Of a DNA stretch of 64,000 nt, positions 1 through 64,000 are shown one piece after another. Source of the stretch: Mesostigma viride (taxonomy: Eukaryota > Streptophyta > Mesostigmatophyceae > Mesostigmatales > Mesostigmataceae); assembly GCA_009746045.1 (NCBI GenBank), contig RPFO01000299.1, forward strand, positions 2,456,350 to 2,520,349. The letters run 5' to 3'. The position numbers and the translations under genes were made by a program. Position 1 is the first letter of the stretch; every line of letters starts with the position of its first letter. A model generated the notes under the pieces. It worked only from the letters and a program-made list of their open reading frames with translations, was not told the origin of the DNA and searched no databases.

Positions 1-217
1 GGCGAGTAAGAAGGTCGTTGGGTCCAAGCAACCAGTTTATTGGTGATGGATTAATGTATGTGGCGCATGTGTGCAAGTCTGCCTGTGTTTGTGTGGGATT
101 GTATGCATGTGCACGTGTGCTCGTGGGTGTGTGCACATTTGTGTGCATGTGTGTTCTGACGACGATGTGTGTGTTAGTGTGTGCGCATGTGTTAGCGTGC
201 ATGTGCGCACGTGGGTG

Positions 218-806
218 TGTACATGTGTGCATGTGTGCATGTGTGCATGTGTGCATGTGTGCGTGTGTGCGTGTGTGCATGTGTGCATGTGTGCGTGTGT
301 GCGTGTGTGCGTGTGTGCGTGTGTGCGTGTGTGCGTGTGTGCGTGTGTGCGTGTGTGCGTGTGTGCGTGTGTGCGTGTGTGCGTGTGTGCGTGTGTGCGT
401 GTGTGCGTGTGTGCGTGTGTGCGTGTGTGCGTGTGTGCGTGTGTGCGTGTGTGCGTGTGTGCGTGTGTGCGTGTGTGCGTGTGTGCGTGTGTGCGTGTGT
501 GCGTGTGTGCGTGTGTGCGTGTGTGCGTGTGTGCGTGTGTGCGTGTGTGCGTGTGTGCGTGTGTGCGTGTGTGCGTGTGTGCGTGTGTGCGTGTGTGCGT
601 GTGTGCGTGTGTGCGTGTGTGCGTGTGTGCGTGTGTGCGTGTGTGCGTGTGTGCGTGTGTGCGTGTGTGCGTGTGTGCGTGTGTGCGTGTGTGCGTGTGT
701 GCGTGTGTGCGTGTGTGCGTGTGTGCGTGTGTGCGTGTGTGCGTGTGTGCATGCGTGCATGTGTGCATGTGTGCATGTGTGCATGTGTGTATGTGTGTGC
801 GTGTGT
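218..806. repeat. (TGTGCG)n hexamer array
   Basis: The core (about 290-750) is uninterrupted TGTGCG; the edges contain TGTGCA variants. The unit is a strict pyrimidine-purine alternation rich in CG and TG steps, the classic Z-DNA-prone pattern. All frames stay open on both strands, so long Cys/Val or His/Thr reading frames here are artefacts. A second array of the same unit is at 27,940-28,425. Confidence 0.97.
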
Positions 807-1938
807 GCATGTGTGTGTGAACATTTGTGTGCATGTGTAGTATGTGGGCGTGTGTGTGTGAACATTTGCGTGCATGTGCAGTATGTGGGCGTGTGTGTGT
901 GTGCATGTGTGTGTGCTGGGGGGTAGGATGGATAGGGAAAACAAAGAGTGAAAAATGCAAGGTGTGGGGGAGTTCAATGTTTCACCTCGCGGCAAAAGTC
1001 ATTGTGCCTGCCGCGTGTATTGACAAGCAGCTGTGGGCACGGTTGCAGCAAGTGAGTACACGCCAAGGGCCTAGACGGTTCATGCACTAGCACACAGCCA
1101 ATGGGACGAAACATCTGCACATATAACTTGGGTTCATCAATTCTGCACATTACCGGCTTGGGTTCATCAACTGAATTCTGCACCTTACACTTGCATGGCT
1201 CATGGTTTCAATCGCTGCTCAATTGACAGAAAATGCACAGGCCATCAACATTCAGATATGTTAATCCTGAAAAGTGACCTTCCACACCAGGAGAATGAAG
1301 GTCGATGCTGCTTTGACGCATGAGCCTAATCCACGTGCTCTCGGAGGTCTCCACCTCGGCAGGAGCACCTGCAGGCGTCGTGGCTCGCTTACCTCAAGCA
1401 ATATGCGCATGCTGAAAGCTACCGGGGTCTATGCAGAGTTACATTATCGGCCCGGACAAAGCACATTTTTCTCGGCAACGAAGCTCTGAGCAGCGCTATA
1501 TTGTCGTGGCCGGACTTCAATGTCGCCATTAAAATGTCAAAAGCTGTTTGATTCGTCCAAGGAAAATGCGTGCATGGTAGACAGATAATAAGATGCCCGG
1601 GCGTATAGACATGACAAGCAACTGCTTAGATGGCGCTCCTCGCGTTTTCCCTCGACTCAGTTCGTAATGGCGCCTAATCCAATGCAGCAAATGCACATGG
1701 GTGTGACCAGAATACAGAGCCTAGTGCACGCGGCATTATTGTTTGGTCTGTCGCACAATTGCTGTTGTGTTTGCAATTATTCTGCTCGCTAAGATGCAGG
1801 ATTAACTTCGGCTTGATTTCTTAATTACCCTCGTGTGCAGGTCATACGGCTGACATTCCTCTAGCTTTCGTACAGTAGCCATGGCTGAATTTTGCTTCCA
1901 GGTACTGAACAAGTGAACACGGCCTGCACCTCGACCCC

Positions 1939-2060
1939 CGAAGACGTAAAGGCATTACGTCGGAGTTTACGTACAGATCTGGAATAAAAAAACAGATCTG
2001 CATATACGCCTAGCCATCTGTATTTTTCGGGCCCTAACTTTACAGATCTGTCAAAAGCCC
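1939..2060. repeat. 122-bp terminal inverted repeat, copy A
   Basis: Reverse complement of 20,100-20,221 and direct copy of 29,573-29,694. It contains several CAGATCTG palindromes and ends CTGTCAAAAGCCC, after which copies A and B diverge. That divergence marks the element end. Confidence 0.85.
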
Positions 2061-4724
2061 TACAATATAATTATCCATCTGGCCGTGTACAGGCAAAGAT
2101 CCCCGAAGTAACTTACTGAAACGTATCTTACAGCATCGGATCACTGGCACCTAATCTACAGGTGGTAGATTACCAACCAAGACCCGTCGCGGTAATTTAC
2201 TCTGTCGGTAATGTACTACCAAAGATGTGCAGTCGTAACGTTACTCTTACTTACGGCTAGTAAAATTACTACGTAGGATGATAGGTAGTAATGATTACGG
2301 CGTTGGATCTCACGCCTCGTATCTAGGTAGTAAGATAAGACCTCGTAATTTACGCCTCGGATCCTTTTTACTACCCTCGGACGAAAAGTATAGTGTTATG
2401 ACCCAGATATTGCACAAGTGTATGGAAAAGACTTCTTGTATTAAAATACGTTTACTGAGAGTGGAAAACACGGTGCGGCCAACACTGGGCGCAGTCTACC
2501 ATAGCCAACACTGGGCCAGGGCAAATGACAATGCCAACACTGGGCAGGGTCACACGACCAACACTGGGTCGGGGCCACACACGGCTAGCAAGCAAAACAA
2601 CTCTAGGCACACAAAGTAGTGGCGGCTAATGCATTATGCACCGTTGATTTACATCTGACGGCACTGCAGCTTAGCGTCTCTACAACCACGGAAAGAACAC
2701 TAGATAATAACGACTTTGCAGCCTGTAATCTATTGTCCACATCATGGTACATTGTGTGTGTGGTCTGATAGGCTCAAAGTCCTATCGCCTCCAGGGCGGC
2801 ACCACAAACTGCGGACCTGATCTGATCCGGAGAGAGCCGATGTAAATTACGGCACCTGTAACGGTGCTGACAGGTAACGCTTGCTGTATTCCGAGCAACA
2901 TCATTCGGATTTTAGTACACTCAAACATTGTATATGATATTAAGTTAGTCAACGACCTGTGGGTGCAATTAATAGGGATGCAAACCCAACAACAAGTCGT
3001 GTAAATAAACACCTAGCTGACGGCGTCAATTTTCCCCGCATATAATGCGTGATACCATAATGCGTGACAAAAGTAGAGAAACATCGCTAGATATTTGACA
3101 AACGGTCTACCAGGTAACGGTTAAGAGAGGTAGGGCGCGAAGTTGAAAGTTTGGAACGGCACTGTCGTCATGCGGCTATTTCACGGCATCATAACGGCCT
3201 TTATTTCAGTTATGTTCAGTTCAGTTTATTCCCACGCCGGTTCCCTAGCCTTGCCCGTACCGGCTTCGGAATAAACGGATGCCGGAACCGTATCCTTGTT
3301 CCAATTTTTAACAGGCAGGTACTACTTATATAAAGCCCGAACTAAGAGCTCTTTTGTAGAATGTTCTCACTGCCTAATTGCTTTAGTGACTTTGCGTTAA
3401 TAATTGTCGGCTGTCAGTCTGTCAGCCAACAATCAGAAATCGTTGTCGCACTTTATAACCTGCTCCAATGGTTGTCCGGCAAAGGCAGGACCAAGCGTTT
3501 TCTAGGGTCTGGCAGGACGGCGGTTTTTTAAATGCCTGTGGCTTTCATTGGTGAATACTAGTTACTGTACCTGTAAATTTATCGGCAGTTTGCGGCTCCG
3601 ACCGTTCTAAAAGGCTTTGAGACAAGTAGTAACCAGTGGAAAGGTAAGATGTCATGACAATACGGAAGATCGCTTGGCTGGAATCACTCGAGACATTCCG
3701 CCTGCCGCTGGCTACGGATGTGACCTAGTCGCAATCTTTTTTTTTGCGCAAATTCAAAAAAACGCGTCTGACGTAGCCCTAGCCGTTGTTCGCAGTCAAG
3801 TCAGTGCTGGGGCTAGCGGGCAGTGAGGGCACATACACGCTAGCTCGAGCGATGGGGCAACCGATTTCCATACGTAACCAATGAATGCAACCACCGAATA
3901 ACAAGCGCTGCAGGTGTGGCAGCAGGGGTGGCAGCGAGAACCGCACTAGAAGCGGTTCTAGTAGCGACGACATGTGAGTGACATAAGTAACGGAGAATAA
4001 ACAGAGCGAGATTCTGGAGCTATCCAAAACCTACAAGGCCGTCATGGACAGGCTGTGATCGAAGAGGAATGGAGCCGGGAAAATGAGCAACTGCGTAGCT
4101 GAGCAAGGATACTTATGAGAATTGCTTGGCAGGTTGCATTGGAAGGCCCATAGACCGCAAAAGCGGCATTCTGAGCAAAAGCTGGTTTCTTAGTATAGCA
4201 TGAACTCTGAATACTTGATTTCTTGTCCTCTTACATGCGTGGTCAAGTTCATGAAGATGACCATCATGAAGTACCGTCCTTGGGCATTTTTGTGCGTACA
4301 TGCCCGTTTGTTGTCAAAGCACGTCCATGCAGACCTGAATCCCATGCAAGCCCCAAGCGTCAATTGCGACTATCTTTGCAAAGGAAAAGCATCTAGACGT
4401 GTTCTGATGAAGCCAGTAAGGTCAAATGTTTCATGGTGCTTCCTCATAAGCCACATAGTAGATTAGATACTAACTTGGTTGGTCCATGCGTGAGTATGTG
4501 CATGTTGTCATCAGTTTGCTACCTACTTTTTAATTACCTTGCCTACTTACTAGCTTTGTTATTGAAGGTATTTTCCTAATTTTGCACTGGAATTCATTCC
4601 TTACATCACTACTATTCTTTCTCCCCTTTGCAATCGCAACAGGAGGGACGGAATGTTATCTTCTCCGCGGTCATGAGGTTGTCCCTTCTGCGTGGTAAGT
4701 GTCATAAAGTTGATTAGTCCCTTG
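2061..4724. other. No gene recognised
   Basis: Only short scattered reading frames without recognisable domains. The stretch at 2,150-2,380 is rich in GTAGTAA/TTTACG-like words. It holds the CCAACACTGGG repeats described separately. I see no RNA gene. Confidence 0.5.
2479..2568. repeat. Four CCAACACTGGG motifs
   Basis: Exact copies start at 2,479, 2,505, 2,534 and 2,558, spaced 24-29 bp, with unlike spacers. The core is an imperfect inverted repeat (GCCAACACTGGGC at two copies). It could be a decayed minisatellite or a protein-binding array; nothing nearby decides. Confidence 0.8.
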
Positions 4725-5300
4725 GTCCCTCACTTGCTCCTTGCTTCCTTGCATGCTTGCTTGCTGAGTTCGATAAACCCCTTGCTTCCTTGCATGCTTG
4801 TTTCCGTCTTTGCGTGCTTGCTTGCTTCTTTGCGTGGTTGCTTTCTTCCTTGATTAGGCCCTTGCTTGGTTGTTTAGCCGCTTGCTGAATTTGATTAGTT
4901 CCTTGCTTTATTCCCTTGCTTCCTTGCATGCGTGCTTCCTGAATGTAATTAGTCCCTTGCTTCCTTTCTTAGTCCCATGCTTCCTTTGTAAGCCACTCTT
5001 CCTCGCATGCTTGCTGAATTTAATTAATGCCTTGCTTCCTTTGATATGACCTTGCCTACTTGGTTAGGCCGTTCCTTCCCTGCATGCTTGACCACTTGCT
5101 GAATGGAATCAGTCCCCTGATTCCTTTGTTAGGCCCTTGCTTCCTTTGTTAGCCCCTCTTCCTTGCATGCTTGCAATTGCTTGCTTGCTGAATCTAATCA
5201 GTCCCTTGCTTCCTTTGTTACGCCCTTGCTTCCTTATTTAGCCACTCTCGTCCTTGCGCGCATGTACGCTTGCTTGCTGAATTCAATTAGTCCCTTGCCC
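4725..5300. repeat. Degenerate CTTGCTTCCTTGCATG tandem repeats
   Basis: About ten imperfect units built from CCCTTGCTTCC, CTTGCATGCTTG and GCTGAATTTAATTAGTC, strongly diverged from each other. It reads as an old minisatellite. Open frames over it are compositional. Confidence 0.8.
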
Positions 5301-5305
5301 TGAAG

Positions 5306-5345
5306 AAATTTAGTCTAGTTACCCTGGAGCTTCACAGTTAATAAA
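5306..5345 (+). mobile_element. Relic matching the end of the DIRS-like element
   Basis: Contains TTACCCTGGAGCTTCACAG followed by TTAATAA. This closely matches the end of the B repeats of the tyrosine-recombinase element (62,393-62,426 and 62,939-62,972). No coding sequence of that element is next to it, so this would be a terminal fragment. Confidence 0.5.
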
Positions 5346-5815
5346 CGTGTTTTCCCTTTTTCAATGCATCGGTCATATGCAATGTCGTGGTTTCTTGGTC
5401 TTGCACATCTCAATAATGGCGGTGCTAGGCTTTCACTTGGGTCACCCTTTCAATGTTTTGTACCAGTCAGAAGTATCTTTTTTTATGCCGAGCATGATGT
5501 TGTTTGCTATGCCTGTGGTCTGGTTAGGTGTACATGTGCACATGCTGCAGCCCAGCGTTTCTAATCATGGTCCTGTTTAATGCCTTTTTTCCCCCTTCCT
5601 GGTTTATGCGTGCAGGTAAATGTGCAACGAAGCACAGTTTGGCAGAGTATATGAAGAACCAAATGATCTACAAGATCTGCCAAACGATGAAGAAACAATC
5701 CTCTTTTTGTTGTGATTTATTTTTTGCCTATGAATAAAAGATTTTTTAAATAATATTTATCAATGTAATAAATGCACTGATTGTGAGTCATGCCCCTGTT
5801 GTAATCATCTTGCAT
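5346..5815. other. No confident gene
   Basis: A 77-codon open frame (5,347-5,580) is hydrophobic but has no recognisable domain and no homologous copy in the window. An A/T-rich stretch with AATAAA-type words follows at 5,730-5,775. Confidence 0.4.
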
Positions 5816-5819
5816 GGTC

Positions 5820-6245
5820 GTATTTCTGTTGGTCCCTGATAACACCATTTTTTTGTCCCAGAATGGCTGGAGAATTCGCCTGTGCATGTTCTTGATTTTC
5901 TTGAGATTCTACTCGTTTTTTTGTCCTGAGATTTTCTTGAGATTCTACTCGTTTTTTTGTCCTGAGATTGTCCTGAGATTGTCCTGAGATTTTCACTACA
6001 AAGTCAAAATCTCAAGACCTGAGTTTTTCACCAGAAATCTCAGGACCCGAGGTGTGCACTTACCAGATTTTGTGAAGACGAAAAAAATCAGGAAAAATCA
6101 GGGCAATCTCAGGAAAAATTAAGAAAAATCTCAAGACAATCTCAAGATATCTCAGGATTTCTCAGGATTTCTCAGGATTTCTCAGGATTTCTCAAAAAAA
6201 AACTCAGGACGATATCAAGAAATATCAGGACGAATTTTTTCCGAC
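5820..6245. repeat. Short tandem repeats of TCTCAGGATT type
   Basis: Contains tandem TTCTCAGGATT units (6,150-6,195) and repeated GTCCTGAGATT / TTCTTGAGATTCTACTCG blocks (5,890-5,990). It abuts the truncated 5' LTR at 6,255 and resembles in style the repeat-filled element at 15,610-16,103. It may be the sequence that removed the first 85 bp of that LTR. Confidence 0.6.
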
Positions 6246-6254
6246 TTCCTAGTG

Positions 6255-6714
6255 TACCGGGACACTATTGTCCTCGTAACAGTACTGTGGTACATTGGGT
6301 GCCTTTGGGCGCCGCGCCGCGTACTTTATTAGTGGTCCTTATCCTTTGGTAGAATGTAGTGGACCAGCGTGTATCTGTAGGCGAGGGCCAGGTCGGCCCG
6401 AGCGTGTTGGACCGTTGGTGACCATTTATGCACGTTCTACCCCTCGTGTGTGCACTCGGCGTGTGTTAAAAATGAATTAACACATATAGGCTTGGGTCAC
6501 GGCAGTGTAGTTGTGTTTCCTTCCTCTATTCCTGGAGTAAACGGGTTGTGTAAATGGCTTATGGCGTATTATAGTAACACTTACGTCAATGCATTGAGAT
6601 CTGGATCGTCTCGTTCGTCTTTCGCTAGGGGTTTAACTAGAGGTGGCTTGACTAGTTTAGGTAGCATCAGGCCAGGTAGAGGTAGAGGTAGTGGTAGATA
6701 CCCGAGGCGTAACA
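6255..6714 (+). repeat. 5' LTR, truncated
   Basis: Matches 18,266-18,723 with a 2-bp length difference near 6,469. Ends GGCGTAACA. The first 85 bp of the intact 3' LTR are missing here. Confidence 0.93.
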
Positions 6715-6715
6715 A

Positions 6716-6727
6716 TGGACTCGGAGG
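6716..6727 (+). other. Primer-binding site (TGGACTCGGAGG)
   Basis: It starts one base after the 5' LTR with TGG, as expected for pairing to a tRNA 3' CCA end. The tRNA species cannot be named from this sequence. Confidence 0.6.
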
Positions 6728-7227
6728 AATTTTAGGTAGAGAGCCAGACGACGATCCCCTGCAACATACGTCATTGAATCAACCCTTCCGCGTCCGGGAA
6801 AATGAAGACGACACCTACTTGACAGGTAATGGGCGGGTCGCCTGCAAGCTGGGGGGGTAGTGCTGCCCGATTCGGGACACGCCCAGCCTAGAAGATAGAC
6901 CTGCTCAAAGCGGAAAATCCTTTTATAGATAGCTCCTTTCCCTCGTTTTGTTTTCCTTAGACATGTTGTTTACTGTCGTAGATAGGTGATGGTTTCGGTT
7001 CGGCGTTAGGGAGACGATTAGCGTCTTGGTAGGTTCCACCTTTTCCTTCGTGCTGCTGTTCATTAGACGGCCGCACCCGCAGAAATTCACTGGGTCGCTG
7101 ACTTTAGGACTACGAGCGCTGGACCATTGCCGCCCTCGTCATTTCGGTGATCCAGATAACCCAGCTAAGTCGACTCCTACCCCTTCCACTCCTATCGTGA
7201 CTACTCAAGACCACAAGGTGCGTTACC

Positions 7228-7554
7228 ATGAGCCAGCGGCGATCTTTTACTGCTCCTTCCCATTCTTCTAGCGATAATAGTCTAGCTAAATATTACGTAG
7301 TGATTACGCCTCAATGGTCCTCCATTTTCCTTTCTTGGTCCGACGCTAGGAAGATAGTCCAGAACCGTGTATACAACGTAATTAGGTATAAGAAATTTAT
7401 GACCTTCGAAGAAGCTCAGCAGTTCCTTATAGACCATAGCCAATCAGATTTAGGCCTGCACGTACGCCCTATTCCTCATGGTCGTCCTCCTGTAGAAGCT
7501 CTAGTCTTTGCTACCCTCCTTCTTCTCCCCCTAAACGGGCTGCATCTCATCTAG
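7228..7554 (+). CDS. Leader ORF with RNase H1 N-terminal / viroplasmin-like domain
   Basis: A 108-residue frame between the 5' LTR and gag. Residues about 26-71 run KYYVVITP, then SIFLSWSDARKIV, then YKKFMTFEEAQQFL. This matches the pattern of the RNase H1 N-terminal hybrid-binding domain, also called viroplasmin (YYvV..G..pGIy.sW.e......kkF.t.eeA..Fl). In cellular RNase H1 and caulimovirus P6 the domain binds RNA-DNA hybrid or RNA. Here it stands alone, without the catalytic RNase H, ahead of gag. It could assist reverse transcription or RNA packaging (inference). The last 25 residues are low-complexity. Domain identity is by eye only. Confidence 0.6.
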   Translation: MSQRRSFTAPSHSSSDNSLAKYYVVITPQWSSIFLSWSDARKIVQNRVYNVIRYKKFMTFEEAQQFLIDHSQSDLGLHVRPIPHGRPPVEALVFATLLLLPLNGLHLI

Positions 7555-7714
7555 CTTAGATACTCCTCTCACCTTAGAGTTCGGTTCCCTATCCATTACT
7601 GTTGTCAAAAAGGATTGATCTTAATTGTGTCCTTGCTTCAGACATTCGAATTCAAGGTTTTTCCTTTTTCCCTTGTTGCTTTCAGTAGATTCCTATTCCT
7701 TTACTTAGTTAAAG

Positions 7715-9463
7715 ATGGATCCAGTGGGTGGTAATATGTCGCCTATACCTACCAACACTCCTACTATGAATAATAATAATAATACTAACAACCATAACAA
7801 CACTCGTGGTAACCGACGGGACTCACTTGAAACGGTGCACCATCTCACTCCTCAAGGTAATCTGCGTACCTCACCTCCTTCTCTTGTTACTGGTGGTCGC
7901 CGTCGTCCCTCACTTACCCCTCCTACCTATGAACAACGTATGCAAGTCAGATTTAGTGATGACCCTTCCCTTATACCTTGAACCAGGCCCCTGCCCCTCC
8001 TGCAACCTTGGCTCAACCCTCCAGCAGGTCCTCACTAACTAACAATGCTTCTAGGCCTCCTTCCCACCCTGTGCCTTCCATGCCTGCTTTTAACACGGGT
8101 CGTACCTCTGCCCCTGTCGGCCCTTCTGGGCGCCCTAGTGCAGTTCCCTTTTACCCACCTGCTTCCTGGTCCTACCCTGAGACGGCCTATGAGGCAGCCC
8201 AGGTCCCTACCCGTGTGGCTGATTTAGAAGTTAATAGTGATTTCAGCACCATGCCTCTAGATGACAGAAATTATGACCATTTTGCCTACTCCTCTCTTCG
8301 TGAGCAATATACTGTACCTTTCTCCTATGGGCACCAGCCTGAAACGGTGGCCCCTTCTAGACCCCTACCCAAGACTTTTCCTCTTCCTTCCTTCTATCCC
8401 GCTTATGTAGCAGTGGAAGATAGTGGCCCTATGGGAAAAACTGACTCTTCTAATCCCCCTAAGCCCCCTGCTCTTCCCCTCTTTGCTAACCTTCCCAAGC
8501 TGGATGTCAAGTCTACCCCTCAACAGTTTTTCACTTTATTATGTTGCTTACCCAGAACACAGAGTCGTGGCAGAATCATAATAGATGGCGTCTCTCTGAT
8601 GCTGTATTAGTTCCTCACTATCTTACAACCTGCATTACTCCTGAGCTTGCTAACCTCATTCAGTGTGAGTCTTTGGCCTCTCATGCCTACCCTAACTCTG
8701 TAGCAGAATTGTTTAAGCGTTTAGAGAACCATTTAGTCCCTCCTGATTCAGATTGGCAGGATAGATTAGCCTTTGGTACCTTGCAGCAGGGTACTAAATC
8801 ATTTAAGGAGTATATGAAAGAGTTTGATGCTCAGATGGTACGAATTAGGGATTTGTCGGGTGCAGAAGTACGTGCTCGCTTCCTCCAAGGCCTCAGTAGA
8901 CCTTTATTACGTGAAGTCAAGCGCCAGTTCTCTGCCTACCGTTTTACTGATCTGCCCCTCAAGCATGTGCGCCAGCATCTCTTGCGAGTAGCAGATTTCT
9001 TCACCACTCCTTCTCTCCTACCCGTTCCCGTATTAATAATATTATCCTTACCCCTGAGGAGGAGAACTCCTATGTAGAAGAATTAGATATCTGCGTTGCT
9101 GATCTTTCAGCTCTTGATGTCTCTCATATCACATGCTATCATTGTAAGGAAGTAGGTCATCTTAAACGTGAGTGCCCCAAGTTCCTTTCGGGTGCTCCCC
9201 CTCATCCCGACGCTCGCCCTCCTCGTACCCCTCAGCGTGCTCCTATTCGTCCTACTTCAGGACGCATTCCCTCAGCTACCCCTAGTAGGCTGAATGCTGT
9301 GCAGGCAGGACCCCCAGGGTTCCCCTATGATAATCAGGCTCCCGCACCCTCTTCGCTCCCTCGTGACCCTCCAGCAGTGGCTTTTTCGCCAGGGTCTTCT
9401 TCGGGGTTAGTTCCTATGGATTTGGGGGGGAGGGGGAACAGTAGGCCTGTCAGCCGGGGGTAA
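7715..9463 (+). pseudogene. gag: Gypsy gag (capsid and CCHC nucleocapsid), frame-broken
   Basis: Starts at 7,715 with an Asn-rich N-terminus, then a Pro-rich stretch (8,000-8,480). A capsid-like region follows at about 8,541-9,005, with LAFGTLQQGTKSFKEYMKEF and RARFLQGLSRPLLREV, typical of retrotransposon gag. A zinc knuckle CYHCKEVGHLKREC (CX2CX4HX4C) begins at 9,134, and the frame stops at 9,461. The coding signal moves through frame 2, 1, 0 and back to 2 (near 7,980, 8,540 and 9,050), so several indels separate the parts. These may be decay or assembly error. Confidence 0.8.
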
Positions 9464-9637
9464 CCTGGACAGGTCCTTAGATAGTACCCCAGATAAAAAT
9501 TTTTGCCTGCCTGTTTTTATAACCTCTGTAGGAGCTGAATCTTCCCTACCACTACGTGTGCGTCCTCTTATGTTCTTGAATGGTGGTTTAACCGTTCCCC
9601 ACACTGTTGTAGACCCTTTCTTGCATGCTGATGAACT

Positions 9638-11329
9638 TTGAATGTCTCTGTGTTGATAGATAGCGGTGCGGCTAGCTCCTTTGTGAGCGAGGCCCTAGTT
9701 AGGCGTTTAGGACTAGTCCCTACCCCTCACACCAAACCTGTCACTGTTCATTATGCTGATGGTCGCACCAGTCATTCCCCGGGTACGGTGTCCCTTCCCC
9801 TGGTCATACAAGGACGTACTGTCAACCTGACGGCCACTATAGGCCCTATCACTACCGCTGATGTATTACTAGGATTAGATTGGCACCAGGATAATAAGAT
9901 TACTATTAATTATGATACCATGGTCATTTGGTTTCCAGATAGCTCTTACTGGGTACCAGAACGTCATTATAGATTGGAAAATTTATCCTTGGTAGATATT
10001 ACTCCTCCTACACCTGTTGATCCTCCTGTAAGACCTATACCTGAAGTATTAATGTCCAATGATGAGTTGCGTTCTGAATTAAAGGAATATGGATATTTAT
10101 TATGTATGTTCCTTCAGTTAGAAGTACAGGAGATACCTATCACTAATAATAGTGTGGATATAGATATAAACACAGTGGATACAATAGGAGTGGGATTTAC
10201 TGAAAATGAAATAGTAAGATACATGGCTGTGATAGATTCCTCAAAAGTTTTTGAAGAAAAGACTCCTTCTTATCCTCCTCCTCGTTCTGTTTTACACCGT
10301 GTAGTTATCAAGGACGGTGCAGTTCCTACGCACTCTCCGATGTATAGAATGGGCCCTACCGAGTTAAAGGAACTAAAACAGATTTTAGTGTCACTATTAG
10401 AAGCAGGATTGATAGAGCCCAGTAACTCTCCCTACTCAGCTGGTGTCCTGTTAGTTCCTAAGCCAAATGGCAAGTTTCGCCTAGTTACTGATTATAGGAA
10501 GTTGAATGATATTACTGTGAAGTCTAAATACCCTCTACCTCGTATTGATGATATATTTAATAAGGTTAAAGGTTCCACTTGTTTCACAGTACTGGATTGC
10601 GCGGATGGTTTTTGGCAGTTGCGGATAGCTCCTGAGGATTGCCATAAAACCGCCTTTGCTACCCCTTTTGGTCATTACCAGTTCAGAGTAGCGGCTATGG
10701 GACTCTGTAACTCGCCTGCCTCTTTTCAAATGTTAATGAATGAAGTGCTTAGACCTGTTATGGGAAATTCTCACCTTCCTCAGGTGTCCTCTGATTTAAA
10801 GGATCCTTCCTTCTCCTCTGTTTCTTTATCTGAGCATGACCGTTCTTGTGCTCAAGCTTACTTAGATGATATTCTTATTTACTCTCCTGATTTTGAAACG
10901 CACCTACGTGATCTAAAGAAAGTATTAGAAATAATGGCTGAAAATTCCTTGTGGGCGCGCCGTGCTTAAGTTCGTTCGGGTAGGAGTGTCCCATTTTTAG
11001 GGCACGTTCTGTCAGATGCCGGGGTCGCTACCGACCCGGGTAAAACTAAGTCAATTCAGGAATGGCCTACCCCTACCGACGTTAAAGGTGTACGTAGTTT
11101 TCTAGGAATTGCTTCTTACTATAGGCGCTTTATCCCGCGTTTCGCAACTATAGCAGCCCCTATTAATCATTTGTTAAAGAAGGATATCCCCTTTGTTTGG
11201 AGTAGTGAATGTCAGTCGGCTTTTCAGTGTCTAAAATCCCTACTCCTTTCCCCTCCTGTACTCATCCTACCGGATACTACTAAACCCTTTGTGGTAGCTA
11301 CAGATGCTAGTAAGGTAGCTATAGGGGGC
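9638..11329 (+). CDS. pol: Gypsy pol part 1: protease, reverse transcriptase, start of RNase H
   Basis: Protease: LIDSGAASSFVSE with catalytic Asp in a DSG motif, then VLLGLDW as the closing motif. Reverse transcriptase: FRLVTDYRKLND, LPRIDDIF, VLDCADGFWQ (motif A), AMGLCNSPASFQ (motif B) and YLDDILIYS (catalytic YxDD). An in-frame TAA at 10,967-10,969 interrupts the region before FLGHVLSDAGV and FLGIASYYRRFIP (thumb/connection). The frame then stays open into RNase H (VATDASKVAIGG), where the hAT element cuts it at 11,329. The stretch 9,464-9,637 holds further protease-upstream coding sequence in another frame. Confidence 0.92.
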
Positions 11330-12637
11330 CCGGGTTGGCAAATACGGGTACGGGGTATAATACGCGGACCTAAAATACGCGTATTATACGTGGGGGGTGT
11401 AAAATACGCGGCGGTAAAATACGCGACAGTTTTTGTGGTCCAATTGTCGGTCACCCAATTAGCACGCTCCTTGATGATGGTCATGCAGTTATTGCAACTG
11501 AAATTTGGTGTATATGCTTATTTATTAACATCTTCCATTAATTTATGCCCTGCAATCCTATCTGATTATGATTTGTTAAATGCTGGGGGGAGCAGACTGC
11601 AACGGGAACTGTAAGGAATCAATTAATTAGTTAATTGTAAGGAAAGCCATCCACTATATAATGCATGAGAGGACATAAGACACAACTTCCGAGAAGGAGG
11701 GGTGACGTGCCCTCCTTTGTACTGGATCATGCCGGCCACCATCTGCTTGAAAGAGGCGCTCTCAGCCGCATTGAAGGCAATGCCGTTCTCGATAAAAAAT
11801 TCGGCAGCCAGCAGCTGGACACCTTGATCGTCGACGGGAACCAGCCATTTGGTGATGCTCAGCTGGCCTTTGCTGGGAACCGACGACAAGTCAACCGGCG
11901 CAGCCCCTCCCATCTCCGCCATTGCCCTGTTCAAATTGTGATGCTTCTTGGCGTCTGACTTCTGCAACTTGTTGTTAGCAATCCTGAGAAACCTGCTCCG
12001 GATATTCGGTGGAATTTTGTCGCAGGGTAACATCCCTTCCCCTGCGATTCCGGCAAAGTGTGCACGTCGGACTCGGAATACGCTGATTGGCCCCGCCTTC
12101 TAGGAGAAGTTCTTGTTGCAAAATGAGCAGAACCTCCTCGACACATACTGCGTTGTGTTACTAACAGCATCTGTGACTGCTTCTTTCTTCTCGACAACGA
12201 AATCCCATTCAGGCCCTTTCTTCTTCATGGCTGCAAATCGAAAATGGCTGCACACTATCGCACAGTCGCACTGGCCTCGTCGTCGCTATATGTATTAGTG
12301 CATTACACCGTCAGTAGCACAGCTGGCATTTGCTGGCATTATGCGTTATGTACCTAGTCCTAGCTGTCTCCTACCGGCCAAAGATTTTGCAAGGCTTGCG
12401 CTTTATGGAAAGAACTGTACGCATCTACTTCTAGTAGTAAAAATCTCAAATGTGCAGTGAACGCGCCGCGCCCAGAACCTGGGCACCGCGCCAGTGCCCG
12501 CTGCCCGCTGGTACCCCCGAAAAATTCTAAGTCCAAACCGCGTATTCTGAAGTAAAGTACGCGTATATACGGCGGAGGCCTTCAGTGTACGTTTTCCCGT
12601 ATTTTTGCGGCTCCGTACGGCGTACTGACCAACCCGG
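11330..12637 (-). mobile_element. hAT-family DNA transposon, non-autonomous
   Basis: The 1,308-bp insert begins CCGGGTTGG and ends CCAACCCGG, a perfect 9-bp TIR extended imperfectly inward (TACGG...CCGTA). The 8-bp duplication and a CaGGGTTGG-type terminus are both hAT hallmarks. Inside, on the minus strand, are remnants of a BED finger and the following transposase region; there is no room for a full catalytic domain. Subterminal sequence is rich in ATACGCG/CGCGTAT words, common near hAT ends. Confidence 0.9.
11623..12240 (-). pseudogene. hAT transposase N-terminal remnant (BED finger)
   Basis: On the minus strand the frame reads GPEWDFVVEKKE, RRFCSFCNKNF, a stop, RRAHFAGIAGEGMLPC and PPNIRSRF. 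This is the BED zinc-finger pattern of plant-type hAT transposases. It continues with SITKWLVPVDDQ and AEFFIENGIAFNAAESASFK, resembling the conserved stretch that precedes the hAT catalytic core, then ends at a stop. One in-frame stop and truncation make it non-functional. Confidence 0.8.
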
Positions 12638-12645
12638 TAGGGGGC

Positions 12646-14892
12646 GTCCTTCTCCAGGATCAGGGTCAGGGCTTACAGCCAATTGAGTATATCTCTAGGA
12701 CAATGCTCCCTGCGGAGCGTAACTGTCCTGTACACCAGCAGGAACTCTTAGCAGTGGTGTATTGTTGCCACGCGTGGCAGCACTTCCTTAAAGGTGCTCA
12801 ATTTGATGTCTGCCTGAATGAACCCTGTGAGTTAGATCCTTATAGGTTAGTCATCCAAACGGATCACCGTCCCCTTACCCATCTTCTCTCCCAACCCAAC
12901 CTTACCCCTCGGCAAGCGCGCTGGATGGAATTTTTAGCACAGTTTTCCCCTTTTAAACTTCAGTATGTTAAGGGTGTAGATAACATAGTACCAGACGCAC
13001 TCTCTCGTCGTGCAGATTACTCCTTTTTCGAGGACCTTGATGTTCTTAATACTACTCTCGTTCCTACTACTATGGGTGTAACCCCTTACGGTGAACTACC
13101 TGATGATGAATCCTATGCCTACCTCTTTCATACAGCTGTTCGCATGCCTGATCTCCTTTCTCACGTAGGACTCTCTCTCCCGTGTGAGGCCCTTCCCGTG
13201 GCCTCGGTGGGGGGGGAGGGGAAAAATAAAATTTCTATACCGCTTAGCCATATAGCGACTAGGTCAGGAAAGTCTTATGAAAACATAGTCCCTCTAGGAC
13301 CTCCCCTTCTCTTTGGCAAGGCGGTAGGAGATCTCTTTAAACCTGTTCTGGATACCTCTGTAGCGATGCCTACCTCTGATCTTGAACGTCTTATTAGTAG
13401 ATTTACGGCCACTGAGCCGGAAGCATTAGCTGCCATTGCTGCACATCCCCAACAATTAGGCAAGCACCCTTGTAAATTTGTAGGTGGGTTTTTATATGTG
13501 CAGATAGCAGATTCTCCCCCTCAATGGCGCCTGTATGTCCCTCCTATCTGTCGCTCCTCCTTGCTCTTTGAGTTGCATGACTTAGCTGCTCATCAGGGTG
13601 GTAAACGGGTACGGGACCTAGTAGCCCGCTCTTATTACTGGCCTTCCCTTTATAAGGATGTAGATGAGTATGTTAGAACTTGTCAATCTTGCCAGGAGAT
13701 GAAACCCAATAACGTAGGACAGATAGCAGAACCTAGGACCTTGCCTGACCCCATCATGCCGTGGGATTCTATCATGATGGATTTTGTAGGACCTTTTAGA
13801 AAGAATGATAGGGGCAATGCCCAGATCCTTGTGTTCATAGATCGTTTTACTCGTATGTGCCATCTCGTGCCGTGTCCTTTAGAACTCACAGCACGTGATT
13901 GCGCACGCCTATACCTCAATAATGTATACAGATATCATGGTTTGAGTAGGCAGTTCATTAGTGATAAGGATAAGTTATTTACCTCATATTTTTGGCAGCA
14001 GTTTTTCGCTGCCATCGGTACCAAGGTTACCTATGGTACTGCCTACCACTCCTCCTCCTCTCATTTAGTAGAGCGTCTTAATAGGGTAGTGGAAGAAGCG
14101 CTTAGGCACTATGTTAATGGCTCGGGAAGTGATTGGGAGGATTATTTATGTTTGGTAGAGTTCTCCCTCAACAATTGTCCCCAAGCTGCGCATGGATATA
14201 CGCCCTTCTTCCTAGACACTGGTAGACAGCCTCTTACTCCTACCTCTCTCTTAGCTAGTCCTCTACGGGACAAGGATGATGTGTCCCGAGATACTGTAGA
14301 AGGTGTACAGTCCTTACTAGATAGAATGAAAACTGCTCATGACCACGCGATCTCAGGGTACCAAAAAGCTCAGTCTAAGTACCTTGCTAGGTTGCGTGCC
14401 TCCTTAGATAGAAGAGCACCTGAGATAGAAATAGGAGATCTAGTATTAGTAGAAGGCCCCCGTGTTGGCCGTTTTGCTCATAAGTTTGAAGCAGAACTTA
14501 AGGTCAAACTTAGGCCCGCCTTCTTAGGACCCTTCCATGTTTTGTCTAGAGTAGGAAATTTCTTATATAAAGTCGATATCCCTACCTCTTGGCAGACACA
14601 TTCAAACACCTTCCATAGAAGCCAGCTGAAACTGTACCACCCTAGTACGTTCGCTGGTAGAGAGCTAGCGCCTGCCCCTTTAGAGCATAACCCTGACACT
14701 GGGGAAGTAGAAGACGAAGTAGAAAGCATCGTGGCCCATAGAGATATCAAAAAGGGCCGCGGTACCCAGCGTCAGTATAAAGTGAAGTGGATGTATGCTC
14801 GTAGTGAAGTAGATAAGGTCTGGTATACGGAGAGTGAGCTAGATGGGTGTAGTCGCCTGCTGCAGGAATATAAAACCCTGCACAAGCTCTAG
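12646..14892 (+). CDS. pol: Gypsy pol part 2: RNase H, integrase, chromodomain
   Basis: Resumes RNase H directly after the hAT duplication (EYISR, NCPVHQQELLAVV, IQTDHRPLTHL, GVDNIVPDALSRR). Integrase zinc finger: ELHDLAAHQGGKRV then CQSCQEMK. Core: first Asp in MMDFVGPF, second in FISDKDKLF, and Glu in LVERLNRVVEEAL, giving DDE. The C-terminus (about the last 60 residues) has the chromodomain pattern ESIVAHRDIKK, RQYKVKWMY and DKVWYTESEL. The chromodomain should steer integration to marked chromatin in related elements (family knowledge). The frame is intact from 12,646 to the stop. Confidence 0.93.
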   Translation, partial: VLLQDQGQGLQPIEYISRTMLPAERNCPVHQQELLAVVYCCHAWQHFLKGAQFDVCLNEPCELDPYRLVIQTDHRPLTHLLSQPNLTPRQARWMEFLAQFSPFKLQYVKGVDNIVPDALSRRADYSFFEDLDVLNTTLVPTTMGVTPYGELPDDESYAYLFHTAVRMPDLLSHVGLSLPCEALPVASVGGEGKNKISIPLSHIATRSGKSYENIVPLGPPLLFGKAVGDLFKPVLDTSVAMPTSDLERLISRFTATEPEALAAIAAHPQQLGKHPCKFVGGFLYVQIADSPPQWRLYVPPICRSSLLFELHDLAAHQGGKRVRDLVARSYYWPSLYKDVDEYVRTCQSCQEMKPNNVGQIAEPRTLPDPIMPWDSIMMDFVGPFRKNDRGNAQILVFIDRFTRMCHLVPCPLELTARDCARLYLNNVYRYHGLSRQFISDKDKLFTSYFWQQFFAAIGTKVTYGTAYHSSSSHLVERLNRVVEEALRHYVNGSGSDWEDYLCLVEFSLNNCPQAAHGYTPFFLDTGRQPLTPTSLLASPLRDKDDVSRDTVEGVQSLLDRMKTAHDHAISGYQKAQSKYLARLRASLDRRAPEIEIGDLVLVEGPRVGRFAHKFEAELKVKLRPAFLGPFHVLSRVGNFLYKVDIPTSWQTHSNTFHRSQLKLYHPSTFAGRELAPAPLEHNPDTGEVEDEVESIVAHRDIKKGRGTQRQYKVKWMYARSEVDKVWYTESELDGCSRLLQEYKTLHKL

Positions 14893-14968
14893 TTGTAGAC
14901 CTTCTCCTTTCTTATGTTATGTCTGCTGTCGACGGGTGGTTGGTTGTCCCCTCCCCTCCGCAGCCGTC

Positions 14969-17811
14969 ATGTCAGAGCCTACCCCTCCGGCTGAAAGCCC
15001 GCTGCCGTCCCCGCCCCTACCGGACCCTGAGCTGTACTTCGAGGCCCTTCCGGGCCGCTGGGTGTCACGGTCCAGTTTTCCGGGTGGCATCGTGCAACCG
15101 GCCCTCCAGGCCCAACATGCGGGTTTAGTCAGGGCTGCTCTCTTCGGGGTCACGTGGTACGGTCCCTCCCCTGATGAACCGCACCAACTTGTTTTGCACG
15201 GGTTCGACGATGCCGGGCACTGTTTGTTAGGATGTGGCTCCCGCTGTCCAGCCTTGGGACAGATAGATGCGGTTCTCCGGTGCCCCCGGGTGTTTTCCTA
15301 CCTTTCTACCCCTGTGGGCCGCTCCTGCCTACGGGATGTGTTCCCCTGGCTGCCGGCCGAGGGTGATGCGGAAGTAGATGAGAAACCCTGCGACCTTCTA
15401 CGGGCAGTAGAGTTCATGGAGATAGCAGACCAGACAGCGGGCGTAGGATTGGGCGACCCTACTCCTACGGACGCGCCAGTAGAGGCACAGTATACTCCTG
15501 AGTACTCGGCCTCCCCTGCTGCGTCCTCCTCTTCAGTGTCGGCGCCTTCCCCCGTCCCGTCTTCACCGAGGTCGGTCCCGTGTGCATCGGTGGAGCCTAG
15601 GCCGGGCCCACTTCAAATGTTCCGAAAAGTGTGACACTTTTTGTCGTTTTTTTTTACTTTTTCGACGATCGTCACTCTGCAGAGTGATTCGTCGTGCGAA
15701 ATCGTGCGAAATTGTGCGAAATTTGCTGAAATCGTGTGAAATTTGCTGAAATCGTGCGAATTTGTGCGAAATTTGCTAAAATTGTGCGAAATTTCATGTG
15801 AAAAATGTCGACGGTAAAAAATTTTGATGTGCACAACGTGTGTGAATTCATGCGAAATTTTGTCAAACGTCACTCCCCAAAACGACCCTTGGTTGAAATC
15901 CATGCGAAATCGTGCGAAATCATGCAAAATTGTGCGAAATCGTGCGAAATCGTGCAAAATCGTGCGAAATCGTGCGAAAATGTGTGAAAATTTTGCGAAA
16001 ATCACGCGAAAATCACGCGAATTAACTCGTGCGATTTTTTTTTTTTTGCGAAAATAGCGAAAAAGTGTCACACACTTGGCTTGGACGGCGGAACATTTGA
16101 AGTGGGCCCGGCCCCTACCCCTGTGGGCTCTGGTCGTGAGCCTGATCCTCTTTCGGCGACAGTTTCTGCGATGCAGGCGCAGATCCAGTCCCTGACGGAG
16201 GCCTTCGGGGCCTTCATGGCGGCCCAGGCGCACGCTCCAGCCACGCCAGGTGGGGTGTCTGCCGCAGCGGTGCCCCCTTCCCCTTCGGTCGCCTTGACGT
16301 CTACGGGTCCGTCTGTGCCGCGCGAGCCCCCGGCGGCGGCGGTTCCCTCTGTTGCTGCGGCTCCTACGCCTTCGGCTACCTCTGCGCCTGCTACTGACGT
16401 ACCTGCGCCTCGGCGCGAGTCCGCCGTCCCAGCGGCCGCGCCCGTCGCCGCCGCGTCCGAGCCGCCCACCACGTCAGCGCCGCCCTCGCGGGGTTTCTTC
16501 AGCGACCCGGGCGGTCTTCCCAGGCTTTGGGAGGGCGGTCCTCCGCAGAGGATCCCGGTGCCTGACTGGAGCTTAGACGGTAACCAGTCGTATGCCGGAT
16601 TGCCTGTCCCCACGGGCCCTATTTTCAACATGTGGCCTGGTGGTGCTCCGCCCCCAGAGACCGGCGCGCCAGCTGCGGAGGCGGGTCCGTCGCGACCCCC
16701 TGCGGCATCGGGTCCGACGCGGCCCCCTGTTGTACCGGCGCCGTCTGCGCCTGTGCCGGTTCCTACTCCTTCGTCGGTCCCTGTCCCTTCGGCCCCGCGG
16801 TCTTTGGCTGCGGTTGTTCGGTCCAGTGGCTCTGACCCTCGCGCCACCCGCGCTGCCGATTCCCTTCGGGAGTTGTCAGAGGGCGATCGGGATCGGGCCC
16901 CTTCTGTGGTGCATGCGACTCCGGAGTCGCGCGACACGCCTGTCTTTGGGTATGGTATGTCTGCGCTCGCCTGCCGCCAGTGTGACCTGCCGCGCGCCTC
17001 CGCCGAGCTTGCCATTTCGCCCATGTCCTACGGGTTCTCCCAGGTGTGTCGGGCGCCGCGGGACCGTGGCCTACCAGTTGAGACTGATCGGCCTCCTTTC
17101 GATATGGTTATTTTAGCTGATCCGGTGTTCCAGGGTGAGACCCTGGTTCGGCGCGTCCTGTATCGCTGGGCTAGGCGCCACAATGACTTGGACACCTACG
17201 GCGGGTTCCAGTGGGCTTACCCTCCGCCTCTGGGCATTATGGCCTCAGATGCCCTTACGGTAGAGTTTCCTGCGGTGCCGGGTGCCACGTACAGCACGGT
17301 CCTTCAGCCCACCCTAGAGTGGGATGCCCGTCGTCCAGCGCCCATCCCGGGCCAGGGTCTGGACTCTCGGGGTCATCCTCCACCCCGGGCTAGCGACTAC
17401 CTCGAGACGTTCGGGTCGCGACAGTGTGCCCGTCGGTGGCGCTCCCGTGAGATTCGGCATATCCGGTTGTGGCCGTCCAACGTGGAGCCCCTGGTAGATC
17501 TGTTTTTCCCGACGGGTATGCGCCCTCGGATCCGGTACCATCGCCTGCTCCTGCGGGCTCTCTGCCTGATCGCGGTAGAGCCTTTCCTACGCCTCTTTGC
17601 CTGTGGTTTCCTGGACTGGGCCCGGGGCCAGGTCGTTCTTACACAGCATAGGTATTACTGGGCCTTCCTGGGTCTTTTTCCTGACGGCGTGTGGGCCGAT
17701 GTTTTCCTTACTGTAGATAGGCACGACAATGCTGAGGATGTGTCTCACTACCAGGCGTACCTGGATGTCCTGCTGGCCTCCCGTGGTACTTACCAGACGG
17801 ATGGCCATTAG
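14969..17811 (+). CDS. Extra ORF downstream of pol in the Gypsy element (ORF3), split by a MITE
   Basis: Starts 76 bp after the pol stop. Exon-like parts 14,969-15,609 and 16,110-17,811 are one frame once the insert and one GGGCCC copy are removed (2,343 nt, 780 codons plus stop). The N-terminal part has no known domain. The middle is Pro/Ala/Ser-rich with a short coiled-coil-like helix (SAMQAQIQSLTEAFGAFM). The last 280 residues are non-repetitive and globular-looking, rich in Arg and aromatic residues. Extra ORFs in this position are env-like in some plant Gypsy lineages, but I see no signal peptide and no convincing membrane anchor. Function unknown. Confidence 0.7.
15610..16103. mobile_element. 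MITE-like element filled with TCGTGCGAAAT repeats
   Basis: Ends are inverted repeats (ACTTCAAATGTTCCG and its complement), with a second inner inverted block AAGTGTGACACTTTTT. GGGCCC flanks both sides (15,604-15,609 and 16,104-16,109) and is the likely target duplication, though it is palindromic so the exact border is ambiguous. The interior is tandem TCGTGCGAAAT/TTTGCTGAAAT units. No coding capacity. Removing it restores the surrounding ORF. Confidence 0.8.
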
Positions 17812-18167
17812 ATAGAGGGCCTTAGGCCCGACCTGAGGGTGTTGTCCCTCCGGTATATAGAGTCGCCCTCACGTTCTGGCCAGTTGACTGGTCGTTCTTG
17901 GTCCTTGGTGCTGATTTGTTTACTTTGTGTGTCCTGCCCAGTGCCGTCCCCCCCGGCAAGGACTTCGTTCCAGGCAGTTAGGGGAACCTACCACCAGGCT
18001 TGGTGCTGGCTAACCCTACACCTCCCGGCGTGGTGGTGGAGACCGTGTGAACTATTGGTGCTTTGTATCTTGGATGGCCTGCCGATTGTGTTGGTGTGTG
18101 CTGGGTGCATTAGGTTTCCTACCCCTTTGTTTCCTCTCTGTGCGTAGGGAGAGGGCTCCCTACCTTT

Positions 18168-18180
18168 GTGGGGGGGGAGG
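18168..18180 (+). other. Polypurine tract
   Basis: A G-rich tract (GTGGGGGGGGAGG) ends immediately before the TGTTAC start of the 3' LTR, as expected for plus-strand priming. Confidence 0.8.
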
Positions 18181-18723
18181 TGTTACGTCGCGTAACAATT
18201 CGTTGTAGTTACGGACGTAAATTAGGTCTTTTGCCTCGGTTGTCCCTAGGTTTACGTGTAGTTCCTACCGGGACACTATTGTCCTCGTAACAGTACTGTG
18301 GTACATTGGGTGCCTTTGGGCGCCGCGCCGCGTACTTTATTAGTGGTCCTTATCCTTTGGTAGAATGTAGTGGACCAGCGTGTATCTGTAGGCGAGGGCC
18401 AGGTCGGCCCGAGCGTGTTGGACCGTTGGTGACCATTTATGCACGTTCTACCCCTCGTGTGTGCACTCGGCGTGTGTTAAATGAATTAACACATATAGGC
18501 TTGGGTCACGGCAGTGTAGTTGTGTTTCCTTCCTCTATTCCTGGAGTAAACGGGTTGTGTAAATGGCTTATGGCGTATTATAGTAACACTTACGTCAATG
18601 CATTGAGATCTGGATCGTCTCGTTCGTCTTTCGCTAGGGGTTTAACTAGAGGTGGCTTGACTAGTTTAGGTAGCATCAGGCCAGGTAGAGGTAGAGGTAG
18701 TGGTAGATACCCGAGGCGTAACA
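18181..18723 (+). repeat. 3' LTR, complete (543 bp)
   Basis: Begins TGTTACGTCGCG and ends GAGGCGTAACA, giving a TGTTAC/GTAACA terminal inverted pair. Bases 18,266-18,723 match the truncated 5' LTR. Confidence 0.93.
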
Positions 18724-19252
18724 GTAGATAGACACCATGCAGTACAAGATGCGGTGGCAGAACTATTGTCAAGGCTCACACGCCCGACCCGGCTGTGGGC
18801 AAGCCACCTCCCCCCAAGAGGAGGAGGCGTTTTGATGACGGAGTACGGGGTAGTTAGGATTTTTCTAGACTAGCTAGATTAGCATTAGGTTAGTCCGATT
18901 ACGCGGCTCTCTCCACTCCACCACCCATCAAGGAATATGTGCTACATGATCTCCCAACGGAGGCATGTTATAACTTTTATTATAGTTTAATTATTTATTA
19001 GTGTCATAGTGGCGGTAGCCTATGTACAGTTGTTGTTGTTGTTGTTTCCCGCGAGGCAGTCTGCAGCAGTACTGTATTCGAGTGTATGTACTGTAGTGAA
19101 ACGAGGTAGCTACAGTACTGTAGGAGCTAGTAGGTAGCTACCCTCTGGGCTCTGATTAAAGTTCAATGCCCACTGCCGATTGCCGAAGGCCACACTACAG
19201 TACTGTAGAGCACAGGCCACTACAGAGATCTGCTGCCCTTGGGCGGCGTGGG

Positions 19253-19284
<32 letters not shown>

Positions 19285-19489
19285 GTAGAGCACGTGCGTC
19301 GCTGGTGTCTCGAAGATATCTCAGTTTCAGCAGTATGTAACTGCAGTCCGCCATGCCCACCAGGCATCCAAGAGAGACGCCATCTCTGACCACGCCACTT
19401 AATTACATCTTTTCTTTTCTTACTAGAGTAACCCGCTGGCTCCGCCCAGCCCAAAACAGGGTCCCTTTTTTGGGCAGTACTTCGCCCCA
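18724..19489. other. No confident gene; simple repeats
   Basis: Contains (TTG)n near 19,029-19,046 and (CAA)n at 19,255-19,283. A short open stretch ending near 18,858 reads PDPAVGKPPPPKRRRRFDD, a possible C-terminal tail with a basic cluster, but it has no partner exon I can identify. Confidence 0.4.
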
Positions 19490-19882
19490 CAGCCCGCTGC
19501 CCGCTGCCCGCAGCCCGCTGCCCGCTGCCCGCTGCCCGCTGCCCGCTGCCCGCTGCCCGCTGCCCGCTGCCCGCTGCCCGCTGCCCGCTGCCCGCTGCCC
19601 GCTGCCCGCTGCCCGCTGCTCGCTGCCCGCTGCCCGCTGCCCGCTGCCCGCTGCCCGCTGCCCGCTGCCCGCTGCCCGCTGCCCGCTGCCCGCTGCCCGC
19701 TGCCCGCTGCCCGCTGCCCGCTGCCCGCAGCCCGCAGCCCGCTGCCCGCTGCCCGCTGCCCGCTGCCCGCTGCCCGCTGCCCGCTGCCCGCTGCCCGCTG
19801 CCCGCTGCCCGCTGCCCGCTGCCCGCTGCCCGCTGCCCGCTGCCCGCTGCCCGCTGCCCGCTGCCCGCTGCCCGCTCGCTCG
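19490..19882. repeat. (CTGCCCG)n heptamer array
   Basis: About 55 near-perfect 7-bp units with occasional CTGCTCG or CAGCCCG variants. Because 7 is not a multiple of 3, every strand and frame shows the same 7-residue peptide repeat; these frames are not genes. Confidence 0.97.
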
Positions 19883-20099
19883 CCGTACGGTGGTAAGTGA
19901 TTCCGGTTCTGAATCTGCTTCGCGCGGATTGGTGGTAAGTGATTCCGGTTCTTTTGGATTGGCGGGGTACTCCGCGATGCCTTGGATAGTGCGGGATACT
20001 CCACATTGCTAAATTAATAAATGAGCTTTTCTGGCATACCTGGGTCACCTTAACTGTTATATGGAAATAAACTAACACCCATTTCACCGGAAAATAAAT

Positions 20100-20221
20100 G
20101 AGCTTTTGACAGATCTGAAAAGTTAGGGCCCGAAAAATACAGATGGCTAGGCGTATATGCAGATCTGTTTTTTTATTCCAGATCTGTACGTAAACTCCGA
20201 CGTAATGCCCTTACGTCTTCG
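20100..20221. repeat. Left 122-bp TIR, copy B
   Basis: Reverse complement of 29,573-29,694 with few mismatches (for example GAGC here versus GGGC at the outer end). Confidence 0.87.
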
Positions 20222-21665
20222 AGACTCGTCCCGGGCCATGCATGCGGGCGGTGCGGCACAAATACCTGCAAATTAGCCAAAATTAGTCAGCCATGGTTTT
20301 AAAAGTAAGCTAATGGAATTTTAAGGCATGGTAAAACCAGTCCTGAAAAGCTAGCAGCCCAGTTTTATCGCGTGTAGACTGTTTGCTTTCTCGACATTTT
20401 GTTCGGACGCGAGTGCATTATCACGGGAAGCATTACGATTGGTACGTGAAGCCTCTGCTCTATGACGGGAAGGCATCTGGCGTTGCTGCAACTGGAATCA
20501 GGCCAGTGCCATGTTCGGCACCGTGCACGCGGAAATAAGGCGCCGTCACGTTAGATAGCACTGCTGAGGACGAGCTGCGCCTGCCTGCCCATAGTTACCG
20601 AGTTTTTCTCGCATCGCACTGCATTATTGCTGGCCAGACTTTGCTGCCTTTATGCCCGACAGATTGGTTCACGAACCGTTTTAATTTGCTGCGTGCGTGG
20701 CTCCTGCCCTTCCATGGCAATGTTTGCAATTTCGCACTTTTTCGTTGTGATTGTTGGCACATACTACACAGCCATGCACATGACATACTGCATGAAGGTC
20801 GCAAAGTTAGGTATAGTTTCTGCTTGTAAATCCTGACGTTATTGCTTCACACACGCTTCCTTGCAATGAAGGCCCTGGCCGAAGCTCGTTGCTTGCCAAA
20901 GCCTTCCTGTGTTGAACAGCGGTTCTCAGTGGGCACATGAAAGAGACGTTGCCAGGCATTGTAAGATTTCCAACCACACGCTTGTCCTGTAACCATGCAA
21001 TTCATTCCATTTGCGTTATGAAGCTGGCAGCTTGTGAGCCTGCAACCATTAATTGCAGTTTGGCACATGTTACAACAAGTAGGCTCCTTGAATTAAGGCT
21101 GCTTTCTCGCTTATTTTTGCTGATGCTACAGGCAACTTTGGACTTTACACGAACTTGAGTCCCAGCCGCATCCAGCCCCCCCAATCATCCATCCACTCCG
21201 TCCCTACCCACCCAATTATACCACCGTCTCCCCGCCCACTCTTGAACTAATCAGCCCAACCCCCCAGCCCAAGACACAGGCAAATGCCCATGTAGCCACC
21301 CATGTGCGCGTGCGAAGAGACACTCAACTAGCTAGGCTGCATATACGTGCCATGGGGGCATAACAGGTGCATGGGCGCAGGTGCACATGCAGGCCCGCAG
21401 GCATGCACACAAGCAGGCAGGCAGGCTGACAGATGGGTGGGCAGTAGGCGGGTGGCAGACATGCAGGCGGGCAGGCGGGAGGATGGGCAGAACGTTGGGT
21501 GGACAGGCGAGTAAGAAGGTCGTTGGGTCCAAGCAACCAGTTTATTGGTGATGGATTAATGTATGTGGCGCATGTGTGCAAGTCTGCCTGTGTTTGTGTG
21601 GGATTGTATGCATGTGCACACGTTGTGCTCGTGGGTGTGTGCACATTTGTGTGCATGTGTGTTCT
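20222..21665. other. Interior of transposon copy B, no gene seen
   Basis: Only short frames. The segment 21,360-21,500 is rich in GCAGGC/GGCAGG words. Bases 21,506-21,670 correspond to the start of this window. Confidence 0.5.
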
Positions 21666-21670
21666 GACGA

Positions 21671-22315
21671 ATTTAGATGAACGCGGAACAGTGAGTTTCT
21701 GGTCTTCCCAAGATGTGATGAATGGAGCCATGGTTTCAACCAGCGGCTTTTAACCTTTACCACAGTTGCCTCACTACCCTGTGGTCACTAGCCTGAGGCG
21801 GCAGTACCCACGGACGGTGTTGGGAAAAAGACGCTTGGCCACTGCTGTGTCCGAGCCTTTCTAGGTCTCACCATTGCTGCCAGGCCTTGCACGCCTTGGC
21901 AGGTCCGCCACTGTCAATTTCCTTGGTTGCATTAATCCAGGACGTCTGTCCTTCCATGAATGACAGTAACGCTCTGGATTTATCCGTCATGACAAGTACC
22001 CGTCCATCCCAGGCCTGCAGGACTGCCAGTCCTGAAGTCCTGTGACATTCTTGGTACCATCAACCAATATTGACCACAGTACCTCCTAGTGACAGTCGGT
22101 CCTGTGACACGTAACTTGTGATGGTTCACCCAACACTGCCACGTGCCCTGTCCCTCACGTGTCCTTAGTCCTGGTACTGCTGTAGCGTCCGGCGGCATTA
22201 CTTCGGGACTTGATAACTCTCAAGTTCCTTGTCCAAATGAGGCGTTTAGCACGGCGTTGGAAAGGCCACTTCAAGTATGATATGCTTAGCATATTGCATC
22301 ACCAATATGCTAACT
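21671..22315 (-). repeat. LTR (3' LTR of the minus-strand Copia-type element)
   Basis: Matches 27,237-27,880 with a handful of differences, for example one extra A near 21,829. In element orientation it runs AGTTAGC...CATCTAAAT. Confidence 0.95.
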
Positions 22316-22627
22316 CCAACCCTTTCTTGTTTTGGAGCTGCAAGCTTCACACCATGACCAACCCATTCCTTGCTGCCTTGTGAAATGGACACCTGGTTAC
22401 CCTGGACTTATAATAAGCCTCATGAGCACCCCTTTTGCCACCTTAATGGTATCCTCTTTTAGGGATCTATGGTTCAACCCTGCCATCTGATCATTAACTT
22501 GACCTGCAGGTCATCCCCAACCCTTTCTTTTGCAACTGTACCTTGGCTTGGGCTTAAAGGAGGATATTGAATATTCCTTAGGCAACATATCCTGGATATC
22601 TGAATGAGAGGCCCTGACTACAGGAAA

Positions 22628-22638
22628 CGTATTACAGT
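22628..22638 (-). other. 11-nt complement of the primer-binding site
   Basis: In element orientation ACTGTAATACG, exactly complementary to the first 11 nt after the 5' LTR (27,226-27,236). The other Copia-type element has the same arrangement at 51,468-51,478. Confidence 0.7.
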
Positions 22639-22664
22639 GAGTTCCTGGTCTTCCCAGTTATCAC

Positions 22665-22689
22665 TGGCGCCCGTTTCATGGCGCCCGCC
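22665..22689 (-). promoter_or_regulatory. Twin GGGCGCC motif in 3' noncoding region
   Basis: In element orientation CGGGCGCCATGAAACGGGCG and CC follow each other, that is two GGGCGCC copies 8 nt apart. A near-identical pair is at 51,411-51,434 in the other Copia-type element, although the surrounding sequence has diverged. Confidence 0.6.
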
Positions 22690-22830
22690 CCGAGCGTTCC
22701 AGGCATCATCCATCCAAATGTTCACCAATGGAAACCACTTCAACACCACTGTGCCACTGCTTGATGGGGAGCCCATGTCATCACTGGGTGTTAAAGCCCA
22801 GGAGTCATACATACCAGGCTGTGGCTCAAC

Positions 22831-22847
22831 TAGGGAATCGAACCCTA
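22831..22847 (-). ncRNA. tRNA T-arm-like hairpin in 3' noncoding region
   Basis: In element orientation TAGGG-TTCGATT-CCCTA: a 5-bp stem and a 7-nt TTCGATT loop, including the B-box word GGTTCGATTCC. I could not build an acceptor stem or anticodon arm around it, so it is not called a tRNA gene. Confidence 0.55.
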
Positions 22848-23329
22848 CCCCAGAACCCCAGGTTAAACTTAACCTGGTCACATGACAGACAACAAGAGAG
22901 ATTGGCATACAACATGATTATGGTTTATTATAGAATATCCACCAAAACCAATGTTGAGTGTTCCCAGTGGACCAGCCTGCACCAGCAAGGCCCAACTGTC
23001 AGGTTACAACACCATAATATCCAAGGTTGTCACTTATTCACAGCTAAAGAAAACTAAACAAGAGAGATATATACAAACAACCTGGAAGAACTCTCAACAT
23101 GGCCTGCCCTGTCATGGCCTAACTGCCCGAGGCCAAAGGCATCCCACTGTGCTAATCCTTTACAGGAAGAGCTTGCTCCTGTTGAGCCTTCTACCTGCTT
23201 GGTGACAGGTAGGCTACCTGTTGCCCTCCCCCCTGGGGACAACAGCACTGGTCAGCCACCAACTGGCAAAGGCTGGACTTCAAGTCCCACCAGAAAAGGG
23301 GTACATGAGCCCTTTGAGCACAGGGTATT

Positions 23330-24857
23330 GCAGCTCAGCCTTGCTCTCCAGCTTGGTGAGGGCGTCTTGGGATCCTTGTGCTTGTTGAACATGAGCGACC
23401 GGACAATGTCTGCCATGAGTGGCCTCTTGGACCCTGGTGCAGGCCCAGCCCCCGTTGGCTCCACCACAGGTGATGCAGTTGCCTCCTGCACCTCATCATC
23501 ATCAGAGGGATAGCCACCTCCCACGTCAGTGACAGGCACATCAACTACCTGGTCCTCAACCTGGCCCTCCAGCCAACACTGGGGTCCAGGCCCGTCTGCA
23601 GGCCAGATTGCATGTGGCTTGCGTTCCTTGACGTTGGCCCAGCTCAACCTGTAAACATGCCTGGGATTACTCTCCAAGGCCACAAGGCAGGAACGATTGG
23701 CATCTTCCACACAGGTCACCACCCCGTTCTGCCACTTGCCCCTTTGCCCTGCATTGATGGCTCCTTCCACATTCTGACCTTCAGCCCCACCTGAGGCCTC
23801 AGCACATTCCAGCCCCTATCCTTGCGTCTCAACTGAGCAAACACCCTGTCTGCTTTCCTCAAGCATGCCTGGACCACTTCCTGGGCTAGCATCCCAAACT
23901 GCAGTGCTACAGGATTGACAGCCACCCCGTCATAATAGTAGTTTATTCTGAGGTTCAACTGTTCTTCCACCTGCCTGGTCCACACTGCCCTCTCCAAAGC
24001 AGATGCTACCAGTGGCACCTTAGGTTCTGCCAGCACTACGGTCTTGACCTCCCTGATGGATCTCTCCACAGCACCTTGCTGTCCATGGCTCTCCCTGGGC
24101 GTGACCAGCAGCTTGCATGGCAGTTGCTCCTGCTGTGACAGTAGGCACTCAAACTGAATATCAGCCTGTACTGTCTTGTACACCCCAAAGCCTGGTAAGA
24201 GAGTCTGCAAGCCCAGCAGCAGGGTATTCCCCTTCATATCTGGCAGAATCTGGAGCAGCCTGTACCTGCTAAATCTGTCCACTGCCACCAAAATGTATAA
24301 GCCCCTGATATGCTGGACGTCTACCTGGATGTCCCCCTTCTCCCTGGCAGGCTCCCTAGCATGGGACCTTGGCTTCTTGGCAGCATTCTCCTTACAGCAC
24401 ATTGCTCAGCTGCAGCCCTGCATGCTTCCCTCAGTGGCTCATCTCCAATCTTCCAACCAAACATCTCAGCCATGGCTGTGTGACCAAAGATATTGTGCAG
24501 CCTGCGTCCAGCATCCGTGTAGCTCAGTTGCCTAGCCAGATTACGCACCTGGGAAGACGCCTGGACGGGCCCTGCGTGTGAGGACGCAACATCCACCTTC
24601 TGCATCTTGGATCCAGAGGACCCAGCAGACCCTCCCAGCAGAGCATCTAGGCTCCCAGAGCCAACCCTGTCTGGGGACCCTCCACCTGTTGACAGTTGAG
24701 GGGATTGTTGTGCTGCAGCATGCATGCAATCTTGTGGAATGAGAACATCAGTACACCCCTGGTGCTGATCAGAGGTGGCACCCTGCCCAGATTTATTTAC
24801 ATGTGAAGCTGTGTCCCCACAGGGTGTCTCACTATGTACACGGGACTGCTTCACTAG
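23330..24857 (-). CDS. pol: Copia-type integrase region of the minus-strand element
   Basis: Continues in the gag frame after TGA 24,858-24,860. It contains a Cys/His zinc-finger region (RLHNIFGHTA, then Cys-rich residues). The integrase core has Asp in DIQVDVQHIRG, a VAVDRFSRY strand, Asp in VQADIQFE and Glu in HGQQGAVERSIREVK, followed by KDRGWNVLRPQVGLKV. From about 23,770 it changes frame and runs on through a region (VHRLSW-like: VYRLSWANVKERKP) homologous to the other element, ending before any protease or RT. The frame change near 23,750 lies by short C and G runs. Confidence 0.85.
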
Positions 24858-24860
24858 TCA
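24858..24860 (-). promoter_or_regulatory. gag stop codon in TGA-CTAG readthrough context
   Basis: Minus strand AAG TGA CTA GTG. TGA-CTA-G is the best known leaky stop context in eukaryotes. The integrase frame continues directly in the same frame. The plus-strand Copia-type element has TGA-CTG at the same place. Confidence 0.7.
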
Positions 24861-26179
24861 CTTCTGATCAGACTGCCCCTTCTTCTTGTTTGGGCAATCC
24901 CTCTTCCAGTGACCTTCCTTGCCACAAGCAAAACACTTGCTCTTGCCAGACCCTCCCCCTGGGGCCTTGCTGTCCTGCTTGTTCTGGTTGCCTGAGGCCT
25001 GATTGTTATTCTGCCCCTGGCCACCACCCTTACCCTGCTGATGGCTGTTACGGTTGCCAGACTGGTTCCCCTGATTCTGGTTCCCCTGCTGGCCCCTCCG
25101 CCACCCTGGTTCTGCTCCTTCTGGGCCTGCTTCCTTCTCCTGCTGCCATACCGTGTCCCAGATGGGGTACGGTTCTTGCCCTGGCTAGCCTGAGACGCTG
25201 ACCCTCCCTGAGAACTGATACCCTTGCAGGTAGGGACCCGGGTCCTGAAGTTTAGTATCACACGCTTCAGAGCCCCCCAGGTGCCATCAGTGAGATCACA
25301 GAGCTGCCTAGCAGTAGCCCTACCTTCCTCTGACAAGCCCATCTTATCAAAGAAGTGGTCTGCTGCTGCCCTGACTGTCACACTGAAGCCCTGCTTCTTG
25401 CCTGCCTCCACGATCAACTCAAACCTGGCCAGCTCAGCAGCCACCTCACCCTTGATCTCAAACTCATCAAATTCTCTCTTCTTTTCCATGGTGAGATTGT
25501 GAACCCTGTCAGAAAACTCCTCCTTGATGTCATCCAGGAACTGCAGCCAAGTGTGCCCCTCTTCAGAGCATGCCTAGCCATGTCATTGACCCTTTCAGAC
25601 GACCCTTGTTTGCGGTGGAAGAGTGAAACACCCTGACAATATCCACACCTGCTGCGACAGAGCCCACGACTAGCTTCATGTCATCAAGCCATTTATCCAG
25701 GTTGTCTTGCTTCAGGGAGGGTTGAGCGCTTTCTGCCCATTCATGACTGTCACAGCATCAGAAAATGGACGGGTGCCAGGCAACACACTCCCCACACGCA
25801 CTGGTGGTGCCTGGGGAGGGTCAATCCTAGCCTCCAAACGCTCGGGCAACATACCAGACACCCTATCATGAACAGCAGCTTGCTTTGCAGCACGCACACC
25901 TGGGGTGACGATGGCGTCCTCCTCACCAGGCGTTGTGAGCACCACTGCATCCGTAGGTCGCCTGGCACGCTTGACTTTCTCCGCCTCAGCTTGCCCATCA
26001 CGCCACCGCTTGTGTGTTCTCCCGGCCCTGGGGTCCATCTCTGGGATAGGTTGCCCAGCTGGCGCCTCCACGCCCCTCTCCTCCATCGCCTCCCCTTCCT
26101 CTCTGGCGATGTCCTCCTCTGCCGTTCGCTCCCGTTGCTCCTCGAATGTCGCCGCACCCCGGCTTGCCCTCCTAGGCAT
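24861..26179 (-). pseudogene. gag: gag of the minus-strand Copia-type element, frame-broken
   Basis: Begins MPRRASRGAATFEE (start 26,179). The N-terminal third is charged, followed by a helical capsid-like part (25,300-25,490: AELARFELIVEAGKKQGFSV and TWGALKRVILNFR). A Gln/Gly/Asn-rich linker leads to a zinc knuckle CFACGKEGHWKRDC (CX2CX4HX4C) at about 24,890-24,930. Frames change near 25,710, 25,500 and 25,110. The knuckle frame ends at the TGA. Confidence 0.75.
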
Positions 26180-26247
26180 TATATACAATGGCTGCGACCA
26201 ACTTTGCAACAAGAAAACAGCAAACTCTCCACCTATCCTCCACCCCC

Positions 26248-27212
26248 TCAAGCCTCGTTTTCAGACGAAGCTTCTCCTGCAACCGGTGCAGGTGCTGGCT
26301 CGTGGAACGGTCCCTCCACCGGATTCAATGGTTGCCCCTGGTCGTCGTGAGTAGGCACAGGCCTAATAACCACCGGAAGCCTCAAACCATACGCGTAATC
26401 ACGTATCCAGCGAGAACGCCCCCACCTCAACAAATGGGCCTCACCTAAACCAACGTTGTCGTCAATGTGGTAGCGATTAAGCTCGTCCCGCTGCGCCTGC
26501 TCACGGCCCTCCTGAGAGCCGTCGCCCTCGTGACGCCTCTGGGCCGGCTGTACTACCGCCCCTGCTGGCTGATCTACGAAGTCGTAGAAGGCGTCGTCGG
26601 CTGAGACCTCTCGACCGCCAACCACGTCGACAGTCAAACTTAGCTGGTTTAACTCTCGGCGAGAATGTGGAGTATCCCGACTAGTGTAGATGGAGAAGGG
26701 ATTAAGAGTAATGAAGACACGATCAGCAGCGCCTCTGGTCAACTCTAAGACAGAGTGCGCCAGATTCTGGCACTCTGCCACCAACGCCTGCGTACTGCCA
26801 CGAACGATGGCCTCCCGCCTGTCCCGGGCGACCTGCACCACGTTTGGCACGCCGGTGTAGTCGTCCCCAAGGCGGAGATTGGCGACAAGGTCGTTTATCT
26901 CTCGGGCACCCCCGAGGCTTATGGCAATTATCTGCAAAAGCAGAGTGACCACCTGCTCAAACGCGAATGCGTTTGTGTGGCCAGCCCGCCAAGACGCTGG
27001 CAGCCTTCTGATGATTTCCGCGAGGTCCTCGCGAAATCTCAGCAGCTGCTCGGCTGCTCCTCGGACGTACTCGCCCGGTGCCGACACCGCACGAATATTT
27101 CGGCGCACTTCCCCGAGTCCTCGTGCCCTCCTGCGGGTACTGGACTGGACGCCGCTACCGTTGCTGCACGCGCAAAGGTGTTTGTCCTAGCTTCAGAGTC
27201 CGAATTCGACAT
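26248..27212 (-). pseudogene. ORF0 upstream of gag, minus-strand Copia-type element
   Basis: Lies between the 5' LTR and gag. A start MSNSDSEARTN at 27,212 changes frame near 27,130 and continues as a helical protein of roughly 310 residues (LLRFREDLAEIIRRLPASW, DRVFITLNPFSIYTSRD), ending at 26,248. It shares position and size, and a weak match (ITLNPFSIYTSR versus LTNPLRIVTR), with the ORF at 45,331-46,116. No domain recognised. It may be an N-terminal structural protein. Confidence 0.6.
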
Positions 27213-27225
27213 ATCCGTCGACCAG

Positions 27226-27236
27226 ACTGTAATACG
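27226..27236 (-). other. Primer-binding site CGTATTACAGT
   Basis: The first 11 nt after the 5' LTR in element orientation. It does not begin TGG, so it does not match a tRNA 3' CCA end. The first nine bases are shared with the other Copia-type element. Confidence 0.65.
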
Positions 27237-27880
27237 ATTTAGATGAACGCGGATCAGTGAGTTTCTGGTCTTCCCAAGATGTGATGAATGGAGCCATGGT
27301 TTCAACCAGCGGCTTTTAACCTTTACCACAGTTGCCTCACTACCCTGTGGTCACTAGCCTGAGGCGGCAGTACCCACGGACGGTGTTGGGAAAAGACGCT
27401 TGGCCACTGCTGTGTCCGAGCCTTTCTAGGTCTCACCATTGCTGCCAGGCCTTGCACGCCTTGGCAGGTCCGCCACTGTCAATTTCCTTGGTTGCATCAA
27501 TCCAGGACGTCTGTCCTTCCATGAATGACAGTAACGCTCTGGATTTATCCGTCATGACAAGTACCCGTCCATCCCAGGCCTGCAGGACTGCCAGTCCTGA
27601 AGTCCTGTGACATTCTTGGTACCATCAACCAATATTGACCACAGTACCTCCTAGTGACAGTCGGTCCTGTGACACGTAACTTGTGATGGTTCACCCAACA
27701 CTGCCACGTGCCCTGTCCCTCACGTGTCCTTAGTCCTGGTACTGCTGTAGCGTCCGGCGGCATTACTTCGGGACTTGATAACTCTCAAGTTCCTTGTCCA
27801 AATGAGGCGTTTAGCACGGCGTTGGAAAGGCCACTTCAAGTATGATATGCTTAGCATATTGCATCACCAATATGCTAACT
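27237..27880 (-). repeat. LTR (5' LTR of the minus-strand Copia-type element)
   Basis: Direct copy of 21,671-22,315. The GACGA duplication follows at 27,881-27,885. Confidence 0.95.
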
Positions 27881-27939
27881 GACGACGATGTGTGTGTTAG
27901 TGTGTGCGCATGTGTTAGCGTGCATGTGCGCACGTGGGT

Positions 27940-28425
27940 GTGTGCATGTGTGCATGTGTGCATGTGTGCGTGTGTGCGTGTGTGCGTGTGTGCATGTGTG
28001 CATGTGTGCGTGTGTGCGTGTGTGCGTGTGTGCGTGTGTGCATGTGTGCGTGTGTGCGTGTGTGCGTGTGTGCATGTGTGCGTGTGTGCGTGTGTGCATG
28101 TGTGCGTGTGTGCGTGTGTGCGTGTGTGCGTGTGTGCGTGTGTGCGTGTGTGCGTGTGTGCGTGTGTGCGTGTGTGCGTGTGTGCGTGTGTGCGTGTGTG
28201 CGTGTGTGCGTGTGTGCGTGTGTGCGTGTGTGCGTGTGTGCGTGTGTGCGTGTGTGCGTGTGTGCGTGTGTGCGTGTGTGCGTGTGTGCGTGTGTGCGTG
28301 TGTGCGTGTGTGCGTGTGTGCGTGTGTGCGTGTGTGCGTGTGTGCGTGTGTGTGTGTGTGCGTGTGTGCGTGTGTGCATGCGTGCATGTGTGCATGTGTG
28401 TATGTGTGTGCGTGTGTGCATGTGT
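27940..28425. repeat. (TGTGCG)n hexamer array, copy B
   Basis: Same unit and flanks as 218-806, about 100 bp shorter, with more TGTGCA variants at the left. Confidence 0.96.
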
Positions 28426-29572
28426 GTGTGAACATTTGTGTGCATGTGTAGTATGTGGGCGTGTGTGTGTGAACATTTGTGTGCATGTGCAGTATGTGGG
28501 CGTGTGTGTGTGTGTGCATGTGTGTGTGCTGGGGGGTAGGATGGATAGGGAAAACAAAGAGTGAAAAATGCAAGGTGTGGGGGAGTTCAATGTTTCACCT
28601 CGCGGCAAAAGTCATTGTGCCTGCCGCGTGTATTGACAAGCAGCTGTGGGCACGGTTGCAGCAAGTGAGTACACGCCAAGGGCCTAGACGGTTCATGCAC
28701 TAGCACACAGCCAGTGGGACGAAACATCTGCACATATAACTTGGGTTCATCAATTCTGCACATTACCGGCTTGGGTTCATCAACTGAATTCTGCACCTTA
28801 CACTTGCATGGCTCATGGTTTCAATCGCTGCTCAATTGACAGAAAATGCACAGGCCATCAACATTCAGATATGTTAATCCTGAAAAGTGACCTTCCACAC
28901 CAGGAGAATGAAGGTCGATGCTGCTTTGACGCATGAGCCTAATCCACGTGCTCTCGGAGGTCTCCACCTCGGCAGGAGCACCTGCAGGCGTCGTGGCTCG
29001 CTTACCTCAAGCAATATGCGCATGCTGGAAGCTACCGGGGTCTATGCAGAGTTACATTATCGGCCCGGACAAAGCACATCTTAAACCTTTCTCGGCAGCG
29101 AAGCTCTGAGCAGCGCTATATTGTCGTGGCCGGACTTCAATGTCGCCATTAAAATGTCAAAAGCTGTTTGATTCGTCCAAGGAAAATGCGTGCATGGTAG
29201 ACAGATAATAAGATGCCCGGGCGTATAGACATGACAAGCAACTGCTTAGATGGCGCTCCTCGCGTTTTCCCTCGACTCAGTTCGTAACGGCGCCTAATCC
29301 AATGCAGCAAATGCACATGGGTGTGACCAGAATACAGAGCCTAGTGCACGCGGCAATATTGTTTGGTCTGTCGCACAATTGCTGTTGTGTTTGCAATTAT
29401 TCTGCTCGCTCAGATGCAGGATTAACTTCGGCTTGATTTCTTAATTACCCTCGTGTGCAGGTCATACGGCTGACATTCCTCTAGCTTTCGTACAGTAGCC
29501 ATGGCTGAATTTTGCTTCCAGGTATGTACTGGACAATTAGTGAACACTGAACACGGCCTGCACCTCGACCCC

Positions 29573-29694
29573 CGAAGACGTAAAGGCATTACGTCGGAGT
29601 TTACGTACAGATCTGTAATAAAAAAACAGATCTGCATATACGCCTAGCCATCTGTATTTTTCGCGCCCTAACTTTTCAGATCTGTCAAAAGCCC
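29573..29694. repeat. Right 122-bp TIR, copy B
   Basis: Pairs with 20,100-20,221 as an inverted repeat and aligns directly with 1,939-2,060. Confidence 0.88.
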
Positions 29695-29992
29695 TTAATA
29701 AATAGGATAGTGCCAAATGTTTAGTTTTATTGTTTGGCATTTTTATTAGATTCAATTGTCTCCGCGTGCTCCGGTTTGCATGTTCACCTGCATTACATAA
29801 TTGCGAAAGAGCGCTCCACGGTCCAGGGGGTAGGGTCCCCTCGAGAAAGCATAACGATGGCGCGATGCGGACTAGTTTGGCTTGACGCTACCTCCGATTT
29901 CCATGATTCGTAGAATTCTTCCAGCATCTGTGGGGAGGCCATCATCGAATTATCTGCTAACGCTATTTTAACGACGGCATTTTAGCATAGTT

Positions 29993-32900
29993 ATGGCGAT
30001 ATGCTATGCTAGGCGAGAGCCGCGGCATCGGAGAATGGGTGCCCCTTGCCGCAAAGGCTCCTATGGACTTCTTCTTGCGATGATCATCATCGCTGCCACG
30101 GTTTCCGTCAGCTCGCCCGTCCCTGTCGCCGGGGAACCGTGCAATTCCGGCAACGACGGGCTTTCTGGTTCCCAGACTTGCAAGTACCTCGAGGGTCAAC
30201 ATCTAGGAGGGGAAGAAAATGGCGAAAGCGGGGCTGTCTCGCCAGTGGCCGTTCGGGCCGTCTTTCCCCAGAAAAATCCTGACGTCTGCTTGTCTTTCAT
30301 AAGCTCCGTGAAACGGTCGCTCGCGGTCCTCTGGACGACCTACCAATCCGTGGTGACTTACATGGAAAGGGACACGATGGTGACGCGATATGAGGTGCGG
30401 ACGCTTGTTCTGTGTTTCTTTCCTATTTTGTCAATGCTGCTGAGAGGATCTCTTCCCCCCCTTCCCCTTCCCCCCCCCTTGCCTCCCTCCCTCCCCTCCC
30501 CTCAGACCAATTACTTGCTTCTTCAAATGGGGCCGTCCGATTGGTGCCGGTAGGACCTCCCTTGACAATGTCTTCCTTAGCATCTCTGCAGGCTTGCTAC
30601 TTAGTTGTGTGTTCACGTTGACCACAAGCCTCACTATTGCTTATCGACAAGGATTTGTAATATATGCGATGCCATTTTAAATTTTTTTTTCATTTCAGTT
30701 GAATAACAGGGGCACTCTTCAGATATGCACTAGTAAAGGTTTTTCAGATCTATTAAAGGTTTTTCAGATGTGCACTAGTCAAGGTCATGTGGAGGAGCTT
30801 AAGGTATGGCTTTTGAAAAATTGACTGAGCGATTTTGCCGGTCGCTGTAACGGGTACATGGCTGTGCAATAAATGCAATGAGGCACAGACAACGGCACCT
30901 GTGCGAGCCTTATCTTCCCGCTGAGTCTTGATGCGCTGACTCCTACCTAGCACAAAACGACAGTCCCAGCTGGCGTGCACGAGGACAAATCCCCCCGGCC
31001 AAGCTCCTTCCTCCGTCAGTAAGAAGTTTCTTAATGTGGACTTGCACAATGCGCTCGCGCCATCCACACATGCATCTGCGGCAGCAACTGCTGACGGTGA
31101 TTGCTATCCCTGGCTTATTGGTGCGACCTACTGCTGCTGTTTTTTGGCTTGCTCGGTCGCTACCACCGGCCCCAGATGGTCTGGTTTGACAATGGGAGCC
31201 CCGCCACAGAGATTGAACGGTTTTTGCAGCGGGGGCCGCAGCTCGAGGCACAACAACACAGGTTGGGGGCAACCAAAACAACGTGGTGATGTTGATCATA
31301 GGACATAGTAATGACCCTACTGCGAATTAAGCCTGGGGAATGACAAGTGGCAACACGGGTAGAATAGAGCAAATCACAAAGAAACAGGTAGGGGCATCAT
31401 GGCACTTGTAGGGGCCTGACAGGACCAGCAATTCACGGGGAGACCGGCCGATTGGTGGCGAATATGTCCAAACACCATGTTCTTGTTCCCCCATCATCCC
31501 TTGCCCCATATGGTTTGCATTTGTGTTTACTGTTCAGGCTACATATGGTCATTGGGGGGGGGTGAGGTTGTCTCATCCCCTTATCGAGAGCTGGGAGATG
31601 TAGGGGCCCAATAGGGACCCAAGAACACAGACAGGGGCTTGAAAGAAAGCAAGTTTAAGAAAAAGGTAGGGGCCACAGGCGCCATCATCCTTGGTCCACC
31701 ATGATGTGCACCGTGAGATGGCCTGGTGGGGATGTGCTGCCGGTGCAATGCGATTCCACAAGGGGGATGAGCCATCGTGCGATCGGCTGGCAGACGGTTA
31801 CAGCGAGCTTGTGTGCCCTACAGTTTATGGGGCAATGGCAGGCCGGCGGGGTGACCAACCCCTTGGACCCCATGTGTCCCTTGCTGTAGCACCTCCATGG
31901 CCAAGGCTGAGGGAAACGTTTCGATCAAGTTAATGAATTCAAGATCAAGTTCCAATCAAATCTAGATCAAATAAACTCTTCTTTCCATGCCTGCTGTTGT
32001 TTGGATAGAGTCCCCCATACATGTGAGCAGCTGGTGGACACCATCGCTGCTGGCGCAGGGCCATTGAGCAGCTGATGCCAAGCTTGCCTACCTACCCACC
32101 TACCTACCTACCGCTGTCCCGCCCGGTACCGGTCAAACCCATTTTCAACCCGTGCTCCCCTGTACAAGTGCACACGCTGTATATTTATTACTATGTGCGT
32201 ATGCGCAGAGAAGTGTACAAGTCAAGTCTACCCCTTGCAAGCGCCACTGCCTGGCACCTGCTGGTCCCAGCTCCGTTGACCATGCACGGTTTCCCCATTG
32301 CCCTTTGTCTTCACCATCAGTTGCATATCATTTTGTCTTTCGAGAAACTTATCATATGCCCATAGCCTACCTATGGTATTGCATGGTTTTATTGCACCCA
32401 CAGTACTGTGCCCCGGCACCATGCTGCAGATAGAGCGCTCTGTGGCCTGCCCACCTGCGGCAGTGAGAGAAGCTTGGGCGCCCCCCCTCCTCGCTGTGTA
32501 TATAGGGTTGAAGGTTCCTTTACTCTGTATTGGCACCCACGTGACGCAGTCACATGCTAATTAATTTATTGATGAATCGTATGCTCTGTTTGCATATCAT
32601 TTGTTCGTCCGCTGCATGCCCCCTACGTCCCTAGTCCCGAGAACCTGGGCTTCGCGTACGCCATCAACCAGGTGTACTTTGGCACGTTGTGCTCCGTGCG
32701 CTACGTGCTCAACTTTGAGGACGACTGGCGGCCGCACCCGACGCCACCCCCCGGCCCATCCGGCAGCCCCCAGGGTGGCAGAGGTGCCTGGCAGGTGGAC
32801 CACGTGAAGGTGGCGCTCGACATTTTGAAGCAGGACGTCCGGGTATGTCCGGTTGCAAGAATAAACGGCCCACACGATGCAGCCCATTAACTAGTAGACA

Positions 32901-33954
32901 GGAAATACAGACTGGATTGGGTAATCACACCTGGGGTGTTGCTTGTCACGCAGAGCCATGGTGTGTAAAGTGACAAGAGAATAATGAGGATGTTACTGGA
33001 TCGATGGCGGGGTACCGAGGCCCTTGAAAACGCGCCCTGTGTGTGGGGTGCTTGGTCTCTCATCCAGGATGTAGCACAGGGTGATGCGCGTGGTGACGTG
33101 GCAGCCTCCCAAGCCTTGCAGGGCCTCTTCACAAAGGGCCTCTGGAAAACTGGCAGCCTTCTTCTGGGATGGTCTCCTTCTTCCATGACCGCTTTTGATT
33201 GTCCTTGGGGTGCCCCTTGGTTTCTGTTGCTGTGATCATTGCTTCCTGTGCGCTCATCAATGCCCTGGCCCTCGGTGTGCGTGTTTATGTGCGTATGTAT
33301 GCATCTATGTGCCTGTGATGCCATCACGTCTGTCATGTGGACGCGTCCACTTGTGTGGCGCCCCGATGAGATCCCGGCACGCTGTGGGGACAGGTGTCCG
33401 GTGTCCGCCTGAAGACGGAATTCACCGACCTCCCCCCCTATGCATTCTCAGAAGAAGCATTCACTGTCCAGGGCTACCAAGGCAGCCATTCTTCCCACGC
33501 CAAGGTCCCCCCCACGTTCGAATACAAGCTCCAGTGTCTCAACGTGGCCCTCACAAACGCCATTTGGGGCGCCTTCACCAGTGCCGCGGCCGTGTACGAC
33601 CGCGAACGCCTCTGGAAGGCCGCGGGTGAGCTCTACGGGGTCCCTGGGGATGGCTTCCCAGGGGGCGGGTTCTTCCTATCGGAGGCCAACTATGCGACGC
33701 GCGTGGGCGTGTCTGGCCTGTGCACCGCCCACGTCCATTTCCAAGAGGCCTGCGGCACCGCGGCCCTGGAGCGCGGCGACGCGGATGGGACGTTCGTGTG
33801 CCACAACATCATCGAGCACACAGGGCAACTGTCCGACTTTGTGCCGGAGACGGGGAGGCAGCAGGATCTGGACATCGTGTGGTTTTTCTATGGGACGCCC
33901 GTGTTTGACGAGGTCCAAAGCATGTTGAGAACAAAGCATGTTGAGAACAAGTAG
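29993..33954 (+). CDS. Four-exon glycosyltransferase-like type II membrane protein
   Basis: Exons 29,993-30,394, 31,176-31,261, 32,635-32,842 and 33,394-33,954 join in frame (1,257 nt, 418 residues). Donors are GTGCGG, GTTGGG and GTATGT; every acceptor ends AG. Near the N-terminus YGLLLAMIIIAATVSV forms a signal anchor, as in Golgi enzymes. The core has SFISSVKRSLAVLWTTYQSV, MVWFDNGSP, ENLGFAYAINQVYFGTLC and YVLNFEDDWR, a GT-A/GT2-style layout in which EDDW is the likely DxD metal/nucleotide-sugar site. The C-terminal part continues VSGVRLKTEFTD and LDIVWFFYGTP. Substrate unknown. A second start at 30,038 would also keep the anchor. All four phases agree, so the gene looks intact. Confidence 0.82.
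32461..32570 (+). mobile_element. SINE-like short repeat in intron 2 of the glycosyltransferase gene
   Basis: About 90 percent matched to 56,168-56,280. It carries CAGTGAGAGAAGCT, GTGTATATAGGGTTGAAGG and the hairpin word CACGTGACGCAGTCAC, then an A/T-rich end. No target duplication is evident here. Confidence 0.65.
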
Positions 33955-34513
33955 ATCATTTGAATGTAAAAGAGTACCCGCTCGTCAACTTGCGCGGCAT
34001 GGACTGGGCCATTCCCCGTGGCCCCATTTTTGTAAGCCATTTCAAAGTGCCCCATATGTGTAAGCGCGGCTTGGATCCAAGGATGCTTAGCACGATCTTT
34101 TGTGTTGCAAGCCAAATTGGAAGTTACATTACATAACATTAAATTAAATTGTAACATATCTCCGTTGGGAGTACATGTAGCACATATATCCCTGAGAAGG
34201 GGCATATGGCTTTTAATACATTCTGGGCTACTTCCTGCAAGGGTAGGGTGTAAACTACACCTGCTCTGGGTGCACAACGTGCACCTGCACCACTGTGTAT
34301 TCCAGCACCTAAGGCGCGGGCCTAGGCCGGGTGGAAGATATCATGAATCATGGCTAAACAATAGCAATAAGGGCATGGCTTCTCAGCAGAGGGTATAGCA
34401 CTCTGCATAGGCAGAACTTGGCTAAATTCTGAATGCATCATCCGTGGAGAGTCCCATTATAGGGGCACATGCGCATAGGCTTGAGCCACGTGCTAAGGCT
34501 AAGCCTGACTAAT
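33955..34513. other. No gene; 3' flank of the glycosyltransferase gene
   Basis: A/T-richer near 34,120-34,160. I see no coding or RNA feature. Confidence 0.5.
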
Positions 34514-35838
34514 CTACACTACTGCTATATATTCCCTAGACTGGGTTTGCTGGGGTGGCAGGGAGCGCCTATACCCGGGCTTGTGGTCGACGTGGATGAC
34601 GTCCCCGGCCCCTCCAGTATACCGGTTTCGGGACCCCTGCGCTCTGCCGGAGCTGGAGGTAGGTCGCGGCCACAGCTCCCGTCGCCGCTGTTGCTGTGCC
34701 TGGGTCAAGTCGTCGTCCAGCGTGTAGGAAGTCCCCGAGAGCTTCTTGCGGCATTTAAGAAACAACAGCTTATCCGCCATGTACTTAAAGGTGAGGAGCA
34801 GGGGAGCCGGGCTAGCCTTACCCCGCACGCGGGGAAGGCGGACAGCCAACATCCGCAGCTCGCCAGTGAGTTGCATGGGGGTAATCTTGAATGCCGCGCT
34901 TAAATTACGCTATGGCAAGAGACTCCGTGTTCTCACCTGCCGGCTGGTCGAAGTGCTTGACGATGACGGTGTGGCTGCGCTGGGTGAGGTCGGCCTCCTC
35001 GCGGAGGTCGAGCGTTTGTTGCCAGCTTGAGCTGTGCGGCGATGACCAGTGGAGGCGCGGTGGAGGTGGTGTGATGCTTCAGCATGCATGTCCGCCCAGG
35101 TCTGGGTGGGGGGAGCATCGTCGGCTGGGACAGCAGATGCCGGCCGAGCGGCGATGTCGATCCTTCACCGCCTGGCCGGTGGTGATGCCTGCCCGGTGTT
35201 TTGCAGGCACTCGACATCTGGCGATGGCGTTGTCCTTGAGGCGCTGGTCGATTTCGAGGAGCTGGTCGGTGATGGCGTCGGTGGTTTTGGAGGCGGCGGT
35301 GGCGGTGGTGGAAAGGTGAGGGAGCTCGATCAGCAGCCAGCGTGCTGCCCATTGCTGCCACATCTGCGGCAGGGGGGTCACGTGCTGTGCAAGGATCGAG
35401 CTAGCTCCGTGAGGATGGAGCGAAATGTGGTTTCGGTGAGGGCGGTGGGGGCGCGGAGGGCGGGAGATCCCAGATCTCGGCCTCGGTGCGCCCGGGGAGG
35501 GAGCAGAGAGCGTCTACAGCGCTAAAGGCGGGGGCGAGGGGTAACGTGAAGAAGGTCCGCAGTGGTTTGGACCGAATTCGGGGCCTGGGTCTATCGAGCC
35601 GAACCCAGTGTTGCCTGAGGCGATGCTGGCCGTGAAGGTGCCGGCACAGGTCCAGAAGCGAGGCGTGCGTGCCGAAAAACACGTCATCCATGAATTGGGT
35701 CGGGGTGCGTTGCCAATAGCCGGGAGAGTTGATGTCGAAGGCAACCTCGCGCCAGCGCAGGTCCGCAGGGCGACTGCGTTTGGGCTCAGGCGACATCTGT
35801 GCCGAGGGCGAGGCCTCGGGAGGAGCCGAGTAGACCAC
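34514..35838 (-). pseudogene. LINE ORF1-like remnant
   Basis: The minus strand starts at 35,838 (PKRSRPADLRWREVAFDI, FFGTHASLLDLCRHLHGQH). It changes frame through a helical part near 35,260-35,360 (LPHLSTTATAASKTTDAITD, LLEIDQRLKDNAI). It ends with YMADKLLFLKCRKKLSGTSY, LDDDLTQAQQQRRREL and GDVIHVDHK, a pattern I associate with the C-terminal domain of non-LTR ORF1 proteins. At least two frame breaks. It lies 3' of the RT remnant on the same strand, so it probably belongs to a different, 3'-truncated copy. Confidence 0.55.
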
Positions 35839-36099
35839 GTACTAACACTTGCATGGTTATAGTGTCACGGCTGCCTCGTGCGAGGCCGGGAGGCGGAACT
35901 GCAGCCGGAGCTGCAGGCGTGTTTGAATTGCTCATTGCAGCCTCCAAGTAAGTAAGTAATGTAATTACTTGCCTGTCATGCGCAAAGGCATGCCACGGAG
36001 TACTATGCTAATCTCATTAGAAAAATAATTACACAAAAGTTTAAACAAATATCGTCTGCATCATCCCCCAACCGTTAAGCACTAGATGGGGATGTAATC

Positions 36100-38725
36100 C
36101 TCATCCGAGCTGTCCTCTACTGTAATGGCAGACGAGGCGGTAGTGTAGCGGCTATCCTCAGGACGGCAATAACCTCCACCTGCGGACTTCTACCCTGGCT
36201 AGCAACGGGCCGCCGGCGCGGGGCCCGTGGGGAGAAAACAGGAGCATACCCCTCGGGAAGGTGCTTGATCGCAGATGGCAGCCCATTTCTCCTTGTCAAT
36301 CATGCGGGCGCGGAGTACGGATAGTCCCGGAAGCCCTGCATCTTCAAGCAGTTGCGTCACATAGGTCCGGGTCGCGCGGCGCCCGGCGGTGCCCGGCGCG
36401 CGCAAGTTTGCCAGTGGGTTGCGATGGGACAAGGGGACCCTGCCATAGGAGGAGGTGTCTACCTGGTTGGCCCGTCTTAAGCCCCCCGGCAGGGCCCACA
36501 TCGGTATTCACCTGGTCTGTGCGGGCAAGATGGCCGGCAAAGAGGAGGCGGCCGCGGTGTCGGATGGTATGGGTGACAAGAGGGAGCTCGCAGTAGAGCT
36601 CGGCCCGGGTGCGGCGTTCTTGGTAGCGGACGCCGAGGATATGACGGCGCATTCGAAGTGACGGTGCCGTCAAGCTGCTGGCTCAGCGCCTGGCTGGTCC
36701 CGGGGTCCACGCCTCGCAGCCATAAAGGAGGATGCTGAGGACAAGGGCCTTGAACAGAATGCGCTTGCGTCGCTCACTCAGGTAGCGACAGGTCCAGAAC
36801 CTGTCGAGGCGGCGGAGGGCCGCCCAGGCCTGGCCAATGCGGGTGTTGATGTCGTTGGCCGTGGAGGGAAGCCAGCTGCCAAGGAGCTTGAAGCGAGTCG
36901 CCGGGGGGACGGGGCTGCCGTCCAGCAAGAGGAGGGTGGGTGGGGCTATCCCAGCAGGGAAGCCGATGGCCATGACCTCCGTGTTCTTGCTGATCATAAG
37001 CCCCACCGCCCGCGCTTCCAGTGATAAGCTGTCTAGCCACAGTTGGGCTGACTCCGGGGTTTCCACGAGTGTCGTGGGCATCAGCGTAGATCAGATCGCT
37101 CAGGCGGTAGGGTGGGTCAACCCCGCCGTAGCTGGCGTACTCCGTGACCTCGATCCCCGGCGGGCGCCCCTCCACCCGGGCGAAGCGGGCTTGTGCACGC
37201 CGCATAATATAGTCCACCATAATGATGAATAGATATGGGGAGAGCACACATGCAGCCCTGCCACACCGGTGTGCAGGGGGAACGCCGGAGTGACGGCCGT
37301 CGGCGGTACGGACCTGGGCTTGGGACCCTTCATAGAACTGGCGGATGATCTCAACGATGTACGATGGGACACGGAACAGGTGAAGGGCCACCCACAGGGC
37401 GTCCCATATAACCGTATCGAATGCCTTGGTGTAATCCACGAAGATCAATAGCAATGGCAAGAGGCCGGGGGCCAGGCGGCCCACTTCCTCGATCAGGCGG
37501 CGCGCGGTATAATAGTGACCATAACACAATTGCGACCAACACGGAAGCCCATCTGGGACGCACCTAGGTGGGGATCGAGGCTGGCGCGCATGCGGTTCAG
37601 CAGGAGACGCATGAAGACTTTCAGCACACAGCTTTGGAGGCATACGCCGCGGTATAGTTGCCGGTATCCGCGGCGGACCCCTCGCCCTTGTAGAGCATGA
37701 CCCGGACAGCGGTCTTCCAATACGTCGGCGGGGGGAGGCCATCTCGTAGAATCCGGTTGCAAACACCCCGGATGAAAGGCTCAAGCTCAGGCATCTTAAC
37801 CACCTCCGGTGAAATATTGCATGTCCACTCCCATGGCAGCATCATCGCGGAGGGTGGAGATGGCAGCAGCCGATTCCTGGGGAGTCCACTCGATCGTCGT
37901 GGGGGCCGTCCACCAAGGGGCCGGAGAGCGGTGGGACCAGGTAGTCCGTCTCGCTGGTGGGCCGGCCTGCGGGGGCTCAATGGGGCCGCCCCGGCTGGCC
38001 GCAGGGCATGCAGCTGCAGCGGGGTCTGAAGCGGGGGGGGCGGGCCAGGGGCCCCCGATAGTTTGGCCTGGGAGCTGAACCAAATCTCAAGGCGTTCACT
38101 GGGGGTGCCTGGGATGTCTGACAGCCCGTTGCGTTTCCCGGCGTCCGGTGAGATCGACGGTCGAGAGAGCGCCAGGTCGCCTTGTGCTGGTTGGCGGCCG
38201 TGTGGCGATTGATTTCGGCGGCAAGTGTCTCCACCTCCTCCGCATGTGCGGCAGTATATGCTTGAGTATTAAAGCCGTTCCTGGTACGGGTACAGGTCCT
38301 CCCCGCGGCGGCGGGCCTGCGCTAGCGCCAGCCGGGCGGCAACCACCCGGGCGTCGCGCAGGTAGAGCGGGGCTGGTCGGGCGCGGGGTTCAGTTGCTCG
38401 GGGAGAAGCTTAGAGCCAAGCTCCACCGATCTGGCATGAACAGTTCGTAGGGTGGCGTGAGATCTGCACCGCGATCTGCGTCCAGGTACATCAAAGGTTG
38501 CGCGTCCACGAAGGCAGACCTGATTGCATCGCGGCGTATCTCATGGCCGCTGACCACTTCTCCCTGCGCCCACGGACGGGGCGTAAGCAGGTCCAGTCAG
38601 GGCGGGGCCGGGGGCGGCGGCGCGCAGGGGCCTGAAGACGTAGGCGCAAGGTTGCGGTGACCATGCGGTGACCATGCAGCCTCCAAACTGCACGTTGTCG
38701 GGAGCGTTTGCTGCTCGTCATAATA
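36100..38725 (-). pseudogene. Non-LTR retrotransposon (LINE) ORF2 remnant: endonuclease end, RT, C-terminal domain
   Basis: Minus strand, 5'-truncated near 38,725 inside the end of an AP-endonuclease-like domain (GHRMVTATLRLR). RT follows: ISPEVVKMPELEPFIRG, YWKTAVRVMLYKGEGSAADT, VLKVFMRLLLNRMRASLDPH, GFRVGRNCV, LLIFVDYTKAFDTVIWDALW (motif A) and VLSPYLFIIMVDYI. The catalytic YADD box near 37,080 is destroyed by a frame change (LIYAD, then another frame). The C-terminal part has LKFLGSWL-like sequence (FKLLGSWLPSTANDIN), LSILLYGCEAWTPG and RRHILGVRYQERRTRAELY. Many frame breaks: dead. Clade not assigned. Confidence 0.85.
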
Positions 38726-40245
38726 TTATTGCGTATTAGCTTCGGGAAAATATATCAGCGTGTGCGTCTTAGAAAGACGAAGCGATTGTGACAGTATTCA
38801 TAGCCGAATGCCCAAACGTTAAAGTTATGAGCTCCGCCGTCAGCCATGGCTACCTTGTGGCATGTGCCTCGTGGTGCATGCTTGTGACCATGGGAGCGCT
38901 ATCGATGGTGCTTGTGACCATGGGGGAAGTTACGTGTATAGCTAGCGCAATATGTGGTGTTGGCACCGACGTGACGCAGTCACGTGCTAATGCAGGACAA
39001 AGTAGCTTGGCATGCACCAGATGTGCACATCAGCTGGCCACTGTGGATCGAGGCCACCGGTAGGGAAGGTGTGTGTTGCACCCTACACCGCAATCGTGCA
39101 CATCCATGCACCGGCCGCCGGCCGGCAGGCGCCGGCCCTGCCCCCTAGAGCTAGTGGACGTTACTCTAGACCAGCCAGCTCGATCTGGTCATAATAAGAA
39201 CCCGTGAGAAATTAGCGGTATATAGGCTTGTTTTCATTCATCTGATGGGTAGATTCTCCGCGGCGCATTGGGACCGTGCATGGGTAACTGATTGATTGAT
39301 TGAAAGATCGATCTGCGCAGGCACCTAGCTAGCTGCATGATACCAGCCACACATATGGATGGCCATGAAAGAGTTATCCGCCAATTTCTCAGTTTTACAT
39401 ATGTGCAGAGCTCTGGAGCTGGGCGCACGCAAACCACTGCCCGATCAATGCAGCCTCTAGAGCTAGCTTTTCACATGCAGCTGTCGACGGAGGGCGCACA
39501 AATGCTTATGTGATCGAGTAGTATCAATAGCACGGGTGATATAAATGAATAATAATGCATGTACATACATGATGTGAAATCTAGGATATTGTTGTACTCT
39601 GTAACATGCCTTCACATGTGCACACATGGCGCGAAAGTATACTTCTATCTTGCAGGCCGGGCCTGTGGGTTAACCCTGGGGGCGTCCCCAACATCTACTG
39701 CTCCAACCTAGGGCCATTGCTGGTACTTTTGACGTCATGAAAGCAGCGTTTTGGACTAGTGGAAGATGATGTTACAGCATAAAAAGTCCATTTTATCATG
39801 AATGAACATGGCCAACAACCCCAAGTGCCCCTAAATTTCTCAATATTTGTAGAGAAATGCTACTTCTCATAATTAAAACCTGCACAAATGCACAATTTGG
39901 GGCATGCATGTGAAAGTTTGAAGTACAAATTCACAATGAGGTTTTACATTTTTCAATTAATAATGGTATCTCATTCTTCAATCAATCAATTTGCAATCGT
40001 CCAAACAATTTATTCATTTCATACATGTCCGAATATGTTGAAAGAACACATGCAAGTGCTCAATCAGCGTGGACCCCCTTGGACGCGCCCCACCATATAT
40101 ACATTGGACACGTCACCCCAACTAAGTACTAAACTGCCCAAAGTCACGGTAACTGATCCAACTACTATGTACATCTGCATTTCTCCACGTTGCATGCGGT
40201 GGGAAATTACGTGCAAAACGCGATTTCGTGCAAAGTCCTCGCCCA
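38726..40245. other. No gene recognised
   Basis: Holds a partial copy of the SINE-like repeat (about 38,950-38,985: GACGTGACGCAGTCACGTG) and A/T-rich sequence. No supported coding or RNA feature. Confidence 0.5.
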
Positions 40246-40940
40246 TCATCGCTTGCCAGGTCGATATGAAGGAATGTTGTCCCAGCTGGCGCCTTCCTTC
40301 AGGAGAGTAACATGTTCTCTAGCGAACTTCAGAGGGAAACGAAACTTTTGCTCGCACTCATTACTCCAACCGAGGTCGTGCCCTTCATCAAACCATCTGA
40401 ACACCACCTTCTCCCTCTCTTTGCCCAGGAGGGTGCCAAAGAGCGGAAAATCTTCCTTCTTGGGGTACTTGTGCTCCCAGTTTATGCACACCTCGTCTAC
40501 CCATTTCGAACTCCAACCTCCGCGACTCAGTTTCGCGCCATCCATAAAGCGCATCCGGACGTCCGGCCGAACGTCCCTGATTCGGTTTTCGGCCGTCGCA
40601 TCTCTGCCCTGACCACCACCCTTCTGCGGCTGTGCAGGTTCGTCGGCACCCTCCGTCTCCTGCCCCGCCCCTCGCCTGCCCCCTCCCCGACGTTTTGCCT
40701 TCTGCCCCTGCGCAGCCGCCGCCTCTGCCATCAACTCTTCGTACGTTTTTTCTGGCTGACCGCACGGTAAGGCTGGTGCGTGAGTTGGTGCGTTGGGTGG
40801 GAGCTCGTCCCCTCCCGCCCCCGGTTGTGCAACTGGTTCGCCGACCGCGGCCTGGCCAACAACACGGCCGGCCTCTCTGGACACAGTCCCAGACGCGGAT
40901 CCACGGGGAAACCGAACTGGAGTTTCTTCTTCGCCTTTCC
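40246..40940 (-). CDS. Terminal exon of the large minus-strand gene
   Basis: Follows a clean acceptor (TACGTGCAG) and joins the exon ending at 41,082 through a split Gly codon (donor GTAAAT). It encodes a Gly/Ala/Pro-rich and basic linker, then a conserved-looking block: SSKWVDEVCINWEHKYPK, DFPLFGTLLGKEREKVVF and RWFDEGHDLGWSNECEQKF. It ends PSYRPGKR at the stop. I do not recognise the domain. Confidence 0.6.
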
Positions 40941-41081
40941 CTGCACGTAAGCACATGCCAATTAACATGAATACGGAAGGGTCGTGTGAGAAATCAATGA
41001 AGCCATGGACTGATGCAAAAAAACTTATGTAGAAATATATTAAGGTACTTATAAAACTCGTTTATTGAAAATGAAATTTAC

Positions 41082-41520
41082 CGGCCGAATGTACCGTTGG
41101 AGCGTGGAAGGGCATCCTTGGTCGATCGAAGATATCCGTCAATGCGGTCAACGGTGCGGTCGATGTCCCTGGCGGCGCCTCAACATCGACCACCTCAGTC
41201 GGGCGCATCAATCCGGCAAACGCCGGCCCTCCACCTGAGACTTTCGGCGGACCCTCCACGTTACGAGCCTCCAATACCCTCTTCTGCAGTGGGGTGCTCG
41301 CAACAAAATCCGTGTCAGCCGACGGCTCCGGATCGTCATCCTCATTCAGCAGTATCGTGTTCGGGCATTGCTCCATCCCCGTCGAGCGGGGGGCAAAGTC
41401 ATCACAACCGTCCTTCCTGACGACGGTACGGGATCGTCACCCAGACCCAAAGAAACCGAGGCGAGGGCGGGGGTCCCCTCAACCGGGGGTCCCCATGAAT
41501 CCTGACGAGGCCTCATTCCC
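41082..41520 (-). CDS. Exon of the large minus-strand gene
   Basis: Acceptor TCCGACAG at about 41,521; donor GTAAAT at 41,081. The coding signal begins in one frame and changes at a C-run near 41,395 into MEQCPNTILLNEDDDPEP and QKRVLEARNVEGPPKV. Acidic and Pro-rich, no domain recognised. The frame change at a C homopolymer may be an assembly error. Confidence 0.45.
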
Positions 41521-41556
41521 ATCTGTCGGACACGACCGCCTCCCGTAAATCGGGAA

Positions 41557-41890
41557 CGCCCGCCGGCGCTACCAGTAACAGGCCGCGAGCCTGCTTCCTG
41601 CTGGCGATCCCCATCCTCATCACAGATACGCCCGCCGGCGTTACCAGTAACAGGCTGCGAGCCTCCTTCCTGCTGGCGATCCCCCTCCTCATCACAGATA
41701 CGCCCGCCGGCGTTTCCAGTAACAGGCCGCGAGCCTCCTTCCTGCTGGCGATCCCCCTCCTCATCACAGATACGCCCGCCGGCGTTTCCAGTAACAGGCC
41801 GCGAGCCTCCCTCCCGCTGGCGATCCCCCTCCTCGTCACAGATACGCCCGCCGGCGTTTCCAACGACAGGCCTCGAGTCTCCTTCACCAG
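41557..41890. repeat. 72-bp minisatellite, about 4.6 units
   Basis: The word CGCCCGCCGGCG recurs at 41,557, 41,629, 41,701, 41,773 and 41,845, exactly 72 bp apart. The unit is a multiple of three, so the minus strand stays open as a 24-residue repeat (GLLLETPAGVSVMRRGIA). A GTAAGC donor lies just before it on the minus strand (41,899), so it is more likely intronic. Each unit contains ATACGCCCGCCGGCGTTTCC, an inverted relative of the intronic stem-loop motif. Confidence 0.85.
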
Positions 41891-41901
41891 CACGCTGGCG
41901 C

Positions 41902-43747
41902 TTACCTCCCCCCTGTTGTCTTCATCCCCCCCATTGTCTCATCACGCGAGCCTCCATCACCCCGACTGCGCTTTTTCCCTCCCCTTCCATCTCCTCCCCC
42001 GTCCCTCTCCCCCCCCTCCTCCCTTCTCCCCATCCCCATCCCCTTTCTCCCCCTCCGCCTGCCCCTCACCCACCCGGGCGGGTGCCCCTCAGCAATATCC
42101 TCCTCCTCGTCCTCCTCGTCCTCCTCGTCCTCCTCGTCCTCCTCGTCCTCCTCATCCTCCTCCTTCTCATCCTCATTCTCATCCGCCTCCCCCACTTCCT
42201 CCTCCCCCTCTTCCCCCTTCTCCGAATCATCATCCTCATCAGACGAAGAATCGTCGTCGGAAAAGTAGGCGAGGCCTTCCCACCCATCTTCAACAAGCCA
42301 ATATTTGATAAGGCGGACCAGGCGCTTCCACCGGCGGATATGGGCGGGCTCCCCGAACACCAGCAGAACTCTGCAGGGTGCCCTAAAAAGGGCGTTGGTC
42401 ATCTTGTCAACCACATCCCACACGACCGGGCTCAAATGCGAGGAGGGTTTGGGAATGTGGCGCTCCTCCGGAATGCAGTCTGGGTCCCACTTGCGCAGGT
42501 TCCTCCACTTCTCGTTGCTGTCAGCTGCCAGGTCCAGCACAGCAAACGCCTGGTCCTCCAGCGACCGAGGAATTTTGTCAACCCCGTGCACAACTCGTCC
42601 ACCACCTTCGTCACCACCAGATCCTTTCTTTTTTCGTTTTCCTTCCATGTCATTGTCCTGTATGCGATCCAGTCGGATCCCATCCTCACCCCCTTCCAAT
42701 CGCTGTAGGCTTCCAACCTGTCCCGCCACCCCTTCTTGGCCTTGGTAGTCCCCTCCTCCGCCGCCTCCTCGACCTCCTTCTCGACCTCCGCCGCCGCCTC
42801 CTGGCACACCCAGCAGATGTTTGGTCTTCACCCCAAATCGTCATACAAATGACGGGGGTGGGAAGCGAGCAGCCCTCTCGGGAACTTCCAGTCCTTCTGG
42901 TCGACCACTTTCCTTTTAGCCGGCGGAAGGTCCCTCAGCGTGAGAATGATCGCCCTCGTGGCCGTGACGACCACCCGCCAAAAGTCTCTGGTCAGGCGGC
43001 AGTCGGCGATGAACTTGTCGAGGTCCGTGGCGAAGGTGCCCTTCAGCTTCACGCCAAACACGTGCTCCCTCACCAATACGGGGTCGAAAGTCCCGTCTAG
43101 TTGTCTGACGGAGCCATCAGCTCGGGGTTCTCCAGGAACTTGATGTGGGCGAATTGCTTTGCCGCCTCTATCAAATTCTTGGCGACTTCCATTATTTTTA
43201 TCAGGTTGCTGGGAGGGGCCTCACAGGACATGATCGGCGCTTGGATCAGGCTGTCGAAGTACTGGAAACTCGCAAGTTCCCGATGCGCGGTGAAAATGGA
43301 CAGTTCGTGCGCCTTGTCTTTAGGGCGCGTGTCAAGGAAGTCTTGCCGAGCCGCGATATCCTGTGCGATCGCCGGCTTGCCGTCGACAGCGGGCTTCAAA
43401 GGGTCCTCACACCAGAACAGCCAGCGCTGCATGAAGTTCTTCTGGTCCGGCCCCCACTTGTCCGTCTCTTCAGCCCCTCCTGCCTTGTCGCCTGCGCCGT
43501 CCCCTTCGGCCTTGGCTTGCTCTCCTTTCTGCCAAAAGGGCTTCACAATCGCCCAGATCTTGCCGTACAGAGGAGTTGGGATAGACACGCCCTTCCCTCT
43601 CTTGACGGGTCCATATGCCTGGTAGGCCCGGTGCACATCCCCCAGCGCTGAGCCCCACGTTGCCTTGGCTTGGGCTGTGTCCTCGGCGTTCATGGCGTTC
43701 CCGAGCTGCCTGACAACTTCGATCATCTTGCCGACTTGTTCGGAAAC
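41902..43747 (-). pseudogene. Large exon of the minus-strand gene, frame-broken
   Basis: Acceptor GATGCAG at 43,748, phase 0. First block (43,747-43,100): VSEQVGKMIEVVRQLGNAM, WGSALGDVHRAYQAYG and MQRWLFWCEDPLKPAVDGKP. After a frame change near 43,100 comes VREHVFGVKLKGTFATDLDK and VVVTATRAIILTLRDLPP. An in-frame TGA follows at about 42,831, then MGSDWIAYRTMTWKENEKRK. A second frame change near 42,590 leads to DVVDKMTNALFRAPCRVLLV and HIRRWKRLVRLIKYWL. A long Glu/Asp tract and an Arg/Gly-rich tail end at donor GTAAGC (41,901-41,896). Function unknown. Either decayed or affected by indel errors. Confidence 0.5.
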
Positions 43748-44003
43748 CTGCATCGCCGTAGGGCAACAACGCGCAGAGACACATCGATAGTCCTCCCAAA
43801 TAAGCACAACTCAACTGAGAACAAGAATACGACTGACAGAAACGCCGGCGGTCGCATCTTGACAAAAATATGGCATACTAAGGTGGAACATGAAAACCCC
43901 TTATAGAAACGCCGGCGGTCGCATCTTTACCAAACTAATGGCATACTGAAAATAACACGAGAAAACCACTTATAGAAACGCCGGCGGTCGCAACTTGGCT
44001 TAC
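43748..44003 (-). repeat. Intron with triplicated stem-loop unit
   Basis: Donor GTAAGC, acceptor GATGCAG, phase 0, 256 nt. Three roughly 68-nt units each carry the GAAACGCCGGCGGTCGCA motif (plus-strand positions 43,838, 43,904 and 43,974) followed by shared TATGCCAT words. Confidence 0.75.
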
Positions 44004-47000
44004 CTTCTCTTCACGGATCTGCCACCAGGTCGGCAGGATGGTGTCACCCTTGAGCATCTGCACGTCCACCCCCCCGAATTTCTTCCAATCCATTGCCCAC
44101 TCCTCCAGCTTCTCCGCGGCCACGGTCTTCGTGACTTCCTGCTCCTTCCCTCCCCGCGCAACGACCCTTAGCTTTTCCGCCTTCATGAAACCGTTCAGCA
44201 TTGCCTGGTACCACACAGATCTTTGGTCCACCGTCATATTTGGGGCGACCAGTTCGAAATTCACCGATTTGATGAGTGTGGTAAAGTGGTTCCCGTCCAG
44301 CACGAGAAAGCCGCAAATGGCTGGCGGCGACTGTGGCTTCGGCTGGATTGGAACCATCTCCCAGGCGGACTTGCACAAACTGTCCAAAAGCGCGGCCTTT
44401 CTCACGTCCACGGGCTTAAGATCGTCCAGCATATCGGCCGGTCCTGTCAGAACCTTGGTGGAAGCAGCTTCGGCCATTCCCTTGGCCGAGCTCGTTCGCA
44501 GGTAGATATCAATCTCTTTGTCAGTCATTGCGCGAGCGTAGCCAGCCTTCATTGTCCGTGCCCCCCCCATCTCCCCGAAGAGTTGCGCGACCTGACGCTG
44601 GGTGCCTTCCTTTTTCATCCAGTCATGAAAAGTGTTGGGGCACCGGTCAGCCAAAAACTGGAACGAGTACCGCCACACAGGAATCACAGTTAACGTAAAG
44701 GATTTACGTTAGATGAATAGAGATTGTTACGCTCTTTCCAACGGCACCTTGAACGCCTCATTTGGTTAAGGAACGTAAAAGTTATGACGTTTCCTAGGCT
44801 GTGCCGACAGTACCCGGCGCGCCACTGTGGGCGCGTACGGACACAGGATGTACAAGTGTCACTTTGATAGTCCGCAGGACGTTGACAGGACTTGTACAGG
44901 ACTTGATGGTCAATTGATAGGTAGGCGCACTGTAGCGCGCCAGGACCTATGAGACAGTTGATGCTGACTAGTGTACGGATAGGTCCACAGGACTAGCCGT
45001 ATGGACAATTGATAGATCTGCGCGCCAAAGGCGTGCCAGAGTCTGTGTAATCAATTGATTGACAGTTCAGCTGTGACAGTGCAGCTGAATACTTGGACGC
45101 GTCCCTAGCAAGCTATATGTGTGACTTGGTCGCACCGGGACGCTAGCTCTTGCGTGCACGCTCTCTTGGCATAACGACCCTGTCGTCTGTGCTACGTGCA
45201 GTCTCGGACTTGACGTGACTTACGTCTGTGTTTGCTCATTATAATAAAGGCAACTTTCCTGCAAGAGCCATGGATTCCCTCGGTGGTAAACTCTCATTCA
45301 ACTCGTATTACAATCTTCGTACCAAGAAAAATGCCGGACTCGATGGAGTTCCGCATTCCGAGGGATTCTGAAATTTTGGGCAGTCCAGCGGACATCGCCG
45401 AATCTCCGGCTGGTCCTTCGACGACTCCTGTTCGTGAAGATCGTCCGGTTCTTAATCCGGCGTGGCAGCGTGTTGTTGACCAGGCGGTAGCGTCCAGTGC
45501 GGAGCTACGCGCTCAGCAGCAGGCACTGCTGCAAAACCTACGACTGCCGCCCCCGCCTCCGCAACCTTCGATTGTTTCGGGGTTTCGCGATTACCTTGAT
45601 TCCATTCGAGCTTTGCTCGCGGACTTCGAGGTCCATACCCGGGCGGGGTTGCAAGCGCCCAGCGCGGTTGCCGAGGTCTCTGAGGAGATCGACAACGCGG
45701 TTTCATCGCTTACAGGTTACCAGCGCAATCTCGCTAACTGGCTGTCGGTTCGTTCGGGCGTCATTCCGACGATTACGACCAACCTGTTTCAAGACCTTGC
45801 GATTCTGCAGTTGCTGTCGCGAGGCTTCCGGACGCGTGAGCGGCAATTGCTGCTCAATCTTGTCGCGTTCTTGTCTGCATTGCGAGAGTGGGCGCCGGAC
45901 GGGTGGGATTTTCTAACGATTCTTACCAACCCGCTCCGCATCGTCACCCGCCGCCGTCGTCGCCGCATTGATCCGGTGACGGGACGTCGGTTGGACCCCA
46001 TCGTCATCGAAACTCCGGTGACGATTGAGGTTGGGCAAGGCCAGGAGGCGCCTGCGCCTGTCGCCAACGATCCAATTTACGACTACGACTACTGCGATTT
46101 TCGTGGTCTCGACTGAATTCGGCATGGTGGCGCGGTCGGCACCGGGGCAGGCGGCTTTTTGACAGATTGTACATATCTACCTGTCTTTTGTTTTCCAGCT
46201 GCTTAGCTCAGGGCCATACACAGCTAGTGTAGTTTACCATGGCTGAGGGACGCCGTAGCAAGGGCCTAGCCAGTGGGAATAATAATGGGGGTGCTGGTAG
46301 CGGGACCGCTCACGTAGATGACGTGGGGGTTACCGGCGAGATTACCAATGTGCCTATTAATAATAATACACATGCTGTCTCTGGATATGATCTCACCACA
46401 CAGGGTCTCCTTATTGTTAATCAGCTGCAACCTGTCACTTCAGACTCAAAGCCAAAGCAGGCAGAGGAGTTTGTGGAAGGACTAGAGGGGTTTCCAAGCT
46501 TGTACGGGGTACAAACTATTATCAGATCTGGATAGGCAGCCAGACTTTTGGCAAGTGCACAGATCAGATTAAAGACCTCACTAGAGAGTGCAAGAAGGCC
46601 AACAAGGCCTGGGCAGTCTACGTGGCAGAGCTGAGGGAGCTGCTAGAGGATCAACGGAAGAAAGTGGGGATCCATTGGCAGGATAAATACCAAGGGTGGG
46701 AGGTTAAGGGAGACCTTATCCAGAACTTCCTCAATTATTGTAAAATGGTTGAGGAGGGCAGGGCTCACGGCTTCAATGTCGCTGACAGCATAGCCCTGAC
46801 AAACTGGCTCAAGGTTTCTGGGCTGGACAAGGCAACACGTGGCTCTTTAAAGGTCATGTGTGCCCCACACTCTACCCTCAAGGCCTACAAGGTCATAATC
46901 AAACAAGCACTCGAGGCAGAGGAGCTGTTTGAGGGTGGAATGCCAGCTGTGAAGGCTACCCACGCAGGTGGGCGTGCCCAGGGGGGCTCCAAGACGTCTG

Positions 47001-50000
47001 AGGCTGACAGAAGCCAAGGAGGACGTGGGGGCAACCACAACAAGCGGAAGGCCAACCATTCACCCGACCCTGACGGGCAATCACATGCCAAGTCGGTGTT
47101 CAGGAGGGTGGGTGGTAAGCCCAGGCAGGGTAACGCGCCTGACAACGGGGGAGGAGGCCAGGGCAAGTCAAAGATCCAGTGCTACCTGTGCAAGGGGTGG
47201 GGGCACATCAAGAAGGAGTGTCCCAGCTTCAAGAAGACCCAGGGCCAGGGCAGCAACAAGAAAAACAACAACAAGAACAACAACAAGTCCCAGGCAGGCC
47301 AGCCTTCAAAGGGCAGTCAGCAAGAAGACAACAAGGAGCAGTGACTGTCTGAGGCAACCCCTACACACCTTAATTCACCCAAGGGGGAGGCCAGGTGCTC
47401 CAATGCAGATTTTATATCTGGGCAACAAGAGGGTGATCTCCAGGTTCATGGTGGCCCCAGGTCACCTGGAGAGGTACAGGTTCCTATGAAGACGTCCTTG
47501 ACAGCTGGTGCAGCTGTAAGAATGTCTGACCCCATGCATCCTTGTGCTGGGCACGAGGGTGGACCTCTCATTTTGAGAGAAACCAATGTACAACCACAGA
47601 GGGGTGTGAAGGCCTCTGGTGGTATGCATGTGGTCCCTGCTGGCGGTCCAGGTGTTGGGCATGAGCAGGGTGACTCAGACTCTGAGTCAGAACAGGATGG
47701 AAGACAGCATGGTGATGCTGGACAACCTGACAGCACAGTCCTGACTGTGCCAGGGACTGCTTCCTCTGTGTACCAGGAGTTGGGTGCCCGAATCCACAAC
47801 ATGTTTGGGCATGCCACTTCTCTGTCAAACAACTTTGCCTTCCGTATGGGCAGGGCACCCCTTCTTAAGGCGTGTCAGCAAGCTGCCTCACGGTGTAAGT
47901 GCCAGTTGTCCTCCAACAAGCCCAGGAAATCACATGCCAAAGCTATACCTCAGAGCATTGGTGATCTGCAGTGTGATATCCAACACATCAGGGGCATGCA
48001 ACTGTTGGTGTGCGTGGACAGGTACACAAAATACAAGGTGCTGGAGCATTTACCTTCTATGAAGAACAGGTACTTGCTGGCTGCCCTGCAGAATGTAAGA
48101 GCCAAGTTTCCTACCACAAGGATCCAGGTGGACATGCAGTTTCAGCATCTCAAGGGTGATCCCACCCTTCCTGAGTTGCTGGTTACACCTAGGGAGGCTC
48201 ATGGGCAGCAGGGTGCTATAGAGAGGGCAATCCAGGAGGTCAAGAAATTGATTATCTCTGAAGACTGGGTACCCTTATCTGCACCTGCACTTGTCAGGAG
48301 TGCATGGCTGAGGAACGTGGAGCAGCAGCTGAACAGCAGGGTTAACTTCTACTATGATGGAGTTGCTGTCAGCCCAATGGGTCTATATCATGGCCTGTGC
48401 CCACCACATGTGCTGGAGGGCTGGAAACATGCTGCACATGTCACCTTTGCCAAGCTGAGGGAGAAGGACCGGGGTTGGAAGATGCTGGAGCCACAAGTGG
48501 GTCAGAAGGTCCTAGCTTGGAAGGAACCTAGCCTTTATGGCAAACGTGGTAGCTGGAGTCCTGGGGTGGTTACCCAGGTTGATGAAGCTAGCCACGCATG
48601 CTTGGTCAGCATGGAGGACGAACCAAAGCATGTGCACCGGCTGAGTTGGTCATATGTCAAGCCTAACCTGATGAATGAGGGCAGTCAGGCACAAGGCTCA
48701 CAGGACCTGCAGGATTTTCAGGTCCCAAGTGACATCACTGATGCAACGACCACATCTGTTGCAGGGGAATCTGTCAGCCCTGGCCAGGTTGCAGAGGTAC
48801 CTGTTGAACAGGCTGCAAGGTCAACAGCTGGGGAGTCAACTGTCAAGCCCAAGGCTCTAACCAAGCCCAGGGGGACAAGTTTGGCTGGATTAATTGGGGC
48901 TCTGCAAAGGGCCAAGAAGCAGCCCAAGGTAGCCAAGCTCAGGTGGCATGGCAATCTGGGGCTGGACACTGCCTTAGAGGTAGACACTAATTCTCAGGTT
49001 TCCATCATTGGGACCAGAGCTGCAGCAGGGTACAGCATGACTGAACCCAGCTATCAGTTTGTGTCTGACTTCAGTGGCGGGGTACACGTGAAGGTACTGG
49101 GTGAGGTATCCATTCCTATCCTTGGACAGGACACTGCTTTTTGTGTCTTGGAGGGCTATCAGGGACCTGCTCTTCTGGGGCAGAATTTCCTATGCCAGGA
49201 TGGGGTAGTGATCACGTCCTCTCTCCTGACTAAGGAAGGGGCTGGTCAGGTCCCACTGATTAATTTCAGGACCACTCACCTATCACGTGCAGTAACCAGG
49301 ACGGTTAAGCGTGTGCAAGTGTGCCAGGGGCAGGAGCCCTTGGTTGATGACCTCATATTGCCAGCTGCTAGTCATCCAAGCAGTTTGGGCATTGGTCCTC
49401 ACTCACTTGCTGGACACAGCCCTATAAACTACCAAGGCCTGGTGAAGCTCATGTCCTCTCCCATTATGTGTCCCCAGGTCACACTGGGTCTGATTAAATC
49501 TGGGGAGGACTGGATCTCCAAGAAATGCGTGGAACCTGTCAATGACCTGCCTCCTGCACGACGTCTACTCAAGCTCAAGTTTGTCATCAAGATGAAGGAG
49601 GTGGACGGGGTCAAGGTACCACACGTCAGGCCAGTACTGAATGAGTTCAAGGGTACTGGTGAGTGCACCGCTGAGGAGTTGTATACCCCTGGCATGCTGC
49701 ATGACACTTGGAGGCTGCTGCTGTGTGTATTTCTAGGCCTTCTCAACAAGGGCTTGGACTATGGCTCAGTGGTGGTAGACTTCAAGAGGGCATTTCTGGA
49801 GGGGGATGCAGATGTGGCACAGGAAAAGTGGGAGGGCAAGACGCCTTTCTATGTCAGGGTGCCTGCTGTATGGAAAAGGGACATTCACACTGAGTTCCTT
49901 AAAATCCTCAAGGGCCTGGAGGGCCTGAGGTCAAGTCCAATAATCTGGAGGGAGACTCTCAACCGTTTCCTGAAGGAGCATTGCAACTTGAAGGTTTCTC

Positions 50001-53000
50001 CTGTAGACCCCTGTCTGTTTCTGGGGCAATGGGAAGGCCTACCAGTGTATGCTTCGCTGCACGGGGATGACCTACATCTGATAGCTCCCACGTCGTGGCT
50101 TAAGGAGCTGATCTCCATCATTAAGTCCAAGTTTCCTCTGGGTAGGGAGCAATGGCAGGTGGAGAATGAGCCTCTCCTGTTTGTGGGCATGGAGGCCACA
50201 CTGGTGAAGAAGGGGGGGAGTGGCGTATGCTGCTGGTGGGGGGCAACGATTATCAAGAGACCCTCATTAGCAAGCTTCCTCCAGTCATCACACAGGCACT
50301 GTGTCCCATGGTGAGGGGCATGGTTGCTTGGGTGGCAGGCATTTCCAGGCCAGACCTTATGGTCATAGCCAGGTTGCCTGATGACATGCTGACAGAGCTA
50401 GGGTCTGCCAAGGTGGCTGATCAGGTCAGGGCTTCGTCTGGCATTCTGTTGTCTGCAGTGGATTTATCACAACCCATTTGCATGGAGCTGTATGTGGATA
50501 GCTCAATGGACAGCAGGCAGGTCTCCAAGGTCAGGGGCAGGGCTGCAGGGCTCTTTGTGCTCAGACAGGAAGGCCTGGGGAGTTTGGTGAGCTGGTTCAG
50601 TCGCCTGCACAAACGGGTGGCTGTCAGTAGTGATGTGGCAGAATGCAGGGCTATTTGTGAAGGCATTCACACAAGCCTTTATCTGAAGGAGTTGCTTCAT
50701 CAGATGACTTCTAACACTCCTTGGCCACTTCAGGTTACCACTCTTCTAAAAACAGACTCCATGGGGATGGTGCAGTTTGTGCACAGGCAGATGGCCAGAA
50801 GTAGGGACTTGGATTATCTCCTTCTTAAGGAATTGTCCTCCTTGGCCAATATTGAGCATATCCCTGGGGTTGACAATCCTGCTGATGCTTTGACCAAGCT
50901 AGTGCAGAAGGCAGCAGTGCAATACAAGGTTCTTCAGTCTCTGATGGACCCATCTCAGCAAGCTGTCTAAGCTGGTGCCTGGTTATAGGGCATTGGAGAG
51001 CAGATTGTGTGGTAGTGTCAGCATTGTGACTGGCATAATACCTGTATTTTAGTCTGTACTAAGGCTCATGGACCATGGTACACTCACTCTGATTTTAATC
51101 AGGATACAGCCAGGTTTTGGCTGGGGTTCATGCTGTTGACTACACAAGGTTGACAGGTCCATTACAGACCATGTATTCTATTTAAAAAGAAATGTATATT
51201 TGTACATACCTCTCACAATGGTCTGGGAACCTTTATTCTGGGGTTTATAGGGCGGGGTTCGATTCCCTGGTATTATGTTTCTACAAGCTGGCCTGCTCAG
51301 GTGTTTTACCTGTTCAGACTTCCCTAGTTCCCCAGGGCAGGATTTAATTGTTGCCTATGTGTTTCATTTTGTCATTTGTTTGCTGTGGCAATTTATCATC
51401 TGACAAGTAGACGGGCGCCATAAGACGGGCGCCAATACTAACCTGTTGAGAGTATGACGGGGAAACTATTGTAATACGTCTTACTTTGTCAAGTGGTATT
51501 TCAATTGTCATGGATTTATTGTGCTTATATTAGATATGTACTGGGTTTTATGGGATTAGTATCTGGGATTAATGTAACTCACCGCCAGAAGGTCATTGTA
51601 CTGGAGGCTCTACCGAGGTGATGGGATTAATTCCTGGAGAAGACCTCATAGAATTAACCTGTATGTATTTAATTTTGTGTGTTTCTAATATCTGGTGGTA
51701 CTCTGTAATGCCACTTCCATAGGTTTTTATCCATTTCTCATGAAATGGTTTTCCCTGTGGCAGATCTGTTTCTTTTCCAGTTCCTTAAAAGAAAGGGCTG
51801 GGGGAATGGCATTGGCCATTAAAGACATCTGTTCAAGCTTCAAGCTGGAGTGAAGGACATTTCAAGCTACTTCAAGGGTCCCTGGCAGGGGATGTGATCC
51901 CTAAAGAAAAGAAGGGATTGGAGTTAACGTAAAGGATTTACGTTAGATGGATAGAGATTGTTACGCTCTTTCCAACGGCACCTTGAACGCCTCATTTGGT
52001 TAAGGAACGTAAAAGTTATGACGTTTCCTAGGCTGTGCCGACAGTACCCGGCGCGCCACTGTGGGCGCGTACGGACACAGGATGTACAAGTGTCACTTTG
52101 ATAGTCCGCAGGACGTTGACAGGACTTGTACAGGACTTGATGGTCAATTGATAGGTAGGCGCACTGTAGCGCGCCAGGACCTATGAGACAATTGATGCTG
52201 ACTAGTGTACGGATAGGTCCACAGGACTAGCCGTATGGACAATTGATAGATCTGCGCGCCAAAGGCGTGCCAGAGTCTGTGTAATCAATTGATTGACAGT
52301 TCAGCTGTGACAGTGCAGCTGAATACTTGGACGCGTCCCTAGCAAGCTATATGTGTGACTTGGTCGCACCGGGACGCTAGCTCTTGCGTGCACGCTCTCT
52401 TGGCATAACGACCCTGTCGTCTGTGCTACGTGCAGTCTCGGACTTGACGTGACTTACGTCTGTGTTTGCTCATTATAATAAAGGCAACTTTCCTGCAAGA
52501 GCCATGGATTCCCTCGGTGGTAAACTCTCATTCAACTATCACCAGCTTGTCGTGGCCGTAGTCGGACTCCGAGTTTGCAAAAATGGTGGCGTTCTGCTCG
52601 GCTCTCGACAGATGCAAGTCTCGTGCGAGGAGCTTCTGAGGCCCAACAAACAGGTTCCTTGTCCACACCCGATTTCGATGCACCAAGGCTTTGGACATCT
52701 CATCGAGGTCCCGAGGCTGAACGGCAAGCTCCTGCCGCAACCGTTTGCCCTTCGCGATCTCATCGTTCACATCCAGGATGTCATCATCATCCTGCGACAC
52801 CGGGGACTTCTCCCATTTCTCAAGCAGAGACACGGGAGCATCCGCAACCTCCACCTCCTTTCCTTTCCCCTTTCCCTTCAGCGCCTTCCCCTTGTAGGTC
52901 GCAAGTGCTTCGGAGAGTCCCTTCTGGTGTTCGTCGACGGCAGCAGTCCACGTACTAGCTATTTCCATGTTCTCGCGGCGCGGGTGCTGGTCGAGCCTGA

Positions 53001-53046
53001 TTGAGAACATGATGGCCGCGTGGGTCGCCCTTTCGGCCTGCACGTA
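44004..53046 (-). CDS. Exon of the minus-strand gene, split by the Copia-type element
   Basis: Parts 53,046-52,538 and 44,682-44,004 join across the insertion when one ATCAC copy is kept: 1,188 nt, exactly 396 codons, phase 0 at both ends, no stop. The protein has RLDQHPRRENMEIASTW, a Lys/Gly-rich patch, WTRNLFVGPQKLLARDLHLS, then across the join GHDKLVIPVWRYSFQFLADR. Later come MTDKEIDIYLRTSS and ICGFLVLDGNHFTTLI. The DGNH stretch faintly recalls ParB/sulfiredoxin-like VIDGNHR motifs; too weak for a call. Before insertion this exon was intact. Confidence 0.7.
44688..45303 (+). repeat. 5' LTR, 616 bp
   Basis: Begins AGTTAACGTAAAGG and ends CATTCAACT (AGTT/AACT ends). It differs from 51,922-52,537 at about two bases. 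Confidence 0.96.
45304..45314 (+). other. Primer-binding site CGTATTACAAT
   Basis: Directly after the LTR. Shares CGTATTACA with the other Copia-type element and lacks the usual TGG start. Its exact 11-nt complement is at 51,468-51,478. Confidence 0.65.
45331..46116 (+). CDS. ORF0 upstream of gag
   Basis: A 261-residue protein in an uninterrupted frame, starting MPDSMEFRIPRD, between the primer-binding site and gag. Largely helical (RALLADFEVHTRAGLQ, VAEVSEEIDNAVSSLTGY, RQLLLNLVAFLSALREW), with an Arg-rich patch (RIVTRRRRRRIDPVTGRR) and an acidic/Tyr tail. An equivalent frame occupies the same place in the minus-strand element. Not recognised; the basic patch may bind RNA. Its preservation in a young element argues that it is used. 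Confidence 0.7.
   Translation: MPDSMEFRIPRDSEILGSPADIAESPAGPSTTPVREDRPVLNPAWQRVVDQAVASSAELRAQQQALLQNLRLPPPPPQPSIVSGFRDYLDSIRALLADFEVHTRAGLQAPSAVAEVSEEIDNAVSSLTGYQRNLANWLSVRSGVIPTITTNLFQDLAILQLLSRGFRTRERQLLLNLVAFLSALREWAPDGWDFLTILTNPLRIVTRRRRRRIDPVTGRRLDPIVIETPVTIEVGQGQEAPAPVANDPIYDYDYCDFRGLD
46239..47344 (+). CDS. gag: gag with CCHC zinc knuckle, ending at a TGA followed by CTG
   Basis: Starts MAEGRRSKGLAS. A frame change near 46,495, beside a GGGG run, links EFVEGLEG to VRGTNYYQIWIGSQTFGK and then the main frame (DLTRECKKANKAW, RGSLKVMCAPHSTLKAY). A basic Gly/Gln/Asn linker leads to CYLCKGWGHIKKEC (CX2CX4HX4C). The stop TGA at 47,342-47,344 is followed without a frame change by an open frame into integrase, so Gag-Pol could be made by stop readthrough. 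Confidence 0.82.
47342..47344 (+). promoter_or_regulatory. gag TGA with in-frame pol continuation (TGA-CTG)
   Basis: CAG TGA CTG; 47 further open codons connect it to the pol start region at 47,486. The homologous stop in the minus-strand element is TGA-CTA-G. Confidence 0.65.
47345..50970 (+). CDS. pol: Copia-type pol: integrase, protease-like domain, RT, RNase H
   Basis: Integrase: a Cys/His finger (RIHNMFGHA, then CQQ...CKC), first Asp in DLQCDIQHIRG, second in IQVDMQFQHL and Glu in HGQQGAIERAIQEVKK. Protease-like domain: LEVDTNSQVSII (Asp 48,983-48,985; DTN instead of DTG) and ALLGQNFLCQDGVVI. RT: RRLLKLKFVIKMKEVDG, VVVDFKRAFLEGD (motif A) and YASLHGDDLHLIA, where HGDD replaces the usual YVDD but keeps both Asp. 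RNase H, in another frame after the G7 run at 50,213: ELYVDSSMDS, SSDVAECRAICEG, LKTDSMGMV and GVDNPADALTK. Stop at 50,970. Confidence 0.88.
51253..51269 (+). ncRNA. tRNA T-arm-like hairpin in 3' noncoding region
   Basis: CGGGG-TTCGATT-CCCTG: a 5-bp stem (one G-U pair) around a TTCGATT loop. In the other element the stem is TAGGG/CCCTA, so the outer pairs changed together. Confidence 0.55.
51411..51434 (+). promoter_or_regulatory. Twin ACGGGCGCCA motif
   Basis: Two exact ACGGGCGCCA copies, starting 14 nt apart, matching the pair at 22,665-22,689. GGCGCC is self-complementary, so it could act in RNA dimerisation or hairpin formation (inference). Confidence 0.6.
51468..51478 (+). other. 11-nt complement of the primer-binding site
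   Basis: ATTGTAATACG pairs perfectly with CGTATTACAAT at 45,304-45,314. Confidence 0.7.
51922..52537 (+). repeat. 3' LTR, 616 bp
   Basis: Near-identical direct copy of the 5' LTR. The ATCAC duplication follows. Confidence 0.96.
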
Positions 53047-53492
53047 CTGCAGTGATGCGAAAAAATCAGGAAAGCATAACCAAAAGGAATAAAGTAAATG
53101 CCGATTGAGAAACGCCGGCCGTCGCAACCTACATGAAACCTGAACCTCAACATCAAAGCCCCCCTCACAACAGAGGTACACTTACCTCGTTCCCCTTAAC
53201 AATGATAGGAAAAAATCAGGAAAGCATAACCAAAAGGAATAAAGTAATTGTCACACTTGAGAAACGCCGGCCGTCGCAACCTAGATGAAACCTAAACCTC
53301 AAGATCAAAGCCCCCCTCACAACAGAGGTACACTTGGCTCATTTCCCTCAACGATGCGAAATCAGGAAAGGAAGTAAGTGTTAGTCAAAAGGAAGTAAGT
53401 GTCACACTTAAGAAACGCCGGCCGTCGCAACCTACATGAAACGTGGACCTCAAGAACAAAGCCCCCCTCACTAGCAACAGAGGTAGACTTAC
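53047..53492 (-). repeat. Intron with tandem repeat units of about 150 nt
   Basis: Donor GTAAGT at 53,492, acceptor CACTGCAG at 53,047. Three related units each hold CCTCTGTTG, GAGGGGGGCTTTG and the motif GTTGCGACGGCCGGCGTTTC (plus-strand positions 53,108, 53,260 and 53,411). Two units also end with an internal GTAAGTGTACC donor-like word, as if an exon-intron border had been copied. Confidence 0.75.
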
Positions 53493-53999
53493 CTCATTCC
53501 CCTCAACCGCTGCTGCTTCAGCCGCTTTCTTCGACCCCTTCGCGGTCTTCGGAGACTTGTCCCGGCGGGCATCGTGTTCCTTCAACATCTTGATCAGAGT
53601 CTTGGCGTCCTTCTCCGTCACCGTCAACAGTTTACACTTCCTCTCCTTCCCTTTGCCCTCGAACAGGTTCTCCTGCATCCACTTTATCAAGGCCTTGGCG
53701 CTCGGGATCTCCTCAGGCTGTGTGGCTCCATCGGGCGCGCACGCATTCTTCACGATCAACTCAGCGACTTGATGGAGAGTCATCATCTGGTTCCGTACCT
53801 CAGGTGGGGCTGTTTCCGTTCTCACCTCGGCCACAACCCGCTTTGCCAACGTCCTCAGTTTATAAGCATCCGCTTGCTCCTTAAAGCGTGTCATTTTCGC
53901 AGTATCGCCGTCGCTTCCAACCACGCCCTCTGACACAGGCTCACCGGCAGCGATAGCCCCCTCTCCCTGGAGATTTGCCCCACCCTGACGACCGGCTTC
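53493..53999 (-). CDS. Exon of the minus-strand gene
   Basis: Acceptor CTTGCAG, donor GTAAGT, 507 nt (169 codons), phase 0. Contains KMTRFKEQADAYKLRTLA, EVRNQMMTLHQVAELIVK, a helical block and a Lys-rich end (KTAKGSKKAAEAAAVEGNE). Helical and charged; no domain recognised. Confidence 0.65.
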
Positions 54000-54123
54000 C
54001 TGCAAGAACATTATCAACGGAAGATTTTTAATGTAAGAAAAGTGTAGAGAAACGCCGGCCGTCGTAACTCTGTCAATTGAGGACGAACCTAAACTTTCAA
54101 TTTGTAAGTCAACGGTAACTTAC

Positions 54124-54204
54124 CCTTCCCCCCTCTGCAGTGGAACCACCGTAAGATCCACTTCCCCTCCTCTCACCGCCCTCTTGCTGCTCGACAGGAC
54201 TTCC
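54124..54204 (-). CDS. 81-nt exon of the minus-strand gene
   Basis: Acceptor TTTTTACAG, donor GTAAGT, 27 codons, phase 0: SPVEQQEGGERRGSGSYGG and flanking residues. A stem-loop motif (54,048-54,068) lies in the intron that follows. Confidence 0.6.
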
Positions 54205-54333
54205 CTGTAAAAATAGCAAACGCGATTGTCCATTCACAAGAAAAAAATTACTACAAAAATAAACAAGGATATACGCACGCAAACCATTTCATTACAAGTA
54301 AACTGCGGAGAGGAATCTGACGCACTCATGTAC

Positions 54334-54390
54334 CTGGGTGCTTCCCGCCATTGAGCGGGCTTCTCTTGCACCCACATCCTCTTGCCGGCC
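54334..54390 (-). CDS. 57-nt exon of the minus-strand gene
   Basis: Acceptor GTTCGCAG, donor GTACAT, 19 codons, phase 0 (GRQEDVGAREARSMAGSTQ). Too short for any domain; supported by splice sites and phase only. Confidence 0.55.
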
Positions 54391-54511
54391 CTGCGAACAT
54401 TTCAACGGAAAGTAAAAATCCGCTTAGTTGTCGGAAATGACATTTCTGGCGAATATTGCAAAAAAATGCTTATTGTATTTCACGACATCAATTAAATGGG
54501 CGGAGACTTAC

Positions 54512-55183
54512 GAAGATCGGCCCGCCACCTTCCAAATTGCTCTGCGTCATTTCGAAAACATCGTCTTCCCCTGCATCGCCCCCCTTCCCCCTTCCCCTTG
54601 GCCGCGGCGGGGGCATATCGCCCGTCGCGACCGGCTTGGAAGTCGCGGGGGGATCCCTTGCGGTTGAGGGCACTGCGGCCGACTCGTGCACACTCTCCCC
54701 CCTCTTTTGGGCTACTGCGGCAGGCGCGGCATGGGAGGGCGCGGCGGCTACTGTCTCTGGCGCATTCTGAGCCAACCGAGCCAACCTTAGCTCCTGCTGG
54801 AGCAGGGTTTCGAAACGAGGCATGAATGTGTTTTTGGAGAGATAAGGCACCTTGGCGACTTCAGGTTTGTCATTAAGGATGTCTTGGTACAGCGCGAATT
54901 GCTGTTGACGAGTGCCATTCGCGAGTCGCTGAAACCGCTCAATCTGAGACCGCTTAACCGGATCGTCCACCATCTCACGACCACCGTGGTACTCATCCTT
55001 CCCAGTGACCGCGGCAAAGCTGACACCAGATTCCACCATTGGGGGCGGCGTCACCGACCTCGCACGCTTGTGAGGAGGCTGTTGTGAGGAGGCGCCTTGG
55101 GCCTGAACTGGTTGCCCTTCAGACCCTTCCCCCCTAGGGGGAGAGTCGCCGACCACCTGCGATGTAGGGCCGCCCTTTTCCAT
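54512..55183 (-). CDS. Exon of the minus-strand gene
   Basis: Acceptor TTGTTGCAG directly before ATG, donor GTAAGT, 672 nt (224 codons), phase 0. Starts MEKGGPTSQVV; a Pro/Ser region with KRARSVTPPP; then a conserved-looking helical block VDDPVKRSQIERFQRLANG, QQQFALYQDILNDKPEVAKV and FMPRFETLLQQELRLARLAQ; then a low-complexity tail. No domain recognised. Confidence 0.65.
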
Positions 55184-55451
55184 CTGCAACAACAAAACAA
55201 AAAAATTGGAAAAATCATACGAGTCAGCAGGAAGATGCGCCCCACGTCGCAACTCAATACAAAAAATGCATCATTATGAGAAGGTACAAACAACGTTATA
55301 ATTCAGAAAGAACAGAGATTCATAACAAGAGAACGACGCACTAAAAGATGCGACCGCCGTCGCAACTTTCGTCAATTCACTCTCTATACAAACAACTCTA
55401 TGTCCCTCATAAAGAATCATTTGGCAAGGAAATGCAAAAAAATTCGGTTAC

Positions 55452-56141
55452 CAACTCCGTCGACCCATAAGTGGTTCGCGAATGGGAAATCGCTGCTGAT
55501 TTTCGGTCGGGCCCTTCATGGTATTTTCGAAATCTCGAGGCAAGGTTGCGCGGAAGAGGGCCCTCCTTAATCATGCGTGCGATCGGACTGGCCATGGAAA
55601 GGGATAGCTGGTTCCTGGACTGCCTTGCACGGTCAACCATCTTGAAACTTCCCCTAAGAAGGAAATCAGACGTCAGACGGTTGAATATGCGTACGTCAAG
55701 ATTTGACCAACCCATCATCCATTCAACCACCTTCTCCGCGGCATCATGGAAGACCTGGCTCTCATCCTCCATTCCTCCAGACCCAAACACACAATCGGCC
55801 GTGTTGTCGTCGTGCCTCCTAAGGCGAATGTTCACGTCCTCTTTGTCATCATCCATTTCCGACAGCCGAATTACAGCCCTTTTGGCTCCCTCCACTCCAT
55901 CCTCAAGAAGGACGTCCATCTGCGCCCCTCCCACACAATTGTTGTCAACGTATTGTTGCAGATGACGGGAAATCATGTCCTTTCCGAAATCTACGATGTG
56001 TTCCCCACACAGACCGAAGTTGGTAATTGACAGCTTTTTACATTTCCTATCCCGGCACTTCTTATCGGGATCCTTCTCAAAAATCCGGAAAACAGCGTCC
56101 TGATATGGACGTCCCCTTATGTCGACCGTCAGACTGGACAT
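55452..56141 (-). CDS. Exon or gene start with C-x4-C...C-x2-H motif
   Basis: Acceptor GTTTTGCAG immediately before ATG, donor GTAACC, 690 nt (230 codons), phase 0. Cys/His motif CRDRKCKKLSITNFGLCGEH, then an acidic, helical protein (VIRLSEMDDDKEDVNIRLRR, AEKVVEWMMGWSNLDVRIF, RGSFKMVDRARQSRNQLSL). The Cys/His pattern is shared with the exon at 56,554-57,419, so the two are related. It may begin a separate gene whose 5' UTR intron ends at the ATG. Confidence 0.6.
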
Positions 56142-56167
56142 CTGCAAAACCAGAACATACCGGCCGC

Positions 56168-56287
56168 AGTGAGAGAAGCTAGGGCGCCCTCCCTCCTTCT
56201 CACTGTGTATATAGGGTTGAAGGTTCCTTTACTCTGTATTGGCACCCACGTGACGCAGTCACGTGCTTATTAATTATTAATTAATTA
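56168..56287 (+). mobile_element. SINE-like 120-bp element with 11-bp target duplication
   Basis: Flanked by ATACCGGCCGC at 56,157-56,167 and 56,288-56,298. It has two potential hairpins (CAGTGAGAGAAG...CTTCTCACTG and CACGTGAC-GCA-GTCACGTG) and a TTAATTA-type tail. Homologous to 32,461-32,570. It sits about 30 bp upstream, on the gene strand, of the acceptor at 56,142. Confidence 0.75.
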
Positions 56288-56553
56288 ATACCGGCCGCGA
56301 GTAGTTTATATTATAAAAAAAAAATTGGCATTTATTAAGTCATCTTCATCTATTTACGCGAGCTAAAATTTGAAGAAAATGCAACAAAGAAACGCCCTGG
56401 GGCGCAACTTCCTCAATAACCACTTTTTACGTACAAACGAATGGCAATCACATTGACTACGATTGTCACTACATACGAATGTCCAGACAATATAATGTGT
56501 ATGTAGAGGGGGGGCATTCAACACGAGAGAAACGCCGGCGGGCGCAACTCATA

Positions 56554-57419
56554 TCAATATAGACTGTCCCGCGACTCGTTCCACTCTCTGCAGGTTTTGC
56601 AACAACCGATCGAGCGAACTCTCGGAACCTCTTTCGCCGCCATTTCATCGACACGAGCGAACATCTCTTCTTTGGCGGCCACCAACTTTGCCTCCTTGTT
56701 GGCGGTGTCAGGATAGATTTCGGACCTCCTCGTCTTCATCGGGGCCACTCTCTCCAAATACTCTGCACACAGAGAATCCTGCTCCTCCTCCACAATCGCC
56801 TTCACGCCGGATACAATCGCTTTGGCTTTTGTTTCCACGCGAAAATCGAACTCTCGTTGAGTTATCAGCGGAATGTCGGCGAGCGCAAAACACATACGCC
56901 GATAAAGTTCGCTTACATCCGTGTCACGCGAGTCGGCAAAAGGTGTCGTCATCAAAAAGCATCTCAAGCTACTCCAACCATTTTCTTGGGCGCCGGCAAC
57001 GTAGCCTCCCTTTGCCAAGTCCGCACCTGTCGCGGAGTCTTTGACTATCCAATCTTCAAGCAAGTACTCGTCTCCCCCGGTGAAATCAAAATTTACACCC
57101 ACGACCTCTCCGGCAGTCATGTCCAGGCGAAGTCGCAGGGCCCCCCCGCCAATCCAGGTCCGAGGGCGCCCGCCATTCCAAGTCCGCGACTGAGGGCATT
57201 TTCGATGTGACGAGAATGTTCTTCGTGCTTTCGGCAATACAAGTCAAATCCGAGAGCGGTTTTCTTGCAAGTGGACACATCACACTTGCGCGGCGCCCCT
57301 ATTGAGCGAGCAACACTCTGAATGACAGTGGCAACCGCTTGGTGTTGTTGAAGTCGTTGCCAATCCTCCATCAGGAGGTGACTAGACGAATCAGACGAAT
57401 CTTCCGTCGAACCGGACAT
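56554..57419 (-). CDS. Exon or gene with C-x4-C...C-x2-H motif (paralogue)
   Basis: Acceptor CTGTCGCAG directly before ATG. Starts MSGSTEDSSDSSSHLL, then CDVSTCKKTALGFDLYCRKH. After a G7 run near 57,142 the coding signal shifts frame to LDMTAGEVVGVNFDFTGG, FADSRDTDVSELYRRMCFAL and LERVAPMKTRRSEIYP. It ends with a second Cys cluster, GCCKTCREWNESRDSLY, and a stop. The frame change at a homopolymer may be artificial. No donor was found near the end, so this may be a terminal exon. Confidence 0.55.
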
Positions 57420-57575
57420 CTGCGACAGTTTACGATAACATACCGGCCCCGGAAAATAAAATTCAAAAAACGTTTTGAAATTTTTTTATTGTACTTGTTT
57501 ATTAATACGAAGGTTTAAATTTGGCACAAAGAAACGCCCCAAGGCGCAACTTGTCGAACAGCAATATGGCGATAA

Positions 57576-57956
57576 AATCGGGGTTCTCTGAACATAGTTT
57601 CTTTATAGTGATACGGAAGGGGAGCCGCTGATGCTAGGTGAAATAGAGCTGGGTGATGTGATCGTAATAAGGTTGATTAGGCTTCTAGTGTACGAGTATT
57701 ACGGAAGATATGGCCTAATTGTTGCGGCCCATACCTTGACGGTGTGCTGAGTACCTTGACGACGGATTTTTGCGTCTAGGTTCTCCTAGCAGATCTGTGA
57801 TTGCGGACGGGTTTGCAACAGGCAATATCTGAAGTAAAACTTGACGGCTAAAACTGTTTAGAGGCCGTTGCCGGATCTGGCCGTTGGTAGAGAGCCGTTG
57901 GCCTTGAAACACGATAAAAGCTTGCTCACCTAGCTCATGGCGGTCTCTTTTGTTTT
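57576..57956 (+). repeat. Split direct repeat A1
   Basis: 381 bp, same as 62,425-62,805 as far as I can see; starts AATCGGGGTTCTCTG and ends CTCTTTTGTTTT. Confidence 0.95.
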
Positions 57957-58027
57957 AACGAAGGCGGCGACAGGGGTCAGGGGCAGCGTAGCTGACGCCC
58001 AGAATTCCTTTCTGCAAAGCGGCTGGG

Positions 58028-59086
58028 ATGCCGAAGCCCGGGCGGAAGCCAGGTTCGACAGGTGCTGGGAAGCAATTACCGAAAGCTAATCCCGAGGTGC
58101 CGACAGCTACTAAACAGACGGGAAAGGGCCGACTAGGCTGGCCGACGCAGAAGAAAAGGCTCCATCAGGAGCTCTCCACTTGCTCGGGCCTGCCTGAAGT
58201 GTGCGCTGCCTTTGAGGCGGTCCTCGGGACCGACTGGGTAACTACTGTCAGCCGGTGGTCTGCGGCCCAGCTGGAGTCCGTCGTTGGACTGCTGGTCGAC
58301 CACGTGGACGGGCCTGAAATTCTGGCAGCAGCGGACCCAAACGAAGCGCTAGTGGCAGCCCTCCAAAGCGCCCGGGACTTGGCGGACTCGGACGAAGAGG
58401 AGATGCAGCCACCACGCCGGCCCACGAAAGGGGCGAAAAAGGGGACGAAAAAAGTCGGAAGCCCAGCCCCGAGCAAGGGAAAGGCCGCGGGGGATGTGAG
58501 GGAGCAGCTCTTGGAGCTGGCGGCTATTATTGGCAAGCAGGGGCAGGCGGGCAAAGAAGAGGAGGAGGAGGAGGAGTCCGAGGAAGAGGATTTCCTGACG
58601 AAATTGAAGGATGCGCTGGCCGGGGCAGATGGGGCTTCCAGGAAGCCGAAAAAGACCAAAGGGGTGACGCTGCCCACTCGAGCACAAGTGGTGAATTGGA
58701 GGGTGCAAGAGAGAGTGCTCCCCGAGGTGCTCGAGGATGCCAACGACAATGGAGGGGGGATAAAGAGTTGGATCATGGCTACTCGCCAAGGGGGGTGGAG
58801 GAACCAGGAAAGCAGGAAGGTGGTCATGAACATCGCCCTGGCCATGGACACACTCTTCAAGGAGTTGGGGCCGGCAGCCGGGGAGTTGGCTGGGGTAGAG
58901 TATCTCATGAGGGTGGTGGCAGCCATGCTCCTAGTGGAGAGCCAGGGGTCAGGAGGGTGGAAGGTGGCTGGCCACCTCCTTGCTCTCAAGGAAGATGCCT
59001 CCTTGGTGAGCAACCCGGCCATGAAGATGGCCCTGCAAAGCGCCACGATGATGGAGAAGCTGGGCAAGGCCCAGCAAACCAAGTAA
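58028..59086 (+). CDS. ORF1 (gag-like) of the DIRS/Ngaro-like element
   Basis: 352 residues. Basic N-terminus (MPKPGRKPGSTGAGKQ), a helical segment (PEVCAAFEAVLGTDWVTTVS), a basic patch, an acidic tract (KEEEEEEESEEEDFL), then a conserved-looking helical C-terminus (IKSWIMATRQGGWRNQESRK, GVEYLMRVVAAMLLVES). No zinc knuckle. Position and composition fit a nucleocapsid-type protein; the role is inferred from position only. Confidence 0.75.
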   Translation: MPKPGRKPGSTGAGKQLPKANPEVPTATKQTGKGRLGWPTQKKRLHQELSTCSGLPEVCAAFEAVLGTDWVTTVSRWSAAQLESVVGLLVDHVDGPEILAAADPNEALVAALQSARDLADSDEEEMQPPRRPTKGAKKGTKKVGSPAPSKGKAAGDVREQLLELAAIIGKQGQAGKEEEEEEESEEEDFLTKLKDALAGADGASRKPKKTKGVTLPTRAQVVNWRVQERVLPEVLEDANDNGGGIKSWIMATRQGGWRNQESRKVVMNIALAMDTLFKELGPAAGELAGVEYLMRVVAAMLLVESQGSGGWKVAGHLLALKEDASLVSNPAMKMALQSATMMEKLGKAQQTK

Positions 59087-59133
59087 ACACCGAAAGGGTA
59101 AACCGCTCCCCCTTCCCACTGCCTCTTCCTACA

Positions 59134-61300
59134 ATGCCTCTAAGCACTACGTGGGGGAGAGTGAGGTCAGCACGCAGACGCCAGCGTGCAACTCGCCGCC
59201 GCCGGACCTTCACTCTACAACACAAGGTGATTACGTGGTTGAATTGGCTATGGCACGGGGGGGCAGACCCTCCGCCTAAATCTGGAGGCGCGTGCTCCAG
59301 AGGAACGGCGGAGGCCCTGAAAAGGGTCAAGAAGCACTGCGAGTGGTACAGTCGCCGCGTAACCGGCGTTGCGACAGGCCCCGCAGAAGGAAGTGATCTA
59401 ATCTATGGGAAATGTAATAAGTATGAACAACTTGTGGCGGAGCGGGTGAGTCTGCCGAAGCGCGAGGTGGCAGGAAAGGCGAAGCTGCTGGATTTGCTGG
59501 CGCTACGACCTAGTTGGCGAGAGGTGTACGCGAGCGAAGCCAACTGCATCAAGCCGGAGGTGGCTGCCAGTGCGAGGTATTGGAATGTACCTGCCCCCAG
59601 CCGAGGGTGCACCATGGCGGAGTGGGGCAAGTTGATGGGGAGGGCAGCGGACGTGGGGATGGTGGAGTTCCGAGAGACGCGGCCAAAGTGGGTAGACGGA
59701 TGTTTTGGGGTGGCCAAAGGAGTGGGGGAGTTAAGGCTCATTGTGAATAAGAAGTTGGGGAACGCACTGTGGGTGGACCCCCCTAAGACGGTGTTACCCC
59801 ACCTGGGCATATACTCGGAGGTCTATATCAAGGGTCGGTGCTACACGGCCAAGAGCGATCTGGTCTCGTATTACTATACCATCCAAGTGCCGGAGTGGTG
59901 GTGGGATTATCAAGGGCTACCTGATGTGTGGTCCACCGATGTCGGGCTGCCGGGGCGGCGGAGGAGGGTGTGGCCAGTGCTGAAAGTGCTGGCCATGGGG
60001 CACTCCCACGCTGTAGCGCTAGGGGAAGCCATCCATGAGATGGTCCTCTATGCCACGGGCGCTTTGGATCCTAGACGGCAGGTGAACCGCCTCACAAGTG
60101 TAGGGGAGCTGACCGTGCTTCGGAATGCATGGGGTAACCCAACCGCCCTAGCCATCGAGTACAAGGAGGAGAGCACGAGGGAGATGCAAATCGACCTTGA
60201 GGACCCCCCTGCCCCTATGGTATCCATCACTATTGATGACCTGGTGGTCAGCAATGGGCGCACGTGCGAGGCGGTGAATCGCTTAATCGCGAGTGCTATT
60301 GAAGACGAAGACGGGTACGCGCCTAACAACCTTGTGCCCTCCAAGGACAAGACGATCATGGCTAGCCCGGAGGGGGAGGACGAGCTAGAAGCTCTGGGTG
60401 TTGTTCACCGGCGGGATGGGGTGTTGGAGCCGACAGCTAAGCAGCTCACCCTTGTGGTTGCGCACACTCGTGTACTCCTCGAGAGGGGACGCGCTACCGC
60501 TGAGGCGCTGGCGGCCGTCGTGGGCCGGTGGGTGTGGCTGCAGATGCTCAGCCGCACTTGCTTGTCCATATGGCAGCAGAGTTTTAAGTTCATCAACCTC
60601 AAGGGGTGGGGCCAGCGAACGCGACCTTTGTGGCAAGGTGTGCGCGATGAGCTCGAGTGTGCCATGGCGTTGGCCCCCATGCTCCGTGTGGACCGGGGGG
60701 CTGCCCTGGCTCCGGTGGTGGTGGCCTCGGATGCGTCTAGTTTTGGGCAGGGGGTTGTCTACGCTGAGATGGCCCCAGCTGAGGTGACGGAATTAGCTCG
60801 GGCCCGGGAGGTGCGGGGTTACCCAACCCTCCTCACCCCAGGTGAGGCCATGTATGCCGGGCCTAGACCCTTGACCAAGGCCGCGGAAAAAGCCATCATC
60901 CACGGGCGATGGCGCGTCGGGATCAAGAGTCGCTGGCGCGATTCGACCATGCACATCAACGAGAAGGAAGTGCGGGCCGCTGTGAAGGGGGTGGAGCGCT
61001 CGGCCCGGAACCTCGGAACATGGGGTAAGCGGGTGGTGAGGTTAGTGGACTCCACTGCCGCTTTGGGCTGCTTGGCTAAAGGGCGTTCCTCTTCTTACCG
61101 GTTAAACAAGCAATGCCGCCGGTTGTGCGCTCTTACGTTGGTCACCGGCAGCCGCTCACAATGGGTCTGGACGCCAAGTGAGCTTCAGCCTGCGGATGGG
61201 CCTTCGCGGGGGCTTTCCATGGCTGCCTCGGTGGCCGGGTGGGTCCGCGATTTGACTCGCGAGGGTGTTCATCCCAATCCCGGGCCTCGGCTTGGCGCTA
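59134..61300 (+). CDS. Reverse transcriptase and RNase H of the DIRS/Ngaro-like element
   Basis: Start MPLSTTWGRVRS at 59,134, 47 bp after ORF1. RT motifs: ELRLIVNKKLGN, AKSDLVSYYYTIQVP (motif A Asp), LKVLAMGHSHAVALGE (motif B) and VSITIDDLVVSN (catalytic IDD). RNase H: VVASDASSFGQG (Asp), HINEKEVRAAVKG (Glu), RLVDSTAALGCLAKG (Asp) and TPSELQPADGPSR (Asp). The same frame runs on into the recombinase N-terminal domain. All expected catalytic residues are present. Confidence 0.92.
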
Positions 61301-62216
61301 GCTACTTGACCCTTCTTGAGGGCAAGGTGAAGCCGGCTACTTTGATGGTTTACCATCGGGGTCTTAGGTCCTTTTTCGCATGGTGGGCGAGCCGGCGGGG
61401 TCGGGTTGGCAGCTTGTTGCGCGGCTTGACGATAGAGGAATACTATTGCGAGTATGTCGCTTGGGCGCACTCACGGTGTTACAGCCGCCAGTTGTGTGTC
61501 AATGCGCTTATGGGCCTGAATTTGTACTTCCCCCGGGAGGTGCGGGATTGGGCCTTGGCACGAAGTGTTTTGGCTGGCTGGCGCACGTTGGCACCCCCTC
61601 GTGCCCCCCCCCCATTCCATGGGAGGCTGCGTTTGCGCTTGCTTGTACTATGGTGCTCCAGCGGCAGCCTCGTGCGGCTATGATGGTCATCGTTATTTTC
61701 CAACAATACCTGCGGGTATCGGAGGCGCTCAACCTGTTGGTCGGCCATGTGCGCTTGCAGCCTGATGTTCGGTTGCGGGGTTCGCAGCGGGGCGCCTTGT
61801 TGTTGATGTCAGCTAAGACGGCTAAGGGGGAGGTGCAGTCTGTGGTGATCGAGGATGTCATGACTGAGACCCTCTTGCGGGCTTGTATGCGTGGCAAGGC
61901 GGCCTGGGAGCGGGTGTTCCCTTACGATTATGCCCAGTTCAGCCGGGTTTGGCATCAGGCCACGCAAGCTTTGGGGGTCGACACGGTGTTTACCATTCAC
62001 GGGCTGCGGCATGGGGGGGCTACCTATGATTTTTTGCGGCAGCGCAGCATGGCTGATATTCAGCATCGGGGTCGCTGGCGCAGCAGCAAAACTGTCGCCC
62101 ACTATGTGGGATTGCACCGGAGCTTGGCCCTCACCCTTCCTGACGCCCTGGTTCGGGCTATCGCCGCCTGCCCCCCGCGCATTTGGCGGAGCGTCTTTTC
62201 TCTGCCTTCCTCTTAA
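61301..62216 (+). CDS. Tyrosine recombinase of the DIRS/Ngaro-like element
   Basis: The SAM-like N-terminal domain continues the RT frame (TLMVYHRGLRSFFAWWAS, YYCEYVAWAHSRCYSRQLC). At a C10 run near 61,605-61,614 the coding signal moves to the next frame (WEAAFALACTMVLQRQ) and reaches the catalytic part. Arg is in QQYLRVSEALNLLV, the His-x-x-Arg box is HGLRHGGAT, then HRGRWRSSKTVAHYV with the Tyr nucleophile; stop at 62,216. The R-HxxR-Y set is complete. The frame change may be an assembly indel, a disabling mutation or frameshifting. Confidence 0.9.
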
Positions 62217-62292
62217 GTTCCCTTCATTCTTGTCTTATGCGTCCACCGGTTTTTGTTTTGCCCCTGGCTTGGGTCGCCAGGGAGGGATGTAA

Positions 62293-62426
62293 GGGTAAGG
62301 CTAGCCTTTTTGGACATAAAGTGTTCCCATGGGTAAGGATGGCCAGTTGAGGGCCACTTCCCGATGTGCTCTACTTATTGTTTTAATAAAGAGTCTGGTT
62401 ACCCTGGAGTTCCACGGTTAATAGAA
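62293..62426 (+). repeat. Split direct repeat B1
   Basis: 134 bp from GGGTAAGGCTAGCC to GGTTAATAGAA, the same as 62,839-62,972. It overlaps A2 by two bases. Confidence 0.93.
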
Positions 62427-62805
62427 TCGGGGTTCTCTGAACATAGTTTCTTTATAGTGATACGGAAGGGGAGCCGCTGATGCTAGGTGAAATAGAGCTG
62501 GGTGATGTGATCGTAATAAGGTTGATTAGGCTTCTAGTGTACGAGTATTACGGAAGATATGGCCTAATTGTTGCGGCCCATACCTTGACGGTGTGCTGAG
62601 TACCTTGACGACGGATTTTTGCGTCTAGGTTCTCCTAGCAGATCTGTGATTGCGGACGGGTTTGCAACAGGCAATATCTGAAGTAAAACTTGACGGCTAA
62701 AACTGTTTAGAGGCCGTTGCCGGATCTGGCCGTTGGTAGAGAGCCGTTGGCCTTGAAACACGATAAAAGCTTGCTCACCTAGCTCATGGCGGTCTCTTTT
62801 GTTTT
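62425..62805 (+). repeat. Split direct repeat A2
   Basis: Second copy of the 381-bp A repeat, directly after B1. Confidence 0.95.
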
Positions 62806-62838
62806 CCCACCCGCCCTCCCTGTGTGTTGCCTGTTTGG

Positions 62839-62972
62839 GGGTAAGGCTAGCCTTTTTGGACATAAAGTGTTCCCATGGGTAAGGATGGCCAGTTGAGGGC
62901 CACTTCCCGATGTGCTCTACTTATTGTTTTAATAAAGAGTCTGGTTACCCTGGAGTTCCACGGTTAATAGAA
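62839..62972 (+). repeat. Split direct repeat B2
   Basis: Second copy of the 134-bp B repeat; its end is the right border of the element. Confidence 0.93.
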
Positions 62973-63008
62973 CATTATCTATTCAATGTGCGATTGATGT
63001 GCTGAAAC

Positions 63009-63179
63009 CTTCCAGACTTTGACACTGTCCGGTATGACCGGACTCGGACGAGGAGTCGAATCGGAAGCGAGCCAGTAATCCTCAACTATTTTTTTGATGT
63101 ACAATGGAAGACTCCTTCCATTTTGTCGAAGTGCGTCGGTCCTTTGCCTTTTGGCCAAACACTCAACCTCCACCATTTC
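63009..63179 (-). CDS. Phase-0 exon upstream of the DIRS insertion
   Basis: Acceptor CTACGCGCAG, donor GTTTCA, 171 nt (57 codons): EMVEVECLAKRQRTDALRQN, PLYIKKIVEDYWLAS and PDSVKVWK. The following intron would contain the DIRS-like element and rejoin at 57,419. No domain recognised. Confidence 0.5.
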
Positions 63180-63275
63180 CTGCGCGTAGGAGGAAAATGA
63201 TACGTTATAAATAAACATTAATTTATTTAAAATAACATCATATAAACAAGTTATTACTCTACATTTCCAGTTTTT

Positions 63276-64000
63276 CTAAGAGGTAGAGCCGTCGTAGAAG
63301 TTGAAGGAGAAGTCGACATCAGACCCCATAGTTCCATCCAGTATCGTCGTCATGTTAACCCCCCACTTCACCCCTGCCAGCACCTCCCTCGCTTGCCTCA
63401 GACGTTCGCATCTATCCTTATGCCTACTCCAGTCCGCACGCTGGCACTCCTCACTGCAATATCTGGCATCCCTACATCCTCTACACCACTTCTGAGGTCC
63501 TGTTTCGCACCCACACCCCTCCTTGGAGCACTTTCGCATACCACGCATGCGATCCCCATCCCTCACGATCGGGTCAGAGAGCAAGAAAAAGTTCATGTTG
63601 AGGGATACTGCCCCTACACATGCATCAGCCCTCACGCGCAGAGAATGCGTAACATTCGGGTAAAATGCGCGCCCGGAGGTGCACCCAAGCTGAGCCCTTC
63701 CTCTTCCCCAACTCTATCTTTGGCCCCTTTGTAATGAACGACACCAAAAGGCGGAACTCCGTCCTTGGGTCTATTGGCACTCTTAGATCCATCTGTGATC
63801 TGAAAAAACCTCTTGAATACAGAAGTTCATATCAGCTAGCTGGGCGTACATAATTCTCTCCATTTGGCTGAACGAATCAAACGCCAATAAAACGGCCAAG
63901 TGGCGGCCTGTCCTCTCCTGCGCGACTCGAACTTCCTCGAATATGACACGCGACAGAAAGCGAACTTGTTTGAAAACGTTTTGAAGGACGCTTCCGTAGA
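63276..64000 (-). pseudogene. MYND zinc-finger protein, frame-broken, cut by the window end
   Basis: On the minus strand the coding signal starts beyond 64,000 (VFKQVRFLSRVIFEEVRVAQ, MYAQLADMNFCIQEVFSDH). It changes frame (LRVPIDPRTEFRLLVSFITK, ARILPECYAFSAREG) and again into a MYND finger: KCSKEGCGCETGPQKWCRGC, then ARYCSEECQRADWSRHKDRC. It ends FNFYDGSTS at 63,276. The Cys/His spacing is textbook MYND, a protein-interaction domain. The frame changes near 63,810 and 63,640 may be decay, indel errors or a small unrecognised intron. Confidence 0.72.

What the first reader, a model, noticed from the sequence alone, without database searches (positions are those of the whole stretch)
45304..51478. 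11-nt complementarity between primer-binding site and 3' region in two diverged Copia-type elements, with a compensatory change
Right after the LTR the plus-strand element has CGTATTACAAT; 6.1 kb downstream it has the exact complement ATTGTAATACG (51,468-51,478). The minus-strand element has CGTATTACAGT (complement of 27,226-27,236) and ACTGTAATACG (minus strand of 22,628-22,638). The one base that differs, A versus G, is matched by T versus C in the partner. An 11-mer match in about 900 nt is expected by chance roughly once in several thousand elements, and here it occurs twice at corresponding places. The site does not begin TGG, so ordinary tRNA 3'-end priming is unlikely. Options: RNA cyclisation as with Ty1 CYC5/CYC3, a bipartite site as in Ty3, or self-priming (Tf1 also uses 11 nt). 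The complement GACTGTAA also resembles a tRNA-Tyr anticodon arm, so half-tRNA priming is a fourth option.
Basis: partly seen in the sequence, partly recalled or inferred. Interest (0 to 1): 0.9.

Follow-up and report, generated by a model that had tools for sequence, protein, structure and literature searches.

The report
Retrotransposon carrying its own primer complement
Three distantly related jumping genes in one genome carry, a few hundred bases before their right-hand end, a short sequence that exactly complements the spot where copying of their RNA should start, and the two have changed in step, which suggests that these elements start their own copying without borrowing a cell tRNA in the usual way.

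Summary
Two Copia-type LTR elements (A, plus strand; B, minus strand) begin their internal region, directly at the LTR edge, with an 11-mer whose exact complement lies 443 or 312 nt before the 3' LTR. A third family (C), found here, starts with CAAATTACAA and carries TTGTAATTTG 170 nt before its 3' LTR. Across the three, 3 of 11 pairs are changed on both sides, none on one side only, 7 never vary, 1 is broken in C (three sequences, so the statistic is modest). Pairing begins at the first internal base in all three and does not enter the LTR. In A and B, of 2000 11-mers tested from the internal 5' end, only the first (plus one stray in A) has its complement in the last 1000 nt. The partner follows a predicted hairpin that takes in its 5' part (firm in B and C, fold-dependent in A). 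Best reading: the 3' segment supplies the minus-strand primer (self-priming, Tf1-like in principle, primer moved from the RNA 5' end to the 3' region). Cleavage and primer use are inferred. Cyclisation alone, or a tRNA-Tyr-derived primer, is not excluded: the tRNA test did not complete.

The parts
44688..45303 (+). Element A, 5' LTR (AGTTAACG...TTCAACT), target duplication ATCAC at 44683-44687
   Evidence: self-BLAST and flank reading
45304..45314 (+). Element A, primer-binding position: CGTATTACAAT, at +1 of the internal region
   Evidence: identical over 30 nt in the 8 loci (of 38 held) where the LTR edge was found; those loci were best matches to a query that includes this stretch
47486..50314 (+). 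Element A, integrase / retropepsin-like / Copia-type RT reading frame (RVT_2 match below Pfam cut-off)
51253..51269 (+). Element A, tRNA T-arm-like hairpin CGGGG-TTCGATT-CCCTG
   Evidence: conserved with B and C; Rfam tRNA-like matches only 13-17 bits, under gathering
51414..51433 (+). Element A, GGCGCC-N8-GGCGCC hairpin, shared with B
51433..51471 (+). Element A, possible hairpin whose 3' strand (TATTG) overlaps the 5' part of the 3' partner
   Evidence: in the best fold of a 56-nt piece; not in the best folds of the 71-, 83- and 96-nt pieces
51468..51478 (+). Element A, 3' partner ATTGTAATACG (proposed primer 3' end at 51478)
   Evidence: identical in all 28 of 38 A loci where the preceding GGCGCC motif was found
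51922..52537 (+). Element A, 3' LTR, target duplication ATCAC at 52538-52542; preceded by AAAGAAAAGAAGGGATTGG (polypurine-type tract)
27237..27880 (-). Element B, 5' LTR (AGTTAGC...TCTAAAT), target duplication TCGTC
27226..27236 (-). Element B, primer-binding position CGTATTACAGT at +1
22831..22847 (-). Element B, T-arm-like hairpin TAGGG-TTCGATT-CCCTA
22666..22685 (-). Element B, GGCGCC-N8-GGCGCC hairpin
22635..22666 (-). Element B, hairpin (C)AGTGA...TCACT(G) overlapping the 5' part of the 3' partner
   Evidence: in the best fold of all four pieces tried
22628..22638 (-). Element B, 3' partner ACTGTAATACG
   Evidence: 30 of 30 fetched loci identical over 90 nt, but these were the best matches to this very stretch, out of 441 first-look candidates
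21671..22315 (-). Element B, 3' LTR

Best explanation
These are Copia-type LTR retrotransposons that carry their own minus-strand primer sequence. In the RNA, the tail of a hairpin in the 3' region (...TAATACG in A and B, ...AATTTG in C) pairs with the first 10-11 nt after the 5' LTR. An RNA cut directly 3' of this tail then gives a 3'-OH that reverse transcriptase extends into U5. Shown: both sequences, their position at internal base +1, and compensated changes in three families. Inferred: that the pair forms in RNA, that the cut occurs, and that the tail primes. Because full-length template past the cut is still needed, the cut RNA probably acts as primer donor for a second RNA in the particle. 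Copying of the primer by plus-strand strong-stop DNA would rewrite the PBS from the 3' partner in each round, which would explain why the two stay matched.
For: Exact 11-, 11- and 10-nt complementarity in three families that are far apart in protein: A vs B about 49% aa identity over integrase, A vs P0001 47%, C vs P0001 63%. 3 of 11 pairs doubly changed, 0 one-sided; sliding the register by 1-3 drops pairing from 97% to 27-42%. Own-family duplexes (-10.9, -13.2, -7.9 kcal/mol for A, B, C) beat the cross-family ones tried (A with B partner -9.9, A with C partner -4.0, C with A partner -4.5). Pairing starts at base +1 and stops at the LTR edge in 3 of 3 families. Of 2000 offsets only offset 0 (plus 865 in A) has a complement in the 3' kilobase. 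The window's B copy gives no RT match yet keeps both sites, so they act in cis. Between C copies the base after position 10 is G or C while the ten are unchanged. 10-11 nt equals the Tf1 primer length (PMC7175516, passages).
Against: No RNA or cDNA data. Only three families, related by descent, so the +1 position is not three independent events. In the shuffle control 20 of 500 shuffles equal the observed covariation. The change at position 10 could also be held by the local hairpin. For A the overlapping hairpin appears only in the shortest fold, and the PBS surroundings fold no better than shuffles (z 0.75 and 0.42). A cut in the 3' region would break the template, so a second RNA must be assumed. 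Duplex energies are modest. No cleavage signal or nuclease is identified. A tRNA-Tyr precursor primer was not tested. For C, 3.4 kb of the coding part was not fetched, so a second complement there cannot be excluded.
Confidence: 0.55

Rival explanations
1. The pair only closes the RNA into a circle (as Ty1 CYC5/CYC3 do), helping the first strand transfer or acting as an RNA-integrity check; the primer is some other RNA that displaces the 3' strand.
For: 5'-3' complementarity with compensated changes is what cyclisation needs, and no RNA cut is required. In Ty1, CYC5:CYC3 promotes reverse transcription (PMC5454406, passages).
Against: The 5' strand is exactly the primer-binding position at +1 in 3 of 3 families, so pairing would block a primer; in Ty1, CYC5 (nt 155-168) is separate from the PBS (nt 95-104). 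By eye I saw no other candidate primer site next to the LTR.
Confidence: 0.25
2. The primer is a host RNA, such as a tRNA-Tyr fragment or intron-containing precursor (anticodon loop YUGUAA followed by intron bases); the 3' copy is a captured piece of that RNA.
For: The PBS complement holds YUGUAA in all three families (A, B; C), which fits U33-GUA-A37 of tRNA-Tyr (recalled), and anticodon-loop priming, including by tRNA-Tyr, is described for fungal Copia elements (PMC10886601, section 3.6 read).
Against: The last four primer bases, UACG (A, B) and UUUG (C), do not fit mature tRNA-Tyr as recalled. Three different PBS versions would need three host RNAs, and the element's own copy would have no reason to follow them. 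This is argument, not test: no tRNA gene lies in the held sequence (window; 77 sequences), and the genome's tRNA genes were never seen.
Confidence: 0.13
3. Chance or descent without function: an old inverted duplication inherited by all three families.
For: The families are related, and 7 of 11 pairs never vary.
Against: Chance 2.4e-4 per element; islands of identity in otherwise diverged 3' regions of A and B; three double changes with no half-changed pair.
Confidence: 0.05

Closest known systems
Tf1/sushi self-primed LTR retrotransposons (Gypsy type)
   Same: No tRNA PBS; the element's own RNA complements the PBS; 11 nt; the primer stretch continues into RNA that has to be cut (PMC7175516, passages).
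   Different: In Tf1 the partner is the first 11 nt of the RNA. Here it lies in the 3' region and the element is Copia type. The LTR holds no complement over 7 nt.
Ty1 CYC5/CYC3
   Same: Copia type, 5'-3' complementarity between leader and 3' region (PMC5454406, passages).
   Different: CYC5 is downstream of a normal tRNA-iMet PBS; here the pairing strand is the PBS position.
Ty3 bipartite PBS
   Same: Both RNA ends take part in initiation (PMC5371799, passages).
   Different: In Ty3 both parts pair with one tRNA; here the two parts complement each other.
Fungal GalEa Conserved Hairpin Site
   Same: Copia type without tRNA PBS, conserved self-complementary sequence at the LTR edge, primer unknown (PMC5445492, section 10 read).
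   Different: There the partner lies 12-41 bp away and the first strand is palindromic. Here no near partner exists; the partner is 4.6 kb (B) or 6.2 kb (A) away and the first strand is not palindromic.
Half-tRNA (anticodon-loop) priming: Drosophila copia, Ty5, fungal Copia
   Same: PBS not starting TGG, at the LTR edge; YUGUAA resembles tRNA-Tyr.
   Different: No match of the primer 3' end to mature tRNA-Tyr (recalled), and a compensated self-copy exists.

Membership tests
Ty1/copia superfamily | RVT_2-type RT with integrase upstream | tested here: inconclusive
   RVT_2 is the best match (E 4.4e-6) but 26.9 bits is under the curated 31.6; integrase core weak (E 0.032), upstream of RT. 'Copia-type' here means best match.
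Ty1/copia superfamily | 5-bp target duplication (seen in related Copia, PMC10886601) and TG..CA LTR ends (general, recalled) | tested here: inconclusive
   5-bp duplications in A, B and C, but LTR ends are AGTT..AACT or AGTT..AAAT
Tf1/sushi self-priming | PBS complementary to the 5' end of the element RNA (inside the LTR) | tested here: not met
   longest complement in the LTR 7, 6 and 7 nt in A, B, C; shuffle means 6.1-6.2
Tf1/sushi self-priming | Primer comes from the element's own RNA after RNase H cleavage | not testable with these tools
   needs RNA/cDNA end mapping
Ty1 CYC5/CYC3 cyclisation | Separate tRNA PBS plus distal complementary pair | tested here: not met
   pair coincides with the +1 position; no separate site seen by eye
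Ty3 bipartite PBS | 5' and 3' segments complement two parts of one tRNA | tested here: not met
   the segments are each other's complement
GalEa Conserved Hairpin Site | Two complementary 9-mers 12-41 bp apart after the LTR | tested here: not met
   the complement of the first 9 nt has at least 4 (A), 3 (B) and 3 (C) mismatches at every place from base 9 to 69 of the internal region
Half-tRNA priming | PBS complementary to a host tRNA anticodon arm | tested here: inconclusive
   tRNA gene search of the genome did not complete (13 RF00005 requests; pattern requests)

The most novel reading that the evidence does not exclude
A class of Copia elements makes its own primer: a hairpin in the 3' region of the RNA, possibly excised or cut as a discrete small RNA downstream of a tRNA T-arm mimic, primes in trans on the PBS of a second RNA. 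Each round rewrites the PBS from this internal primer gene, so the lineage is freed from host tRNA and can drift in primer sequence.
Probability: 0.3. Interest if true: 0.9.

Novelty: new variant of a known kind. Interest (0 to 1): 0.7.

Why it matters
Most LTR elements and retroviruses start minus-strand DNA on a tRNA or tRNA half. Exceptions named in the papers seen either use the RNA 5' end (Tf1) or have no known primer (fungal GalEa, PMC5445492; Tcn2-5, proposed novel priming, PMC7175516). A Copia lineage with a covarying internal primer would be a further solution and would explain how an element can leave the tRNA without losing PBS fidelity. It also gives a simple search rule: first ten internal bases against the last kilobase, for elements filed as having no PBS.

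Tried and rejected
Rejected: classical Tf1 layout; GalEa-type near hairpin; full tRNA-like or mascRNA-like structure around the T-arm motif. In narrow scans Rfam gave mascRNA-menRNA at 16.0 (A), 16.7 (B) and 15.1 (C, T-arm only) bits against a gathering score of 42.5, and tRNA-Sec at 14.5, 14.3 and 13.4 against 47; the wide scan of C's L072 did not list either. A 9-bp (A) or 8-bp (B) strand after the T-arm has a distant complement, but C has none over 6, so I treat it as chance.

Led nowhere: protein searches of the public set found one relative only, P0001; phage records and viral contigs gave none. The RVT_2 search listed 150 matches of 148-178 bits, far above A's 26.9, as locations only. 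The short RT search filled its 150 scored rows, of 4907 candidates, with 81-82% identity, so no fourth family was reached. Copy-level tests inside A and B are uninformative because the scored copies are near identical.

Dropped or missed rows: L011 (run of N), L012 and L023 (interrupted before the site); L073 (window missed the C site); L081/L082 (copy with a 1199-aa frame, neither window held the motif); L069/L070 (C copy interrupted after L070 base 339, PBS not found).

The A hairpin, the T-arm distances and the laxer shuffle control are now told in full.
Full report
What was checked. Element A (plus strand) and element B (minus strand) are LTR elements with near-identical LTRs and perfect 5-bp target duplications (ATCAC; TCGTC), so their edges are exact. 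Both LTRs begin AGTTA, and the next base after each 5' LTR is the first base of the reported 11-mer. The complement lies 443 nt (A) and 312 nt (B) before the 3' LTR.

Is it more than chance? The expectation of an exact complement of the first 11 nt in the last 1000 nt is 2.4e-4; resampling gave 0 and 1 of 20,000. Testing 2000 offsets from the internal 5' end, only offset 0 in B and offsets 0 and 865 in A have a complement in the last 1000 nt. A laxer control (any piece of the first 15 nt against 3618, 2921 and 827 nt of A, B and C, 300 shuffles each) gave mean longest matches of 7.2, 7.0 and 6.4 and maxima of 12, 13 and 9, against 11, 11 and 10 observed. Alignment of the A and B 3' regions shows islands of identity in otherwise diverged sequence: a T-arm-like GGGTTCGATTCCCT, a GGCGCC-N8-GGCGCC hairpin and the partner itself.

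A third family. P0001, a protein listed under ENA with no organism shown, led to family C: 38 scored matches at 63-64% identity to it, all with open frames of 1196 aa, out of 10,018 first-look candidates. In the copy on contig C1690 the LTR edges (AGTTAACG...CGTTAACT, duplication CGTTG) give the internal start CAAATTACAAGCAGTC. The only complement of 8 nt or more to that edge in the 3' stretch held before the 3' LTR is TTGTAATTTG, 170 nt before it; 3.4 kb of this copy's coding part was not fetched. Of five further C copies probed with small windows, three gave a PBS with the same first ten bases (L075, L077, L079) and four gave the same 3' partner (L074, L076, L078, L080). One PBS window (L073) missed, and one copy (L081/L082) gave neither. 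A sixth, C1107, is interrupted and gave no PBS. L077 and L079 differ from the C1690 copy at position 11 (C for G), just where pairing ends.

Covariation. On the three families, 11 pairs: 7 never vary, 3 are changed on both sides (positions 2, 3, 10), 0 on one side, 1 (position 11) is unpaired in C. 97% of cells pair, against 27-42% when slid by 1-3. Shuffles reach the observed score in 20 of 500, so with three sequences the statistic alone is modest. The weight comes from the joint facts: exact position at +1, stop at the LTR edge, and no half-changed pair.

Anatomy of the 3' site. The 5' part of the partner can form the 3' strand of a local stem (A CAATA/TATTG, B AGTGA/TCACT, C ACAA/TTGT with GAG/CTC), leaving a tail TAATACG or AATTTG. 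In B it is in the best fold of all four pieces tried and in C in both pieces tried; in A only in the 56-nt piece, not in the 71-, 83- or 96-nt pieces. The 3' pieces fold better than shuffles (z -2.06 to -3.20); the PBS surroundings do not (z 0.75, 0.42). The paired GGCGCC hairpin is in A and B; C has a single GGCGCC further upstream. The T-arm-like motif is in all three, 198, 192 and 360 nt before the partner. Rfam scores for tRNA-like families are far below gathering, so I claim a T-arm-like hairpin, not a tRNA.

Cis role. The window's B copy matches the integrase and the last residues of the RNase H frame of A, but no RT segment at the E limits used (1e-2 and 1e-3), so it looks like a deletion derivative that must borrow enzymes. 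That it keeps both sites points to a role in RNA. Other B copies were not tested for RT.

Mechanism. The +1 position is where minus-strand DNA starts. If the 3' strand sits there it either is the primer or blocks one. I therefore favour self-priming (0.55) over cyclisation alone (0.25), a host RNA (0.13) and no function (0.05). The weak point is the template: a cut at 51478 separates the 3' LTR from the body, so two RNAs, or a switch, must be assumed. The attraction is that plus-strand strong-stop DNA would copy the primer into the new PBS, which would keep both copies matched (inference from the standard LTR cycle).

Comparison. Tf1 uses the first 11 nt of its RNA (PMC7175516, passages); here the LTR has no such complement. 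Ty1 CYC5 is separate from its PBS (PMC5454406, passages). Ty3's two parts both pair with a tRNA (PMC5371799, passages). Fungal GalEa elements lack a PBS and have a near hairpin (PMC5445492, section 10 read, other passages); none is here. Anticodon-loop priming, including tRNA-Tyr, occurs in fungal Copia (PMC10886601, section 3.6 read, other passages). The listings of searches showed no paper that I recognised as describing a PBS complementary to the element's own 3' region in a Copia element; only listings and the passages named were seen, and subscription papers are mostly not held.

Limits. Three families of one genome; no expression or cDNA data; tRNA genes unseen; 43 genome queries unanswered (listed in Tried and rejected).

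Noticed in passing
window 48976-49200 (+), within ORF 47486-50314: A retropepsin-like stretch (DTNSQVSIIG ... LLGQNFL; family recalled, no Pfam hit) lies between integrase and RT, not before integrase as in usual Copia order (recalled); P0001 has the same order.
   Followed up: partly
window ORF 47486-50314 (+): The RT active-site region reads LHGDD where Copia elements usually have YVDD (recalled); P0001 has LHGDD too.
   Followed up: no
window 50215-50320 (+): The RT frame and the RNase H frame are in different registers relative to P0001; 52 of the 54 scored A copies share the same open frame length (989 aa), so this may be a fixed shift or frameshift site.
   Followed up: no
window 51253-51269 (+); 22831-22847 (-); L072 271-287: A tRNA T-arm-like, B-box-like motif GGGTTCGATTCCCT is conserved in the 3' regions of all three families, 192-360 nt upstream of the 3' partner. 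Its role is unknown.
   Followed up: partly
L070 about 1030-1110: Next to a broken C copy...TTTCTGACA|TGGTATCGAGTAGC followed by an open frame: looks like a classical TGG-type PBS of another Copia element in the same genome (LTR edges not verified).
   Followed up: no
window 27276-27255 and 22656-22635 (-): In B a stretch near the U5 end (TGGGAAGACCAGAAACTCACTG) is repeated with one change directly before and into the 3' partner (TGGGAAGACCAGGAACTCACTG); by eye A and C show no such repeat.
   Followed up: no
window 58696-62216 (+): Long frames resembling a DIRS/tyrosine-recombinase-type element (by eye, not searched).
   Followed up: no
window 27778-28600: Long 8-bp-spaced tandem repeat directly beside the 5' LTR of B; similar repeat-coded frames lie at 18-995.
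   Followed up: no
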